Positions 1 to 64,000 of a stretch of 64,000 nucleotides of DNA are shown here, piece by piece (the stretch's first letter is position 1; each line of letters starts with the position of its first letter). A model generated the notes under the pieces. The model was not told the DNA's origin, ran no database searches, and saw only the letters and a list, made by a program, of their open reading frames with translations. Origin of the DNA: Streptomyces pactum (GTDB lineage Bacteria; Actinomycetota; Actinomycetes; Streptomycetales; Streptomycetaceae). The stretch spans positions 1,674,001 through 1,738,000 of the forward strand of contig NZ_CP019724.1 of assembly GCF_002005225.1 (NCBI RefSeq), given 5' to 3'. The position numbers were made by a program, and so were the translations under genes.

Positions 1-292
1 CCCGTACGGTGTCCACGGACATGCCGATGACCAGCAGCAGGGTGCCCAGGACGATGAGACGGCCGGCGTCGGTCGCGGTGTCGACGGCGAACGCGTGGGC
101 GAAGACGGTCTGTTCGCGGCCGGTGAGCATGGTGACGGCGGTGGCCACCAGGCCGGCCACGCAGGCGGCGGCCGCCACGACGGCGACGATCCACTGGCGG
201 CGGCGGGGCAGCCAGGAGCCGGCGAGCAGGCCGACGACGGCGGCGCCGAGCAGGGCGATTTCGGGAAGGAGCGCGGTGAGGTTCTCGTTCAC
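1..292 (-). CDS. nuoN: NADH-quinone oxidoreductase subunit N (partial, C-terminus outside window)
   Basis: Only the first 97 codons are present; the gene runs off the left edge. NuoN is an antiporter-like proton-pumping membrane subunit of respiratory complex I. The visible part starts with MNENLTALLPEIALLGAA and contains three hydrophobic segments, as expected for the NuoN N-terminus. The GTG start at 292-290 overlaps the TGA of nuoM as GTGA, so translation is probably coupled. It is the last visible gene of an eight-gene operon (nuoA, X, H, J, K, L, M, N) that lacks the redox subunits. Identity rests on position after nuoM and the hydrophobic pattern. Confidence 0.85.
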   Translation of the reverse strand, partial: MNENLTALLPEIALLGAAVVGLLAGSWLPRRRQWIVAVVAAAACVAGLVATAVTMLTGREQTVFAHAFAVDTATDAGRLIVLGTLLLVIGMSVDTVR

Positions 293-1794
293 CGTGCCAC
301 CAGCCCGGTCAGGGTGCGGCCCGCCGGTTCGATGACGTCCAGGAGCCAGCGGGGCAGGACGCCGATCACCAGCGCGGCCGCCAGCAGGGCGACGACGGGC
401 AGCGCCTCGTGGCGGTCGAGGTCCGCGATGCCGCCGGCCGGGACGCTCCCCGGCAGGCGCGGGACGCCGAGGAACATGCGCCGCAGCGCGGTCAGGAACA
501 GGGCGGCGGTGATGAGGATGCCGGTCAGGGCGATGGCGGTGGCCACCGTCCGCGAGGCCAGGGCACCCGTGAAGATCTGGAACTCGGCGATGAAGCCGGA
601 GAAGCCGGGGATGCCGAGACTGGCGAACGCGGCCACGGCCGTGACCGCCGCGAAGCGGGGAGCGTGGGCGGCCAGACCGGAGTAGGCGTCCATCGCGTAC
701 GTCCGCCCGCGGTCGTACAGCACGCCGCTGAGCAGGAACAGGGCGCCCGTGATCAGGCCGTGGCTGACCATCTGGGTGACCGCGCCGGTCACCGCCAGCG
801 CGCGGGCCTGCGTGTCGGTGCCGGCCAGCGTGCCGGCCGCGCCGACGGCCAGCACGACGTAGCCCATGTGGTTCACCGACGTGTAGGCGATCATGCGCTT
901 GAAGTCGGTCTGTGCCAGGGCGACCAGCGCGCCGTACACGACGGAGACGGCGCCGACGACGACGATGGCCAGGGCGTACCGGCGCCAGCTCCCCGGCAGC
1001 AGGGGCATGGCGATGCGGACGAACCCGTAGGTGCCCATCTTCAGCAGGACCCCGGCCAGGATCGCCGAGCCGGCGGCCGGGGCGTCGGTGTGGGCGGGCG
1101 GCAGCCAGGTGTGGAACGGCACGGTCGGCGTCTTGACCGCCAGGCCGACGCCGACGGCCAGCAGTACGAGACCGGCGTACGGGCCCCGGCCCGCCAGCGG
1201 GTCGGCACGCGCGAGGTCGGTGATGTCGAAGGTGTGCGGGTCGGCGGCCAGGTACAGGCCGATGAAGCCGAGCAGCAGGGCGAGGGAGCCGACGAAGGTG
1301 TAGAGGAAGAACTTCACCGCCGCCGCACGGGCGCGTTCACCGTGGCCCCAGCCCGCGATGACGAAGAACATGCCGACGATCGACAGGTCGAAGAAGACGA
1401 AGAACAGGATCAGGTCGAGCGCGACGAACAGGCCGATGGCGACGGTCTGCAGGAAGAGGAAGAGGCAGACGTAGGAGCGCACCCGCCGGGACTCGCGCAG
1501 TGAGTACCCGGCGACGGCCAGGAAGAGCAGACAGGTCAGGGCGACCAGGGGGAGGGACAGTCCGTCGACACCCACGTGGTAGCCGACCCCGGCGCTGGGG
1601 ATCCAGCGCGCCCGCTGCTCGTACTGCATCCCGCCGCCGGTGTCGAAACCCGCCCACAGCCCGATGACCAGGGCGAGGTCCGCGGCGGCGGTGGCGATCC
1701 AGATCCGGACCCACGCCCGGTCGGGGAGAGAGCGCGGCAGGAGCAGCAGGACCACGCACACCAGCAGCGGCAGGAAGGTGACGACGCTCAGCAC
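289..1794 (-). CDS. nuoM: NADH-quinone oxidoreductase subunit M
   Basis: A 501-residue polytopic membrane protein of the Mrp/NuoL-M-N antiporter family, which translocates protons in complex I. Family hallmarks are visible: KTPTVPFHTWLPPAHTDAP, then LLKMGTYGFVRI with the conserved pumping lysine, and AYTSVNHMGYV. Length agrees with other NuoM proteins. The GTG at 1794 is chosen because GGTGAGG lies just upstream, overlapping the end of nuoL; a much longer open frame continues upstream but is only the antisense-like shadow of nuoL. Its stop overlaps the nuoN start as GTGA. The operon around it has no Fe-S or NADH-binding subunits. Confidence 0.95.
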   Translation of the reverse strand: MLSVVTFLPLLVCVVLLLLPRSLPDRAWVRIWIATAAADLALVIGLWAGFDTGGGMQYEQRARWIPSAGVGYHVGVDGLSLPLVALTCLLFLAVAGYSLRESRRVRSYVCLFLFLQTVAIGLFVALDLILFFVFFDLSIVGMFFVIAGWGHGERARAAAVKFFLYTFVGSLALLLGFIGLYLAADPHTFDITDLARADPLAGRGPYAGLVLLAVGVGLAVKTPTVPFHTWLPPAHTDAPAAGSAILAGVLLKMGTYGFVRIAMPLLPGSWRRYALAIVVVGAVSVVYGALVALAQTDFKRMIAYTSVNHMGYVVLAVGAAGTLAGTDTQARALAVTGAVTQMVSHGLITGALFLLSGVLYDRGRTYAMDAYSGLAAHAPRFAAVTAVAAFASLGIPGFSGFIAEFQIFTGALASRTVATAIALTGILITAALFLTALRRMFLGVPRLPGSVPAGGIADLDRHEALPVVALLAAALVIGVLPRWLLDVIEPAGRTLTGLVAR

Positions 1795-1799
1795 AGGGG

Positions 1800-3923
1800 T
1801 TACCTCACCAACAGGATGATCAGGACGAGCACGGCGAAGCCGACGGCCGCCTGGGCGTAGTACTGGTGCAGCAGTCCGGTCTGCGGCCGGCGCGCTTGGC
1901 GGCCCAGGTTCCGGGCGCCCGCGGCGACCGCGCGGACGGCGCCGTCGACGGCGCCGTCGTCCAGGCGGCGGGCGAGCCCGGCGGCCGCCGTGCCGCCCCG
2001 GGCCACCTGGCGTACCGCGCCGTCCACGACCCGGTCGTCGAAGCGGGCCAGCGCCCGCGCCAGACCGAGTACGGGACGGACCACGAGGGCTCGCGCGGCC
2101 CGCTCCAGACACAGCCAGCCGCGCGCCCCTCGCAGGGCGGCGTGCGGTGCGGGTGCCGGGCGCCCGGACCGCCACCACGCCAGGGCGGCGGCGGCGAACA
2201 CGACACCGGCGGAGAGGCCCAGCTCCCACGGCTGGGGGGACGGTTCGTCCGGGGCGCCGACCAGTCGCTTCAGCCAGGCCGCGGGACCGGGCAGGGCCAG
2301 CACGCCCAGTCCGGCTGCCGCGAGGGTGAGGACGAGGAGCGGAGCGGGGGTCGTCCGGGCGGTGCGCCGGGTGCCGCGCCGCTCGGTGTCGTAGCCGGTC
2401 GGCGCGTCCTCGGGGCGGGACCGCACGTTCTCGGCGCCGGACCGCACGCCCTCGGGGCCCGTCCGCACACTTTCGACGCCGGACCGCCCGTCCTCGGGGC
2501 CCGTCCGCCCGTTCCCGGGACCGGCTCGCCCGTCCTCGAGGCCCGTCCGCCCGTTCCCGGCACGGGACCGCACACCCTCGAGGCCCGTCCGCCCGTTCCC
2601 GGCACGGGACCGCACGCCCCCAGGGCCCGTCCGCACGCCCTCGGGGCCCGTCCGCACCTTCTCGGGCAAGGGCCGGGTGACGTACCAGACGGCCTTGACG
2701 CTGTAGACGGCCGCCACGGCCGCGGCCGCCAGTCCCACGGCGTACAGGCCGGTGCTGTCGGCGCGGGCGGACGCGAGGACCTCGTCCTTGGCCGCCCACA
2801 GGGACAGCGGTGGCAGGCCCGCGAGCGTCAGCGCACCGACGACGAAGGCACCGCCGACCAGCCGGTACCGGCGGGCGGCCCCGCGCAGGGCAGGCAGTCG
2901 CTTGGTGCCCAGCGCCGTCAGCCAGGCCCCGGCGGCGAGGAAGAGAGCCGACTTGGTGGCGGCGTGCGCGACGAGTTGCGCGGTGCCCGCGGCGATGCCG
3001 CCGGTGCCGGCGGCGGTGACCATGAAACCGATCTGCGCGGAGGTGGAGGCCGCCAGCAACTGCTTGAGGTCGCTCTGGGCGACGGCGACGACGCCCAGAG
3101 CGAGGGCGGTGACGGCGCCGGTCCAGGCGACGAGCGGGCCGGCCCAACCGGTGGCGGCCAGCAGCGGGTTCAGGCGCAGCAGCAGGTAGGCGCCGGCGGC
3201 CACCATCGTCGCCGAGTGCAGCAGCGCCGAGACCGGACTGGGGCCCTGCATGGCCCGCGACAGCCAGAAGGAGAAGGGCAGTTGGGCCGACTTGCCCAGC
3301 GCGGCGGTCACCGCTCCGGCGGTGACCAGGTGCAGCGAGGGCCCGGAGGTGTGCGGCAGGGCGTCCAGGCTCAGTGAGCCGGCTCCGCCGGCCAGAGCGG
3401 CGCCGGCCGCGAGGTACAGCCCCAGGTCGGCGGTGCGGGTGGTCAGGAACGCGACGTCGGCCGCCCGCACCCGCTCGGGCTGCCGCCACCAGTGGCCGAT
3501 GAGCGCCCAACTGGCGGCGCCCATCACCTCCCAGGCCATCAGGAGCAGCGGCAGGGTGGTGGCCGTGACGGTGACCAGCATGGCCCCGGCGAAGACGAGC
3601 ATCAGCCCGAAGAACCGGCCGCGGTTCTCGTCCCTGCCGAACTCGCCCGCCGCGAAGACGAGTACCGCGGTCGTGACGGCGGCGACGGTGACCACCAGCA
3701 CCGCGGACAGGCCGTCCACCGCCAGTCCCGCGCGCATCCCGGCGAACAGCGGTGCGCCGGTCTCCGGCCGGGCCACGGCGACGGCGGCGGCCAGGCCGAG
3801 TGTGGCCACGGCCACCGCCCCGCCGAGCGCGGGAGCCGGCCGGTCGACGCGGGCGCCGGCCAGCGCGAGGGCCGTACCGGCGCCGAGCGGAAGGGCGACG
3901 AGCAGCCAGAGCAGCGCGCTCAT
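1800..3923 (-). CDS. nuoL: NADH-quinone oxidoreductase subunit L, with a repeat insertion
   Basis: A 707-residue NuoL family proton-translocating subunit. Conserved blocks are clear: WEVMGAASWALIGHWW (131-146), LGKSAQLPFSFWLSRAM (209-225), HSATMVAAGAYLL and VAHAATKSALFLAAG. The oddity is a hydrophilic insertion at residues 423-506 built of degenerate 6-8 residue units such as VRTGPEG, VRSRAGNG and RTGLEDG, placed after the last conserved core helices and before the C-terminal segment that carries the lateral helix and final anchor in canonical NuoL. The C-terminal hydrophobic end (about 685-706) is kept. ATG at 3923 overlaps the nuoK stop as ATGA. Confidence 0.93.
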   Translation of the reverse strand: MSALLWLLVALPLGAGTALALAGARVDRPAPALGGAVAVATLGLAAAVAVARPETGAPLFAGMRAGLAVDGLSAVLVVTVAAVTTAVLVFAAGEFGRDENRGRFFGLMLVFAGAMLVTVTATTLPLLLMAWEVMGAASWALIGHWWRQPERVRAADVAFLTTRTADLGLYLAAGAALAGGAGSLSLDALPHTSGPSLHLVTAGAVTAALGKSAQLPFSFWLSRAMQGPSPVSALLHSATMVAAGAYLLLRLNPLLAATGWAGPLVAWTGAVTALALGVVAVAQSDLKQLLAASTSAQIGFMVTAAGTGGIAAGTAQLVAHAATKSALFLAAGAWLTALGTKRLPALRGAARRYRLVGGAFVVGALTLAGLPPLSLWAAKDEVLASARADSTGLYAVGLAAAAVAAVYSVKAVWYVTRPLPEKVRTGPEGVRTGPGGVRSRAGNGRTGLEGVRSRAGNGRTGLEDGRAGPGNGRTGPEDGRSGVESVRTGPEGVRSGAENVRSRPEDAPTGYDTERRGTRRTARTTPAPLLVLTLAAAGLGVLALPGPAAWLKRLVGAPDEPSPQPWELGLSAGVVFAAAALAWWRSGRPAPAPHAALRGARGWLCLERAARALVVRPVLGLARALARFDDRVVDGAVRQVARGGTAAAGLARRLDDGAVDGAVRAVAAGARNLGRQARRPQTGLLHQYYAQAAVGFAVLVLIILLVR
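2406..2657 (-). repeat. Degenerate tandem repeat inside nuoL
   Basis: About twelve imperfect units of 18-24 bp encode repeated (V)R[TS][GR]xEG/NG motifs. On the plus strand they appear as alternating cgtccgcac/cgtccgccc and ccctcggggc/ccctcgaggc blocks. The reading frame is kept, so the insertion grew in multiples of three. The encoded stretch is highly charged with no predicted helix of membrane type, so it most likely forms a flexible loop outside the bilayer. Confidence 0.85.
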
Positions 3924-4225
3924 CCCTTCAACTCCTCCGCCATGTCGGTCATGTCGGCCTGGCGGGCGCGGTAGAGGGCGGTGGTGACGGCGAAGCCCAT
4001 GGCCATCTCGACCGCCATCGCCACCACCGCGGCCACGACGACCACCTGCCCGCTCGCCGAGGAGGGGGCGAGGAAGTGCCAGAAACCTGCCGCGGCGACG
4101 ATGATTCCGCCGATCATCAGCTCGATGCCCATCATGATCATGACGATGGACTGCTGGGACAGCGCGCCGAACAGGCCGGTGCAGAAGAGCCCCGCGGCCA
4201 GGACCAGGATCAGTTCGAACGTCAC
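3920..4225 (-). CDS. nuoK: NADH-quinone oxidoreductase subunit K
   Basis: A 101-residue membrane protein with three transmembrane helices, the standard NuoK size and shape. The conserved GLFGALSQQSIVMIMMGIEL (18-37) includes the TM2 glutamate needed for proton transfer in characterised complex I, and a second acidic residue sits in the third helix (AMAVEMAMG). GTG at 4225 overlaps the nuoJ stop as GTGA, and its own stop overlaps nuoL as ATGA, so it is translated within a tightly coupled chain. Confidence 0.95.
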   Translation of the reverse strand: MTFELILVLAAGLFCTGLFGALSQQSIVMIMMGIELMIGGIIVAAAGFWHFLAPSSASGQVVVVAAVVAMAVEMAMGFAVTTALYRARQADMTDMAEELKG

Positions 4226-4803
4226 CGGCCCACCCCTCCGCCGGCCGGGTCGTCGGCGGGCCGCCGGTCCAGGTCGTCGCCGAAGCGGTCGTAGCGCCCC
4301 CGGTGGGTGGCGAGTACGGTGGCGCCGACCATGGTGGCCAGCAGGACGAAGCCCAGCGTGACCATCGTCAGCATCTGATCGCCCATCAGTGACATGGCCA
4401 CCTGGAAGGTGGTGTCCGCGGGCCTGGCCGGTGCGCGTTCGGGCCACGGCGCCAGGAAGATCCCCGTGACGAGAGCGGCGAAGACGGCGCCGCTGACGAC
4501 CAGCGAGCCGCGCTTGTTGTGCAGCATCGACATCGGCATCAGCCCGGCCGGGTTCATCATGTACGCGATCATGAACACGGCCATGATCACCATCTCCATG
4601 ACCATCATCAGCACGATCACCACGCCGAGGTACGGCAGCCCCAGCACGGTCACCACACCGCCCACGCACACCAGGCAGGCCAGCAGCGCGAAGGTGACCC
4701 GGGCCATCGAGTCCAGGGTGAAGACCAGGACGCCGCCGGTCAGGGCGAGCACGCCGAGCACCACCAGCACGACGGTGTCCGTCGTCCCCAGGTCCGTTGG
4801 CAC
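4222..4803 (-). CDS. nuoJ: NADH-quinone oxidoreductase subunit J
   Basis: A 193-residue membrane protein with five predicted helices. The glycine-rich TM3 region LPYLGVVIVLMMVMEMVIMA matches the NuoJ pi-bulge helix zone that links the quinone site to the antiporter subunits. The C-terminal tail beyond residue 165 is hydrophilic (RGRYDRFGDDLDRRP). GTG at 4803 has GGAGG about 9 nt upstream. It is separated from nuoH by 26 nt, the only real gap in the operon, and its stop overlaps nuoK. Confidence 0.94.
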   Translation of the reverse strand: MPTDLGTTDTVVLVVLGVLALTGGVLVFTLDSMARVTFALLACLVCVGGVVTVLGLPYLGVVIVLMMVMEMVIMAVFMIAYMMNPAGLMPMSMLHNKRGSLVVSGAVFAALVTGIFLAPWPERAPARPADTTFQVAMSLMGDQMLTMVTLGFVLLATMVGATVLATHRGRYDRFGDDLDRRPADDPAGGGVGR

Positions 4804-4829
4804 GGCACGATCCCTCCTCTCCTGTTCGG

Positions 4830-5759
4830 TTATCGGTTCAGGACCACCACGGCCGGCACCAACGTCTGCGCGATGGTCAGCGGAACGAGCACCACCCAGG
4901 CCAGCTCCACGTACCGGTCGGCCCGCAGTACCGGCAACCGCCGCAGGACCACCACCAGTGCGGCCAGTACCAGCAGCGTCTTGACCAGCGACCAGGCCCA
5001 CGCCGGCAGCCACGGCCCGGCGCCCCCGCCGAGGAACAGCGGCACGGCCATCGCGGCGCCCGCGGCCAGCCACAGCCACCGCCCGGCCCGCAGCAGCAGC
5101 CGGTCCGCTCCGGAGGCCTCGCTCAGCACGCCGCCCGCGATGTCGCGGCCGGCCGGGTAGGCGAACGGCCCCAGGAAACTGAAGGCGAGGACCCCGGCCA
5201 GGTAGACGAGGAAGGCGACCGGCATCCACACCGCGTACCACAGGCCGTGCTGGGCGGCGGCGATGTCGCCGACCCGCAACGACTGGGCGCCGGTGGCGGT
5301 GGAGATGAGCGCGAACATCAGCGGCAGTTCGTAGGCCAGGCCCTGGGCGAGGAACCGGTAGCCGCCGACCAGGGACAGGGCCGCGTTCGGGCCCCAGCCG
5401 GCCAGCCACAGCCCCGCCCAGGTCAGCACCTCCATGGCGTTGAACCACACCAGCCCGACCGAGGGATCGGCGACCGCCACGTTCCCGAACGGGATCACCA
5501 GCGTGGACAGCACCGCGGCCCCCGGCACCGTGACGACGCCCGCCCGCCACAGCAGCCGGTCGGACGCGGGCAGCCGCCGGGGCTGTGCGAGCAGGGCGCG
5601 GGGCACGTCGAGCAACGGCCGTACCGCGGCGGACAGGGTGATAGGCCGTCCGGCGCCGCGCGCGTCCAGCACCGCGTGGCCGGCCACGGCGAGCACCGCG
5701 AGGGCGAGGAGCAGCGCGGGCGCGGCCAGTACGGTCCACCACGCGCCGGTCTCAAGCAC
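4830..5759 (-). CDS. nuoH: NADH-quinone oxidoreductase subunit H
   Basis: A 309-residue polytopic membrane protein. NuoH forms the quinone chamber of complex I and docks NuoB/D. The visible family signatures are GLVWFNAMEVLTWAGL, the quinone-site loop GGYRFLAQGLAYELPLMFAL and FLGPFAYPAGRDIAGGVLSE. Canonical NuoH usually has a stronger EGR/EYSG signature after the amphipathic helices; here the equivalent segment is divergent, consistent with a non-standard partner. The GTG start at 5759 overlaps the upstream gene's end by 8 nt. It is shorter than most NuoH proteins (about 330-450). Confidence 0.92.
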   Translation of the reverse strand: MLETGAWWTVLAAPALLLALAVLAVAGHAVLDARGAGRPITLSAAVRPLLDVPRALLAQPRRLPASDRLLWRAGVVTVPGAAVLSTLVIPFGNVAVADPSVGLVWFNAMEVLTWAGLWLAGWGPNAALSLVGGYRFLAQGLAYELPLMFALISTATGAQSLRVGDIAAAQHGLWYAVWMPVAFLVYLAGVLAFSFLGPFAYPAGRDIAGGVLSEASGADRLLLRAGRWLWLAAGAAMAVPLFLGGGAGPWLPAWAWSLVKTLLVLAALVVVLRRLPVLRADRYVELAWVVLVPLTIAQTLVPAVVVLNR

Positions 5760-7035
5760 GTACCGGCACCTCCCTTCGGCGGGCGGCGAGTTCGTCGAGG
5801 TCCGGGTCGAGACCGGCCACGACGAGGCGGGCCGCCGCCAGTTCGGTACCGGTCAGCAGCCGGGGAAGAAGCGCGACCAGCGCGGCCGACGGAGGGTGTC
5901 CGGTCCTCCAGTGACCGCGGGGGCTCTCCTGGACATCCGGTTCGAGAAGAGCCGGTTCGTCCAGACGCCCTACGTCACCGAGCAGGTCGGTGAGCCACTG
6001 CCGGTAGCGGTCGGTCACGTCGCCGCCGGCCCGGGCCGCCGGGCCGCTCACCCCGGCCTCCCGGGCCTCCTCGGTGTCCAGCCCGCCGATCCCGCGGGTC
6101 AGCCAGGCCAGCGTCCGCGACCTGCCGACCCGGTGCGCGAAGCGCGCCAGCCCGGGTGCGTACGCCGCGGTGGCGGCGCCGGCGAGCAGGTCGTCGCGCA
6201 GCCGCCGGGCCGCCACCGCCTCGGCGGGCAGGCCCGCCACCGCGAGCAGCCGGCCCAGGCTGTCCAGGTGCGCGGCCGACCGCCGCCGCGCCGCCTCCCC
6301 CACCGTCACCGCCTCCCCGGCCTCGGCGCGCAGCCACGGCTCCGCCCAGAACGGCGCGGGCGCCTCGCCGGCGTGGCCGGTGGGCTCCGCCAGGTCCGCC
6401 TGCTGGATCACGTCGCCCTGCAGCACCAGGCGTACCGTCAAACCGGAAGGCCAGTCGACGAGGAACGGCCCCAGCGGCACGTGCAGTCGGTCCAGCGTGA
6501 GGCCGTCACGGTCCTCACCCCGCTCGGCCATGGGCAGCCCGCCCGGCATCTCCATCCCGTCGTCGCCGTGGCCGCCTCCGCCGTCGCCGTGGCCGCCTCC
6601 GCCGTCGCCGTGGTCGACGCCGTGGGCGCCGTGCGCGTCGTGCCCGCCGCCGAGCGCCTGGTTCCGGCCGCCGTGCTCCTCGCGTCCGGCGCGCTCCGGG
6701 TGCCCGGCGTCGGCGTCGGCGTCGGTGGGTGAACCGAGCCGGGTCCGGCCGTCGTTCAGCGCCCTCTCCACGTCGTCGACGGTGGGCGCGTGCACGCGGG
6801 CGCGGGGGGCCGCCATGTCGCGCCAGAGCCGGGTCAGGGGTGGCCGGGTCTCCGGGCGGTCGGGGCCGGCGACGACGAGGAGATCGGCCTCGGCGGGGGT
6901 GGCGGCCACGGGCCAGTCCCGCAGCCGCAGGTGTCGTTCGGCGGCCAGCCGCACCGCCGTCCCGCCCGGCAGGGTGACCAGCAGCACGCGCGGCCGGGCG
7001 GCGACGGCGCGCAGGAGCCGTCGGGTCACGTCCAT
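5752..7035 (-). CDS. NuoB/NuoD-like protein without Fe-S cysteines (complex I accessory, unknown function)
   Basis: 427 residues lying between nuoA and nuoH, exactly where nuoB-C-D would be in a full operon. Residues 15-60 (RVLLVTLPGG, then PAEADLLVVAGP) recall the NuoB fold core, but none of the NuoB cluster N2 cysteines is present. A His/Gly-rich linker with HGDGGGG repeats spans 131-157. Residues 184-213 (HVPLGPFLVDWPSG, then VRLVLQGDVI) resemble the NuoD N-terminus where GPQHPxxHG would be, with the histidines lost. The rest is helical and NuoD-like only in arrangement. I infer a redox-silent scaffold that replaces the hydrophilic arm or caps NuoH. It overlaps nuoA by 10 nt and nuoH by 8 nt. 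Confidence 0.7.
   Translation of the reverse strand: MDVTRRLLRAVAARPRVLLVTLPGGTAVRLAAERHLRLRDWPVAATPAEADLLVVAGPDRPETRPPLTRLWRDMAAPRARVHAPTVDDVERALNDGRTRLGSPTDADADAGHPERAGREEHGGRNQALGGGHDAHGAHGVDHGDGGGGHGDGGGGHGDDGMEMPGGLPMAERGEDRDGLTLDRLHVPLGPFLVDWPSGLTVRLVLQGDVIQQADLAEPTGHAGEAPAPFWAEPWLRAEAGEAVTVGEAARRRSAAHLDSLGRLLAVAGLPAEAVAARRLRDDLLAGAATAAYAPGLARFAHRVGRSRTLAWLTRGIGGLDTEEAREAGVSGPAARAGGDVTDRYRQWLTDLLGDVGRLDEPALLEPDVQESPRGHWRTGHPPSAALVALLPRLLTGTELAAARLVVAGLDPDLDELAARRREVPVRA
6565..6645 (-). repeat. His/Gly-rich short repeat in the NuoB/D-like gene
   Basis: In-frame repeats encode GHDAHGAHGVDHG and HGDGGGG. The two HGDGGGG units are near-perfect 21-bp DNA duplicates. Clustered histidines and aspartates suggest a metal-binding or flexible linker between the NuoB-like and NuoD-like halves; this is inference from composition only. 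Confidence 0.7.
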
Positions 7036-7376
7036 CGCAGCGCACCCTCCCGCCACGCGTGGACGACCCCGGCGAGCAGCACCGCGAGGAAGACGAACAT
7101 CTCGATCACCGCGCCGACGCCCACGGCGGAGATGACGCGCGTCCACGGGTACATGAAGACCATCTCCATGTCGAAGGCCAGGAACAGCATCGTCACCGTG
7201 TACCAGCGCACGTGGAACCGGCTCACCGCGTGCTCCGCCGGCTCCCACCCGGAGCCGAACGGCGCGGCCGCCACCGGTTGTGAAGCCAGGCGCATCGCCC
7301 GGGCCGCGCCGTATACCCCGAGCACCGCGATCGCCGCCACGCCGAGCAGGGAGAGCGCCGCCGTGGTCCCGCTCAT
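7026..7376 (-). CDS. nuoA: NADH-quinone oxidoreductase subunit A
   Basis: A 116-residue protein with three transmembrane helices. NuoA contacts NuoH, J and K near the quinone channel. The conserved core is present: PFGSGWEP (here with no cysteine, where many NuoA have YECG), then FHVRWYTVTMLFLAFDMEMV, then FMYPW. The ATG at 7376 is preferred because GGGAAGGA lies 10 nt upstream; a GTG at 7385 is the alternative and would add three residues. It is the first gene of the operon and overlaps the next gene by 10 nt. Confidence 0.93.
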   Translation of the reverse strand: MSGTTAALSLLGVAAIAVLGVYGAARAMRLASQPVAAAPFGSGWEPAEHAVSRFHVRWYTVTMLFLAFDMEMVFMYPWTRVISAVGVGAVIEMFVFLAVLLAGVVHAWREGALRWT

Positions 7377-7622
7377 CCGCTCCACGTCCTTCCCTCGGCA
7401 GTCGAGCCCGCCGCGTACCCCGTGGGGGGACGTGCCATTCCGGGCGGGTCCGGCGCACGGGCCCGATCAGCATCGCGCAGCGGACCCCGGGGCGAGCGCG
7501 GCGTGCCCGTGCCCGCCGCGCAACTGGTTCTTCCGAGTGAGCCGGGCCGGCGAATCCGGGCCCCGGGAACAGCCTGATCACCTCCGCTGTTGCCCCTCGT
7601 GTGCGGGAACGGAGGCGGATCG

Positions 7623-8687
7623 GTGCACGGTGAATACAAGATCCCCGGCGGCAAGCTGGTCGTCGTGGACGTGGAGGCCGAGGGCGGTGTGCTGCGGCAC
7701 GTGCGCGTGGCGGGCGACTTCTTCCTGGAACCGGACGAGGCGCTGGACGCCGTGAACCGCGCGCTGGAGGGCGCCCCGGCGGACACCGACGCGGCCGGAC
7801 TCGCCGCCCGGATCGACGCGGCACTGCCCGAGGGGACCGTGATGTACGGGCTGACCTCGGAGGGGGTCGGCATCGCCGTGCGCCGGGCCCTCGCCCACGC
7901 CACGGACTGGACCGACTACGACTGGCAGCTCGTCCACGAGGGTCCGCAGCCGCCGGCCCTGCACATGGCGCTGGACGAGGTGCTGACGGCCGAGGTCGCC
8001 GCCGGCCGGCGTCCGCCGACGCTGCGGGTGTGGGAGTGGGGCGCCCCGGCGGTGATCATCGGCAGTTTCCAGTCGCTGCGCAACGAGGTGGACGCCGAGG
8101 GCGCCGCCCGCCACGGCATCGAGGTGGTGCGCCGGATCTCCGGCGGCGGCGCCATGTTCGTCGAGCCCGGCAACACGATCACCTACTCGCTGTCCGTGCC
8201 GGAGGCACTGGTGCAGGGGCTCTCCTTCCAGGACAGCTACGCCTACCTCGACGACTGGGTGCTCGGCGCGCTCGGCGAGATGGGCGTCCGCGCCTGGTAC
8301 CAGCCGCTCAACGACATCACCACCGACCAGGGCAAGATCGCGGGCGCCGCCCAGAAGCGCGTCGTGGGGCCGGGCGGCGGTCCCGGCGCCGTGCTGCACC
8401 ACGTGACCATGTCGTACGACATCGACGCCGGCAAGATGCTGGAAGTGCTGCGCATCGGGCGGGAGAAGATGTCCGACAAGGGCGTCAAGAGCGCGGGGAA
8501 GCGGGTGGACCCGCTGCGCCGGCAGACCGGCCTGGCGCGGGAGGCCGTCATCGAGCGGATGATCGAGTCGTTCGGCGGCCGGTACGGGCTCGCCCGGGGG
8601 AAGGTGACCGACGAGGAGCTGGCGCGGGCGCGGGAGCTGGCCCGCAGCAAGTTCGGCTCCGACCACTGGACGGCGCGAGTCCCCTGA
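7623..8687 (+). CDS. lplA: Lipoate-protein ligase A family protein
   Basis: 354 residues. LplA activates lipoate with ATP and attaches it to lysines of 2-oxoacid dehydrogenase E2 and glycine-cleavage H proteins. Here the small accessory domain (residues 1-95, with IPGGKLVVVDVEAEGG) comes first and the catalytic BPL/LPL domain second, a circularly rearranged order. Catalytic features include RRISGGGAMFVEPGNTITYS (lipoyl-adenylate loop) and DQGKIAGAAQKR with the predicted catalytic lysine. GTG at 7623 is chosen because GGAGG ends 7 nt upstream. It is divergent from the nuo operon, sharing a 246-bp promoter region. Confidence 0.9.
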   Translation: MHGEYKIPGGKLVVVDVEAEGGVLRHVRVAGDFFLEPDEALDAVNRALEGAPADTDAAGLAARIDAALPEGTVMYGLTSEGVGIAVRRALAHATDWTDYDWQLVHEGPQPPALHMALDEVLTAEVAAGRRPPTLRVWEWGAPAVIIGSFQSLRNEVDAEGAARHGIEVVRRISGGGAMFVEPGNTITYSLSVPEALVQGLSFQDSYAYLDDWVLGALGEMGVRAWYQPLNDITTDQGKIAGAAQKRVVGPGGGPGAVLHHVTMSYDIDAGKMLEVLRIGREKMSDKGVKSAGKRVDPLRRQTGLAREAVIERMIESFGGRYGLARGKVTDEELARARELARSKFGSDHWTARVP

Positions 8688-8729
8688 CGGTGCCGCGCCT
8701 GCGCTCCGCCGACCGGACGGCCCGGGTGC

Positions 8730-9401
8730 CTAACGGTGCCGTGCCTGAACCAGGCCCGACTCGTAGGCGAACACGACGAGTTGGGCCCGGTCGCGGGCGC
8801 CCAGCTTGGTCATCGCCCGGCTGATGTGCGTCTTGGCGGTCAGCGGGCTGATCACCATGTGCGCGGCGATCTCCTCGTTGCTCAGGCCGCGGGCGGCGAG
8901 CGCGGTGACCTCGCGTTCGCGGCGGGTGAGGCGATCCAGGCCCGGGGCGGTGGCCCAGTCCGGGGGCCGGGAGACGAACTCGCCGATCAGAGTGCGGGTG
9001 ACCGACGGGGAGAGCAGGGCCTCACCGCGCGCCACCACCTCGATGGCCTGGAGCAGGTCGGCCGGTTCGGTGTCCTTCAGCAGGAAACCGCTCGCTCCCG
9101 CCCGCAGGGCCTCGAAGACGTACTCGTCCAGTCCGTAGTTGGTGAGGATGACCACGCGGACGGTGGCGAGGGCCGGGTCGGCGACGATGCGGCGGGTCGC
9201 CTCGATGCCGGACATCACGGGCATCTGCACATCGACCAGCGCCACATCGGGCACCCGGTCCCGCACCAGTGCCACGCCCTGCTCGCCGTCGGCGGCCTCG
9301 CCGACCACCTCGATGCCGTCCTCGGCGTCGAGGAGGGCGCGGAAGCCGGCGCGCATCAGCGCCTGGTCGTCGACGAGCGCCACCCGCACGACCTCGCTCA
9401 T
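8730..9401 (-). CDS. NarL/FixJ-type response regulator
   Basis: 223 residues: receiver domain (1-120) with acidic pair DD at 11-12, phospho-acceptor D57 in VALVDVQMP and the conserved lysine in FLLKDT, then a LuxR-type HTH (about 155-215) with LTRREREVTALAARGLSNEE and ISPLTAKTHISRAMTKLGAR. It probably binds DNA as a dimer once phosphorylated by the kinase encoded just upstream, whose stop codon overlaps this ATG as ATGA. The targets are not evident from the window. Confidence 0.95.
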   Translation of the reverse strand: MSEVVRVALVDDQALMRAGFRALLDAEDGIEVVGEAADGEQGVALVRDRVPDVALVDVQMPVMSGIEATRRIVADPALATVRVVILTNYGLDEYVFEALRAGASGFLLKDTEPADLLQAIEVVARGEALLSPSVTRTLIGEFVSRPPDWATAPGLDRLTRREREVTALAARGLSNEEIAAHMVISPLTAKTHISRAMTKLGARDRAQLVVFAYESGLVQARHR

Positions 9402-10510
9402 ACCGTCTCCCCCAGCGGCAGCCGGGCCCGCACCGAGAAGCCGCCCTCCGCGCGCGGGGCGGCGCCCAGGGTGCCGCCGAGAGCCGTCACGCGTTCGCGC
9501 ATGCCGGTCAGGCCGGTGCCCGGCACCGGCGGGCGGGCCGGGTCGGCGGCTCCGTCGTCGTCCACGTCTATCGTCAGCTCCCCCCTGCCACCCGTGCCGT
9601 AGTCGATCCGGACCGCCACCTTCGCCGGTCCCGCGTGCCGCGCCGCGTTGGTGAGGGCCTCCTGGACGATGCGGTAGGCCGCCCGGTCGACGGCCTGCGG
9701 CAGGGGGCGCTCGTCGCCGGTGACCATCAGGTCGACGGCCAGCCCGGCCGCGCGGGCCCGCTCCACCAGCAGCGCCGGAGTGCCGGTCGGTTCGTCGGCG
9801 CGCAGCACCTGCAGGGCGGAGCGCAGCTCGCGCATCGCCTCGCCACTGGCCTCCTGGATGGCGAGCAGCGCCGTCGGCACCTCCTCGCCCCGTTTGCGCG
9901 CCAGGTGGACGGCGACGCCGGCCTGCAGCTTGACGATGGAGATGCTGTGCGTGAGCGAGTCGTGCAACTCCCGGGCGATGCGCAGGCGTTCCTCACCGGC
10001 GCGGCGCAGCGCGGCCTCCTCCCGGGTGCGCTCCGCCTCCAGGGCACGCTGTTCGGTCTGGCGCAGGTACGCCTGCCAGTTCCGGTCGGCGAGCCCGGTC
10101 ACCACCGCGCACAGGAACCAGCCGGCGAGCAGTCCGGCCCGCTCGGCCACGTCCTGCGTCCCTGGTCCGGTCGCCACGTAGCCCGCCAGGAACACCGCGC
10201 CGCCGGCCGCCGCGACGCCCCGGTGGCCGACCCGGGCCGCGGTGTGCACGGCCGCCAGGACGGGCAGCGCGGAGAGCGGCCCCGGGTGGGCGTGTACGAC
10301 GTGGGCCGTGCCGAGCACGGTGGCGACGGCCAGCACCGCGCGCGGGGCGGCACGGTGGAAGGCGAGCGCCGCCGAGGCGAGGGCGACGAGCGCGTGGTCG
10401 AGGGCCGTGGTGCCGTCGTCGAAGGCGGCGACGGTCATGCCGAGCGCACCGACCGCGACCGCGAGGATCACGTCGGCGAGCCTTCCGCGACCGGCCTGAC
10501 GCCCACTCAT
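9398..10510 (-). CDS. Membrane sensor histidine kinase (HisKA_3 family)
   Basis: 370 residues. The N-terminal 140 residues form about five transmembrane helices with almost no extracellular domain, so the signal is likely membrane-borne or internal. A coiled segment (145-172) leads to the dimerisation/phospho-acceptor motif RIARELHDSLTHSIS with H183, followed by an HATPase domain (N box AYRIVQEALTNAARHA, G box GTGLTGMRERV). ATG at 10510 is used; an in-frame GTG lies seven codons upstream. The long frame continuing further upstream is non-coding. It forms an operon with the response regulator. Confidence 0.92.
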   Translation of the reverse strand: MSGRQAGRGRLADVILAVAVGALGMTVAAFDDGTTALDHALVALASAALAFHRAAPRAVLAVATVLGTAHVVHAHPGPLSALPVLAAVHTAARVGHRGVAAAGGAVFLAGYVATGPGTQDVAERAGLLAGWFLCAVVTGLADRNWQAYLRQTEQRALEAERTREEAALRRAGEERLRIARELHDSLTHSISIVKLQAGVAVHLARKRGEEVPTALLAIQEASGEAMRELRSALQVLRADEPTGTPALLVERARAAGLAVDLMVTGDERPLPQAVDRAAYRIVQEALTNAARHAGPAKVAVRIDYGTGGRGELTIDVDDDGAADPARPPVPGTGLTGMRERVTALGGTLGAAPRAEGGFSVRARLPLGETV

Positions 10511-10677
10511 ACCCGCACGATAGACGGCCACGCCGACCGTCGCGTCGGCCCTGTGGACGGCATGCGGACTACTCCCGGCGAAGTAGGGGCCGTGCGGACC
10601 GGGCCTCGGCGGCGCAGCGCCCACCGCATCCGGTCGTACGACGACCACGGGCACCCCGGCGGCGCACGCTGCTGTCC

Positions 10678-11022
10678 ATGCCCACACCCTTCCGTCGCAC
10701 CGAGCCGCCGCCGCCCGAGGCGGCCACCGGCCGCGTCGCCGAGGTCTACGCGCAGGCGGCACGGAACTTCGGTATCCAGGGGCCCGCCCCGTTCGTGGTC
10801 CTCTCCTCGGCGCCCGCACTCGTCGCCCCCGCCTGGGCGCTGACGCGCGAGTCCCTGATCGCCGGCCCCGGCACCGGGGGGGCGGATGCGGGACGGCGTG
10901 TGGCTGGTGAACGGCCGTCCGGTCAGGACGGCCCCCGGCCCGGACCGGGCGCTCCCGTTCGTCTGCGTCACCGTGCGGGCACGCACCGAGTTCGCCCTTC
11001 CGCCCCACGGGGACTCGTGTGA
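10678..11022 (+). pseudogene. Decayed ORF, possibly a carboxymuconolactone decarboxylase/AhpD-like N-terminus
   Basis: The first 60 codons read like a real protein start (MPTPFRRTEPPPPEAATGRV, then VYAQAARNFGIQGPAPFVV and LVAPAWALTRESLIAGPG), of the kind seen at the N-terminus of CMD/AhpD-like proteins, but the catalytic Cys-x-x-Cys/His region never follows. After a run of seven G residues near 10879 the frame turns into arginine/proline-rich sequence, while a second frame (from 10886, MRDGVWLVNGRPVRT) then looks more protein-like. I read this as a truncated, rearranged remnant. No Shine-Dalgarno sequence is visible. Family assignment is weak. Confidence 0.35.
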
Positions 11023-11082
11023 CACTGGCGTCCCGTCCGCAGTGCGGACCTCCTCCGCACCGTCCCCCACGAGAAGTGCGCC

Positions 11083-11735
11083 GTGCGTTCTCTTCCTCTG
11101 CCGCTCGCCCTGACCGCGCGTCTGGCGCCGGTCGCCGTCCTCGCCACGGCGGGCTGGGCGCTGTCGTCCGGTCCTGACACGACACCGGCCGCCGAGGACA
11201 GGACGCCGCCCGACACCACGAACCGGTCGGCCTCCGCACCGGCGACCGAGGCGGTGACGAAGACGTACGCCGCCGCCCCGGCGCCCTGCGAGAGCCTGGC
11301 CGGCAAGACGGTCACCTCGCTGGTGCCGGGTGCCAAGGCCGCCGGCAAGGAGATCCCGTCGACGGACACCGAGGTGCGCCGCACCTGCTCCTGGAACGCG
11401 CTCAAGGGGTACGACTACCGGTGGCTCGACGTCTCCTACGAGGTGATGGAGTCGGACGAGGCGGCACTGAAGTCGTACAAGGAGCGGGTCGCCGACCGCA
11501 GCGGTGGTGGCGAGGTCCCGGGGCTGGGCGACGCGGCCTACTCCGTCGTGAACCTCACCACCGAGGACGAGCAGCAGACACGCGAGGGCACGGTGCTGGT
11601 CCGCGCGTCCAACGCCCTGGTGATGATCACGTACAACGGCAGTGACTTCGAGTCGAAGAAGGCGCCGAGTACGGAGACGGTCAACAAGGGTGCCATCAAG
11701 GCGGCCAAGGAAGCGGTGGCCGCCTTGGAGGGCGG

Positions 11736-11745
<10 letters not shown>
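11083..11745 (+). CDS. Secreted DUF3558-like protein
   Basis: 220 residues with an N-terminal hydrophobic signal segment (about 8-28) followed by a Ser/Thr/Pro/Ala-rich linker and a globular domain (from about 62) containing two cysteines (CESLAGKTV and RRTCSWNA) that could form a disulfide. The pattern, with SYEVM and VPGLGDAAYS, resembles the DUF3558 group of actinobacterial exported proteins. Unlike typical members it has no lipobox cysteine after the signal, so it is probably soluble or anchored by the uncleaved signal. It converges with the permease gene and overlaps it by 10 nt at the 3' ends. Confidence 0.65.
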
Positions 11746-13280
<1,535 letters not shown>

Positions 13281-13414
13281 GGGCAGGCCAATCGTGCGGT
13301 GGGACGGGAGAGGCCGTGCGGGCGGTGCCGAGGGGGGTGCGCGGGTGCGCCCTGCGCCCTCTTCCCCCGGGAGGGAAGAGGCAGGGGCTTCCCCGGGAGG
13401 GGAAGAGGGAGGGG

Positions 13415-14437
13415 TCAGGCGTTGACGGCCGGGATGATCTCCGTGCCGTAGGCGTCGATCACGGTCTCCTGCGCGTCGTGCATGTCGTAGAGCGCGAACT
13501 GGTCGACGCCGAGGGCGCGCAGGGCGCCCAGCTTCTCGATGTGCTTCCCGGCCGGCCCGATCAGGCAGAACCGGTCGACGATCTCGTCCGGCACGAACCG
13601 GGTGTCCGGGTTGCCGCTGCGTCCGTGGTGGGCGTAGTCGTAGCCGTGGCGGGCCTTGATGTAGTCGGTGAGTTCGTCGGGTACGGCGCCGGAGTGGGCA
13701 CCGTACTTCTCGACCAGGTCGGCCACGTGGTTGCCGACCATGCCGCCGAACCAGCGGCACTGCTCGCGCGCGTGGGCGAGCGCCTCGGGCGAGTCGTCGG
13801 CGGTGACGTAGGCCGGGGCGGCGACGCAGATCGTCACCTCGGACGGGTCGCGTCCGGCGGCGACGGCGGCGTCCCTGACGGCCTTGACCATGTACTCGGT
13901 CAGGTAGGGGTCGGCGAGCTGGAGGATGAAGCCGTCGGCCTCCTCGCCGGTCATCTTCAGCGCCTTGGGACCGTACGCCGCCATCCACACGGGGAGTTCC
14001 GCGCCCGCTTTGATCCAGGGGAACCGGACGACGGTGCCGCCGCCGAGGTCGGCCTCCTCTCCCCGGCCCAGCGCCCGGATGACCTTCATGGCCTCGCTGA
14101 TGCGGGCCAGGGTGTTGGGCTTGCGGCCGGCGACGCGCATCGCGGAGTCGCCGCGGCCGATGCCGCAGACGGTGCGGTTGCCGAACATGTCGTTGAGGGT
14201 GGCGAAGGTGGAGGCGGTCACCTCCCAGGTGCGGGTGCCCGGGTTGGTGACCATCGGGCCGACCTTCAGCTCCGTGGTGTTGGCCAGGATCTGGCTGTAG
14301 ATCACGAACGGCTCCTGCCACAGGACGCAGGAGTCGAAGGTCCAGCCGTAGCGGAAGCCGTTGCGTTCCGCCCGTTTCATCAGGTCGACGACGCGGGAGG
14401 CCGGCGGGTCGGTCTGCAGGACGAGTCCGAAGTCCAT
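13415..14437 (-). CDS. F420-dependent LLM-class oxidoreductase (TIGR03842-like)
   Basis: 340 residues with a luciferase-like TIM barrel. Visible blocks are MDFGLVLQTDPPASRVVDL, YGWTFDSCVLWQEPFVIYSQ, VTNPGTRTWEVTASTFATL and CGIGRGDSAMRVAG, the last a cofactor phosphate-binding loop. This subgroup is repeatedly encoded beside dihydropyrimidinase in actinobacteria. It follows the dihydropyrimidinase gene by 11 nt, so it is in the same operon. A classical dihydropyrimidine dehydrogenase is absent from this window, so it may carry out the uracil/dihydrouracil redox step with F420H2; that is inference. Confidence 0.82.
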   Translation of the reverse strand: MDFGLVLQTDPPASRVVDLMKRAERNGFRYGWTFDSCVLWQEPFVIYSQILANTTELKVGPMVTNPGTRTWEVTASTFATLNDMFGNRTVCGIGRGDSAMRVAGRKPNTLARISEAMKVIRALGRGEEADLGGGTVVRFPWIKAGAELPVWMAAYGPKALKMTGEEADGFILQLADPYLTEYMVKAVRDAAVAAGRDPSEVTICVAAPAYVTADDSPEALAHAREQCRWFGGMVGNHVADLVEKYGAHSGAVPDELTDYIKARHGYDYAHHGRSGNPDTRFVPDEIVDRFCLIGPAGKHIEKLGALRALGVDQFALYDMHDAQETVIDAYGTEIIPAVNA

Positions 14438-14448
14438 GGGCGCGGCTC

Positions 14449-15852
14449 CTAGTTCAGGTACTGGCAGGTGGCGCGCGGGGTGTAGACGCCGTGGCCCTTG
14501 CGCCCGGTGTACTCCCGCTCGGTGACGACCGGAACGCCGCGCGAGAGCACGGTCTCCACCCGGCCGGTGATCCGCCGGCCCTCGTACGCCGAGTAGTCGA
14601 CGTTCATGTGGTGGGTCTCGACGGAGATGACCTGTTCGGCGTGCGGGTCGTAGACGACCACGTCGGCGTCGGCGCCGGGCGCGATGGTGCCCTTCTTCGG
14701 GTACAGGCCGAACATGCGGGCCGGGGTGGCGCAGGCGATCTCGATCCAGCGGCGGCGGCTGATGTGCCCGTCGACGACGGCCTGGTGGAGCAGGTCCATG
14801 CGGTTCTCGACGCCCGGCATACCGTTGGGGATCTTGGAGAAGTCACCGCGTCCCAGCTCCTTCTGGCCGCTGAAGCAGAAGGGGCAGTGGTCGGTCGACA
14901 CCACCTGGAGGTCGTTGGTCCGCAGGCCCCGCCACAGCGCCGCCTGGTGCTCGCGCGGCCGCAGCGGGGTGCTGCACACGTACTTGGCGCCCTCGAAGTC
15001 CGGCTCGGCGAGGTTGTCGGTGGACAGGAACAGGTACTGCGGGCAGGTCTCGCCGAAGACGTTCAGTCCCTCGTCGCGGGCCCGGGTCAGCTCCGCGACC
15101 GCCTCCGTCGCGGAGACGTGCACGACGTACAGGGGCGCTCCGGCCACCTGGGCGAGCTTGATCGCGCGGTGGGTCGCCTCCGCCTCCAGGAGGGCCTTGC
15201 GGACCTCGCCGTGGTAGCGCGGGTCGGTCTCGCCGCGGGCGAGGGCCTGCTCGACGAGGACGTCGATCGCGATGCCGTTCTCGGCGTGCATCATGATCAG
15301 GCCGCCGTTGCCGGCGGCGCGCTGCATGGCGCGCAGGATCTGGCCGTCGTCGGAGTAGAAGACGCCGGGGTAGGCCATGAACTGCTTGAAGGAGGTGACA
15401 CCCTCCTCCACCAGCAGGTCCATCTCCTTGAGCGCCTTCTGGTCGACGTCGGAGACGATCATGTGGAAGGCGTAGTCGATCGCGCAGTTGCCCTCGGCCT
15501 TGGCGTGCCAGGCGTCCAGGCCCGAGCGCAGGGAGTGCCCGACGCTCTGGATGGCGAAGTCGACGATGGTGGTCGTGCCGCCCCAGGCGGCGGCCCGGGT
15601 GCCGGTCTCGAAGGTGTCGGCGGCGTAGGTGCCGCCGAAGGGCATCTCCATGTGCGTGTGGCCGTCGACGCCGCCCGGGATGACGTACTTGCCGCTCGCG
15701 TCGATCACCCTCTCGGCCGTGAGGGCCTCGGCGGCCGGGGTGCCCGACGCGGCGAGGGCGGCGATGCGGCCGTCCTCGATCAGGACGTCGGCGTGGATCT
15801 CGTCGGACGCGGTGACGACGAGGCCACCGCGGATGACGGTACGGCTGCTCAT
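14449..15852 (-). CDS. hydA: Dihydropyrimidinase / D-hydantoinase
   Basis: 467-residue cyclic amidohydrolase that hydrolyses dihydrouracil or 5-substituted hydantoins to N-carbamoyl amino acids. The full binuclear zinc set is visible: H65 and H67 in GGVDGHTHMEMP, the carboxylated K156 in GVTSFKQFMAYPG, H189 (MMHAEN), H245 (YVVHVSATE) and D321 (VSTDHCPF). Length matches the family. It is preceded by the nitrilase-family amidohydrolase and followed closely by the LLM oxidoreductase. ATG at 15852 has GGAGGG upstream. Confidence 0.95.
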   Translation of the reverse strand: MSSRTVIRGGLVVTASDEIHADVLIEDGRIAALAASGTPAAEALTAERVIDASGKYVIPGGVDGHTHMEMPFGGTYAADTFETGTRAAAWGGTTTIVDFAIQSVGHSLRSGLDAWHAKAEGNCAIDYAFHMIVSDVDQKALKEMDLLVEEGVTSFKQFMAYPGVFYSDDGQILRAMQRAAGNGGLIMMHAENGIAIDVLVEQALARGETDPRYHGEVRKALLEAEATHRAIKLAQVAGAPLYVVHVSATEAVAELTRARDEGLNVFGETCPQYLFLSTDNLAEPDFEGAKYVCSTPLRPREHQAALWRGLRTNDLQVVSTDHCPFCFSGQKELGRGDFSKIPNGMPGVENRMDLLHQAVVDGHISRRRWIEIACATPARMFGLYPKKGTIAPGADADVVVYDPHAEQVISVETHHMNVDYSAYEGRRITGRVETVLSRGVPVVTEREYTGRKGHGVYTPRATCQYLN

Positions 15853-15897
15853 GCTGCTGTTCCCTCCTGTCAGGGTCCCCGCTCGCTCAGGGCGCGG

Positions 15898-16740
15898 TCA
15901 GGGCGCGGTCAGCGGGGCGTACGCGCCCGGAGCCCGGTCGCGGTAGAACTGCCAGCGGTCGCGGACCTCGCGCAGTTTGCCCATGTCCAGATCACGGACG
16001 ACGAGTTCGCTCTCCTTGTCGCTCGCCACCTCGCCGACGAACCGCGCCTCCGGGTCGACGAAGTACGAGGTGCCGTAGAAGTCGTTGTCGCCGTACTCCT
16101 CGACGCCGACCCGGTTGATGGCGCCGACGAAGTACTCGTTGGCGACGGCCGCCGCCGGCTGCTCGAGCTGCCACAGGTAGCCGGACAGGCCGCGTGAGGT
16201 GGCCGACGGGTTGAAGACGACCTCCGCGCCCTGGAGGCCCAGCGCCCGCCAGCCCTCCGGGAAGTGCCGGTCGTAGCAGATGTAGACGCCGACCTTGCCG
16301 ACGGCGGTGTCGAAGACCGGCCAGCCGGAGTTGCCGGGGCGGAAGTAGAACTTCTCCCAGAAGCCGCGCACCTGCGGGATGTGCGTCTTGCGGTACTTGC
16401 CGAGGTAGGAGCCGTCGGCGTCGATGACGGCGGCGGTGTTGTAGAGGACGCCGGGCTGCTCCTCCTCGTACATCGGGAGCACCAGGACGATGCCGTGCTC
16501 GCGGGCGAGCCGCTGGAAGCGCCCGACGATCGGGCCGTCGGGAACGCGCTCGGCGTAGGCGTAGAACGCGGGGTCCTGGACCTGGCAGAAGTACGGCCCG
16601 TAGAACAGCTCCTGGAAGCACAGGACCTGTGCCCCCTGGGCGGCGGCGTCGCGGACCGCCTGCTCGTGGACCTGGATCATCGATTCCCTGTCGCCCGTCC
16701 AGGCGGTCTGGAAGAGCGCGGCACGGATCACTCGGCTCAT
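15898..16740 (-). CDS. Nitrilase-superfamily amidohydrolase, probable beta-ureidopropionase (copy 1)
   Basis: 280 residues with the E-K-C catalytic triad: E44 (CFQELFYGPYF), K118 (YRKTHIPQ) and C155 (VYICYDRHFPEGWR). The conserved NEYFVGAINRVG and DNDFYGTSYFVDP segments are typical of N-carbamoyl-beta-alanine/D-amino acid amidohydrolases. It would hydrolyse the dihydropyrimidinase product, releasing ammonia and CO2. It is highly similar over its full length to a second copy at 19823-20665. The gene sits between pucR and hydA, 102 nt after pucR. Confidence 0.9.
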   Translation of the reverse strand: MSRVIRAALFQTAWTGDRESMIQVHEQAVRDAAAQGAQVLCFQELFYGPYFCQVQDPAFYAYAERVPDGPIVGRFQRLAREHGIVLVLPMYEEEQPGVLYNTAAVIDADGSYLGKYRKTHIPQVRGFWEKFYFRPGNSGWPVFDTAVGKVGVYICYDRHFPEGWRALGLQGAEVVFNPSATSRGLSGYLWQLEQPAAAVANEYFVGAINRVGVEEYGDNDFYGTSYFVDPEARFVGEVASDKESELVVRDLDMGKLREVRDRWQFYRDRAPGAYAPLTAP

Positions 16741-16802
16741 CTTCGGCCTCCACTCGCTCGGTGTCCTGTGAGCTTAGGAAGGGCGGGTGGCCGTGGTGAG
16801 TG

Positions 16803-16846
16803 GCACGGTGTCACGTCTGCGGGGGTCGGGCATTGCACGGTGTCAC
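16803..16846. promoter_or_regulatory. Direct repeat GCACGGTGTCAC, candidate PucR operator
   Basis: Two perfect copies of GCACGGTGTCAC lie at 16803-16814 and 16835-16846, 32 bp apart start to start, about three helical turns. They sit between the pucR stop and the copy-1 amidohydrolase start, so they could bind a regulator that controls the amidohydrolase-hydA-LLM-permease operon. Binding by PucR is inference. Confidence 0.5.
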
Positions 16847-18501
16847 CCCTGTTGTGCGTCGTGGGCGAGGAGCGCGATGTGTACGGAGGCGGCCTGCTCG
16901 AAGTCGTCGAGGTCCACGCCGAGGCGGCCCTGTATGGCCTCCAGGCGACGGTAGAGGGCGGGCCGGGAGACGTGGTGGAGCCGGGCGGTGCGGGACTTGT
17001 TGCGGCCGGTGGCGAGGTAGGTGCGCAGCACGGGCAGCAGGTCCTCGTCGGGGCCGCGCAGCAGTCCGTCCAGTTCCCGCTCGGCGAAGGACTGCACGTG
17101 CGGGTCGTCGCGCAGCAGCCGGACCAGTCCGCGCAGGTGGATGTCGCGCAGGCGGACCACGGGCGGCGGGTCGAAGGCACCCGCGGAGTCGGCCACGGCC
17201 TCGGCGACGTGCCGGGCCTCGCGCAGGCCGGCGGGCACGTCGTCCCAGGCGGCGCGGGCGTCGGCCGCCGCCACCACGGCGTGGGCGGACTCCGGCTCCG
17301 ACCGCAGCCGGGCCGCGAAGTGGGCGGTCAGGGCCCTGGCGTCCTGGTCGGGGGCGAGGCTGAGCAGGACGGTGCTGGTGCCGTCGGCGAGTTCCGCGAC
17401 GATTCCGGGCAGGCCCAGCAGCCGCAGCACGCGGGCAGGCCGGGCGGGCTCCCGGTCGCGGACGACCAGCGGGACGAAGACGCGCCGGTTGACCGGCAGT
17501 CCGGCGGCGCGCGCCCGGGGCAGCAGTTGCCGCGCGGGTACGGCGCCGCTGGCCAGGTCGGTGAGCAGGCTCCGAGCGGACTGTGCCTCCCAGGCGTCCC
17601 AGGAGTTGCCTCGACTCGCCGAGCCCCCGGCGGGTGTTCCGTCGCCGCCGAGCATGCGGTGCAGGACGAGGGCCTCCGCGGCGCGGTCGGCGAGCAGCCG
17701 CCCCGCCGCCCGGTCACCGCGGTAGCCGCACAGCACCAGCCGCCCCCAGCGCTGCCCGCGGCAGCTCAGCTCGGCGCGGATCCAGCCGTCGGCCGCCCCG
17801 GCGCCGGCCTGGCGGGCGATGCGCTCCCAGTCCCGGAGCACGTCGTCGACCGCGGGCCGTTCCCCCGCCGTGGCGAGGACGCGGTGGGCGAGGTTGGTGA
17901 CGACGACCGGGCAGCCGCCGTGCCGGGCCACCTCGTCGAGCAGGCGTTGCACCGGGGCGCCCGCGGTGATCAGGCCGGTCAGTTCGGTGCGTACGGCCTC
18001 GGAGAGGCTGACGGCGGCGAACTTGCGCCGCAGCAGCCGGGACTGCACCTCCTCGGTCAGTTCGGCGAAGGGGAAGGGCCGGTGCAGCACGACCATGGGG
18101 AGTCCGCACCGCTCGGCCGCCCGGCGCATCACGTCCGGCGGGGTGGGGAAGGCCCGCCCGAGGCCGAGTACGACGGCCGCGGCCTCCGCGCGGTGCAGGG
18201 AGCGGACGTACTCGCCCTGCTTGTCCTCGTCCCCGGCGAGCAGCACACCGGTGGTGAGCACCATCTCGCCGCCGCTGAGCATCACTCCGACGTCGGCCGC
18301 CTCGGCGACGTGCACCCAGCGCACGGGCCGGTCGAGCCGGTGCGCGCCGGCCACCACCTCGGGCTGTCCGGCGAGCACCCGCTCCAGGGTGAGTACCTGG
18401 CGGACCGACAGGGCGGGTTCCCAGGGCTGCTGCTCCAGGGTTTCCGAGGTCTGCGGGGCCCGGGAGGCCTGCGAGTGCGAGGTGTCCGAGGTGGAGGTCA
18501 T
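16843..18501 (-). CDS. PucR-family transcriptional regulator
   Basis: 552 residues. The N-terminal PucR domain (about 33-155, with RVLAGQPEVVAGAHRLDRPV and GEMVLTTGVLLAGDED) is probably the ligand sensor; the C-terminus (about 490-545) carries the PucR-type HTH with LRTYLATGRNKSRTA and HVSRPALYRRLEAIQGRLG. Relatives regulate purine or pyrimidine catabolic genes. It lies in the middle of the pyrimidine block, 41 nt after the aminotransferase, so it is likely autoregulated with its pathway. ATG at 18501 is chosen; the much longer upstream frame is the shadow of the aminotransferase gene. Confidence 0.93.
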   Translation of the reverse strand: MTSTSDTSHSQASRAPQTSETLEQQPWEPALSVRQVLTLERVLAGQPEVVAGAHRLDRPVRWVHVAEAADVGVMLSGGEMVLTTGVLLAGDEDKQGEYVRSLHRAEAAAVVLGLGRAFPTPPDVMRRAAERCGLPMVVLHRPFPFAELTEEVQSRLLRRKFAAVSLSEAVRTELTGLITAGAPVQRLLDEVARHGGCPVVVTNLAHRVLATAGERPAVDDVLRDWERIARQAGAGAADGWIRAELSCRGQRWGRLVLCGYRGDRAAGRLLADRAAEALVLHRMLGGDGTPAGGSASRGNSWDAWEAQSARSLLTDLASGAVPARQLLPRARAAGLPVNRRVFVPLVVRDREPARPARVLRLLGLPGIVAELADGTSTVLLSLAPDQDARALTAHFAARLRSEPESAHAVVAAADARAAWDDVPAGLREARHVAEAVADSAGAFDPPPVVRLRDIHLRGLVRLLRDDPHVQSFAERELDGLLRGPDEDLLPVLRTYLATGRNKSRTARLHHVSRPALYRRLEAIQGRLGVDLDDFEQAASVHIALLAHDAQQG

Positions 18502-18542
18502 GGCGGTGGTTCCTCTGCTCGATGCACGGCCCGTGTCGGCTG

Positions 18543-19826
18543 TCAGATGCTGCGCAGAGCGCGTTCGAGGATCGCGGCGCCCTCCTCCGCCTCCGCGACG
18601 GTGAGGGACATGGGCGGGGCGACGCGCAGGACGCTGGTGCTGTGGCCGCCGCCCTTGCCGATGAGCAGCCCGCCCGCGCGGGCCTCCTCCAGCACGGTGG
18701 CGGCGGCCTCGGGGGCGGCCTCGTCGGTGCCGGGCCGGGCCAGCTCGATGCCGATCATCAGCCCGCGCCCGCGCACCTCCCGTACGTGCGGCACCTGGGC
18801 GGCGACGGCCCGCAGCCGTTCGATGAGCATGCCGCCGACGCGCCGGGCGTTGCCCTGGAGGTCGTGCTCCAGGAGGTACGTGAGGTTGGCGAGGCCGGCC
18901 GCCATGGTGACCTGGGTGCCGCCGAAGGTGGAGATGCTGTTGGCGTCCAGGCAGTTCATGATCTCGGCGCGGGCGATCACCCCGCCGACGGACATGCCGT
19001 TGCCGATGCCCTTGGCGAAGGTCACGATGTCGGGCGGGCCGCCGCGCCCGTGGGCCTGCCAGCCCCAGAAGTGCTCGCCGGTGCGGCCCCAGCCGGTCTG
19101 CACCTCGTCGGCGATCCACAGGATGCCCCGCTCGTGCAGCACCTCGCGGAAGGCCGCGTACAGGCCGTCCGGCGGGGAGGTGAAGCCGCCGACGCCCTGG
19201 ACGGGTTCGGCGATCAGCGCGGCGGGCGGCCTGGTGTGGCCGAGGAGGTCCTCGAGGTCGGCCACGCAGGCGTCGATGAAGTCGCGGTCGTCCAGGTGGG
19301 CGTAGGGACCGCGGGTGCGTACGCCGCCGTGGACGTAGAGCGTCTGGAGCGGGGAGAGCGAGGTCGGGGACCAGCCGCGGTTGCCGGTGATGCCGACCGA
19401 GCTGAAGGAGCGGCCGTGGTAGCTGTTGCGCATCGCCAGAACGGTGTTGCTGCCCCGGTGGGCGGTGGCGAGCAGCAGCGCGGTGTCGTTGGCCTCGGTG
19501 CCGGAGGTGGTGAAGAAGACGCGGGCGTCCGGGATGGCTGACACGTGGGCGATGCGCTCGGCGAGTTCGACCATGGGCCGGTTGAGGTAGAGCGTGGACG
19601 AGTGGATGATCCGCCCGGCCTGCTCGCTCACCGCCTTGGTCACCTCGGGCAGGGCGTGCGCGGTCATCGTGGTGAGGATGCCGCCGAAGAAGTCGAGGTA
19701 CTTGTTGCCGGCGGCGTCCCAGACGTGGCGGCCCTCGCCGTGGGTGATCTCCAGCGGGTCCTCGTAGTAGAGGGCGAGCCAGTCGGGCAGGACGGCGCGG
19801 TGCCGGGCGAAGAGGTCCATGGTCAC
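18543..19826 (-). CDS. Class III (omega) aminotransferase, probably for beta-alanine
   Basis: 427 residues, PLP-dependent fold type I. Signatures seen: FFTTSGTEANDTALLLA for PLP phosphate binding, WIADEVQTGWGRTGEHFW, and the PLP lysine in FAKGIGNGMSVGGVI. After carbamoyl hydrolysis the product beta-alanine or beta-aminoisobutyrate would be converted to a semialdehyde. The GTG start at 19826 overlaps the upstream amidohydrolase stop as GTGA; the ATG two codons further in is an alternative. It is co-transcribed between amidohydrolase copy 2 and pucR. Confidence 0.9.
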   Translation of the reverse strand: MTMDLFARHRAVLPDWLALYYEDPLEITHGEGRHVWDAAGNKYLDFFGGILTTMTAHALPEVTKAVSEQAGRIIHSSTLYLNRPMVELAERIAHVSAIPDARVFFTTSGTEANDTALLLATAHRGSNTVLAMRNSYHGRSFSSVGITGNRGWSPTSLSPLQTLYVHGGVRTRGPYAHLDDRDFIDACVADLEDLLGHTRPPAALIAEPVQGVGGFTSPPDGLYAAFREVLHERGILWIADEVQTGWGRTGEHFWGWQAHGRGGPPDIVTFAKGIGNGMSVGGVIARAEIMNCLDANSISTFGGTQVTMAAGLANLTYLLEHDLQGNARRVGGMLIERLRAVAAQVPHVREVRGRGLMIGIELARPGTDEAAPEAAATVLEEARAGGLLIGKGGGHSTSVLRVAPPMSLTVAEAEEGAAILERALRSI

Positions 19827-20665
19827 GGCCGCACCAGCCCTTCGTAGGCGTCGGGGCGGCGGTCGCGGTAGAAGGCCCACTGCTGCCGCACCTCGTCGAT
19901 GAGGTCGAAGTCGAGGTCGCGGACGACGAGTTCCTCCTTGGTGTCGCTGGCGGTCTCGCCGACGAACTGCCCGCGCGGGTCGACGAAGTACGACGTCCCG
20001 TAGAAGTCGTTGTCCCCGTACTCCTCCTGCCCGACGCGGTTGATCGCGGCGACGAAGTACTCGTTGGCGACGGCCGCGGCGGGCTGTTCGAGCCGCCACA
20101 GGTGGGCGGACAGGCCGCGGTGCGTGGCGGAGGGGTTGTAGACGAGCTGGGCGCCGCCGAGGCCGAGTTGCCGCCAGCCCTCCGGGAAGTGCCGGTCGTA
20201 GCAGATGTAGACGCCGACCTTGCCGACGGCGGTGTCGAAGACGGGCCAGCCGAGGTTGCCGGGGCGGAAGTAGAACTTCTCCCAGAAGCCCTTGACCTGC
20301 GGGATGTGGTGCTTGCGGTACGTCCCGAGGACCGTGCCGTCGGCGTCGATCACGGCCGCGGTGTTGTAGTAGAAGCCGGACTGCTCGACCTCGAAGACGG
20401 GGACGACGATGACCATGCCGGTCTCACGCGCGAGGGCCCGCATACGTCGGGTGGTCGGGCCGTCGGGCACGGGCTCGGCCCAGCGGTAGTGCTCGGCATC
20501 CTGGACCTGGCAGAAGTAGGGGGCGTTGAAGACCTCCTGGAAGCCTATGATCCGGGCGCCCCGCCGGGCCGCCTCGCGGGCGTGCTCCTCGTGTTTCGCC
20601 ACCATGGACTCGGTGTCGCCGGTCCAGGTGGCCTGGACGAGAGCGGCACGTACGACGTTGGCCAT
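19823..20665 (-). CDS. Nitrilase-superfamily amidohydrolase, probable beta-ureidopropionase (copy 2)
   Basis: 280 residues with the same triad at the same positions as copy 1: E44 (GFQEVFNAPYF), K118 (YRKHHIPQ), C155 (VYICYDRHFPEGWR). Differences cluster near residues 60-100, the substrate-facing loops, so the two copies may prefer different carbamoyl amino acids or hydantoin-derived products. First gene of the operon running toward the permease. ATG at 20665 has AAGGAGC upstream. Confidence 0.9.
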   Translation of the reverse strand: MANVVRAALVQATWTGDTESMVAKHEEHAREAARRGARIIGFQEVFNAPYFCQVQDAEHYRWAEPVPDGPTTRRMRALARETGMVIVVPVFEVEQSGFYYNTAAVIDADGTVLGTYRKHHIPQVKGFWEKFYFRPGNLGWPVFDTAVGKVGVYICYDRHFPEGWRQLGLGGAQLVYNPSATHRGLSAHLWRLEQPAAAVANEYFVAAINRVGQEEYGDNDFYGTSYFVDPRGQFVGETASDTKEELVVRDLDFDLIDEVRQQWAFYRDRRPDAYEGLVRP

Positions 20666-20694
20666 GAGCTGCTCCTTCGACACGACGTCAGAGC

Positions 20695-20722
20695 CTCTAC
20701 GCCCGTAGAGCAGGCCGTAGAG
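20695..20722. promoter_or_regulatory. Inverted repeat CTCTAC-GCCC-GTAGAG plus extra half-site
   Basis: A perfect 6-bp inverted repeat at 20695-20710 is followed by another GTAGAG half-site at 20717-20722. It lies 30-57 nt upstream of the first gene of the pyrimidine operon, where a promoter is expected, so it is a candidate operator for PucR or another regulator. Confidence 0.5.
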
Positions 20723-20843
20723 GGACGAACGTAAGCCTGGCCGGACGGGCTTGCCAAGACCATCGTCGCCACGCCGTGGTGTCGATCGCGTTTCGCACTC
20801 CTGTGGGTGAGTGGTGGGACGGGTGGGGTCGCCGAGGCGCGCG

Positions 20844-22271
20844 TCAGGTGGCGAATCCGGCGACTCGCAGGGCGTGGACGAGGTCCCGGTGGCGCTCGTC
20901 GGAGACACCGTGGGCCGCCTCCAGGAGCAGCGGTACGAGGACCGGCGGGGCGGGCTCGGCGCTGCGGGCTGCCTCCTCCGGGGTGCGGGCGCGCACGCAG
21001 GCGTCGAGGAGCGCGCGGGCCTCGCGCCGCCGGCCTTCGCGGACCAGGCCGAGGACGGCCGCGCCGATCTCGGTGGCGGGGCGTGCGACGCCCTGCCGCA
21101 GGATCCGCTCCGCGTCGGTGGCGCGTCCGGCCGCGGCCAGGGCGTCCGCGACGGCGACCAGGCGCTCGGCGGGCAGGGACGCGGCCTCCCACAGCAGGGT
21201 CGTCCAGTCGGCGCCGAGTCCGGCCTGTTCCAGGTGTGCGGCAAGCGGCGCGAAGCGGGCGGCGGGCCCGTTGGCGGCCTCGGCCAGCAGGGCGTGCGCC
21301 TCACCACCGCGCTCTTCGGCACGCAGCCGCGTCAGCGCCTCGACGAGGCGTCCGGCCGCGGCCTCGTCCGCCGCCGCCACGGCCGGTGGCCCGGGCCGCG
21401 GCGCCGGCTGCTCCCCGGGGCCCGCGGTCCCGGCGAACCGCGCGCCGCGCGGAGTGTGTTCCGCCGCCGGTGCGGCGAGCGGGCCCGGCACGTGGTCCGG
21501 CACCGCGGAGGCGGGGGCCGCGTCCTCCCCGACGACCCCGGCGAACCGCGCACCGCCCCGGCGCCGCCCGCGTCGCCGCCCGCCTTCGGAACCGGCACCC
21601 CCTTGCGCCGGCCCCGCCGCCCGGCGTACCCGGCCCGCCGCCCCGCCCGTTCGGCCCTCACCCTCGGGGCTTTCGGGAGCGCCCTCCCCGGCCCTTGCCG
21701 GCGAGGCGCCGGGCGCGCGGATCCCGGCGTCGTTCCCGGGCTCCCCCGGCCGGGCGGCCGCCGTGCGACGGTCCAGTTCCGTCATCCGGTCCCGGATCTC
21801 GGCGCACCGGGCCGTCGCCCGGGCGTGGTCGTCGCGGGCCCAGGCCAGGTCGAGGCGGAGAGCGTCGGCCGCCTCCGGGTCGGTGGCCGCGGCGAGCAGG
21901 CGGCCCAGTTCCGCCCGGCGTTCGGCCGCGTACCGCTGCTCGCGGAGCATGACGTCGAGCCGGTCGCCGAGGGTTTCCCGGGCGTCGGGAAGGGAGTCGT
22001 ACGCGGTGAGCGCGGCGGCGTGCAGGGTGCGGGCCCGGTCCGTCTCCGCGGTGGCGGCGGGGGCGCCGTACCGGCCGGCGAAGTCCTGGAGCAGGGCCTC
22101 CACCACGTCCCATGGCGGCACCTCGCGCCCGTCGAGACAGGCCCGCATGCCGTCGGGGTCGCGCTGCCGGAACACCCCGCACCAGCCGCCGCCCTGATCC
22201 AGGAGCGCCAGCAGGTCGGTCAGGTACCGGGCGAACCGTCCGACCCGACCCGGCAGTTGTTCCACGGCCAT
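20844..22271 (-). CDS. Hypothetical protein with helical, Ala/Arg-rich repeats
   Basis: 475 residues that I cannot assign to a named family. The N-terminus (1-60, MAVEQLPGRVGRFARYLTDL then GGGWCGVFRQRDPDGMRAC) is conserved-looking; residues 75-175 are predicted helical with a coiled-coil character (AAERRAELGRLLAAATDPEA); 190-300 is a low-complexity Pro/Gly/Ala/Arg linker; the C-terminal 170 residues read as tandem TPR-like helix pairs (LVEALTRLRAEERGGEAHAL). It may be a scaffold or regulator. GGGAG precedes the ATG. It lies downstream of the XRE gene on the same strand, 116 nt away. Confidence 0.7.
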   Translation of the reverse strand: MAVEQLPGRVGRFARYLTDLLALLDQGGGWCGVFRQRDPDGMRACLDGREVPPWDVVEALLQDFAGRYGAPAATAETDRARTLHAAALTAYDSLPDARETLGDRLDVMLREQRYAAERRAELGRLLAAATDPEAADALRLDLAWARDDHARATARCAEIRDRMTELDRRTAAARPGEPGNDAGIRAPGASPARAGEGAPESPEGEGRTGGAAGRVRRAAGPAQGGAGSEGGRRRGRRRGGARFAGVVGEDAAPASAVPDHVPGPLAAPAAEHTPRGARFAGTAGPGEQPAPRPGPPAVAAADEAAAGRLVEALTRLRAEERGGEAHALLAEAANGPAARFAPLAAHLEQAGLGADWTTLLWEAASLPAERLVAVADALAAAGRATDAERILRQGVARPATEIGAAVLGLVREGRRREARALLDACVRARTPEEAARSAEPAPPVLVPLLLEAAHGVSDERHRDLVHALRVAGFAT

Positions 22272-22387
22272 CGCTCGACTCCCGCCCGACTGGAGGACCC
22301 GGTCCGGTCCATCCGGTCACGTAGGGAACACCAGCGGTGTTACGACGCCGCTACAGGGAGTTTTCGAGGAGTGTCGTCACACCACCC

Positions 22388-22639
22388 TCACACCCCCGCC
22401 GGCACGCACCGCCCCGCCAGGTCGTCCATGGACAGCCCCAGCGCACGGGCCAGCGCGGCCACCGTGAAGAACGCCGGGGTGGGTGCCCGGCCGGTCTCGA
22501 TCTTGCGCAGGGTCTCGGCGGAGAGGCCCGCCTCGGCCGCCACCTCCGTCATCGACCGGTCGCCGCGGGCCGCGCGGAGCAGCCGTCCGAGCCGCTCGCC
22601 GCGTTCACGCTCTTCGGGGGTCAAGGGGGTGCGTACCAT
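22388..22639 (-). CDS. XRE-family DNA-binding protein
   Basis: 83 residues, almost entirely a Cro/C1-type HTH domain (about 16-72): RSMTEVAAEAGLSAETLRKI, then ETGRAPTPAFFTVAALARAL. No ligand-binding domain is present. The ATG at 22639 has no Shine-Dalgarno sequence; a -10-like TAGAAT ends 6 nt upstream, so the mRNA is probably leaderless. It is divergent from a methionine aminopeptidase gene with only 78 bp between them, and probably regulates both. Confidence 0.88.
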   Translation of the reverse strand: MVRTPLTPEERERGERLGRLLRAARGDRSMTEVAAEAGLSAETLRKIETGRAPTPAFFTVAALARALGLSMDDLAGRCVPAGV

Positions 22640-22717
22640 ACCGTGATTCTAATACCGGCTTCCCGTACCGGCCCACCCCTGGCGTCGACCAATTCAAATA
22701 CCGGTATAGTAATTGGC
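22640..22717. promoter_or_regulatory. Divergent leaderless promoters with ATACCGG operator repeats
   Basis: Rightward: TATAGT at 22705-22710 is a good -10 box and ends 7 nt before the aminopeptidase ATG, with no ribosome binding site. Leftward: TAGAAT (22651-22646) ends 6 nt before the XRE ATG. ATACCGG occurs at 22652-22658, GTACCGG at 22665-22671, and a perfect palindrome ATACCGGTAT at 22698-22707 overlaps the rightward -10 box. This is what an XRE autorepressor operator would look like. Confidence 0.65.
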
Positions 22718-23494
<777 letters not shown>

Positions 23495-23642
23495 GACCCT
23501 CCGCCCCGCCCACCGGGCCCCTGCCGCGCCCCTTCCGGGGCCCTGCCGCGCCCCATCCGGGCCCGCCGCTCACCCTGCCGCGGCCCCGCGTCCAGCCCTG
23601 AGCCCGCCCGGGTTCCCGGACATGCCCACCGGAACAGAACGT

Positions 23643-23659
23643 GTCATGTTGGGCATGAC
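23643..23659. promoter_or_regulatory. Inverted repeat GTCATG-TTGGG-CATGAC upstream of the ClpC-like gene
   Basis: A perfect 6-bp inverted repeat with a 5-bp spacer lies 65 nt before the start codon, in the region expected for the promoter. It is a candidate operator; I do not recognise it as the consensus of a specific stress regulator such as HspR or ClgR. Confidence 0.45.
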
Positions 23660-23724
23660 CTCACCCCGACCGGGTTACCCGGCCGCGGCACGTCGATCGC
23701 CGAAGCAGCGGAGGACCGGAAACG

Positions 23725-26253
<2,529 letters not shown>

Positions 26254-26266
26254 ATCCCGGCCGGGG

Positions 26267-26305
26267 CCTGTCGTTCGCGACGCCGGCGTCGGTTTGGACG
26301 ACAGG
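26267..26305. terminator. Bidirectional terminator hairpin
   Basis: CCTGTCGT (26267-26274) pairs with ACGACAGG (26298-26305), enclosing a perfect palindrome GACGCCGGCGTC (26279-26290). It fills the 54-bp gap between convergent genes, the ClpC-like ATPase and gamma-glutamyltransferase. Confidence 0.65.
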
Positions 26306-26307
26306 TC

Positions 26308-28107
26308 CTAGCGCACGGGCCGTACCACCATCGCCGAGCCGCCGCCGCGCCGTTCCTTCTCGGCGGCGGCCAGCCACCTGCCGTCCGGCAGCCGCTGCAC
26401 GCCGGTCGCCGCGCCGATCTCGGGGGTGCGCTTGAACGAGTGCCCGAGTGCCTCCAGCTCTTCCCGCACGCCGCTGTCGTGGAGGCCGGGTTCGAGTTCG
26501 GTCCGGGCGGCGTTGCGCTGACTGGCGCGCGGGGCGGCGATCGCGTCGACGAGCGGGAGCCCGCGGTCGATGACGCCGGTGAGTGTCTGGAGGACGGTGG
26601 TGATGATGGTGGCACCGCCGGGCGAACCGACCGCCAGGACCGGCTTGTGGTGCTGGTCCAGGACGATCGTCGGCGCGATCGACGAGCGCGGGCGCTTGCC
26701 GGGTCCGGGCAGGTTCGGGTCGTGGACGGCCGGGTTGGCCGGGGCGAAGGAGAAGTCCGTCAGCTCGTTGTTGAGCAGGAAGCCGCGGCCCGGCACGGTG
26801 ATGCCGCTGCCGCCGGTCTGCTCGATGGTGAGCGTGTAGGCGACGACGTTCCCCCACTTGTCGGCCACCGTGAGGTGCGTGGTGTTCTCGCCCTCGTACG
26901 TCGTCGGCGCCGCCGTGCCGCCGCCCGCGCAGGGGGCGGGGTGCCGGGGGTCGCCGGGCGCGAGGGGGCTGGTGAGCACCGCGTCGTCCTTGATCAGGCA
27001 CTCGCGCGAGTCGGCGTACCGCTGGGACAGCAGTTCCGCCGTCGGTACGTCCTCGAAGGCCGGGTCGCCGACCCAGCGCCCCCGGTCGGCGAAGGCGATG
27101 CGGCTCGCCTCGATGAAGCGGTGCAGGTAGCGGGCCTTGCTCGCCTCGGAGAGGTCGGTGCGCTCAAGGATGTTGAGGGCCTCGCCGACGGTGGTGCCGC
27201 CGGAGGAGGAGGGCGCGATGGAGTAGACGTCCAGTCCGCGGTACGAGGTACCGGTCGGCTTCTGGAGTTTGGTCTCGTAGGCCGCGAGGTCCTTGGCGGA
27301 CAGGTCGCCGGGGCGGGCGTTCCAGCCGGAGTCCGGGTCCACGGGCGGCTCGTTGACGGTGGCGACGATGTCCTCGCCGAGCGCGCCGTGGTAGATCGCG
27401 CCGACGCCTTCGCGGGCCAGTTCCTTGTAGGTGCGCGCCAGGTCGGGGTTCTTGAACGTGGAGCCGACGGCCGGGAGTTCGCCGCCCGGCAGGAACAGCT
27501 CGGCGGTGTCCGGGAAGTAGCGGAACCGCTGTTCGTTGGCGGCGGTCTGGGAGCGGAAGGTGTCGTCGACGGTGAAGCCGTGCCGGGCCAGGCGCTCGGC
27601 GGGCCTGAGTACGGAGCCGAGCTTCCGGCTGCCCCACTCGTCGAGTGCGGTCTGCCAGGTGGCGGGCGTGCCCGGGGTGCCGACGGCGAGCCCGCTGCTG
27701 ACGGCGTCGGCGAAGGCGATCGGCTCGCCGTTCTCCGTGAACAGGTCCGCGTCGGCGGACAGCGGCGCGGTCTCGCGGCCGTCGATCGTGCGCACGGTGC
27801 GGGATTTGGCGTCGTAGTAGACGAAGTAGCCGCCCCCGCCGATGCCGGCGGAGTAGGGCTCGGTGACGCCGAGCGCGGCCGCGGTGGCGACGGCGGCGTC
27901 GACGGCGTTGCCGCCCCTGCGCAGGATCTCGATGCCGGCGGCGGAGGCGTCGCGGTCGACGCTGGCGACCGCGCCGCCGTAACCGACGGCGACCGGCGTC
28001 TTCGGGGCGGCGGGTCTGTTCTGGGCGGTGGGTGGCGCCGCCCCCACCGACACCACGGCGGCCGAGACCGCCAGGACCGTCAGTTTCCGTACGACAGGGC
28101 GACGCAT
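26308..28107 (-). CDS. ggt: Gamma-glutamyltransferase, secreted
   Basis: 599-residue precursor of an extracytoplasmic N-terminal nucleophile hydrolase that cleaves gamma-glutamyl bonds such as in glutathione. A signal peptide is visible (RKLTVLAVSAAVVSVGAAPP). The large subunit carries GGNAVDAAVATAAALGVTEP and RETAP. The autoprocessing/catalytic threonine lies in ENTTHLTVADKWGN, followed by SGITVPGRGFLLNNELTDF and GSPGGATI in the small subunit. ATG at 28107 has GGAGG 5 nt upstream; a GTG two codons earlier is less likely. The gene is monocistronic with a terminator downstream. Confidence 0.94.
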   Translation of the reverse strand: MRRPVVRKLTVLAVSAAVVSVGAAPPTAQNRPAAPKTPVAVGYGGAVASVDRDASAAGIEILRRGGNAVDAAVATAAALGVTEPYSAGIGGGGYFVYYDAKSRTVRTIDGRETAPLSADADLFTENGEPIAFADAVSSGLAVGTPGTPATWQTALDEWGSRKLGSVLRPAERLARHGFTVDDTFRSQTAANEQRFRYFPDTAELFLPGGELPAVGSTFKNPDLARTYKELAREGVGAIYHGALGEDIVATVNEPPVDPDSGWNARPGDLSAKDLAAYETKLQKPTGTSYRGLDVYSIAPSSSGGTTVGEALNILERTDLSEASKARYLHRFIEASRIAFADRGRWVGDPAFEDVPTAELLSQRYADSRECLIKDDAVLTSPLAPGDPRHPAPCAGGGTAAPTTYEGENTTHLTVADKWGNVVAYTLTIEQTGGSGITVPGRGFLLNNELTDFSFAPANPAVHDPNLPGPGKRPRSSIAPTIVLDQHHKPVLAVGSPGGATIITTVLQTLTGVIDRGLPLVDAIAAPRASQRNAARTELEPGLHDSGVREELEALGHSFKRTPEIGAATGVQRLPDGRWLAAAEKERRGGGSAMVVRPVR

Positions 28108-28600
28108 CCGCACCTCCAGGCAAGGGCCGTCCGGGCAGCTTAGTTGATCGCCATGGTCGCGTCAGGAGCACACGCACCGCGGCCCGGCGACACCGGTGCA
28201 CCGGAGCCCGCGGGCAGGCGCGCCCACGACTGACGGCGTACGCGTCCTCGTCGTAGGCGTGGCCGGCCCGGTCCGCCGCCGCGCCACCGGACCGGCTCAT
28301 GCGACTGGTGTTCGCAGCTTGACCCCGGTGTACGCGGGGTCGAGGCGCCGGCGCCGTGCGCATGCGGCCGCCGGCGGAGCCCGCCCCGGCCGGTCGCCCG
28401 AGCTCCCGCGCTCCGGCCGCACCCCGGACTCCGCGGCGGCCGGCCCACAGGTGAGGGCCCGCCTCCGGCCGGCTGCGGACGGTGTGCCCCGGCGCGAAAG
28501 GGCCGAAAGGGCGCTGTCGTCCGCCTCGCCGCTTTGTGCACGATCGTCTGCCGGAGAGCACTTTTGGCATGTCTCTATCATGCGACGCCTGGGGGGAAGC
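28108..28600. other. Non-coding region between ggt and the AraC gene
   Basis: 493 bp between divergent genes, with no convincing coding frame: open frames here have Arg/Gly/Ala-rich composition and no codon-position bias. It should hold both promoters. I see no strong palindrome or consensus promoter; the only feature is a slightly lower-GC patch near 28555-28585 just before the AraC start. Confidence 0.5.
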
Positions 28601-29587
28601 ATGGAAACACTCTTCGACAGCGACGAGCTCATGGCCGCCGAGCGGGCCGACGGCTGGGCGGAGACCACGTCCCGGTCCCTGGTGCCCACGGAGTTCCGCT
28701 TTCTGGACGAGGGCCCGTTACGGGCCCGGCTCAGGGCGGTGTCCCTGGGAGACGACGTACAACTGTCCGCGCTCGCCTACAGCTCCCTGTCCTCCCGCCG
28801 GACCCCGGCGCTCATCCGGCGCTCCGACCCCGAGCTGTACCAACTCGCCCTCGTCGAGCGCGGCCGGCAGGGGCTGGAACAGTGCGGGCGGAGCGTGTCA
28901 CTGGAGAGCGGCGACATGGTGCTGTACGACAGTTCGCACCCGTTCGAGGCAACTGTCGCCACGGACACCGGCCTGGCGGACTCCTTGGTGCTGCAGTTCC
29001 CCAAGCGGCGGCTGCCCTTTCGGGACACTCACGTCTCCCGGCTGCTGGCCGTCCCGCTCTCCGGGAGGACGGGCGTCGGCCTGCTGCTCGCCCGCTTCCT
29101 GACCGGCCTGAGCGAGGAGGCGGCTCGCTGCACGCCGCAGGACGCAACGCGCCTGGAGACGACCACCCTCGACCTGGTGAGCGCGGTGCTGGCCCACCAT
29201 CTCGACCGGGAACGGGTACTGCCGCGCGAGTCCCAGCAGCACGTCCTGTTCCTCCGGATCGGTTCGTTCATCCGAAGCCACCTGGGCACCGAGGACCTGA
29301 CGCCGGCACACGTCGCCCGCGCACACCAGATGTCCGTGCGCGCCCTGCACCGGCTCTTCGCGCAGCACGACACCACGGTCGCCGGCTACATCAGACAGGC
29401 GCGGCTGGAGCACTGCCGCCGCGATCTGGCCGCCCCGCACCTCAGCCACCTGCCGGTGCACGCCATCGGCGCCCGGTGGGGGTACCTGCGGCCCGCCGCC
29501 TTCAACCGGGTCTTCCGCACCGCGTACGGAGTGCCCCCGGGCGAGTACCGAGACCTTGCGCTGCCCAGCAGCGGCACGCATCGGTAA
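28601..29587 (+). CDS. AraC-family regulator with AraC-binding-like N-terminal domain
   Basis: 328 residues. The N-terminal half (about 20-190) matches the cupin-like ligand domain seen in AraC/NitR-type actinobacterial regulators (ALVERGRQGLEQCGRSVSLE, then GDMVLYDSSHPFEA). The C-terminal 100 residues hold the two-HTH AraC domain: LTPAHVARAHQMSVRALHRL, then YLRPAAFNRVFRTAYGVPPG. ATG at 28601 is chosen because GGGGGGAAG is just upstream; an in-frame ATG at 28580 is possible. Its target is unknown; it is followed by a secreted inhibitor gene 97 nt downstream on the same strand. Confidence 0.9.
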   Translation: METLFDSDELMAAERADGWAETTSRSLVPTEFRFLDEGPLRARLRAVSLGDDVQLSALAYSSLSSRRTPALIRRSDPELYQLALVERGRQGLEQCGRSVSLESGDMVLYDSSHPFEATVATDTGLADSLVLQFPKRRLPFRDTHVSRLLAVPLSGRTGVGLLLARFLTGLSEEAARCTPQDATRLETTTLDLVSAVLAHHLDRERVLPRESQQHVLFLRIGSFIRSHLGTEDLTPAHVARAHQMSVRALHRLFAQHDTTVAGYIRQARLEHCRRDLAAPHLSHLPVHAIGARWGYLRPAAFNRVFRTAYGVPPGEYRDLALPSSGTHR

Positions 29588-29684
29588 CAGGCGGGCACGC
29601 GACGCCGATGTCCCGGCACGCGGCGCTGGCTAGCTTGCTGGTGGTGAAGTCACCACCATTCGCAATGCGGAGGGAATCGACCAC

Positions 29685-30044
29685 ATGCTGAAGAGACTCA
29701 TCGCGAGCACAGCGGTCATCGCCACCACCGCGCTGGGGACGGGCCTGGCCGTGGCCACACCCGCGGCCGCGGATCCGTGCCCTGCCGGGGCACTGTGCGC
29801 CTACCTCTACACGGACTACCGCGGCGACCCGGGCACGGTCTACGGCAACAACAGCAACCTGCTGCAGTACAACAAGTTCAACAACGCGGTCTCGGTGTCC
29901 AACTCCGGAACCCAGTGCAACGTCCGCATCTACAGCGGCCTGAGCCGCACCGGCTCCTCGGTCAACATCCCCAGAGGCTATGGAATCGGCAACCTCTCGG
30001 GCACCGCCTTCTACAAGAACATCGCGTCGAACCACTGGTGCTGA
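29685..30044 (+). CDS. Secreted I36-type peptidase inhibitor family protein
   Basis: 119 residues with a clear Sec signal peptide (LIASTAVIATTALGTGLAVA, then TPAAA as cleavage site), leaving a mature domain of about 90 residues with four cysteines (CPAGALCAYLYTDYRG, CNVRIYS and a C-terminal WC). This resembles the beta-gamma-crystallin-like SMPI/I36 fold of Streptomyces metalloproteinase inhibitors. The start is ATG at 29685 with GGAGG 12 nt upstream, somewhat far. Only 4 nt separate it from the next lipoprotein gene. Inhibitor activity is inferred from the family. Confidence 0.8.
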   Translation: MLKRLIASTAVIATTALGTGLAVATPAAADPCPAGALCAYLYTDYRGDPGTVYGNNSNLLQYNKFNNAVSVSNSGTQCNVRIYSGLSRTGSSVNIPRGYGIGNLSGTAFYKNIASNHWC

Positions 30045-30048
30045 TGCC

Positions 30049-30939
30049 GTGAACACGAGACCAGCAGCCCTGATCGTCCTGTGTCTGCTGGCGGTGGGCG
30101 GATGCACCGAGGCATCCGCCCACCGGGCCGCCGGCAGCCTGCCCGTCCCGTTGAACGGCGCGGAGAGCACCTCGGCACAGCAGGCCCGACTCCTGCACGA
30201 CGGAGAGGAACGGGCCATCGCCTCGTGCATGCGGCGCCGCGGATTCTCCTACCGCCCCGTCCCGGCCGCCCCGGCCGTCTCCGCGAACCCGTACGGGCTG
30301 CTGACCGAGGACACGGCCGGTACCGACGGTTACGGGCTGGTGTCCGCCGCACTGGCGGGTGCTCCGAAGGATCCCAACGCGCGTCACCTCGCGAAGCTGT
30401 CCACGGACCGCCGCTCGGCCTGGCGGGAAGCGCTGGTCGGCACGGACGATCAGCAGGTGACGCTGACCGCGCGCGGCGCGCCTTCGGTACGCATCAACAC
30501 CGACGGCTGCGTGTACCTGGCCCGGCGCGATGTCTACGGCCCCGGCTGGGAGCAGGGCGGTCTGGACGTGGCCGGCGTGAGTGCCGAGGTCGTCTCCGCG
30601 GTCACGACCGACCCGGAGTTCCTCGCGGCACAGAGGAAATGGGCCGCGTGCATGCGGGACCGGGGTGAGCGGGTCGGTACGCTCCAGCAGGCCCGTGGCG
30701 TCATCCAGCAGGCCGTGCTCGAGGCCGAAGACGCCCGGTCGGCCCTGGTACGGGCCGGGCGCCGCGAGCAGCGGCTGGCCCGGCGCGACGCGACGTGCCA
30801 GAGCCGCAGCGACCTCGCCGAGGTCACCCGTACTGTCCAGCGGCGCGTCCAGGACGGGCTGCCGCATTCCTCCCGGCAGCGAGCCGCCGAGCTGAAGGAA
30901 CTGCGCGAGAGGGCACTGCGCCGGGCGGGCGCCTCGTAG
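30049..30939 (+). CDS. Putative lipoprotein of unknown function
   Basis: 296 residues. A lipoprotein signal is visible (ALIVLCLLAVGGC, lipobox VGGC), then a helical extracellular part with cysteines at SCMRRRGFSY, DGCVYLA, AACMRDRG and TCQSRS, spaced like the repeated xxCMxxxGF motifs of many Streptomyces lipoproteins that follow secreted proteins. The C-terminus is strongly charged and coiled (SSRQRAAELKELRERALRRA). GTG at 30049 follows the preceding stop by 4 nt, so the pair is translationally coupled. No enzymatic motif is seen. Confidence 0.75.
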   Translation: MNTRPAALIVLCLLAVGGCTEASAHRAAGSLPVPLNGAESTSAQQARLLHDGEERAIASCMRRRGFSYRPVPAAPAVSANPYGLLTEDTAGTDGYGLVSAALAGAPKDPNARHLAKLSTDRRSAWREALVGTDDQQVTLTARGAPSVRINTDGCVYLARRDVYGPGWEQGGLDVAGVSAEVVSAVTTDPEFLAAQRKWAACMRDRGERVGTLQQARGVIQQAVLEAEDARSALVRAGRREQRLARRDATCQSRSDLAEVTRTVQRRVQDGLPHSSRQRAAELKELRERALRRAGAS

Positions 30940-31551
30940 TGCCCCGCTCGCCCGGCTCCCTCGCCGGCCTTGCCGTGACCCCGGGAACACGTCCGGATCG
31001 GCGTAGGGCGGGTCGTACGGACGCGGGCATCACGGAGTACGTCCCGCCGCCCGCCGCACCGCCGGGGAGCGGCGGGACGCCCGGCCCGCACTCCCGTTCC
31101 GCGGTCGGCCCGATCGGCGACAAGGCCACCACCCGCCACCTCGCGCGTCCCATGAGAAGCTCGCCCGCAAGCCCGGCGACGACCGCTTCGCCGCTGCTGA
31201 AGGGGGTCAACTCCCCGGCGTACGGCCCGGATGCCGTCGAGTTCGTCGGGGGACGTGGGCCCGGGCGGCGACGAGCCCCCTGCCGACCCCGGCACCGACG
31301 CCCCGCAACTCACGCCGGGCCCGGGCCCGGTGTACAACTGACCTTCTTCTCGCCTACGGACGGCCCGACTTCGGGTCCGGGTCCGCCGCGCGAGCAGTGA
31401 TCTCCGGCTGCACCCTGCGTATGCCCTGTGCGTTCATGTGTGGCCTGACCACCGCAACGTATCGACACAAAGGGCAGATAAGCCAACGACACGCAACTTC
31501 CGGGCATTAGCCCTATTTACGGAGTACACGACGTTTATGGGGCCAAAGGGT
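30940..31551. other. Intergenic region with a possible frameshifted relic and an AT-richer patch
   Basis: No intact gene. At 31200-31340 two frames look partly protein-like: one reads KGVNSPAYGPDAVEFVGG, and another takes over as GDVGPGGDEPPADPGTDAP and ends at a TGA (31339-31341), as if a gene end had suffered a frameshift. 31430-31550 is clearly lower in GC than its surroundings. No terminator, repeat or RNA motif was recognised. Confidence 0.4.
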
Positions 31552-31959
31552 TCACCCCTCGGCGACTTCGCCGTAGAGCTGCGAGAGTTCGGGCACTCCG
31601 TCCGCCGCCCACGCGTGACCGGACGCCACCACGTCGAACTCCCGGCCGGAGGCGAGCCGGACGACGGGCTGCCCGTCGGACCGGATCGACCAGACGGCAC
31701 CGGGCACGGTGCGCACGATCACGGTGCCGAGGTACAGACCGGCGTCGTTGCCGAGCCAGGTCAGGATCTCCTCGTCGCTCCGCCAGCGCGGCAGCACCTG
31801 GTCGAGCTGCTCCAGGGAGACCGCGGAGTCGTCGAGCCGGACACCCTCCCGCGACGCCTGCGAGCGCAGCAGATCACAGTCGGCGAGCAGCTCACCGATG
31901 CCCTCGGCGTCGTGAGCCCGGGGATCTTCGCGTCGCTTGCCCAGGAAGGGGAAGTTCAT
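31552..31959 (-). CDS. Conserved hypothetical protein (DUF6278-like)
   Basis: 135 residues without signal peptide or transmembrane helix. Start MNFPFLGKRRED and core LRSQASREGVRLDDSAVSLE, then WLGNDAGLYLGTVIVRTVPG match, from memory, a small Streptomyces family of unknown function (DUF6278). No catalytic motif is evident. ATG at 31959 has GGAGG almost touching it (1-2 nt), an unusually short spacing, so initiation may be inefficient or leaderless. It is separated from xthA by 83 nt on the same strand but appears independent. Confidence 0.7.
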   Translation of the reverse strand: MNFPFLGKRREDPRAHDAEGIGELLADCDLLRSQASREGVRLDDSAVSLEQLDQVLPRWRSDEEILTWLGNDAGLYLGTVIVRTVPGAVWSIRSDGQPVVRLASGREFDVVASGHAWAADGVPELSQLYGEVAEG

Positions 31960-32042
31960 ACCTCCAGACTGTCATTCGTACCGCCATGTGCACCACAGGC
32001 ACGCAGGCGTCGCGGGGCGAGCCGGGCGAACGGTGTGCGCTC

Positions 32043-32822
32043 CTACACGTCCAGGTCCACCACGACCGGCGCGTGGTCCGAGGCGCCCTTGCCCTTACGC
32101 TCCTCGCGGTCGACGTAGGAGTCGGTGACCGCCTTGGCGAAGGGCTCGTTGCCGTACACCAGGTCGATGCGCATGCCTCGGTTCTTGGGGAAGCAGAGCT
32201 GGCGGTAGTCCCAGTAGGTGAAGGGGTGGTCGTACTTCAGCGGGCGCGGGACCACGTCGGACAGGCCCGCCCCGCGCAGGGAGGCCAGGGCCGCGCGCTC
32301 GGCGGGGGTGACGTGGGTGGAGTCGTCGAAGGCGGCGCGGTCGTAGACGTCGTCGTCCGTCGGGGCGACGTTGTAGTCGCCCATCACCGCGAACGGGCGG
32401 CTGCCGGTGGCGTCGCCCTCGACGGCCGCGCGGAGCGCCTCGAGCCACTGGAGCTTGTAGGCGTAGTGGGGGTGCTCCACCTCGCGGCCGTTGGGCACGT
32501 ACACCGACCAGACGCGGACCGGGCCGCAGGTGGCGGAGATCGCGCGGGGCTCCCGGACGCCGTCGTAGCCGGGGTCGCCGGGCAGGCCCTTGACCACGTC
32601 CTCCAGGCCCACGCGGGAGAGCACCGCCACGCCGTTCCACCGGCCGGTGGCGTGCACCGCCGCCTCGTAGCCCTTCTCGCGCAGCTCGTCGAAGGGGAAC
32701 TGCTCCTCGGCGACCTTGGCCTCCTGGAGGCACAGCACGTCGGTGCCGCTGCTCTCCAGCCAGGCGAGCAGCCTCGGCAGGCGGGCGGTGATCGAGTTCA
32801 CGTTCCAGGTCGCGATGCGCAT
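32043..32822 (-). CDS. xthA: Exodeoxyribonuclease III
   Basis: 259-residue Exo III/AP-endonuclease of the EEP family. It nicks DNA at abasic sites and degrades 3' ends during base excision repair. Visible metal and catalytic residues: N7 (MRIATWNVNSI), E34 (VLCLQEAKV), the Y and N/D pair of MGDYNVAPTDDD, and the terminal GASDHAPVVVDLD with the catalytic aspartate/histidine. Length is standard. ATG at 32822. It is followed downstream (to the left) by a small hypothetical gene and preceded by a metallo-hydrolase gene 72 nt away. Confidence 0.95.
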   Translation of the reverse strand: MRIATWNVNSITARLPRLLAWLESSGTDVLCLQEAKVAEEQFPFDELREKGYEAAVHATGRWNGVAVLSRVGLEDVVKGLPGDPGYDGVREPRAISATCGPVRVWSVYVPNGREVEHPHYAYKLQWLEALRAAVEGDATGSRPFAVMGDYNVAPTDDDVYDRAAFDDSTHVTPAERAALASLRGAGLSDVVPRPLKYDHPFTYWDYRQLCFPKNRGMRIDLVYGNEPFAKAVTDSYVDREERKGKGASDHAPVVVDLDV

Positions 32823-32894
32823 GTCCCAAACCTACCGGGCGGCACTGACAACCCGGCCCGGGTCCCCGTCCCGCCCAGGGCGCCGGGGCGGGCC

Positions 32895-33530
32895 TCACAC
32901 CCGCGCGGAGTTCCCGGGGGTCAGGCGCAGGTGCTCCACGCCGCCCAGCGCGCCGATCTGGCGGTCGTAGATCGGGCGCGCGAGGTCGGTGAGGAGGGCG
33001 TCGTGGATGTCGTACGCGCGCTGCGGCTTCACCTCGCGGACGTAGTCGATGACCTCGGAGATCTTGTTCCACGGCGCCATCACGGGGAGCATCAGCGTCT
33101 CGACCGGGTGGCCGGGGACGGTGAGGGCGTCGCCGGGGTGGAACACCTTGCCGCCGTCGACGAGGAAGCCGACGTTGGTGACGCGCGGGAGGTCCGGGTG
33201 GATCACCGCGTGCAGCTCGCCGTGTACCTGCACGTCGAAGCCGGCGGCGGAGAAGGTGTCGCCGTGGCCGACGGTGTGCACGCGCCCCGGGAACGCCGCC
33301 GAGATCTTGTCCGCGACGGACTTCAGCGTCCAGATCTCGGCCGTCGGGTCGTTCTCCATCGCGGCGCGCAGCCGCAGCTCGTCGAAGTGGTCGGGGTGCT
33401 CGTGGGTGACGAGGATCGCCTCCGCGCCGAGGGCGGCGTCCTCCTCGCTGAACCCGCCGGGGTCCAGGACCAGCGTCCGCCCGTCCTTCTCGAGGCGGAC
33501 GCAGGCGTGCGACTTCTTGGTGAGCTTCAT
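32895..33530 (-). CDS. MBL-fold metal-dependent hydrolase
   Basis: 211 residues of the UlaG-like beta-lactamase-fold group. Metal-ligand motif HEHPDHFDEL (HxHxDH) and HPGDALTVPG are visible, together with VTNVGFLVDGG. The start is MKLTKKSHACVRLEKDG, with ATG at 33530. Substrate is unknown; members include L-ascorbate-6-phosphate lactonases and uncharacterised housekeeping hydrolases. It is 43 nt downstream of the pcaL-like gene on the same strand and could be co-transcribed. Confidence 0.9.
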   Translation of the reverse strand: MKLTKKSHACVRLEKDGRTLVLDPGGFSEEDAALGAEAILVTHEHPDHFDELRLRAAMENDPTAEIWTLKSVADKISAAFPGRVHTVGHGDTFSAAGFDVQVHGELHAVIHPDLPRVTNVGFLVDGGKVFHPGDALTVPGHPVETLMLPVMAPWNKISEVIDYVREVKPQRAYDIHDALLTDLARPIYDRQIGALGGVEHLRLTPGNSARV

Positions 33531-33573
33531 GAGTCCATCCTGCCGCCGCGGGCGGGCCCGCGGCGGGCGGGGC

Positions 33574-34983
33574 TCACTCCGGCGGCGTGGTCTCCTCGCG
33601 GATGACCTGCTGCGCCACCCGGAAGGCCCCGTTCGCGGCCGGTACGCCGCAGTAGACGGCGGCCTGCAGCAGTACCTCCTTGATGTCGCCCGGAGTGAGG
33701 CCGTTGCGCAGGGCGGCCCGGACATGGGGCGCGAGTTCCTCCGAGTGGCCGCCGGCGACCAGGGCGGTGAGCGTGACACAACTGCGAGTGCGCCGGTCCA
33801 GGCCCGGCCGGTCCCAGATCTCGCCCCACGCGTACCGGGTGAGGAACTCCTGGAAGTCTCCCGAGAACTCGTCCGCCTGCGCCAGCGCCTGGTCGACGTG
33901 CGCGTCGCCGAGGACTTCGCGGCGCACCTTGAGCCCCGCCTCGTAGGGGTCGGGCCGCCCCTGGGCCGGGACCTGCGGCGGTACGGCGGCCGGGGAGATC
34001 TCGGCGATGGGCGCGGCCGGCTGCGACGGCGGGCCCACGGCCGGCTGCGAGGGCGGGGCCATGGCCGGCTGCACGGGGGCGGCGGAGGCGGAAGCGGCGA
34101 AGGCCGCGGGTCCGACGGGTCCGGCGGGTCCGGCGAGGGCGGCGGGTGCCGTCGCGTGGGCGGCGGGGACGGCGAGCTGGCCGGTGGAGGCGTCGTGGCC
34201 GGTCTGCCAGGCGGTGGTGAAGTGCCGGACCAGCAGGTCGGTCACGGCCGCGGGCTGCTCGACCGGGACCAGGTGGGAGGCCCCGGGGACGACGGCGAGG
34301 CGGGCGTCCGGGATGCCGGCGACCAGGGTGCGGGCCTCGGCGGGACCGGTGACCTGGTCGTCGGAGCCGACCAGGACCAGGGTCGGAGCGCCGACGTGTC
34401 CGAGCTCGCCGCGCACGTCGAACGCGGCGAGCGCCTCGCAGGCCGCGATGTAGCAGCCGGGGTCGGTGGTCCGCACCATCTGCACGGCCCACTCGGTGAT
34501 CGCGGGCTGGGCGGCGGCGAAGCCTCCGGTGAACCATCTCTCGGGCGAGCTGCGGGCGATGGGTTCGAGCCCGTTGGTACGGACGATCACACCGCGCTGA
34601 CGGAACTCGTCGGCCGTACCGAACCGCGGCGAGGCCGCGATCAGCGCGAGGGAGGCGACGCGTTCGGGGTGGCGCAGGGCCAGCTCGATACCGACGGCGC
34701 CGCCGAACGCGCAGCCCGCGTAGCCGAAGCGCTGCACGCCGAGCCCGTCGAGGGTGGCCAGCAGCCGCGTGGTGAGCTCGGCGACGGAGCCCGCCGGGTG
34801 GGCGGGGGCGCCTCCGTGTCCGGGCAGGTCGAAGCGGAAGACGCGCCACTGCTGCGCCAGCTCGGGCACCTGCCTGTCCCACATGTGCCATGTGGCGCCG
34901 AGGGAGGTCCCCATGACCAGGACCGGGGCCTGCTCCGGCCCGTCAAAGCGGTATTGCAGGGTATCGATGTTCTTCTCACTCAC
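33574..34983 (-). CDS. pcaL: Fused alpha/beta hydrolase - carboxymuconolactone decarboxylase (PcaL-like)
   Basis: 469 residues. The N-terminal alpha/beta hydrolase (about 8-265) resembles 3-oxoadipate enol-lactonase PcaD; a Pro/Ala-rich linker (about 275-355) joins it to a C-terminal CMD domain (WGEIWDRPGLDRRTRSCVTL, then HSEELAPHVRAALRNGLT). These would be two consecutive steps of the protocatechuate branch. The nucleophile elbow reads GYAGCAFGG, so C91 replaces the usual serine, which casts doubt on classic enol-lactonase activity. No other pca genes are near. GTG at 34983 has GGGAG 9 nt upstream; ATG at 35001 is an alternative. Confidence 0.82.
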   Translation of the reverse strand: MSEKNIDTLQYRFDGPEQAPVLVMGTSLGATWHMWDRQVPELAQQWRVFRFDLPGHGGAPAHPAGSVAELTTRLLATLDGLGVQRFGYAGCAFGGAVGIELALRHPERVASLALIAASPRFGTADEFRQRGVIVRTNGLEPIARSSPERWFTGGFAAAQPAITEWAVQMVRTTDPGCYIAACEALAAFDVRGELGHVGAPTLVLVGSDDQVTGPAEARTLVAGIPDARLAVVPGASHLVPVEQPAAVTDLLVRHFTTAWQTGHDASTGQLAVPAAHATAPAALAGPAGPVGPAAFAASASAAPVQPAMAPPSQPAVGPPSQPAAPIAEISPAAVPPQVPAQGRPDPYEAGLKVRREVLGDAHVDQALAQADEFSGDFQEFLTRYAWGEIWDRPGLDRRTRSCVTLTALVAGGHSEELAPHVRAALRNGLTPGDIKEVLLQAAVYCGVPAANGAFRVAQQVIREETTPPE

Positions 34984-35297
34984 CCGTTCACGCTCCCACA
35001 TCTCACATCCACTCCGTGACCGGGGGCGGGGGGCGGGGACGGGGAGAAGCCCTTGACCAGGGGCTGCCGTGGCGTCTGGGCGGCGCTGAAGGTAACGGCT
35101 ACGGGACGGCCCTGACGGCCGGGCAGAAGTCGCGGACGAACCGCGACCCTGCTGAGTTGATCACGACGGGCGGGCCAGCGAGGCGAAGCCGCCGCTCCGG
35201 CACCCTTCGCCGGCCGGGCTCGCGCGGGGTCGGGCCCCGGGAAACCTGGCCGGCGGGCATGGGCCGCGCGTTGATGACCACTCAGAGCCGTCGCGGC
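34984..35297. other. Intergenic region between pcaL-like gene and metal ATPase
   Basis: About 300 bp with no credible gene. It contains a G-rich run (35024-35046) and a small hairpin GTCGCGG-ACGAA-CCGCGAC (35129-35147). It would hold the pcaL promoter; no clear -10/-35 is seen. Confidence 0.5.
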
Positions 35298-35299
35298 TC
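35285..35299 (-). terminator. Hairpin overlapping the ATPase stop codon
   Basis: GAGCCG-TCG-CGGCTC (35285-35299) forms a compact GC stem that overlaps the TGA of the P-type ATPase gene at 35298-35300. It could act as a terminator for that transcript although there is no U-tract. Confidence 0.4.
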
Positions 35300-37277
35300 A
35301 GCCGACGGCCTTCCGCCAGGCCGACTCGCGCAGCAGGCGCAGGCCGTTGAGGCCGACGATGACAGTGGAACCTTCATGGCCGGCGACGCCGAGCGGCAAC
35401 GGCAGATGGCCGACGAGGTCCCAGACGACCAGGCCGGCGATGAAGACCCCGGCGATGACGAGGTTCTGCACGACGAGCTTGTGCGCCTGGCGGGAGAGGG
35501 AGACCACAGCGGGGACGGTGGCCAGTTCGTCCCGGACGATCACCGCGTCGGCGGTCTCCAGCGCCAGGTCGGAGCCCGCCCGGCCCATGGCGACGCCGGT
35601 GTGCGCGGCGGCGAGGGCGGGGGCGTCGTTGACGCCGTCGCCGACCACCATGATCCTGCGCCCGCCGCGCTCCAGTTCCCGGACGGCACGCACCTTGTCC
35701 TCGGGCAGCAGCCCGGCCCGTACGTCGGCGATGCCGGCCTCGGCGGCGAGACGGGCGGCGGCGCGCGGATTGTCACCGGTCAGCAGCAGGGGGGCGGTTC
35801 CGGTCAGGGAGGCGAGCGAGGCCACGGTCTCGGCGGCATCCGGGCGGAGCCGGTCGGAGATGCCGAGCACCCCGGCGGGGGCGCCGTCGAGAGTGACGAG
35901 GACGGCGGTCCGGCCACCCTCCTCCAGCTCACCGACGACGGCCGTCACGCGGGCCGAGGCCGCGTCAGGGGCACCGCGCAGCAGCCGGAGCGGAGCACCC
36001 ACCTCGACCAGGCGCCCCTCGCACGTGGCCGTCACTCCGACGCCCGGCGTCGAGACGAAGTCCTCCACCGGCCTGATCGGCAGTCCCCGTTCGCGGGCCG
36101 CGGTCACGACGGCCCTGGCCAGAGGGTGCTCGCTGGGGTACTCCGCCGAGGCGGCAAGGGCGAGCAGGGCTTCCTCGTCCAGCCCGGAGCCCGGCAAGGA
36201 GCGAGCGTCCGAAACGCGCGGGGTGCCCTCTGTCAGCGTGCCCGTCTTGTCCAGCGCCACCGCGTCGACCTGCCCCAGCCGCTCCATCACCACGGCCGAC
36301 TTGACCAGTACACCGTGGCGTCCCGCGTTGGCGATGGCCGAGAGCAGGGGCGGCATGGTGGCCAGCACGACCGCACACGGCGAGGCCACGATCATGAAGG
36401 TCATGGCCCGGAGCAGTGAGCCGGTGAGGTCCGCGCCGAAGGCGAGCGGGATGAGGAACACCGCGAGGGTCGCCACCACCATGCCCAGCGAGTAGCGCTG
36501 TTCGACCTTCTCGATGAAAAGCTGGGTCGGCGCCTTGGTCTCGGACGCCTCCTCCACCATGCGCACGATCCGGGCGATCACCGAGTCGGCGGCGTCCCGC
36601 TCGACCCTCACGCGCAGCGCGCCGGTGCCGTTGAGGGTGCCGGCGAAGACCTCGTCGTCCTTCTCCTTGGGCACCGGGAGCGGTTCGCCGGTGATGGTGG
36701 CCTGGTCGACGTCGCTCGCCCCGTCGAGTACGCGTCCGTCGGCGCCGATGCGTTCTCCGGGCCGTACCAGGATGGTGTCGCCGACGGTGAGGTCCTCGAC
36801 GGCAAGGGCCGTCTCGCTCCCGTCGGCCTCGACGCGAGTGGCGGTCGCGGGCGCCAGGTCGAGCAGACCGCGTACCGAGTCGGCGGTGCGGGCGGTGGCC
36901 AGCGCCTCCAGCGCACCCGAGGTCGCGAAGATGACGATCAGCAGGGCGCCGTCCATCACCTGCCCGATCGCCGCCGCGCCCAGCGCGGCGACGACCATCA
37001 GCAGATCGACATCGAGCGTCTTCTCCTTCAGCGCCCGCAGGCCCGCCCATCCGGGCTCCCAGCCGCCGGTCGCGTAGGACAGCGCGTACAGCGGGCCCCA
37101 GGTCCAGGCCGGTGCCCCGGCCAGTTGGAGGGGCAGCGCGAGCAGGAAGAGGACCGTGGCCGCCGCTGCCCAACGCGCCTCGGGCAGGGCGAGGACGCGC
37201 GTCCGGCGCCGGGAGACTTCGCCGGTGCGCGCGGGTGCGGGCCGGTCGGCCGTGGGCGGGGTGAGGGTGGAGGTCAT
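35298..37277 (-). CDS. P1B-4-type heavy-metal-exporting ATPase
   Basis: 659 residues. Phosphorylation site D343 in DKTGTLTEG, HP pair at 384-385 (SEHPLA) and hinge VVGDGVNDAPAL (544-555). The transport signature is SPC (299-301) in TM4 together with HEGST (634-638) in the last helix region, which marks the P1B-4 subclass (CoaT/CtpD type) that exports Co2+ or Fe2+ rather than Cu or Zn. There is no N-terminal CxxC metal-binding domain, also typical of P1B-4. ATG at 37277. It is divergent from an ArsR sensor with an operator between them, so it is induced by metal. Confidence 0.93.
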   Translation of the reverse strand: MTSTLTPPTADRPAPARTGEVSRRRTRVLALPEARWAAAATVLFLLALPLQLAGAPAWTWGPLYALSYATGGWEPGWAGLRALKEKTLDVDLLMVVAALGAAAIGQVMDGALLIVIFATSGALEALATARTADSVRGLLDLAPATATRVEADGSETALAVEDLTVGDTILVRPGERIGADGRVLDGASDVDQATITGEPLPVPKEKDDEVFAGTLNGTGALRVRVERDAADSVIARIVRMVEEASETKAPTQLFIEKVEQRYSLGMVVATLAVFLIPLAFGADLTGSLLRAMTFMIVASPCAVVLATMPPLLSAIANAGRHGVLVKSAVVMERLGQVDAVALDKTGTLTEGTPRVSDARSLPGSGLDEEALLALAASAEYPSEHPLARAVVTAARERGLPIRPVEDFVSTPGVGVTATCEGRLVEVGAPLRLLRGAPDAASARVTAVVGELEEGGRTAVLVTLDGAPAGVLGISDRLRPDAAETVASLASLTGTAPLLLTGDNPRAAARLAAEAGIADVRAGLLPEDKVRAVRELERGGRRIMVVGDGVNDAPALAAAHTGVAMGRAGSDLALETADAVIVRDELATVPAVVSLSRQAHKLVVQNLVIAGVFIAGLVVWDLVGHLPLPLGVAGHEGSTVIVGLNGLRLLRESAWRKAVG

Positions 37278-37363
37278 CGGAGCAGACAGTCCTTCACGAC
37301 GGCATGCGGGAAAGGCGGCAGCCCGGACACCCGGCGGCCGCTCGCCCTCACCATACAGGAGCG

Positions 37364-37381
37364 CATGAAGAACCGTTCATG
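37364..37381. promoter_or_regulatory. ArsR/SmtB-type operator
   Basis: CATGAA-GAACCG-TTCATG is a perfect 18-bp inverted repeat with the TGAA-N6-TTCA core typical of SmtB/CzrA-family operators, and an extra TTCATG half-site follows at 37384-37389. It lies between the divergent ATPase and arsR starts, 24 nt before the ArsR ATG at 37406. Confidence 0.75.
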
Positions 37382-37405
37382 TGTTCATGGGACGGTCTTC
37401 GTAAG

Positions 37406-37825
37406 ATGGAGTCCATGGGCCATGGAGCTGACGTCGAAACCACCGCCACCGCACGCGAGCGCCTGGAAGCAGTAGGTGCCGCTGACGTGGCCGCGACCCT
37501 CCAGGCCCTGGCCACCCCCTCCCGGCTGCGCATCCTCGCCCGCCTGCGGGAGGGCCCGTGCGCGGCCACCGAACTCGCCGATGCCGTCGGCATGGAACAG
37601 TCGGCCTGCTCCCACCAGCTTCGCCTGCTGCGGAACCTCGGCCTGGTCACCGGGGAGCGTCGGGGCCGCTCGGTGATCTACGCCCTCTACGACAACCACG
37701 TCGCCGAACTCCTGGAGCAGGCTCTCCACCACGTCGAGCATCAGCGCCTCGGCCTGCGGGACACTCCGGGCACGGCGCCCCTGGACGGACGGCCTGAGCG
37801 GGACGGCCTGAGCGGGACGGCCTGA
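37406..37825 (+). CDS. ArsR/SmtB-family metal sensor
   Basis: 139 residues, winged HTH (about 25-105: LATPSRLRILARLREGPCA, then EQSACSHQLRLLRNLGLVTG). The C-terminal helix has D-x-H-x10-H-x2-H (DNHVAELLEQALHHVEH), the alpha5 metal site of CzrA/NmtR-type repressors that sense Zn, Co or Ni. Metal binding would release it from the TGAA-N6-TTCA operator and derepress the divergent ATPase. The tail beyond residue 120 is a Gly/Asp/Arg-rich extension that runs into a 14-bp repeat. ATG at 37406 or, three codons later, at 37415. Confidence 0.92.
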   Translation: MESMGHGADVETTATARERLEAVGAADVAATLQALATPSRLRILARLREGPCAATELADAVGMEQSACSHQLRLLRNLGLVTGERRGRSVIYALYDNHVAELLEQALHHVEHQRLGLRDTPGTAPLDGRPERDGLSGTA

Positions 37826-37834
37826 GCGGGACGG
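37793..37834. repeat. 14-bp tandem repeat at the arsR 3' end
   Basis: CCTGAGCGGGACGG occurs three times in perfect tandem (37793-37806, 37807-37820, 37821-37834). It spans the arsR stop at 37825. Because 14 is not a multiple of three, copy-number change would alter the ArsR C-terminal tail and stop position. Confidence 0.85.
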
Positions 37835-37856
37835 CTTGCGCGGGGGACCGGCCGCC

Positions 37857-40322
37857 TCAGTACTCCCCCGGCGTTCCCAGGCCGGTGAGCGCCCCGACCG
37901 GGTCGAGGTCGGGGGTGCCGCGGGGCCACCAGTCCTCGCGGCCCGGTTCGGACTCGTAGGCGTACCACAGGCCCGTGCGGCCGAGGCGGATTTGGGTATG
38001 CCCCTTGGGGTGGGTGAGGCGGTTGCGCCAGGGGCGGAAGGCCGGGAGGTCTGCGGCGAGCAGGAGGGGGCGGGCGCGGTCGAAGCGGCCGGCCGGCGGA
38101 TCCCAGGGCTCTTCCAGGACGTCGAGGCCCTCCGGCCCGCCCTGGCGCCAGGCGGCCACCGCTCGCGCCAGCTCCGGCGTGCCGCGTCCGGCGGCGCCGG
38201 CGAGGGACGCGTACAGGGCCCGGCTGCCGGCGGTGAGGCCGGAACCGGGGCGGGCCGCGGCGAGGCGGACGGCGTCCTGCCACAGTGTCAGCCCGCCGAC
38301 CGGGTCACGCCCCGTGGTGAGCAGGGTGTGCGCGCGGGCGGCGGCGTCGGTGGCCAACTGGTCCAGCGCGAAGGGGTCGGGACCACCCGGTGCCGCCGGG
38401 TACGCCGGAGGCTGTTCCGGATGCGGGGGCGGGGGCAGCGGCGCCGGAAGGGGCGGCGGAGTGCGTGCGGCCAGTGCCTCGCCCGCCCGGACGCCGGGCA
38501 GGCGCGCCGGTCCGCGATCCTGGGCGGCGCGGGCCGCGCGGGCCGCGTTCAGCCGGGACAGGGCGTCGAGCAGCTCGCGTTCGCCCCGGCCGCGCAGCAG
38601 GAGCAGGACGAAGGGGTCGGCGTCGAGCAGCCGTGCCGTCTGGTAGCAGAGGGCGGCGGCGTGCTTGCAGGGGTGCCCCGAGTCGGGGCAGCCGCACTGC
38701 GGGGCGAGGTCGCCGGGGCCGGGGAGCAGGGGGACGCCGCAGTCGGCCAGGGAATGGGGCAACTCCTTGTCGAGCAGGGCGGCGATGTGCCCCGGCCGCT
38801 CGACGGCGGCGTCCAGGAACCGCTCCCAGTCGGCGTCGTCGAGCGTGCGCAGCCGCACCTGCACGCGGTACGGCCGGGGCCGGCTGCCCTGCACGTAGGC
38901 GAGGACCAGGCCGGGTGTCACGGTGATGGCGTCGACGCGCCCGCCCTCGGCGTATCCCCGCCCTCGTGCCAGCCGTGCGGGGTCCAGGGCGCCCTCCTCC
39001 AACGCGGTCACCCATGCCTTCCCCCACCAGGTGCCGGCGAGGTCCTCGTCCGCCGCCGGACGGGGCGGGAGCGCGGGGAAGGTACGCCGGAGCTCGCCGT
39101 CGCGGCCCGGGGCGGCCATCGAGCGGGGGGTACGGGGGCTGGCGGGTGGCGTACGAGACGCCTGGCCGTGTCGCACCGGGTGGAGCGCACGGCCCGGCGC
39201 CCCCGGGGTCGGCTCCGGTCGCGGTGCCGCCCGCCGCGGTGGAGGCGGCGGCTCGTACGACGACGTGGGCGGGCGCCAGGGCTCACCGGCGGCCGATGCC
39301 TGGGCTTCGGCTTCGGCTTCGGCTTCGGCTTCGGCTTCGGCTTCGGCTTCGGCTTCGGCTTCGGCTTCGGCTTCGGCTTCGGCTTCGGCTTCGGCTTCGG
39401 CTTCGGCTTCGGCTTCGGCGGGACCCTCCGGGTGCGCGGCGCGAGAGGTCGTGGGAGTGGACCCGGGGGTGGGCATGGGGACGGCCCCCGGGGCGGGCTC
39501 AGGGATGGCGTCCTCAGCGGTCGGGGGCTCCGCGTCGGAGTCCGCCTCCGGAGGCAGACGGAACGCGCCCGCGGCGAAGTCCCGTACGGCGCGGGCGCGG
39601 GCGTCGGCGGTGTGCGGCGCGGCGTGCCCCCGCGGACGGCGGGCGGCCGGGCGGGACAGCCGCCGCGTGGCCTCCGCCCCCTTGGCCGCGGTGTCCGTCG
39701 TCACCTGGCGACGAGCCGCCCGCAACGCCTCACGCGCCACATCCGCCGGTCGACTGTCGCTTCCGCCCGCGGGGCCCGGGCTTGCCGTGGGCGCGTCGGC
39801 GGGAAGAGGCCTCGGAGCGGGGGCGGTCGCCCCACCGGGGATCGGCGGCCCAACAGAGCGAGCCGCCTCTTCGGGCCTGTCCGCTTCCTCGCCCGTCTCC
39901 CCCGTCGCGCCGTCCGTTCCGCCGTCCTCCCGCGCATGTCGTGCGGTCCGCGCGCTGCGCAGGGCCGCGCGTGCCACGTCGCCGGGACGCGACCGCCCGG
40001 GGCCCTCCTCGTGCCGCCGGTCCCGGTCATCGTCCTGGCGCGGGGCATGCTCCTGCCGGGAGGCATGCTCCTGGCGGGGGGCAAAGTCCGGGTGAGGGGC
40101 AGAATCCGGGTGAGGGTCCTGGTACTGATGCTGGTCCTGGTGCTGGTCGTGGCCCGGCTCCCGCACCGGCTGTTCGCGGTCCCTCGGACCCCTTCCGGCT
40201 CCGGCTCCGGCTTCCGCTCCGGCATCCGCCTGCGCTCCGGCGTTGGTGGCCGGCGCCCCCTCTCCGCGCTCGCGAGCCTCGCGCAGGGCGCGGCGTGCCT
40301 CGTCGGCGGGCCGGGGGGTCAT
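37857..40322 (-). CDS. SWIM zinc-finger protein with repeat-rich N-terminal half
   Basis: 821 residues. The SWIM motif C543-x-C545...C552-x-H554 (QCGCPDSGHPCKHAAALCY) is preceded by a conserved WWGKAWVTALEEGALDP block (near 430), as in SWIM proteins encoded beside SNF2 helicases. The N-terminal 400 residues are low-complexity: three copies of a DVAREALRAAR-like segment (RRALREARERG, RAALRSARTAR, REALRAARRQV) and an (EA)19 run at 303-340. The C-terminal part after 600 is helical. ATG at 40322 overlaps the helicase stop as ATGA, so both are translated together. It is likely the helicase partner. Confidence 0.85.
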   Translation of the reverse strand: MTPRPADEARRALREARERGEGAPATNAGAQADAGAEAGAGAGRGPRDREQPVREPGHDQHQDQHQYQDPHPDSAPHPDFAPRQEHASRQEHAPRQDDDRDRRHEEGPGRSRPGDVARAALRSARTARHAREDGGTDGATGETGEEADRPEEAARSVGPPIPGGATAPAPRPLPADAPTASPGPAGGSDSRPADVAREALRAARRQVTTDTAAKGAEATRRLSRPAARRPRGHAAPHTADARARAVRDFAAGAFRLPPEADSDAEPPTAEDAIPEPAPGAVPMPTPGSTPTTSRAAHPEGPAEAEAEAEAEAEAEAEAEAEAEAEAEAEAEAEAEAEAEAQASAAGEPWRPPTSSYEPPPPPRRAAPRPEPTPGAPGRALHPVRHGQASRTPPASPRTPRSMAAPGRDGELRRTFPALPPRPAADEDLAGTWWGKAWVTALEEGALDPARLARGRGYAEGGRVDAITVTPGLVLAYVQGSRPRPYRVQVRLRTLDDADWERFLDAAVERPGHIAALLDKELPHSLADCGVPLLPGPGDLAPQCGCPDSGHPCKHAAALCYQTARLLDADPFVLLLLRGRGERELLDALSRLNAARAARAAQDRGPARLPGVRAGEALAARTPPPLPAPLPPPPHPEQPPAYPAAPGGPDPFALDQLATDAAARAHTLLTTGRDPVGGLTLWQDAVRLAAARPGSGLTAGSRALYASLAGAAGRGTPELARAVAAWRQGGPEGLDVLEEPWDPPAGRFDRARPLLLAADLPAFRPWRNRLTHPKGHTQIRLGRTGLWYAYESEPGREDWWPRGTPDLDPVGALTGLGTPGEY
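39303..39416. repeat. GGCTTC hexanucleotide microsatellite, 19 copies
   Basis: Nineteen perfect copies of GGCTTC (114 bp) read on the minus strand as GAAGCC, encoding (Glu-Ala)19 in the SWIM protein. Being a 6-bp unit, length changes keep the frame and would vary a charged helical spacer. Perfect conservation of all copies at the DNA level implies recent expansion by slippage. Confidence 0.97.
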
Positions 40323-43300
40323 GACGGCCTCCGCAGGGACACCAGGTCGGACAGTTCGCGGACCGTCAGTTCGGTGAGGGCCGCCTCGCCGGAACCGAGG
40401 ACGGCGTCGGCCAGGGCCCGCTTGGACTGGAGCATCTCGGCGATGCGGTCCTCGACGGTGCCTTCGGTGATGAGCCGGTGGACCTGGACCGGCTGGGTCT
40501 GGCCGATGCGGTAGGCGCGGTCGGTGGCCTGTTCCTCGACCGCCGGATTCCACCAGCGGTCGAAGTGCACGACGTGGCCCGCCCGGGTGAGGTTCAGGCC
40601 GGTGCCGGCGGCCTTCAGGGAGAGGACGAGGACGGGGGTGGCCCCGCTCTGGAAGCGGTCCACCATGCGTTCGCGTTCCGGCACCGGCGTTCCGCCGTGC
40701 AGCAGGTCGACCGGGACCGCGCGGGCGGTCAGGTGGGAGGTGATGAGGCGCGCCATGCCGACGTACTGCGTGAAGACGAGCGCCGAACCGTCCTCCGCCA
40801 GCAGCGTGTCCAGCAGTTCGTCCAGCAGGGCGAGTTTGCCGGAGCGGGCGGTCAGCCGGTCGGCCCCGCCGGGCGGGTGCTCCTCCTTCAGGAACAGCGC
40901 GGGGTGGTCGCAGATCTGCTTCAGCGAGGTCAGGAGCTTGAGCACCAGTCCCCGGCGGCCCATGCCCTCGGTCGACTCGATGGCGAGCATCGACTCGCGC
41001 ACCACCGCCTCGTACAGCGCGGCCTGTTCGCGGGTGAGCGGGACGGGGTGGTCCGTCTCGGTCTTCGGCGGCAGCTCCGGGACGATGCCCGGGTCGGACT
41101 TCTTGCGGCGCAGCAGGAAGGGGCGGATCAGACTGGCGAGACGCGCCACCGCCTCCCCGTCCTCGCCGTTCTCCACCGCGCGCGCGTGCCGGGCGCGGAA
41201 GGACTTCAGGGGGCCGAGGAGCCCGGGGGTGGTCCAGTCGAGCAGAGCCCACAGCTCGGAGAGGTTGTTCTCCACCGGTGTGCCGGTCAGTGCGACGCGC
41301 GCGGGGGACGGGATCGTGCGCAGGGCCTTGGCCGTCGCCGAGTACGGGTTCTTGACGTGCTGTGCCTCGTCGGCGACGACCATGCCCCAGTGCCGCTCGG
41401 CCAGCGTCGCCGCCGCGGACCGCATGGTGCCGTACGTGGTGAGGACGAAGCCGCCGGTCAGGTCGCCCAGGGTGCGGTCCGGGCCGTGGAAGCGGCGGAC
41501 GGGGACACCGGGCGCGAACCGGGTGATCTCCCGCTGCCAGTTGCCCAGCAGGGACGCGGGGCAGACCACCAGGGTCGGTTCGGTGCGGGCCCGCTTGAGG
41601 TGCAGGGCGATGACGGTGACCGTCTTGCCGAGACCCATGTCGTCGGCGAGGCAGCCGCCGAGGCCGAGGGAGGTCATGAGGTCGAGCCAGGCCAGGCCGC
41701 GCAGTTGGTAGTCGCGGAGGGTGGCGTGCAGGCCGGGCGGCGGTTCGGCCGGGCGGACACCGGCCGTGAGCCGGTCGCGCAGGGCGGCCAGCGCTCCGAC
41801 CGGGACCACGTCGACCGTCTCGCCGTCGGCCTCCGCGGTGCCGGTGAGGGCGACGGACAGGGCGTCGACCGGGTCCAGCAGGCCGAGGTCGCGCTTGCGG
41901 GCGCGGCGGACCAGGGCGGGGTCGACCAGTACCCACCTGTCGCGCAGCCGGACGACCGGACGATGGGCCTCCGCGAGGCTGTCCATCTCGGCCTCGGTGA
42001 GGGGGTCGCCGCCGATCGCCAGTTGCCAGCGGAACTGGAGAAGGTCCTCGCTCTCGAAGAAGCCGGTGCCGTCGGTCGAGGAGCCGGGCGCGGGCCGGAC
42101 CACCGCGGTCGCGGTGAGGTCCTGGGCCAGGTCACGGGGCCAGTGCACGGCGACACCGGCGGCGGAGAGCCGGCCTGCCGCCACGCCCAGCAGGTCGATG
42201 ACCTCCTCCTCGGACAGGCTGAGGACGTCGGGCACGTCCTGCTCGGTGAGCCGGTCGAGCGGCGGCCAGACCCTCGCGGCGCGCCGCACCGCGAGGGCGG
42301 CGTCCACGCGCGCGCGGGGACCGAACGCCACGTCGGCCGCTCCCGACCACAGGTCCGCCGCGTCGGCCACGAGGGTGGGGTCGGCGAGGCTGTGCACCTG
42401 GACGACCGCCGCCCCCGCGCCGCGCGCGCCTCCGTTGCCGTCGTCCCCGTCGAACAGGTCGTACGCCGACAGATCCAGGCGGAGCGAGATACGCACGCCC
42501 GCGTCCATGCCGGCGGCGACCTCCGCGGCCCAGTCGTGGGCGTCGGGCAGGCGCTGGGCCCCGCGGGCGGCGAAGGGCCGGCCCGAGGCGTGGGGCGCGG
42601 CCGGGGTGCGGGGCAGGGTGTCGGCGACCGCGTCCAGGAAGGCGCGGATCAGTGCCTCGGGGTCCGGCAGCCGGATCGGGCCGGGGCCGTCCAGGGGGAC
42701 CGCGTGGCCCTCCGGGGGCATCGCGGCGGCCACCGCCCGCAGGTGCGCGATGTCGTCGGGGTCCATCGGGCCGGCCCGCCAGGCGTCGTGTCCGGTCGCC
42801 GTCAGGCCGGGCAGGAGCCGGCCGCGCGCGGCGAGCCGCAGGGCGTGCAGGGTGGCGGCGCCCCAGCAGGCGGTCGCCGGATGGGCGGCCGGGTCGTGCC
42901 GGGCGCGCACCAGCAGGGGCAGCGCCTCGCCGACCGGGAGCGACAGCGCGGGCGTCGCCCGGCGCCGCACTCCGGCGCCGTGCCGCCGTACGACGGTGAG
43001 CTCCGTGGGTGCGCCGGGCCGGGCGCCGCCCCCGGCGGGCGGGACGGCGGGGGCGTCCTGCAAAGGCGCGGCAGACACGCCGCCTTCGGTGGGGGACACG
43101 GCAGACGCGTCCCCCGGCTCCCGGGCGGCGACAGCCCTTGCGCCCGATGACGTGGTGGCGGATGCCCCGCCTCCGGCAGACGCGTCGGCAGCGGACCGGC
43201 CGACGGGCGACCCGGTGGCGTCAGCCCCGCCTTCCGCCGGTGCGACGGCCGCACGGTGTCCGGCGACGGCGGTGCCGACGGGCCCGCCCTCGGGGTCCCA

Positions 43301-43456
43301 GAAGACGATCCGCCCGTCGCGCGGGAGAGGTGCGGGCAGGAAGACGGCCGCGAGCCGGACGGGGACGGACGAAGTGAGTTCCTCCGGCTGCCGCGCCGCT
43401 CCCCGCTCCCCCGCTCGTCCCGCGGACATCGTGCCCGCCACGGCCACGTCGCTCAT
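40319..43456 (-). CDS. SNF2-family (HepA/RapA-like) DEAD/DEAH-box helicase
   Basis: 1045 residues. The C-terminal half is an SWI2/SNF2 ATPase: motif I DDMGLGKTVTVIALHL (near 605), motif II VVADEAQHVKN (near 693), motif III ALTGTPVEN, motif V VLVLSLKAAGTGLNL, motif VI YRIGQTQPVQVHRLI. Before it comes an SNF2_N-associated accessory domain, and the first 160 residues include a low-complexity Gly/Ala stretch (about 70-145). Such proteins use ATP to translocate on DNA and remodel bound proteins. It is coupled to the SWIM protein by ATGA overlap. ATG at 43456 is chosen by its AGGA and conserved MSDVAVAG start. Confidence 0.93.
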   Translation of the reverse strand: MSDVAVAGTMSAGRAGERGAARQPEELTSSVPVRLAAVFLPAPLPRDGRIVFWDPEGGPVGTAVAGHRAAVAPAEGGADATGSPVGRSAADASAGGGASATTSSGARAVAAREPGDASAVSPTEGGVSAAPLQDAPAVPPAGGGARPGAPTELTVVRRHGAGVRRRATPALSLPVGEALPLLVRARHDPAAHPATACWGAATLHALRLAARGRLLPGLTATGHDAWRAGPMDPDDIAHLRAVAAAMPPEGHAVPLDGPGPIRLPDPEALIRAFLDAVADTLPRTPAAPHASGRPFAARGAQRLPDAHDWAAEVAAGMDAGVRISLRLDLSAYDLFDGDDGNGGARGAGAAVVQVHSLADPTLVADAADLWSGAADVAFGPRARVDAALAVRRAARVWPPLDRLTEQDVPDVLSLSEEEVIDLLGVAAGRLSAAGVAVHWPRDLAQDLTATAVVRPAPGSSTDGTGFFESEDLLQFRWQLAIGGDPLTEAEMDSLAEAHRPVVRLRDRWVLVDPALVRRARKRDLGLLDPVDALSVALTGTAEADGETVDVVPVGALAALRDRLTAGVRPAEPPPGLHATLRDYQLRGLAWLDLMTSLGLGGCLADDMGLGKTVTVIALHLKRARTEPTLVVCPASLLGNWQREITRFAPGVPVRRFHGPDRTLGDLTGGFVLTTYGTMRSAAATLAERHWGMVVADEAQHVKNPYSATAKALRTIPSPARVALTGTPVENNLSELWALLDWTTPGLLGPLKSFRARHARAVENGEDGEAVARLASLIRPFLLRRKKSDPGIVPELPPKTETDHPVPLTREQAALYEAVVRESMLAIESTEGMGRRGLVLKLLTSLKQICDHPALFLKEEHPPGGADRLTARSGKLALLDELLDTLLAEDGSALVFTQYVGMARLITSHLTARAVPVDLLHGGTPVPERERMVDRFQSGATPVLVLSLKAAGTGLNLTRAGHVVHFDRWWNPAVEEQATDRAYRIGQTQPVQVHRLITEGTVEDRIAEMLQSKRALADAVLGSGEAALTELTVRELSDLVSLRRPS

Positions 43457-43532
43457 ACGTCCTGTCACCTCCCGCCCGTCTGCCGGATCAGATGTCTTCG
43501 ACTCTACGGGCGGGGTCTGACAATCGGCTCCG

Positions 43533-43559
43533 GCGCCCTGCCGGGGCCCGGCAGGGCGC
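43533..43559 (-). terminator. Strong hairpin terminator
   Basis: GCGCCCTGCCGGG pairs with CCCGGCAGGGCGC around a single central base (13-bp perfect stem). It lies just after the stop of the 193-residue membrane-anchored protein gene and before the helicase start, so it probably ends the ROK/hypothetical transcript. Confidence 0.65.
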
Positions 43560-43569
43560 ACGTGCGCGG

Positions 43570-44151
43570 TCAGGGAACCGTGCGCGAGACGACGTACACC
43601 ATCGGATAGTCCGGGTCCTCCATGTTCACCACGACGTCCTGGGTGGGCGCCGGGTTCCGCTGCTCGTTGACGAGGCCGTACCAGGAGTCGGACCCGCCGA
43701 ACTCCCAGCCGGTGATCCGCTGGGCGCGGTCGCTGATGGCGATCTTGCCCCTCTCCAGCGCGTCCCGGTCGACGCCCAGCCCCGCGAGGAAGGCGTCCAG
43801 GCCGGCGTTGGTGGTCTCGAACTGGACGTAGAGGCGACTGGTCTTCCAGTTGTTCGTCTCGTAGTACGCGACCTCTTCGGACGGGACCGGGACGGGGACC
43901 TCGTAGACGCGGCGCTGCAGTTTGGACGGCCAGCCCTCGGTCATGCCGGTCGCCGCGTACTTCGCCTCCTTCTCCCTGCCGCTGTCGCGGCTCTGGTTGG
44001 CGGAGATCATCAAGTAGCCGGCCGGGATGCCGATGAGCAGCACGATGATGAGCAGGGTGAGCGACCGGCGGCGGATCATGTGCCGGCGGTCCTCGGCCGG
44101 GGGCCGGGGCTGGTCCGGGGGCCCGGCCTGGTGGGGCAGGGAATCCGTCAC
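43570..44151 (-). CDS. Membrane-anchored hypothetical protein
   Basis: 193 residues: short proline-rich cytoplasmic N-terminus, one transmembrane helix (about 30-50, RSLTLLIIVLLIGIPAGYLM), then an extracytoplasmic domain of about 140 residues (PVPVPSEEVAYYETNNWKTS, LYVQFETTNAGLDAFLAGLG, GWEFGGSDSWYGLVNEQ). I do not recognise a named family. The GTG at 44151 overlaps the ROK kinase stop as GTGA, so it is coupled to it. A sugar-related role is only suggested by this neighbour. Confidence 0.8.
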   Translation of the reverse strand: MTDSLPHQAGPPDQPRPPAEDRRHMIRRRSLTLLIIVLLIGIPAGYLMISANQSRDSGREKEAKYAATGMTEGWPSKLQRRVYEVPVPVPSEEVAYYETNNWKTSRLYVQFETTNAGLDAFLAGLGVDRDALERGKIAISDRAQRITGWEFGGSDSWYGLVNEQRNPAPTQDVVVNMEDPDYPMVYVVSRTVP

Positions 44152-45296
44152 AGCGACTCCCGGGACGTGCGGCGGGCCTCCGCGTACCGCTCGTAGCGCT
44201 CGTAGCGCTCCACCCGGCGGCGTTTGGCGCGGCGGAATCTGCGGGCGACCAGCCGGGACAGGTCGGCGGCGCCCACCATGCCGGCCTCCGGGCCGAGCTG
44301 GGCGCGGACGATGCGCGCCTCGGGGCGGTAGCCGCGGCCGGTGAGCTGGCGTTTGAAGGCGTCGCGTGCGGGGCCGATCAGCAGGTCGTCGGCGGCGCTG
44401 ACCCCGCCGCCGATCACGAAGCAGGACGGGTCGAGGGCCGCCGCGAGGTTGGCGATGCCGACGCCGAGCCACTGGCCGATGTCCTGGAGCAGCTCGATGC
44501 ACATGGCGTCGCCGTCGCGGGCCAGCTCGGTGATCATCGGGCCGGTGATGTCGCCGATGCTGCCCTTGACGTGCTCGATGATCCCGTACGCCACCGGCGA
44601 GTCGGCGGCGGCCAGCTCGCGGGCCTCCCGGACCAGCGCGTTGCCGGAGCTGTACTGCTCCCAGCAGCCGCGGTTGCCGCAGGGGCAGCGGTGGCCGCCG
44701 GGGACGACCTGCATGTGTCCGAACTCGCCGGCGACCCCGTACTTGCCCCGCTTGACCTGCCCGTCCTCCAGGATCGCGCCGCCGATGCCGGTGCCGAGGG
44801 TGATCATGACGAGGTGGTCCTCGCCGCGGCCGGCGCCGAAGCGCCACTCTGCCCAGGCGGCGGTGTTGGCGTCGTTGTCCACCAGGACGGGGACGGCGAG
44901 GCGGCCGGCGATGCGGTCGCGCAGCGGTTCGTTGCGCCAGGACAGGTGGGGGGCGAACAGCACACGGTTGCGGTCGGCGTCGACCCAGCCGGCCGCGCCG
45001 ATGCCGACGGCGTGCACGTCGTGCCGGTCGGAGAGGTCCAGGACCAGTTCGACGATGGTGTCCTCGACGACCTTGGGGCTCTTGGACTTGTCCGGGGTCT
45101 CCGTGCGGAGCTTCTCCAGGATGTTGCCGTCGGCGTCCACGACGCCCGCCATGACTTTCGTGCCGCCGATGTCGATGCCGACCGTCGGCACTCGGGGTGC
45201 CGTCAGGTGGGAGCGGCGTTCCCTCGTGCCCACGGTGCGCAGGACCGGGGCGCGGCGGGAGCCGATGGGGGCGGTGAAGTCGCGGTAGGTGCTCAT
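44148..45296 (-). CDS. ROK-family sugar kinase (glucokinase-like)
   Basis: 382 residues. ATP-binding GIDIGGTK (40-47), catalytic aspartate D142 in LVDNDANTAA, phosphate loop TLGTGIGGAI (166-175) and the ROK zinc motif GHRCPCGNRGCWEQ (201-214) are all visible. No N-terminal HTH is present, so it is a kinase rather than a ROK repressor. The C-terminus is an unusual Arg/Tyr-rich tail with an ERYERYERY repeat. It phosphorylates a hexose, probably the one brought in by the ABC transporter encoded next door. ATG at 45296. Confidence 0.9.
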   Translation of the reverse strand: MSTYRDFTAPIGSRRAPVLRTVGTRERRSHLTAPRVPTVGIDIGGTKVMAGVVDADGNILEKLRTETPDKSKSPKVVEDTIVELVLDLSDRHDVHAVGIGAAGWVDADRNRVLFAPHLSWRNEPLRDRIAGRLAVPVLVDNDANTAAWAEWRFGAGRGEDHLVMITLGTGIGGAILEDGQVKRGKYGVAGEFGHMQVVPGGHRCPCGNRGCWEQYSSGNALVREARELAAADSPVAYGIIEHVKGSIGDITGPMITELARDGDAMCIELLQDIGQWLGVGIANLAAALDPSCFVIGGGVSAADDLLIGPARDAFKRQLTGRGYRPEARIVRAQLGPEAGMVGAADLSRLVARRFRRAKRRRVERYERYERYAEARRTSRESL

Positions 45297-45326
45297 CGGG
45301 TGCGATTGTGCCGCACGGCTGTGCCG

Positions 45327-45455
45327 GGTGCCGAATGGGACAGGGGGTGGGCGGAGCGGTTCGACGCCGGGTGCCGAAGGGGACAGGGGGTGGCCGGAGC
45401 GGTTCGACGCCGAGCGCCGAAGGGGACAAGCGGCGGCCGGAGCGGTTCGACGCCG
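45327..45455. repeat. 43-bp tandem repeat, 3 copies
   Basis: Three consecutive 43-bp units (45327-45369, 45370-45412, 45413-45455), each with GCCGAA-GGGGACA and GGAGCGGTTCGACGCCG blocks, differing at a few positions. They fill the intergenic gap between the ROK kinase start and the ABC ATPase stop, which is 226 bp. Presence of GGTTCGACGCC direct repeats could allow slippage or act as a regulatory spacer. Confidence 0.9.
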
Positions 45456-45522
45456 GGCGTGGGTGCCCGGTGGTCGATCGCGCCCACGCGGCGGAGCCGC
45501 GAACCGGCACCAACCCTTGTTC

Positions 45523-46325
<803 letters not shown>

Positions 46326-46329
<4 letters not shown>

Positions 46330-47366
46330 TTGGTCGCCTCCGCGCGCTTGCGGACCCAGGCGTTGAGCAGGGTCGCGAGGAGCAGCATCGCTCCGAGGAA
46401 GAACTTGAACCAGTCGGGGTTCCACTCGGCGAAGACGATGCCCTTGCCGGTCATGCCGAAGATGAACGCGCCGACCGCCGAGCCGACGGCGCTGCCGTGG
46501 CCGCCGGTGATCAGGCAGCCGCCGATGACGGCCGCGATGATGTAGATCAGCTCGTTGCCCACGCCCTCGCCGGACTGGACGACGTCGTAGGAGAAGAGCA
46601 GGTGTTGGCCCGAGATCCAGGCGCCGAGACCGACGCCCATGTAGAGGCCGATCTTGGTCTTGGTGACCGGTACGCCCACCGCGCGGGCGGCGTCCTTGTT
46701 GCCGCCGACCGCGAAGATCCAGTTGCCGGCGCGGGTGCGCAGCAGGATCCAGCTCGCGACGGCGACCAGGGCGAGCCACCACAGGATGGTGACCTTGAAG
46801 CCGACGCCGCCGATGGTGAGCGTGGAGGCGAAGACCTCGCGGGCGGAGGGGAAGCCCTCCATGTCGGCGATCGTCTTGGTGGAGACGGTGCCGTCGATCA
46901 GCTTGGTGAACCCCAGGTTCAGGCCGGTCAGCATCAGGAAGGTGCCGAGCGTGATGATGAAGCTGGGGAGTCCGGTCCGGGTGAGCATGAAGCCGTTGAA
47001 GGCGCCGATCGCCAGGGTGACCAGCAGGGAGACCCCGACACCGACCCAGACGTTGGCGGTCATCTGGTAGCTGAACATCGACGAGACCAGGGCCGACGAG
47101 GTGACCATGACGCCCGCGGACAGGTCGAACTCACCGCCGATCATCAGCAGCGCCACCGGCACGGCCATGATGCCGATCGTGGACGCGGCGTAGAGCACCG
47201 TGCTGAGGCTGGAGGCGCGCAGGAAGCTGTCGGCGAAGAACGCGAAGAAGACGAAGACGGCGATCGCGCCGACGACGGAACCCAGCTCCGGGCGGCCCAG
47301 CAGCTTCCGCAGCGGAGAGGTCTGCAGAATCCTTTCGTCGGATCGGGCCTCCGTGGTGGCGCTCAT
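46326..47366 (-). CDS. Sugar ABC transporter permease (RbsC-like)
   Basis: 346 residues with about ten transmembrane helices. BPD_transp_2 family features are visible: [20 protein letters not shown] and [20 protein letters not shown], and the EAA-like coupling motif in [20 protein letters not shown]. It imports a monosaccharide or polyol with the neighbouring ATPase and binding protein. ATG at 47366 overlaps the SBP stop as ATGA. Confidence 0.93.
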
Positions 47367-48367
47367 CGAGTGCCCCGCTTCGTGTAGTCGGCCAGCTCCG
47401 CGGCGTCGTCCTTGGTGATGATCTGCGGTCCGGTGAGCACCGGCCGGCCGCCGCCGAGGACGTCGGCGTTGTACTTGTACAGCCACAGCAGGTCGACCGC
47501 CTCGTAGCCCTGGAGGTAGGGCTGCTGGTCGACGGCGAAACCGAGGGTGCCGTCCTCCAGCCCGGCGGCCACCTTGGCGTTGAGGTCGAAGGTGTCGATC
47601 TCGGCCTCGCTGCCCGCGCCCTGCTTGGCCTTCACGGCGGTGTCGGCGTAGGGCGCGCCGAGGGTGACGACCGCGTCGACGGACTTGTCGGTCTGCAGCT
47701 TGGCCTCGATGGCGGACTGCACGTCCGGCATGCTGGTGCCGTTGACGTAGAGCCGCTGGACCTCGCCGTCGAAGGTCTTCTCCACGCCGTCGCAGCGCTG
47801 CTCGTGTCCGACGTTGCCCTGCTCGTGCAGCACACAGATCGCCTGCTCGCGCCCGCGCTCGTTCAGCTCCTCGCCGACCGCCTCGCCGGCGATCGTCTCG
47901 TCCTGGCCGACGTGGGTGAGGGCGCCGAACTCCTTGGACTCCCGCGAGCCGGAGTTCACGGTGATCACGGGGATGCCCGCCTTCTCGGCACGGGCCAGGG
48001 CGGACTTCATGGCGGCGGGCTTGGCGAGCGTGACGATGATCCCGTCGACCTTCTTGTCGATGGCCGCGTTCACGAGCTGCGCCTGCTGCTGGGCCTCGTC
48101 GTCGTGGGAGTACAGGAAGTTGATGTTGTCTTTCACGGCCGCCTGCTCGGCGCCGCTCTGGACGATGTCCCAGAAGGTGTCGCCATCACCCGAGTGAGTG
48201 ATCATCGCGAAGGTCCAGCGGGGCGTGTCCACCGCCGCCTCCCCCTGGGCCGACGCGGCCTTGCGGGCGTCCTCGGCGCGCTTGCCGCCGGTGCTGCTGC
48301 AGCCGGCCAGGGACACGGACAGTGCCCCTGCCAGCGCTATGCCTACCCAGGTCCGAAACCGTGCCAC
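47363..48367 (-). CDS. Sugar ABC transporter substrate-binding lipoprotein
   Basis: 334 residues: signal with lipobox LSVSLAGC, then a type I periplasmic-binding (RbsB-like) domain (ITHSGDGDTFWDIVQSGAEQ, GIPVITVNSGSRESKEFGAL, VGQDETIAGEAVG, GFAVDQQPYLQGYEAVDL). Two extra cysteines (ICVLHEQGN, EQRCDGVEK) could form a surface disulfide. Ribose/inositol/fructose are all plausible ligands; the linked oxidoreductase hints at a polyol such as inositol. GTG at 48367 is preceded by AAGGG about 10 nt away. First gene of its operon; two candidate operators lie upstream. Confidence 0.92.
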   Translation of the reverse strand: MARFRTWVGIALAGALSVSLAGCSSTGGKRAEDARKAASAQGEAAVDTPRWTFAMITHSGDGDTFWDIVQSGAEQAAVKDNINFLYSHDDEAQQQAQLVNAAIDKKVDGIIVTLAKPAAMKSALARAEKAGIPVITVNSGSRESKEFGALTHVGQDETIAGEAVGEELNERGREQAICVLHEQGNVGHEQRCDGVEKTFDGEVQRLYVNGTSMPDVQSAIEAKLQTDKSVDAVVTLGAPYADTAVKAKQGAGSEAEIDTFDLNAKVAAGLEDGTLGFAVDQQPYLQGYEAVDLLWLYKYNADVLGGGRPVLTGPQIITKDDAAELADYTKRGTR

Positions 48368-48454
48368 GAGGCCGTGCCCTTCTTGCTGTGCCGTGCTGTG
48401 CGTGCCGGGGTTCCGCGGAACCCGGCCGGGTTCTCGAAACCCCAAACGCCCCAT

Positions 48455-48517
48455 TGTCCGACATGGCAGCGGATCACTCGGCGCCGGGGAGCAGGCGCCG
48501 GTCACATTGTCCGGACA
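48455..48517. promoter_or_regulatory. Paired TGTCC(G)GACA operator sites upstream of the sugar ABC operon
   Basis: A perfect TGTCCGGACA palindrome lies at 48508-48517 and a one-base-shorter relative TGTCCGACA at 48455-48463, both flanked by ATT on the left and AT on the right. The same palindrome occurs at 49461-49470 beside the GntR and oxidoreductase starts, so these are probably binding sites of that GntR repressor. Confidence 0.7.
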
Positions 48518-48645
48518 TTGGGACGGCCTCGCACGGCGAGCCCCCCGGCCACGGGCCCGGCCACCGGCACGGCCACCGGCACGGCGGACCTCACGACGAG
48601 CGGCACCGCGGACCGCAAAGCCCCCGGTCCGCCGACCGGCGCGGG

Positions 48646-49410
48646 TCAGGACCGCACGAGCAACTGGAACTCGAAGGAGTAGCGGGACGGCCGGTAGGTG
48701 TGCGTGCCGAACTCGACCGCGCGTCCCATGTCGTCGAACGTCGTGCGCTCCATGGTGAGCAGGGGCGCGCCCTCGGCCTCGCCGAGCCGCTCGGCCTCGC
48801 CGGCGGTGGCGGCGCGGGCCCCGATGGACTGACGGGCGCTGTGCAGGGTGATCCCGGCGGCGCGCATCAGCCGGTACAGGCCGGTGGCCTCCAGCAGTTC
48901 GGTGTCCAGGTCGAAGAGACCCGGCGGCAGGTAGTTGCAGAGGTACGCCATCGGCTCCCCGTGCGTCAGCCGCAGCCGCTCCACCCGGTGCACGTCGCTC
49001 TCCTGGGCGACCCCGAGCGCGGCGGCGACCTCGGCGGTGGCGGGCACGACCGTGTTGACCAGGACCTTCGTGGCCGGGCGCTGGCCCGCCGCCTCCAGGT
49101 CGTCGTAGAGACTGCTGAGCTCCAGTGGGCGCTTGACCTTGCTGTGCACGACCTGGGTGCCGACGCCCCGGCGGCGCACGAGCAGGCCCTTGTCGACGAG
49201 CGACTGGATGGCCTGACGGACGGTGGGCCGGGACAGACCGAGCCGCGCGGCGAGTTCGATCTCGTTCCCCAGCAGGCTGCCGGGGGTCAGCGCGCCGCGC
49301 TCGATCGCCGCCTCGAGCTGCTGCGACAACTGGAAATACAGCGGCACGGGGCTGCTGCGATCCACGCTGAGGTCCAGCGACACGGTCGGGTCCACTTCTG
49401 GTTTCGGCAC
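48646..49410 (-). CDS. GntR-family regulator (HutC/UTRA type)
   Basis: 254 residues. N-terminal winged HTH (about 18-85: PLYFQLSQQLEAAIERGALT, EIELAARLGLSRPTVRQAIQ) and C-terminal UTRA effector domain (SVLYDDLE-like SSLYDDLEAAGQRP, RVERLRLTHGEPMAYLCNYL). UTRA domains bind sugar phosphates or related small ligands. It is transcribed in the same direction as the ABC operon 278 nt downstream and divergent from the oxidoreductase. GTG at 49410 gives the conventional PKPEVDP start; a longer frame exists upstream but overlaps the promoter. Confidence 0.92.
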   Translation of the reverse strand: MPKPEVDPTVSLDLSVDRSSPVPLYFQLSQQLEAAIERGALTPGSLLGNEIELAARLGLSRPTVRQAIQSLVDKGLLVRRRGVGTQVVHSKVKRPLELSSLYDDLEAAGQRPATKVLVNTVVPATAEVAAALGVAQESDVHRVERLRLTHGEPMAYLCNYLPPGLFDLDTELLEATGLYRLMRAAGITLHSARQSIGARAATAGEAERLGEAEGAPLLTMERTTFDDMGRAVEFGTHTYRPSRYSFEFQLLVRS

Positions 49411-49460
49411 GGGCCGAGCGTAGCTCCGTGCGCTGTTGACGGGAAGTTGTGTAGTTCGAT

Positions 49461-49470
49461 TGTCCGGACA
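49461..49470. promoter_or_regulatory. TGTCCGGACA operator between gntR and the oxidoreductase
   Basis: Perfect 10-bp palindrome, in the context ATTGTCCGGACATA. It lies 7 bp upstream of TTGACA (49477-49482), the only consensus -35 hexamer in this gap, which drives the oxidoreductase; a weaker CACTTT -10 candidate 18 bp further would place the transcription start at or next to the ATG (leaderless). It matches the sites in front of the sugar ABC operon. Confidence 0.7.
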
Positions 49471-49512
49471 TACGCATTGACAGCGCGCGGGCTGTGAGCC
49501 CACTTTGATTCC

Positions 49513-50544
49513 ATGCGCATCGGGGTCATCGGAACGGGCCGCATCGGCACCGTTCACGCCAACACGCTCAGCCGTCATCGCGACGTCGGATCCCTGATCC
49601 TCACGGACGCCGACATCGCGCGGGCCCAGGACCTGGCCCACCGGCTGGGCGAGACGGCGGCACCAGGAGTGGACGAGATCTTCCAGTGGGGCGTGGACGC
49701 CGTGGTGATCACCACGGCGACGCCGGCCCACGCCGAACTGATCGGTCGGGCGGCACGCTCGGGTTTACCGGTGTTCTGCGAGAAACCCATCGCGCTGGAC
49801 CTGCCCGGCACGCTCCAGGCGATCGCCGAGGTGGAGACCGCGGGGACGATTCTGCAGATGGGGTTCCAGCGCCGCTTCGACGCCGGCTACACGGGGGCCC
49901 GTGAGGCGGTACGGTCCGGGCGGCTCGGCCGGCTGCACACCGTCCGGGCGATGACCAGCGATCAGGCCCCGCCGCCCGCCGCGTACCTGCCGCAGTCCGG
50001 AGGGCTCTACCGGGACACCCTGATCCACGACTTCGACGTCCTGCGCTGGGTGACCGGCCGCGAGGTCGCCGACGTGTACGCCGCCGGGTCCGACGCCGGC
50101 CCGCCGATGTTCCGCGCGGCGGACGACGTGGACACCGGCGCGGCCCTCCTCACGCTGGACGACGGCACGCTGGCCACGGTGACCGCGACGCGTCTGAACG
50201 GGGCGGGGTACGACGTGCGCATGGAGCTGGCCGGGGAGCTGGACCAGATCGTCGTGGGCCTGGACGACCGTACGCCGATCGCCTCCACCGAGCCGACCGG
50301 ACCGCCGGCCGCGGACAAGCCGTGGACCGGCTTCGTGGAACGGTTCGGTCCCGCCTACGAGGCCGAACTGACCACGTTCGTGGAGGTCGTGCGCGGCGAG
50401 CGGGCCAACCCGTGCGACGGGCGCGAGGCACTGCTGGCCCTGCGGATCGCCGAGGCCTGCGAGATCTCCCGGCGCGAGCGCAGGCCCGTGCGGCTGGCGG
50501 AGATCCCGGGGGCCGGGGCGTCCACGGCGTCCACGGCGGGGTGA
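49513..50544 (+). CDS. Gfo/Idh/MocA-family oxidoreductase, possible inositol 2-dehydrogenase
   Basis: 343 residues. NAD(P)-binding Rossmann motif GVIGTGRIG (4-12), the EKP signature in FCEKPIALDL, and DTLIHDFDVLRWV carrying the catalytic histidine and aspartate. The pattern, including GFQRRFDAGYTGAREAV, closely resembles inositol dehydrogenase (IolG). ATG at 49513 has no ribosome binding site, so leaderless translation is likely. A TTGACA -35 and the shared palindrome sit just upstream. It probably oxidises the polyol or sugar imported by the adjacent ABC transporter. Confidence 0.87.
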   Translation: MRIGVIGTGRIGTVHANTLSRHRDVGSLILTDADIARAQDLAHRLGETAAPGVDEIFQWGVDAVVITTATPAHAELIGRAARSGLPVFCEKPIALDLPGTLQAIAEVETAGTILQMGFQRRFDAGYTGAREAVRSGRLGRLHTVRAMTSDQAPPPAAYLPQSGGLYRDTLIHDFDVLRWVTGREVADVYAAGSDAGPPMFRAADDVDTGAALLTLDDGTLATVTATRLNGAGYDVRMELAGELDQIVVGLDDRTPIASTEPTGPPAADKPWTGFVERFGPAYEAELTTFVEVVRGERANPCDGREALLALRIAEACEISRRERRPVRLAEIPGAGASTASTAG

Positions 50545-50583
50545 GCGGGTTCCGCACGCACCGCGGGACCGCGTGGGCCGCAT

Positions 50584-50719
50584 GCACCGCGCCACCCCAC
50601 GCACCGCAAGCACCGCCGCACCGCGCCACCTCACGCACCCCAAGCACCGCCGCACCGCGCCACCCCACGCACCCCAAGCACCGCCGCACCGCGCCACCCC
50701 ACGCACCCCAAGCACCGCC
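50584..50719. repeat. 34-bp tandem repeat, 4 copies
   Basis: Four contiguous 34-bp units (50584-50617, 50618-50651, 50652-50685, 50686-50719) with GCACCGCGCCACC and CAAGCACCGCC blocks; the last two are identical. They occupy the gap downstream of the oxidoreductase and before the convergent DHFR-like gene. The unit is strand-biased (very C-rich, no T-rich segment) and is not CRISPR-like because there are no spacers. Confidence 0.95.
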
Positions 50720-50794
50720 GCACCTCCCAGGCAGTGGCATGTCAATGACAAGGCCGTGGGGTTGGCCGGGGGGTCGTATGTGTTCTCGGCGAGT

Positions 50795-51409
50795 TCACAG
50801 TTCGTACGAGCCGTACTCGGGCCGCCCGGCCAGGTCGTACGACTGGATGGAGACGCCCGCGCCCGTCACCCGCCCGCCAGTGTGCCGGAAGGCCGTCGGC
50901 AGAGCGCCCTGCGCGAAGAGGCGGCGTCCGGCCCCGAGTACCACGGGGAAGGTCAGCAGGTGGACGGTGTCGACGAGGTCGAGCGCCAGCAGCGAGCCCG
51001 CGAGGGCTCCGCTCCCGTGCACCTGGAGCTCCCCGTCGGTGCGCTCCTTCAGCGCGGTGACCTCCTTGGCGAGGTCGCCGCCGAGCACGGTCGTGCCCGC
51101 CCAGTCGGGGTCGGTGAGGGTGGCGGAGGCGACGTACTTCGGCAGGGCGTTCAGCTTGGAGGCGACGGGGTCGGCGGGGTCGGTGATCTTCGGCCAGTAC
51201 GCCGCGAAGATGTCGTAGGTGCGCCGGCCGAGGAGGAACGCGCCGACACGGCCGAAGACCTCGTCGACGAACCGGCCGAAGTCCTCGTCGCCGTACGGCA
51301 CGCTCCAGCCGCCCTGCGCGAAGCCGTCGCGGGTGTCCTCGCGGGGACCGCCGGGCGCCTGGTAGACGCCGTCGAGGGTGAGGAAGGTGGTGAGTACGAG
51401 CTTGCCCAT
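50795..51409 (-). CDS. Dihydrofolate-reductase-like / RibD C-terminal domain protein
   Basis: 204 residues, RibD_C fold. Visible features: LVLTTFLTLDGVYQAPGGPR at the start, GAFLLGRRTYDIFAAYWP and the nucleotide-binding-like QVHGSGALAGSLLALDLVD. Many such proteins of about 200 residues in actinobacteria are uncharacterised NADPH-dependent reductases; this one is unlikely to be the essential FolA. ATG at 51409. It is divergent from the SDR gene across 134 bp. Confidence 0.87.
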   Translation of the reverse strand: MGKLVLTTFLTLDGVYQAPGGPREDTRDGFAQGGWSVPYGDEDFGRFVDEVFGRVGAFLLGRRTYDIFAAYWPKITDPADPVASKLNALPKYVASATLTDPDWAGTTVLGGDLAKEVTALKERTDGELQVHGSGALAGSLLALDLVDTVHLLTFPVVLGAGRRLFAQGALPTAFRHTGGRVTGAGVSIQSYDLAGRPEYGSYEL

Positions 51410-51543
51410 GACGGATGCCTGCTTTCGTGGGTCGCGGTCTTGGCTGTCACCGGTTCCGACTCCGCCGGCGTCCGCGACTCATCGGTCAGGTCGATGTCCG
51501 TTCGCCGCCAGCGTGCGAAGGCCCGGCCCGCTGGGATGGACCC

Positions 51544-52311
51544 ATGAACACGAACACGGAATCGGTTACTCACTCCTCGGCGCCGCTGACCGGCCGGATC
51601 GCCCTGGTCACGGGCGGCAGCCGGGGCATCGGGGCGGCGACCGCGCTGCGGCTCGCACGCGAGGGCGCCGACGTGGCCCTCACCTACGTGAACGGCAAGG
51701 ACGCGGCCGAGGACGTCGTACGGGCCGTCGAGGCGCTGGGCCGCCGGGCGGTCGCCCTGCGGGCGGACTCCGCCGACGCCGGCGAGGCGGCCGGGGCGGT
51801 GGACCGGGTAGCGCAGGCGCTCGGCGGCCTCGACGTGCTGGTCAACAACGTCGGTCTCGGCGTGCTCGGTCCGCTGGAGGGCCTGTCGCTCGACGACGTG
51901 GACCGGCTGCTGGCCGTGAACGTGCGCGGGGTCTTCCTTACCTCGCAGGCGGCCGCGGCCCGCATGTCCGAGGGCGGCCGGATCATCACGATCGGCACCT
52001 GCATGACCCAGCGGGTACCCGGACCGGGCGGGACGCTGTACGCGACGAGCAAGTCGGCGCTGATCGGGCTGACCAAGGCCCTGGCCAGGGAGTTGGGCCC
52101 GCGGGGGATCACGGCGAACATCGTTCACCCCGGTCCGATCGACACCGACATGAACCCGGCGGACGGCCCTTACGCGGACGGACAGGCCGCCATGACCGCG
52201 CTGGGGCGCTTCGGCACGGCGGACGAGGTCGCGTCGACGGTGGCGTACCTGGCGGGTGCCTCGTACGTCACGGGCGCGGAGTTCGCCGTGGACGGCGGGC
52301 ACGCGGCGTAG
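51544..52311 (+). CDS. Short-chain dehydrogenase/reductase
   Basis: 255 residues. Cofactor motif TGGSRGIG (23-30), NNVG in the central sheet (101-104) and the catalytic Y166-x3-K170 in TLYATSK. The position where the catalytic serine is expected carries threonine (IGTCMTQRV, T152), an uncommon but reported substitution. Lack of a specific C-terminal signature leaves the substrate open; the 30-residue C-terminus AGASYVTGAEFAVDGGH is standard for classical SDRs. ATG at 51544 with only a weak GGATGG upstream. Confidence 0.9.
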   Translation: MNTNTESVTHSSAPLTGRIALVTGGSRGIGAATALRLAREGADVALTYVNGKDAAEDVVRAVEALGRRAVALRADSADAGEAAGAVDRVAQALGGLDVLVNNVGLGVLGPLEGLSLDDVDRLLAVNVRGVFLTSQAAAARMSEGGRIITIGTCMTQRVPGPGGTLYATSKSALIGLTKALARELGPRGITANIVHPGPIDTDMNPADGPYADGQAAMTALGRFGTADEVASTVAYLAGASYVTGAEFAVDGGHAA

Positions 52312-52338
52312 ACGACGCGACCGTCGGCGCGCGTGCGC

Positions 52339-52376
52339 GCGGGACGCACCGGTGCTGTCCGGCCGGTGCGTCCCGC
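52339..52376. terminator. Bidirectional hairpin terminator
   Basis: GCGGGACGCACCGG (52339-52352) pairs perfectly with CCGGTGCGTCCCGC (52363-52376) around a 10-nt loop. It lies between the converging SDR and allantoicase genes and can terminate both. Confidence 0.8.
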
Positions 52377-52439
52377 GGGTCTCGTGGGGCCGGCCGCCCG
52401 GCCCGGGGCGGGGCGGCCGGTCCGTTCCTGGGTCGTGGG

Positions 52440-53570
52440 TCAGCCGCCGAGTTCCTGGTGGCGGGCGGCCAGGCGGGTCGCGCCGTCCTCGGTCAGGGAG
52501 CCGAACAGGCGCAGGCGGGAGATGCCGCCGTCGGGGAAGATGTCCACGCGCGCGTGGGTGCCGACGGCCGCCTCGGGCAGGACGAAGCGGTGGTTGGTGT
52601 CCGGCTGCATCCGGGTGCGCGGCAGGACCTCACGCCACTCGCCGTCCTCACCGTCCTTCACGGACACCGACGCCCAGCCGGCCGAGTTGCCCTTCAGATA
52701 CGCCGTGTCGATCTCGATCGCGCGGATCCGCGAGCGGTCCACCAGCCGGTACCGGATCCAGTCGTTGCCCTGGTCGCGGCGGCGGCGGGTCTCCCAGCCG
52801 TCGTCCATCTTGCGGGAGCGGCCGGGCTGGATGGTGTTGGTGGCCGGCGAGTAGAAGAGGTTGGAGGCGTCCTCGACCCGACCGCCGTTCTCCAGGGCGA
52901 CCACGTCGAAGGTGCCGAGGGCGGTGAGCCAGGCCGGGTCCGGGACGACCTCGCCGTACACGCGCAGGCGGGCGATGCCACCGTCCGGGTGCTGCTTGAG
53001 CCGCAGGTGGGTGAAGCGCTGCTCGGCGGAGACGGCGAAGCCGTTGGCCGCGTGGCCGCCGACCGCCGTGCGCGGGACGAGCGTCGTCCACTTCACGTCG
53101 TCCGCGAGCAGTTCCCGGGGCGACGGGGAACCCGCGACCGAGGTGCCCTCGACGGAGACCGCCTGCGGGTAGTTGCCGCGGAAGTGGGCGGTGTCGACGA
53201 CGATGCCGCGGATCACGCCGGGGGCGCCGAGGCGGATCAGCGCCCAGTCGTGGTCGTCCTCGGTGGGCCAGGGGTGCTCGGCGGAGACGCCGCGGCGCCG
53301 GCGGGTCTCCCAGCCGTCCATGACCTTGCCCTTGTGCCCGAAGTGCTCGGGGTCGAACTCGGCGGGCTCGGGCACCAGCAGGTTCTCGCGCTGGGCGAAG
53401 AACTCGTCGTTGGCGGCGACGACACCCGCGCCGAGCTGCCGGTCGGCAAGGTTGGCGTACTGGGTGAAGGGGAGGTCGGCGGTGCGGTAGTCCGCGTACG
53501 GGTCGCCGCCTCCGTAGGGGTTCGCGTCGCCGGTGAAGCTGGCCAACGAGGGGTTCTGCTGGGCCGTCAC
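52440..53570 (-). CDS. alc: Allantoicase
   Basis: 376 residues. Allantoicase hydrolyses allantoate to ureidoglycolate and urea. The protein shows the two-domain duplicated allantoicase fold: MDGWETRRRRG in the first repeat and MDDGWETRRRRDQGNDWIRY in the second, with LIRLGAPGVIRGIVVDTAHF and YRLVDRSRIRAIEIDTAYL as equivalent strands. The start context is NPSLASFTGDANPYGGGDPY. GTG at 53570 is chosen; AAAGGA lies about 14 nt upstream. It is preceded by allB, 62 nt away, and is in one operon. Confidence 0.95.
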   Translation of the reverse strand: MTAQQNPSLASFTGDANPYGGGDPYADYRTADLPFTQYANLADRQLGAGVVAANDEFFAQRENLLVPEPAEFDPEHFGHKGKVMDGWETRRRRGVSAEHPWPTEDDHDWALIRLGAPGVIRGIVVDTAHFRGNYPQAVSVEGTSVAGSPSPRELLADDVKWTTLVPRTAVGGHAANGFAVSAEQRFTHLRLKQHPDGGIARLRVYGEVVPDPAWLTALGTFDVVALENGGRVEDASNLFYSPATNTIQPGRSRKMDDGWETRRRRDQGNDWIRYRLVDRSRIRAIEIDTAYLKGNSAGWASVSVKDGEDGEWREVLPRTRMQPDTNHRFVLPEAAVGTHARVDIFPDGGISRLRLFGSLTEDGATRLAARHQELGG

Positions 53571-53632
53571 GGTGATCAGGTGTTCCTTTCGGGATCGTTC
53601 GGGGTGAGCTGGGTTCAGGAGGTCCGGACGCG

Positions 53633-54970
53633 TCACGACCGGGTGAGGAGCTGTCCCTTCGGCTCAGTGAACGCGCCGTCCGCCACGACGCGCTGTCCGC
53701 GCAGCCAGGTGAACTTCACGACGCCGTACAGGGTCTTGCCCGCGTACGCCGTGACGCGGTTGCGGTGCTGGAGGGCGGCCGGGTCGACGGTGAACGTCTC
53801 GTCGGGGGCGAGGACCGCGAAGTCGGCGTCGTGGCCGGCGGCGATGGCGCCCTTGCGTCCGTCGAGCCCCACCTGGCGGGCCGTGTGCGTGGACATCCAG
53901 CGCACGACGTCCTCCAGGCCGTGGCCGCGCTCGCGTGCCTTGGTCCACATGGCCGGCAGGCTGAGCTGGAGGCCGGCGATGCCGCCCCAGGCGGTGGCGA
54001 AGTCGTCGGTCTTCAGGTCGGCGGTGGACGGCGAGTGGTCGGTGACCACGCAGTCGATGGTGCCGTCCGCCAGCGCCTGCCACAGCAGGTCCTGGTTGGC
54101 GGCCTCCCGGATGGGCGGGCAGCACTTGAACTCGCTCGCACCGTCCGGCACTTCCTCGGCGGTGAGGGTGAGGTAGTGGGGGCACGTCTCGACCGTGACC
54201 TGTACGCCCTCGGCGCGGGCCTCGGCGATCAGCGGCAGGGCGTCGCCGGAGGACAGGTGGAGCACGTGCACGCGCGCGTTGAGCCGCTTCGCCTGCGCGA
54301 GGAGGGCGGCGATCGCCGTGTCCTCGGCGTCGCGCGGGCGGCTGGCGAGGAAGTGGGAGTACTTCGGACCACCCTGCTGCGGGGCCGCGGCCAGGTGGTG
54401 CGGGTCCTCGGCGTGCACGATCAGCAGGCCGTCGAAGGCGGCGATCTCCGCGAGGGACCGGGCGAGCTGCTCCTGGTCGAGGTGCGGGAACTCGTCCACG
54501 CCCGACGGCGACAGGAACGCCTTGAAGCCGAAGACCCCGGCCTCGTGCAGCGGGCGCAGGTCCTTGACGTTGTCGGGCAGGGCGCCGCCCCAGAAGCCGA
54601 CGTCGATGTGTGCCTTGTCGGCGGCGACCGCACGCTTGGTGCGCAGGTTCTCGACCGTGGTGGTCGGCGGGATGGAGTTGAGCGGCATGTCGACGAGGGT
54701 GGTGATGCCGCCGGCCGCCGCGGCGCGGGTGGCGGTCCAAAAGCCCTCCCACTCGGTGCGGCCGGGGTCGTTCACGTGCACGTGGGTGTCGACCAGGCCG
54801 GGCAGGACGACGTGGTCACCGACGTCCTCCAGCCGGGCGCCCGCCGGGACGGGGGCGTCGTACGGCAGGACGGCCGCGATCGTCTCCCCGGTCACCGCGA
54901 TCGACGCGGCACGTATCCCCTCGGGAGTGATGACGCGCGTCGAGCGCAGCACCAGTTCAGCTTCGGACAC
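53633..54970 (-). CDS. allB: Allantoinase
   Basis: 445-residue cyclic amidohydrolase that opens allantoin to allantoate. Metal ligands are H63 and H65 ([12 protein letters not shown]), carboxylated K150 ([12 protein letters not shown]), H186 (LIVHAEDPH), H238 (VLHLSSG) and D311 (VVTDHSPS), so the binuclear centre is intact. GTG at 54970 has AGAGAGG 5 nt upstream; an ATG 33 nt further upstream (MKNSVAERE) is possible. First gene of the allB-alc operon; divergent from allR, and a TCAA-N7-TTGA palindrome lies 30 bp from its start. Confidence 0.95.
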
Positions 54971-54999
54971 CCGAACCTCTCTTTCCGCCACCGAGTTTT

Positions 55000-55014
55000 T
55001 CAACGTTCTGTTGA
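55000..55014. promoter_or_regulatory. Inverted repeat TCAA-N7-TTGA near allB
   Basis: TTCAAC-GTTCT-GTTGAA is a perfect 6-bp inverted repeat with a 5-bp spacer (54999-55015); its core is TCAA-N7-TTGA. The same TCAA-N7-TTGA core occurs at 57339-57353 in front of malate synthase, so it is a candidate regulon operator. Confidence 0.6.
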
Positions 55015-55092
55015 AGGAGTCTTCATTCCCGCTCCCGCGCCGTCAAGAGGCACCCTTTGTGCGGGCATGCCCAGCGGATCCATCCTGGACGT

Positions 55093-55117
55093 TTCCACAA
55101 AGCGGAATTAGAATTCC
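55093..55117. promoter_or_regulatory. TTCC-N7-GGAA operator and overlapping GGAATT-AG-AATTCC palindrome
   Basis: TTCCACAAAGCGGAA (55093-55107) has an almost identical counterpart before aceB (TTCCACAATGAGGAA, 57356-57370). It overlaps a perfect palindrome GGAATT-AG-AATTCC (55104-55117). Position is midway between the divergent allB and allR starts, consistent with AllR control of both. Confidence 0.65.
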
Positions 55118-55206
55118 AGCAAGCAGAACGTAGCTACGTACAAGCCGGTAGTCAACCGGCCGCCGGGTACGCTTCTTTCTCCCGCCAGCCCCGAAAGGAA
55201 CGTGCC

Positions 55207-56010
55207 GTGCCGACGTCCAGCGCCAGCACCACCGACTCCGCCAGGTCCGCCACAGGAGGCGTCCAGTCCCTGGAGCGCGCCTTCGACCTGCTCGAACGGA
55301 TGGCGGACGCGGGTGGCGAGGTCGGCCTGAGCGAGCTCTCCGCGAGCAGCGGGCTGCCGCTGCCGACCATCCACCGCCTGATGCGCACCCTCGTGGCCTG
55401 CGGATACGTACGCCAGCAGCCCAACCGCCGCTACGCGCTCGGGCCCCGTCTGATCCGGCTCGGCGAGTCCGCGTCCCGGCTGCTCGGCACCTGGGCCCGC
55501 CCGCACCTGGCCCGCCTGGTCGAGGAGACCGGCGAGACGGCGAACATGGCGCTGCTCGACGGGGACGAGATCGTGTACGTCGCGCAGGTGCCGTCCAAGC
55601 ACTCGATGCGCATGTTCACCGAGGTCGGCCGGCGCGTCCTGCCGCACTCCACGGGCGTGGGCAAGGCCCTGCTCGCGGACTTCCCGGCGGACGAGGTACG
55701 GGCCCTGCTGGGCCGGACCGGCATGCCGGCCGCGACCGACAAGACGATCACCACGCCGGACGGGTTCATCGCGGCGCTGGAGGACGTGCGGCGCCAGGGA
55801 TACGCGATCGACGACAACGAGCAGGAGATCGGCGTCCGCTGCCTGGCCGTCTCCGTCCCGAACTCCCCCACCGCGGCGGCGATCTCGATCTCCGGCCCGG
55901 CAGGCCGGGTCACGGAGACCGCGACCGACCGGATGGTGCCGCTGCTCCAGCAGGTGGCGGCGGAACTGTCGGAGGCCCTGCTCACCTCGAACGGCAACCC
56001 GGCCGCGTAA
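55207..56010 (+). CDS. allR: IclR-family repressor of allantoin catabolism (AllR-like)
   Basis: 267 residues. N-terminal winged HTH (about 17-75: GGVQSLERAFDLLERMADAG, LPLPTIHRLMRTLVACGYVR) and C-terminal IclR effector domain (PHSTGVGKALLADFPADEVR, GYAIDDNEQEIGVRCLAVSV). Position divergent from allB and near alc and aceB matches AllR of actinobacteria, which represses allantoin degradation and is released by an intermediate such as glyoxylate or allantoate. GTG at 55207 with AAGGAA upstream; TTCC-N7-GGAA sites flank its promoter. Confidence 0.9.
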   Translation: MPTSSASTTDSARSATGGVQSLERAFDLLERMADAGGEVGLSELSASSGLPLPTIHRLMRTLVACGYVRQQPNRRYALGPRLIRLGESASRLLGTWARPHLARLVEETGETANMALLDGDEIVYVAQVPSKHSMRMFTEVGRRVLPHSTGVGKALLADFPADEVRALLGRTGMPAATDKTITTPDGFIAALEDVRRQGYAIDDNEQEIGVRCLAVSVPNSPTAAAISISGPAGRVTETATDRMVPLLQQVAAELSEALLTSNGNPAA

Positions 56011-56051
56011 CCGGCGCCGTCGTCACCCGCGCCGGCGACCCGGGGTCCAAC

Positions 56052-56149
56052 CGGCGCGGGACTCAGCCGGCGCAGGACACAGCCTGCGCGGGACACGGCC
56101 TGCGCGGGACTCAACCGGGCGCAGGACACAACCCGCGCGGAGGATGAGC
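56052..56149. repeat. 16-bp degenerate tandem repeat downstream of allR
   Basis: Six imperfect units of 16-17 bp (for example CGGCGCGGGACTCAGC, CGGCGCAGGACACAGC, CTGCGCGGGACACGGC) run from 56052 to 56149, in the gap between allR and the convergent small gene. No palindrome is strong enough to be a classic terminator. Function unknown. Confidence 0.75.
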
Positions 56150-56176
56150 CCGTGCGGGCGCCGGCGGCACGGAGAA

Positions 56177-56491
56177 TCAGCGGCGCGGAGGATCGCCGAA
56201 CAGCTCCACGGCGTGACGGACCTCCGCCAGCCCCCGGGACAGGGCGCTGACGGAGCCGATCGCGCCGACTATCAGCAGCAGGGCCCGGTGCAGTCGCGGC
56301 ACCTCGGGGACACCGTGGTTCGTCATCGCGGCGAGGTCGGCCAGTTCGTCCTCCGCGATGGCCCGGTCCGGGAAGTCGGCAGGCAGCAGGGCGAGTTGGC
56401 GGCGCAACCGGGACACCGCGGTCCGCAGTGCCGCCACCCTCACATCCTCGTCACCGACGGTCGCCTGCCTCTGCCCCAAGCTCCGCAACAC
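56177..56491 (-). CDS. Small conserved hypothetical protein (DUF5955-like)
   Basis: 104 residues, all helical, no signal or transmembrane segment. Conserved-looking blocks RVAALRTAVSRLRRQLALLP and PDRAIAEDELADLAAM and LLLIVGAIGSVSALSRGLAE suggest, from memory, the Streptomyces DUF5955 group. It sits with the allantoin genes, as in other genomes, but no role is known. GTG at 56491 is chosen because GGAGG is 3 nt upstream; the longer upstream frame is low-complexity. No partner can be named. Confidence 0.7.
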   Translation of the reverse strand: MLRSLGQRQATVGDEDVRVAALRTAVSRLRRQLALLPADFPDRAIAEDELADLAAMTNHGVPEVPRLHRALLLIVGAIGSVSALSRGLAEVRHAVELFGDPPRR

Positions 56492-56689
56492 AGCCCTCCC
56501 CCTCGCTCCCCGTTGCGCGCCCCTACCCGGTGATCGTGCCGAGCGCCCCATGGCGTCGGCCGGGCGCCGGGGACGCGGGCCAGTAAACGCCACCCCGCAC
56601 CGGACGCGCCACCGCGCGGACCGAATTTCAGTCTTCCCGAAACCCGCGCACGCCGGAGCGTTCGGCGGGCGGTCAGGTATGCAGGACGC

Positions 56690-57289
56690 ATGACCGACAA
56701 CGAAGACCAGGTAGCGGGGCTGCTGCTCGCCGCCGGGGGCGGGCGACGACTCGGCGGACGCCCCAAGGCGCTGCTCGAGCACCGCGGACGTCCACTCGTC
56801 GAACATGCGATCGCAGCGTTGCGCACGGCCGGTTGCGCCCGCGTGCACGTCGTACTGGGGGCGCGCGCCGAGGACGTACGCGCGCGGGCCGCGCTCGACG
56901 GTTGCGTCGTCGTGGACAACCCCGACTGGGAGCAGGGCATGGGGTCGTCACTGCGCGCCGGGCTCGGTTCACTGGCCGGGACGGGCATGCGGGCCGCCCT
57001 GGTCTCGCTGGTGGACCAGCCCGGCATCGGCGCGCGGGCGATGGCGCGCGTGCGTGCGGGATACCTGGACGAATCGTCGCTCGCCTCGGCGGCCTACGCG
57101 GGCGCGCGCGGCCATCCGGTCCTCCTCGGCGCCGCGCACTGGGCGGGGGTCTCCGCGACTGCCACCGGGGACCGGGGGGCACGCGCCTACCTGAGGGAAC
57201 ACGAGGCGGAGATCGCGCTCGTGGAGTGCGGGGACGTGGCGCGGCCGTACGACATCGACACGGAGGCCGACCTGCGCCACCTTGAGTGA
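56690..57289 (+). CDS. MobA/MocA-like nucleotidyltransferase
   Basis: 199 residues. Nucleotide-binding signature LLLAAGGGRRLGGRPKALLE (11-30) and the Mg-binding LVSLVDQPGIG region are typical of the MobA-like NTP transferase domain, as in CTP:molybdopterin cytidylyltransferase (MocA) that matures xanthine dehydrogenase. Together with the allantoin genes around it, this suggests supply of the molybdenum cofactor for hypoxanthine/xanthine oxidation upstream of allantoin. ATG at 56690. The next gene, malate synthase, is 184 nt downstream with its own promoter region. Confidence 0.88.
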   Translation: MTDNEDQVAGLLLAAGGGRRLGGRPKALLEHRGRPLVEHAIAALRTAGCARVHVVLGARAEDVRARAALDGCVVVDNPDWEQGMGSSLRAGLGSLAGTGMRAALVSLVDQPGIGARAMARVRAGYLDESSLASAAYAGARGHPVLLGAAHWAGVSATATGDRGARAYLREHEAEIALVECGDVARPYDIDTEADLRHLE

Positions 57290-57338
57290 GGAGCGTGGCA
57301 CTGGGCGCCACCTTGCCTCGACTCAGAGAATCTCGACA

Positions 57339-57370
57339 TCAACAAACCATTGAAGTTCCACAATGAGGAA
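57339..57370. promoter_or_regulatory. Candidate AllR operators upstream of malate synthase
   Basis: Two 15-bp palindromes lie 100-135 nt before the aceB start: TCAA-CAAACCA-TTGA (57339-57353) and TTCC-ACAATGA-GGAA (57356-57370). Both cores are shared with the allB-allR divergent region, which links aceB to the allantoin regulon and fits the flow of glyoxylate from ureidoglycolate. Confidence 0.65.
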
Positions 57371-57473
57371 ACTACTATCCACTGACCAGAAGCACCCGAC
57401 CGCACAACGGGTGCGCTATGCCCCATACGTGCTCGTTGGCACCCGGTGCCACCGCTGAAGGAAGTGACAGCTC

Positions 57474-59096
<1,623 letters not shown>

Positions 59097-59121
59097 CGTC
59101 CGACTCGGCGATGCCCGTCCG

Positions 59122-59151
59122 CGCCCCCGGTACCGCACCGCGCCGGGGGCG
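59122..59151. terminator. Hairpin terminator between aceB and hipA-like gene
   Basis: CGCCCCCGG (59122-59130) pairs with CCGGGGGCG (59143-59151) around a 12-nt loop, in the 65-bp gap between two convergent genes. It can serve as a bidirectional terminator. Confidence 0.75.
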
Positions 59152-59161
59152 CCGACGCGCG

Positions 59162-60076
59162 TCAGCCCAGGTGCACGGACCAGTCCTGCTCGGCGGGCGG
59201 CTTGCCGTGCAGGTCGGGTACGCGCTTGAGCCAGTCGGGACGTCCCCGCCGGGTACGGGCGGCACGGGCGGCGTTCTCGGCGGCGAGTTCGTCACGGGTC
59301 GGGAAGCCGGTGGGCAGCCAGTCGTGGGAGGCCCGGACGCGCGCGTGCAGGTAGCCGACATAGGCGTTCCGGACCTCGTCCGGTGTGCCGAAGCCGGCCT
59401 CTCGGGTCAGCCACACCTCCGGTACCCGCGCCACCACCTCGTGCAGCAGCTCCCGCGTCACCTTCGGCGCCAGCTCGGCGTCGGCGGCCCGGACGTCGGG
59501 CGCGGAGTGGCCGAGCGCGTGGTGGCGGAAGTCGTACGCCTTCTCCGGCGGGGAGGCGCCCCAGCGGTGGTGGAAGACGAGGGCCGCCCCGTGGTCGATG
59601 AGCCACAGGCGCGGGGGCGCGATGCCGAGGGTGGGCCAGACCATCAGGTTGGAGCTGTGCACCGTGCGGTCGACGTTCACGGTGAGGGCGTCCAGCCAGA
59701 CGACGCGACCGGCCTCCCCCGGGTCCACCGGGAACACCTCCGCGACCTCGGGCGTGAAGTCGGCGCCGCCCGACAGGTAGTCCATGCCGAGGTTGAGTCC
59801 CGCGCTGGCGTCCAGCAGGTCCCGCACCTCCTGATGCGGTTCACCGGCGGCGATGGACGGGTCGAATCGCACGAGGACCAGCTCGGGGACGCGCAGCCCG
59901 AGCTCACGGGCCAGCTCACCGACGATCACCTCGGCGACCAGCGCCTTGCGGCCCTGCGCGGAGCCGGTGAACTTCACGACGTAGGTGCCGAGGTCGTCGG
60001 CCTCGACGACGCCGGGGACGGAGCCGCCGGTATGCAGGGGCTCGACATAGCGAGCGGCGGTGACGCTCCTCAGCAT
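59162..60076 (-). CDS. HipA-like kinase family protein
   Basis: 304 residues. HipA_C-like features: GTYVVKFTGSAQGRKALVAE (ATP-binding lysine), WLDALTVNVDRTVHSSNLMV with the catalytic aspartate/asparagine pair, and RLWLIDHGAALVFHH for metal coordination. It lacks the HipA N-terminal subdomain and there is no hipB-type antitoxin beside it, so it is not a classical toxin-antitoxin pair but a stand-alone member, common in Streptomyces, of unknown target. ATG at 60076; the gene is isolated, with about 1 kb of apparently non-coding DNA upstream. Confidence 0.85.
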   Translation of the reverse strand: MLRSVTAARYVEPLHTGGSVPGVVEADDLGTYVVKFTGSAQGRKALVAEVIVGELARELGLRVPELVLVRFDPSIAAGEPHQEVRDLLDASAGLNLGMDYLSGGADFTPEVAEVFPVDPGEAGRVVWLDALTVNVDRTVHSSNLMVWPTLGIAPPRLWLIDHGAALVFHHRWGASPPEKAYDFRHHALGHSAPDVRAADAELAPKVTRELLHEVVARVPEVWLTREAGFGTPDEVRNAYVGYLHARVRASHDWLPTGFPTRDELAAENAARAARTRRGRPDWLKRVPDLHGKPPAEQDWSVHLG

Positions 60077-61139
60077 TTTCCCATCCCGTCACCCCTGTCG
60101 GCCTCGAAACCCATGGCGACCTCCTGGGTGCCGCACAGAGAGATCGGCTCGTCCACAGCTCTGGGGAGGACCCGGGGAGTTCCGGCCACCATGCTGATCC
60201 TCCCGCCTCCCCGGCAGTCCGTCGATGGCCGTCCGCCCCCTGCTACCGGCTTCAGGCATGAAGTGAGCATAGTAACCGAGGGTGACCGCCGGCGAGGAGC
60301 GCCCGGGCCACCGCGCCATGCGCCCCTGCGCCCGGTCGTCGAGCGGACCCTCGGCCGGCTCGTGCGTCAACCGCCAACCGGCCCGCGACTACGGGGTACG
60401 CGGTGATGACCTGGCGGACGCAGCCGTCGTGGGCGCGGCCGGGACGCGACGTTCGGCGTGCTCCTGGAGGTACTGCCGGGTGAACATGGGCTGCGCTCCG
60501 TCTGATCCGCTCGGGTTCCCGGGCCATCTGCTCCAGGGCGGCGACACCGGGTACCGACCGGCGTCCGTCTCGACCACGGCCGTCGCCCGGCCCACCTGAG
60601 CGGATGGCATGGATGCAGAGAAACGGTCACCCGTTCGGAGTGAAACCTGTAGCGGCTGATGTAGACATGCGGCCGTCGTTGGGGTTACTGTCTTGTTGTA
60701 GCCAGGAAGTCAGTGAGGCGCGGCAGAGACGAACTGCCCGCATGCAGGACAGTGGTTCGGCACGGCAGCGGAGTGGCGTGGGCCAGAGATTCCCAGGGTC
60801 CCGCCGCTGGTTGCCGGGCCAGGCGGCCTACCAGGGCCGCCGGCAGTACGCAGTGCCAGCAGTACCGAGAGATGCAAAGAAGGAAGAGAGAAGGAGGCGA
60901 ACGCCATCAGGATCGCCCGGGCGAGAACGGTTCTCCCGGGTACCGCAGGCCCCGGAACGGAAGGTGGTCCCACGGTCACGCATCCGCGATCCCTTGACCG
61001 CCCGCCCTTGCACAGTGGCTGGTGCGGAAACAGAGAGCCGGCACCGCAGTAAGCCGGCAGATGGTGTTACAAATCCCTCGGGGCCTTGGTGCCGTACGGC
61101 ACCAAGGCCCCTCGACGCGTTCCCCGATCAGAGGTGCCA
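60077..61139. other. Long non-coding stretch with hairpins and a purine-rich tract
   Basis: About 1060 bp with no frame of coding character: the open frames are Arg/Gly-rich and lack third-position bias. Noted features: purine-rich tract 60876-60897, which contains a strong AAGGAGG but no start codon in range; a bulged inverted repeat centred on GAGAAC-G-GTTCTC (60923-60935) flanked by CCCGGG on both sides; and a 32-nt perfect palindrome at 61080-61111 (listed separately). It may contain a decayed gene or a small RNA; I cannot show either. Confidence 0.45.
61080..61111. promoter_or_regulatory. 32-nt perfect palindrome in the leader of the MerR gene
   Basis: GGGGCCTTGGTGCC-GTAC-GGCACCAAGGCCCC is a perfect palindrome ending 28 nt before the MerR start. 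As RNA it would form a 14-bp GC-rich stem with a 4-nt loop; as DNA it could be a dimer operator. No U-tract follows, so an attenuator or processing/operator role is more likely than a simple terminator. Confidence 0.7.
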
Positions 61140-61478
61140 GTGACCGCAGACAATCCGCTCAACCGTATCGACGACGACGACTACCCCGCCTACACCATGG
61201 GACGAGCAGCGGAGATGCTCGGCACCACCCCCGCCTTCCTGCGGGCCATCGGGGAGGCCCGGCTGATCACGCCCCTGCGTTCCGACGGCGGTCACCGCCG
61301 CTACTCCCGTTACCAGCTACGCATCGCCGCCCGCGCCCGCGAGCTGGTCGACCAGGGCACCTCCGTCGAAGCCGCCTGCCGCATCGTCATCCTCGAGGAC
61401 CAACTGGAAGAGGCCCGGCGCATCAACGAGGAGCTGCGGCGACGTCCCGCGGACCGCTCCGACAAGGCCGACGCCTGA
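61140..61478 (+). CDS. MerR-family regulator (small, no effector domain)
   Basis: 112 residues. N-terminal MerR-type wHTH (about 16-62: YTMGRAAEMLGTTPAFLRAI, then LRSDGGHRRYSRYQL), then a helix-rich C-terminus (ARARELVDQGTSVEAACRIV, LEDQLEEARRINEELRRR) that would dimerise. There are no metal or drug-binding cysteines. Near-identical proteins occur throughout Streptomyces. The GTG at 61140 has AGAGG 5 nt upstream and a perfect palindrome 28 nt before it, suggesting autoregulation. Confidence 0.9.
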   Translation: MTADNPLNRIDDDDYPAYTMGRAAEMLGTTPAFLRAIGEARLITPLRSDGGHRRYSRYQLRIAARARELVDQGTSVEAACRIVILEDQLEEARRINEELRRRPADRSDKADA

Positions 61479-62112
61479 CCTGCCCGCTCAAGCGGACGGT
61501 GGTCCCTCGGGGTTCGTCAGCGGGTGTCCGGCGGCGAACAGCGCGAGGGCCGTCCGGTCCGTGCGGGTTCGCTCCGGCACCTGGGCGGCCGTAGCCCCTG
61601 CCCATTCCGACGGTCACTCGGGTGACCGGTTCGGCGGGTGCGCAGGCCTGCGCGCGCCCTCCGCGTGCAGCACGAGGCGGGTCAAGCACCGGCGGCGAAG
61701 GCGCCCGGCAGCACGTCGAGGCCGTGGGCCGCGCCCGCGAGCAGCCACCCGCCTGCCGCCGGTCGTCGCGATCACGACCCCGGGCAGTCCGCTCGCGCAC
61801 TACACCAACGGGCTGTTCGCCGCCGACGGCCACGACCGAGCCGCCGTCGCGCGGCACCTCTCAGGCGTCCTCGCCTCCACGACCCGGCCCTCGCGGCGGG
61901 GCCCTGATCGGCTTTCCGTACGCCCCAAGGCCGACGTGCCCGCGTGGCCGAGTCGGCCGGGGGCCACGCGGGAGCGCCTCCCGAGCCGTGGTCTCGCCGA
62001 CCGGCACGGCAGGAGAAGGTGACCTGGAAAGCCCGTGCTTGAAAATGATTGTCATCGTGCTACGGTCGTCGAACGCTCAACCTTTGACCGGCTCTTTACC
62101 CGGAGTGACCCC
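61479..62112. other. Non-coding region with a possible gene relic
   Basis: About 630 bp before the ABC importer. A short stretch around 61755-61875 reads LPPVVAITTPGSPLAHYTNG, then FAADGHDRAAVARHLSGVL, which looks more protein-like than its surroundings but has no start, stop frame or family that I can identify. I take it as a possible relic. The right end holds the Zur-like promoter (62039-62066). Confidence 0.4.
62039..62066 (+). promoter_or_regulatory. Zur-like box overlapping a promoter for the ABC importer
   Basis: TTGAAA (62039-62044) and TACGGT (62061-62066), 16 bp apart, form a promoter. TGAAAATGATTGTCAT (62040-62055) lies across the -35 and spacer; from memory it differs at one position from the actinobacterial Zur box core TGAAAATGATTTTCAT. 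Binding of Zur would block this promoter when zinc is plentiful. Fur-type recognition is a less likely alternative. Confidence 0.6.
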
Positions 62113-63600
62113 GTGCGCGTCCCCGCCCGCCTCCTGCCTCTCCCCGCGGCACTCGCCGCCTCCGCCCTGCTCACCGGCTGCTTCGCGTCCACGGAAGCCA
62201 CCGGCGCCGACGCGGGCGAGCGCATCCGCGTCGCGATGATGCAGCCGCCGCGTTCGGGCCTGTCCCCGCTCTCCGACGACGCGTTCAAGCTGTCCCGCTG
62301 GTCGACGGCGGAGACGCTCGTGAAACTGGACGCGGACGGCGACCCCGAACCGGCGCTGGCCACCGGGTGGAAGCAGTCGGGCCGGACCTGGACCTTCACC
62401 CTCCGCGAGGGCGTCACCTTCCACGACGGCACCGAGCTGACCGCCGAGGCCGTGGTCCGCTCCCTCACCCGGGCCGCCGGCGCCTCCCCCAAGCCCCGCA
62501 TCCTCGACGGGGTCGAGCTGACGGTGAAGGCGGGGGACGCCGGCACCGTGGCCGTCACCACCGCCGAGGAGGACCCCCTGGTCCCGCAGCGGCTCAGCTC
62601 CCCGCAGTTGTCGGTCCTCGCGGCGAAGGCCTACCGGGGCAAGACCGTGAACCCGGTCGGCGCCGGCACCGGCCCCTTCGAGCTGACCGAGGTCAACGGC
62701 ACCTCCTCCGCCGCCCTCGACCGCTACGACGACTACTGGGGCGGCACGGCCAAGGCTCCCGGCATCGACGTCACGTTCGTGCCGGACGGCACCGCGCGCG
62801 CCGCCGCCCTGCGCAGCGGCGAGGCGGACATCGTGGAGGCGGTGCCCGTCTCGCAGGCCGCGCTGCTGGACGAGGACCTGATCACCGAGGTCCCGATGCC
62901 CCGCACCAACACGCTGTACCTCAACACGGAGAAGGGCGCCTTCAAGGACCCGGCGCTGCGGGCGGCGGCCCGGGAGGCGATCGACGCCGAGTCGATCGTG
63001 AAGGGCGTGTACGAGGGGAGGGCCGACGTGGCCGAGGGGCTGCTCGGGCCCGCACTGCCGTGGGCGGCCGGGCTGCGCGAACCGGTGCGGCGGGCGAAGG
63101 CGGGTGATCCGTCCGGCAAGAGCATCACCATCGGCACCTTCACCGACCGGGCCGAACTGCCCGAGGTGGCCGCCGCACTGCAACAGCGACTGGAGAAGGC
63201 GGGCTTCCAGGTGAAGCTGGAGGTCCGCGAGTACGCCAACATCGAGTCCGACGCGCTGGCGGGCGCGTTCGACGCGTTCGTCCTCTCCCGGGCCACCGTC
63301 CTCGACTCCGGTGACCCGGCCGCGTACCTGTACAGCGACTTCGCCTCCGACGGCTCCTTCAACATCTCCCAACTCGCCGACCCGGCCGTGGACAAGGCCC
63401 TGCGCAAGGCCGGTGCGACGCCGACGGGTGAGGCCCGGCGCCGGGCCGTCGTCGACGCCGAGGCCGCCGTGCTCGCCACCGACGCGGCCGTACCGATGCT
63501 CCACGAACGCGTGATCCAGGGCGACGCCGCCGACGTGGTCGGCGCGGCGCACGACCCGCGCGAGCGGGAGCTGGTCACGCTCGACACGCACGTCAAGTGA
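62113..63600 (+). CDS. Peptide/nickel/metallophore-type ABC transporter substrate-binding lipoprotein
   Basis: 495 residues. Lipobox LLTGCF after a hydrophobic signal; type II SBP_bac_5 fold with TFTLREGVTFHDGTELTAEA, VGAGTGPFELTEVNGTSS, RYDDYWGG and LYLNTEKGAFKDPALRAAAR, as in NikA, OppA, CntA. The ligand cannot be told from sequence; the Zur-like box suggests a zinc-metallophore or zinc-binding peptide. GTG at 62113 is chosen because GGAG lies 7 nt upstream; the longer frame has an acidic non-signal N-terminus. Its stop overlaps the permease start as GTGA. Confidence 0.88.
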   Translation: MRVPARLLPLPAALAASALLTGCFASTEATGADAGERIRVAMMQPPRSGLSPLSDDAFKLSRWSTAETLVKLDADGDPEPALATGWKQSGRTWTFTLREGVTFHDGTELTAEAVVRSLTRAAGASPKPRILDGVELTVKAGDAGTVAVTTAEEDPLVPQRLSSPQLSVLAAKAYRGKTVNPVGAGTGPFELTEVNGTSSAALDRYDDYWGGTAKAPGIDVTFVPDGTARAAALRSGEADIVEAVPVSQAALLDEDLITEVPMPRTNTLYLNTEKGAFKDPALRAAAREAIDAESIVKGVYEGRADVAEGLLGPALPWAAGLREPVRRAKAGDPSGKSITIGTFTDRAELPEVAAALQQRLEKAGFQVKLEVREYANIESDALAGAFDAFVLSRATVLDSGDPAAYLYSDFASDGSFNISQLADPAVDKALRKAGATPTGEARRRAVVDAEAAVLATDAAVPMLHERVIQGDAADVVGAAHDPRERELVTLDTHVK

Positions 63601-64000
63601 GGCCGCGCGCAGCGGGGGTGACGCGCGCCGTCGCCCTCGTCACCGTGCTGGCCGCCGTCGGCCTGCTGCCCTGGCTCTCCGGCCGGGACCCGGCGCTGAC
63701 CGTGCTGCGCGCCCGGTCGGCCGAACAGGAGCCGACCGAGGAGGCGCTGTCCGCGATCCGCGAGCACCTCGGCCTGGACGCCGGCCCGCTCTCCCTGCTG
63801 GGCGACTGGGCCGCCGGACTGCTCCGCGGCGACCTCGGCACCTCGTGGGTGTCGGGGACGGAGATCCTGCCGTCCGTCGTCTCCGGACTCCAGGTCTCGC
63901 TGGGCCTGATGGCCGCCGCGCTGACCGTGGCGGTGCTGCTGGCCACGGCCCTGGTGGCACCCGTACTGGTGCGGGGCCGGGGGTCGGCCGGGGCGTTCGC
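63597..64000 (+). CDS. ABC transporter permease, OppB/NikB type (partial)
   Basis: The first 134 codons are present; the gene runs off the right edge. A first transmembrane helix (about 9-28) precedes an extracytoplasmic loop with SAIREHLGLDAGPLSLLGDW and LRGDLGTSWVSGTEI, both typical of BPD_transp_1 dipeptide/nickel permeases (xGLDxPxxxxY and GDLGxS patterns), then a second helix. GTG at 63597 overlaps the SBP stop as GTGA. A second permease and ATPases would be expected downstream. Confidence 0.88.
   Translation, partial: MRPRAAGVTRAVALVTVLAAVGLLPWLSGRDPALTVLRARSAEQEPTEEALSAIREHLGLDAGPLSLLGDWAAGLLRGDLGTSWVSGTEILPSVVSGLQVSLGLMAAALTVAVLLATALVAPVLVRGRGSAGAF

What the first reader, a model, noticed from the sequence alone, without database searches (positions are those of the whole stretch)
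1..7376. Complex I-like operon lacking all redox subunits
Eight genes nuoA-X-H-J-K-L-M-N are coupled by stop-start overlaps, but there is no NuoB, C, D, E, F, G or I. The proton-pumping membrane arm is thus kept with a single unusual partner X in the place of B-C-D. It cannot oxidise NADH alone; it may use another electron donor, couple to a different dehydrogenase, or run as an ion-transport machine. A functional non-redox complex of this kind would be new to me.
Basis: partly seen in the sequence, partly recalled or inferred. Interest (0 to 1): 0.8.

Follow-up and report, generated by a model that had tools for sequence, protein, structure and literature searches.

The report
Redox-dead complex I linked to copper
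A bacterial operon keeps most of the proton machinery of respiratory complex I but has replaced the electron-carrying part with a cofactor-less remnant; many of its relatives sit beside copper genes and share a unique set of methionines in the membrane, so it may be a proton-driven copper transporter rather than a respiratory enzyme.

Summary
In detail: nuoA-X-H-J-K-L-M-N runs leftwards from 7385 past the window edge with no nuoB/C/D/E/F/G/I beside it; the genome's two NuoB genes lie 2 Mb away. X is a fused NuoB-NuoD remnant (profiles, AlphaFold model and fold matches agree) without conserved cysteines and without the aligned quinone-site His motif, so neither N2 cluster nor usual quinone chemistry is expected. 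The same gene order recurs in Actinomycetota, Chloroflexota, Gemmatimonadota-labelled MAGs and an alphaproteobacterium. Proton-channel residues are kept in L and M; NuoN keeps its lysines but lost one conserved Glu. Eighteen group-specific methionines lie in A, J and K (none in H or L, two in M, two in N).

The surroundings point to copper: a YHS gene directly precedes nuoA in 25 of 30 loci outside the Streptomyces type; DUF305 and CsoR lie near more often than expected; four of eight plasmid copies read lie among copper genes; a CsoR-type operator precedes nuoA in the window (one mismatch) and, exact, in three plasmid copies.

Best explanation: a proton-motive-force-driven Cu(I) transporter, probably an exporter, built from complex I. 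The copper link is strong; substrate, coupling and direction are inferred. My searches found no earlier description.

The parts
7416..7430 (.). CsoR-type copper operator, one mismatch (TCCCCCCACGGGGTA on the nuoA strand), 30 bp before nuoA
   Evidence: pattern TACCCCNNNGGGGTA within 1 mismatch has 13 places in the genome, 3 for the reversed pattern; other places include copZA-like genes, csoR and a DUF305/His-rich pair; consensus from PMC3902906
7026..7385 (-). nuoA, with group-specific M73, M75, M78 beside kept D72/E74, and H52, H58
   Evidence: Pfam Oxidored_q4 4.7e-26; columns in 44 X-type vs 18 canonical
5752..7035 (-). gene X: 427-aa cofactor-less NuoB-NuoD fusion with a His/Gly/Asp-rich linker
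6724..7035 (-). NuoB-like part of X (residues 1-104)
6526..6723 (-). low-confidence His/Gly/Asp-rich linker of X (residues 105-170)
   Evidence: block pLDDT about 40-72; composition
5782..6525 (-). NuoD-like part of X (residues 171-418)
4830..5759 (-). nuoH
   Evidence: Pfam NADHdh 1.7e-39
4222..4803 (-). nuoJ, with 11 group-specific methionines plus E70 and H95
4519..4611 (-). nuoJ residues 65-95: methionine-rich stretch LMMVMEMVIMAVFMIAYMMNPAGLMPMSMLH
   Evidence: columns 66, 67, 71, 74, 78, 82, 83, 91, 93 are 97-100% Met in X-type, and conserved as other residues in canonical NuoJ; M67 aligns with residue 59 of E. coli NuoJ
3920..4225 (-). nuoK, with M29, M31, M70, M74 beside kept E35 and E73
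1800..3923 (-). nuoL; E132, K211, H236, K324, K379 kept
   Evidence: Pfam Proton_antipo_M 4.8e-47; E132, K211, H236, K324, K379 in 35 of 35
289..1803 (-). nuoM (true start probably a little upstream); D139, K224, K255, H312, H348, E407 kept
   Evidence: start
1..292 (-). start of nuoN; the gene ends outside the window at genome 1672868
   Evidence: residues

Best explanation
The operon encodes a non-redox relative of complex I that moves copper. X (NuoB fused to NuoD, without iron-sulphur ligands or the aligned quinone His) caps NuoH/A/J/K as a scaffold and metal-delivery or gating dock. Cu(I) would be handed over by a small YHS protein in most non-Streptomyces lineages, or by the His-rich linker of X in the Streptomyces type. 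It would pass along group-specific methionines in NuoA, NuoJ and NuoK, where complex I has its E-channel. The kept proton channels (L and M; NuoN is altered) would supply the driving force by proton exchange, as Mrp does with sodium. Where the CsoR operator is present, copper would release the promoter, so the likely direction is export. Shown: gene content, descent of X, loss of redox residues, kept L/M channel residues, localised methionine gain, copper neighbourhoods. Inferred: assembly into one complex, Cu(I) as substrate, coupling to protons, direction.
For: X is NuoB+NuoD. No conserved Cys (at most 18 of 98 in a column), GPQHPSTHG replaced. Gene order kept, no separate redox-subunit gene in the X loci. 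X-type NuoM is one clade (97/98). Channel residues kept in L (35 of 35) and M (33 of 33, with E to D at 139; E407 in 32). Met is 18 of 90 gained columns in A/J/K against 2 of 190 in H/L/M, Fisher 3.9e-8, a grouping made after seeing the data. The genome's own nuo2 has none of the 18. Six plasmid copies have 17-18 of 18. YHS: all 24 motif hits in 49 loci (772 kb) are on the nuoA strand within 210 bp upstream of it; 0 in 295 kb of canonical nuo loci. DUF305 within 10 kb in 5 of 24 genomes (0.17 expected), CsoR in 3 (0.19 expected). Plasmid neighbourhoods with heavy-metal ATPase, HMA, metal-sensitive regulator, multicopper oxidase or DUF305 genes. CsoR-type operators.
Against: No experiment. NuoN has lost a Glu conserved in the 4 canonical sequences at hand (Leu, Val or Met in 31 of 31), so its channel is not fully intact. 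HMA genes are not enriched near X (1 of 24 genomes, 0.36 expected). In 17 of 24 genomes, the window's own included, none of the three tested families lies within 10 kb; the families were chosen after reading neighbourhoods, and related genomes are not independent. The window's operator has its mismatch inside the TAC half-site; swaps at both ends of that repeat abolished CsoR binding (PMC3902906). The scan found no palindromic site before nuoA in the other Streptomyces loci nor in 4 of 8 plasmids. In both Pseudonocardia plasmids the site is nearer to the regulator gene than to nuoA. Two full plasmid copies have no annotated copper gene within 14 kb. Methionines could serve packing or flexibility. 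The complex was not modelled; closeness to the E-channel rests on alignment. Direction is a guess from regulation.
Confidence: 0.52

Rival explanations
1. The complex is a copper importer or supplier: it brings copper in, or shuttles it, for cuproenzymes such as multicopper oxidases and terminal oxidases.
For: Same methionines and copper neighbours; a multicopper oxidase lies near several copies (by eye; annotated) and ctaD near one plasmid copy.
Against: Company with heavy-metal ATPase, HMA and metal-sensitive regulator genes and a CsoR-type operator fits copper excess, because CsoR does not bind its operator when Cu(I) is bound (PMC3902906, passages).
Confidence: 0.17
2. It is a copper-sensing proton or monovalent-cation machine: copper binding to YHS, X or the methionines gates proton or Na+/K+ flow, protecting pH or membrane potential under copper stress, without moving copper.
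For: The plan resembles Mrp; a YHS domain acts as a probable copper-sensor module in an adenylyl cyclase (PMC4626032, abstract); L and M channel residues kept.
Against: Eighteen group-specific methionines over three membrane subunits are more than a sensor needs.
Confidence: 0.17
3. It is still a respiratory enzyme with an unknown electron donor or a separately encoded dehydrogenase that docks on X.
For: X keeps the NuoB and NuoD folds; the genome has two other nuo clusters whose redox subunits might be shared.
Against: No conserved Cys in X, aligned quinone-site His motif replaced; no redox subunit gene found in the X loci.
Confidence: 0.08
4. It is a decaying remnant of complex I without function.
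For: Patchy in Streptomyces (17 of 121 genomes), one copy with an in-frame stop (G361), one plasmid with only nuoA and a piece of X.
Against: Gene order conserved over distant taxa, L and M channel residues and new methionines near-invariant, more than 1,000 homologous proteins.
Confidence: 0.03

Closest known systems
Respiratory complex I (NDH-1, Nuo)
   Same: Subunits A, H, J, K, L, M, N in the same order; NuoB and NuoD folds inside X; channel residues of L and M and the carboxylates D72/E74 of A and E35/E73 of K kept.
   Different: No C, E, F, G, I; X without conserved cysteines and aligned quinone His; the position of E. coli NuoJ residue 59 is Met instead of Tyr; NuoN lost a conserved Glu; methionines unique to the group.
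Mrp cation/proton antiporters
   Same: Non-redox machine with complex I membrane subunits, thought to exchange a cation for protons (PMC7419157, abstract and one section read). In a MAFFT alignment the conserved MbhD-domain Glu falls on X-type NuoJ M67.
   Different: Here there are NuoA, NuoH and a NuoB-NuoD cap, methionines instead of the Mrp His ligands, and copper rather than Na+/K+ neighbours.
Complex I forms without the N-module (Fpo-like, chloroplast and cyanobacterial NDH-1)
   Same: Lack the NADH module (recalled); X scores best against NdhH chains and, by number of members, the FpoD model.
   Different: Those keep B, C, D and I with Fe-S clusters (recalled); this keeps none.
CsoR-copZ-copA copper efflux systems
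   Same: Shared neighbourhoods and operator sequence.
   Different: P-type ATPases use ATP; this would use proton motive force.

Membership tests
Complex I (NDH-1) | membrane subunits A, H, J, K, L, M, N | tested here: met
Complex I (NDH-1) | NuoB with N2 cluster cysteines | tested here: not met
   NuoB-like domain present, but no column of 98 X sequences has more than 18 Cys
Complex I (NDH-1) | NuoD with the quinone-site His/Tyr | tested here: not met
   GPQHPSTHG replaced by GPFxxxxPxG and the segment after it only partly present in X; which residues contact quinone is recalled
Complex I (NDH-1) | NuoC, I and an electron-input module beside the cluster | tested here: not met
   no redox-subunit gene in X loci, nor in the window and 20 kb around its left edge
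Mrp antiporter | MrpA-G gene set with an MbhD-domain MrpA | tested here: not met
   gene set is A-X-H-J-K-L-M-N; PF13244 has no match in the window's genome
Mrp antiporter | cation/proton exchange | not testable with these tools
   needs vesicle assays
CsoR copper regulon | CsoR operator in the promoter | tested here: inconclusive
   1 mismatch in the window, in L077 and L082 and L164; exact in L162, L165, L166; not found in most other loci
Copper transporter | copper-dependent expression and copper flux | not tested
   no experiment or expression data at hand

The most novel reading that the evidence does not exclude
A new class of copper pump: complex I stripped of electron transfer and rebuilt as a proton-motive-force-driven Cu(I) exporter, with a methionine-lined path through NuoA/J/K where complex I couples quinone chemistry to proton pumping. 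To my knowledge it would be the first complex-I-type machine with a transition metal as substrate.
Probability: 0.43. Interest if true: 0.95.

Novelty: new variant of a known kind. Interest (0 to 1): 0.85.

Why it matters
How complex I couples quinone chemistry to proton pumping over a long distance is a central open question. A natural relative that keeps the E-channel region and most channel residues but swaps electron transfer for (probably) a metal ion would let the coupling be tested without redox chemistry. It would also add a new kind of machine to bacterial copper handling, and explain genes annotated as NADH-quinone oxidoreductase subunits that cannot be that.

Tried and rejected

Rows dropped before counts: L044 (listed with the same match and length as L043), L033 and L052 (same contigs as L092 and L095), L040 (near-copy of L045) and L090 (broken X), and sequences under the length limits there; L044, L055 and L056 from the YHS scan. 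L008, L013 and other short loci were not in the YHS scan. The 25 of 30 for YHS is 23 distinct loci by motif plus L029 and L036 read by eye; without: L048, L051, L052, L054, L094. The 49 loci include same-contig pairs (L033/L092, L052/L095, L048/L096). Of the 17 Streptomyces genomes one (G331) has only a weak 59-residue match. The canonical set is Actinomycetes only (17-18 loci; 4 for NuoN).
Full report
What is there. The window lies in an 8.55-Mb chromosome of the genus Streptomyces, judged by its closest X homologues. Eight genes read leftwards: nuoA, X, nuoH, nuoJ, nuoK, nuoL, nuoM, nuoN. DNA fetched left of the window completes nuoN (474 aa). Left of it I see by eye a small membrane protein, a DUF1330-like, a DM13-like, a gamma-glutamyltransferase-like and an inositol-monophosphatase-like gene. 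The genome's own NuoB, C, D, E, F, G and I find no tblastn hit at E 0.001 in the window or in the 20 kb around its left edge. The two NuoB matches in the genome lie about 2 Mb away.

A conserved system. Named loci carry titles of Chloroflexi, Anaerolinea, Dehalococcoidia, Acidimicrobiia and other Actinomycetota, Gemmatimonadales/-detes, one Cyanobacteria MAG and Acuticoccus (the last an alphaproteobacterium, recalled). As far as the contigs reach, the order A-X-H-J-K-L-M-N recurs; a separate nuoB and nuoD appear only in the off-target L056, and elsewhere the nuoB and nuoD queries hit inside X itself. In Streptomyces it is patchy: 17 of 121 genomes, one of them by a weak partial match. It is also on plasmids: 14 records by tblastn. 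In a NuoM tree of 49 rows the 32 X-type rows are one clade (97/98) with a Streptomyces-type subclade (15 rows) and a second one (17 rows); nuo2 joins by a long branch. The Gemmatimonadota loci end before nuoM and are not in the tree.

What changed in the membrane. I compared columns conserved at 70% or more in X-type and at 20% or less in canonical sequences. NuoJ gains 11 methionines (n 39 vs 17), NuoA 3 (44 vs 18), NuoK 4 (38 vs 17), NuoH 0 (42 vs 17), NuoL 0 (35 vs 17), NuoM 2 (33 vs 17), NuoN 2 (31 vs only 4). Met is 18 of 90 gained columns in A/J/K and 2 of 190 in H/L/M (Fisher 3.9e-8; grouped after seeing the data, and sequences are related). The canonical set is all Actinomycetes, a limit. 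The genome's nuo2 has none of the 18; six plasmid copies have 17 or 18. They flank kept carboxylates: NuoA D72-M73-E74-M75, NuoK E35 and E73. NuoJ M67 replaces a Tyr invariant in 17 canonical sequences and aligns with residue 59 of E. coli NuoJ. That these positions line the E-channel is established knowledge applied by alignment; I did not model the complex. In a MAFFT alignment the MbhD-domain Glu of Mrp-type proteins falls on the same position; in the Mrp structure the homologous acid is placed at the proposed cation/proton coupling site (PMC7419157, section 8; that the two acids are the same is my inference). NuoL E132, K211, H236, K324, K379 are in 35 of 35; NuoM K224, K255, H312, H348 in 33 of 33, E407 in 32, D instead of E at 139 in 33. 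NuoN keeps K157 and K244 in 31 of 31 and K214 in 29, but a Glu present in 4 of 4 canonical sequences is Leu, Val or Met in all 31.

The copper link. (1) YHS: a six-frame motif scan of 49 X loci (772 kb) gives 24 hits, all on the nuoA strand within 210 bp upstream of it; canonical nuo loci (295 kb) and the window give none. With two read by eye, 25 of 30 distinct loci outside the Streptomyces type have it. A YHS domain was reported as a probable copper-sensor module (PMC4626032, abstract). (2) X without the GPYGQGG motif (Streptomyces type) has a longer, His-richer linker (median 7 His, range 0-20, n 30) than the others (median 0, range 0-6, n 68). The Pseudonocardia plasmid X holds a long run of HGE repeats and the Arthrobacter one MDHGSMDHGGMDM. 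(3) In 24 genomes with X, DUF305 lies within 10 kb in 5 (0.17 expected), CsoR in 3 (0.19), HMA in 1 (0.36, not significant), any of the three in 7 (0.71; Poisson 1e-5). The families were picked after reading neighbourhoods and relatedness is ignored. In 17 of 24, the window's genome included, none is that near. (4) Of 8 plasmids read, 4 place the cluster among copper-type genes, as annotated: Arthrobacter FB24 (sulfocyanin-like copper protein, DUF305, multicopper oxidase directly upstream), Curtobacterium (metal-sensitive regulator, HMA protein, heavy-metal P-type ATPase, then nuoA after 81 bp), two Pseudonocardia (ATPase, HMA protein and regulator divergent from nuoA; DUF305 after nuoN). The others: a CopY/BlaI-type regulator with an incomplete cluster, two full clusters without annotated copper genes within 14 kb, one remnant. 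(5) Operator TACCCC-N3-GGGGTA, after the S. lividans CsoR consensus (PMC3902906, passages): 13 places within 1 mismatch in the genome, 3 for the reversed pattern. By my reading they are two copZ-copA pairs (three sites), a DUF305/His-rich pair, csoR, a copZ-like gene, one near a YcnI-like gene, the window's nuoA (7416-7430), and five others that I take as chance. The related L077 and L082 have TGCCCCCCAGGGGTA there. The exact site lies 38 bp before nuoA in Curtobacterium; in both Pseudonocardia it lies between regulator and nuoA, nearer the regulator; Streptomyces NBC_00080 has 1 mismatch; 4 plasmids have none. L033/L092 has a CsoR gene (PF02583) divergent from the cluster with ATACCCC-ATA-GGGGTAG upstream. 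The scan found no palindromic site in the other Streptomyces loci.

How it most likely works. X should not pass electrons. The kept channel residues need another partner, and the clearest new conserved feature of the membrane arm is a run of soft-metal ligands at the coupling region, in clusters tied to copper genes. I therefore favour proton-driven Cu(I) transport, probably export because of the CsoR and ATPase company. Shown: composition, descent of X, losses, methionine gain, neighbourhoods. Inferred: assembly, substrate, coupling, direction.

Known or new. My paper searches (listed under Tried and rejected) found no account of this complex. By descent it belongs to the complex I superfamily; it fails the redox tests for complex I and the gene-set test for Mrp. 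I rate it a new variant of a known kind, with a fair chance that it proves a new class of metal transporter.

Noticed in passing
window 1800-3923 (nuoL), about residues 420-500: nuoL carries an imperfect repeat (RTGPEGVRSRAGNGRTGLEG-like) late in the protein.
   Followed up: no
L024 (G000:C1:3685000-3699000): Second nuo cluster of the genome, with a NuoB-type ORF of 363 aa and a NuoA with Ala and Asp aligned to the Asp and Glu of the E-channel pair.
   Followed up: partly
X-type NuoN, position 133 (31 loci): A Glu present in 4 of 4 canonical NuoN is Leu, Val or Met in all 31 X-type NuoN, next to the altered coupling region; its meaning is open.
   Followed up: partly
L165, L166 (Pseudonocardia plasmids), X gene: The linker of X is expanded into a long run of His-Gly-Glu repeats; the annotation shows only the end of the gene.
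   Followed up: partly
L148 (G000:C1:3835500-3841000): Exact CsoR-type operator between a DUF305 protein and a very His-rich membrane protein: a likely further copper-regulon member.
   Followed up: partly
L154 (G000:C1:1162500-1166000): A copZ-like HMA gene next to an RND/MmpL-like transporter with a one-mismatch CsoR-type operator.
   Followed up: no
L003 6632-7369: DM13-like secreted protein gene a little left of nuoN, same strand.
   Followed up: no
window 7590-8687: Gene divergent from nuoA resembling lipoate-protein ligase; conserved link not tested.
   Followed up: no
G361:C1:9210559-9211376 (L070, L075, L090): A Streptomyces copy of X carries an in-frame stop, with only nuoA found beside it: loss of the cluster in progress.
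   Followed up: partly
L164 (Streptomyces sp. NBC_00080 plasmid): Remnant with nuoA and a piece of X, still preceded by a one-mismatch CsoR-type operator.
   Followed up: partly
L094 8371-8781 and L034 6151-6507: Cys-rich proteins that by eye resemble four-helix copper-storage proteins, near the cluster.
   Followed up: no
six Mycobacterium plasmid records: X-like proteins also on plasmids of Mycobacterium avium, M. intracellulare and M. paragordonae; not fetched.
   Followed up: no
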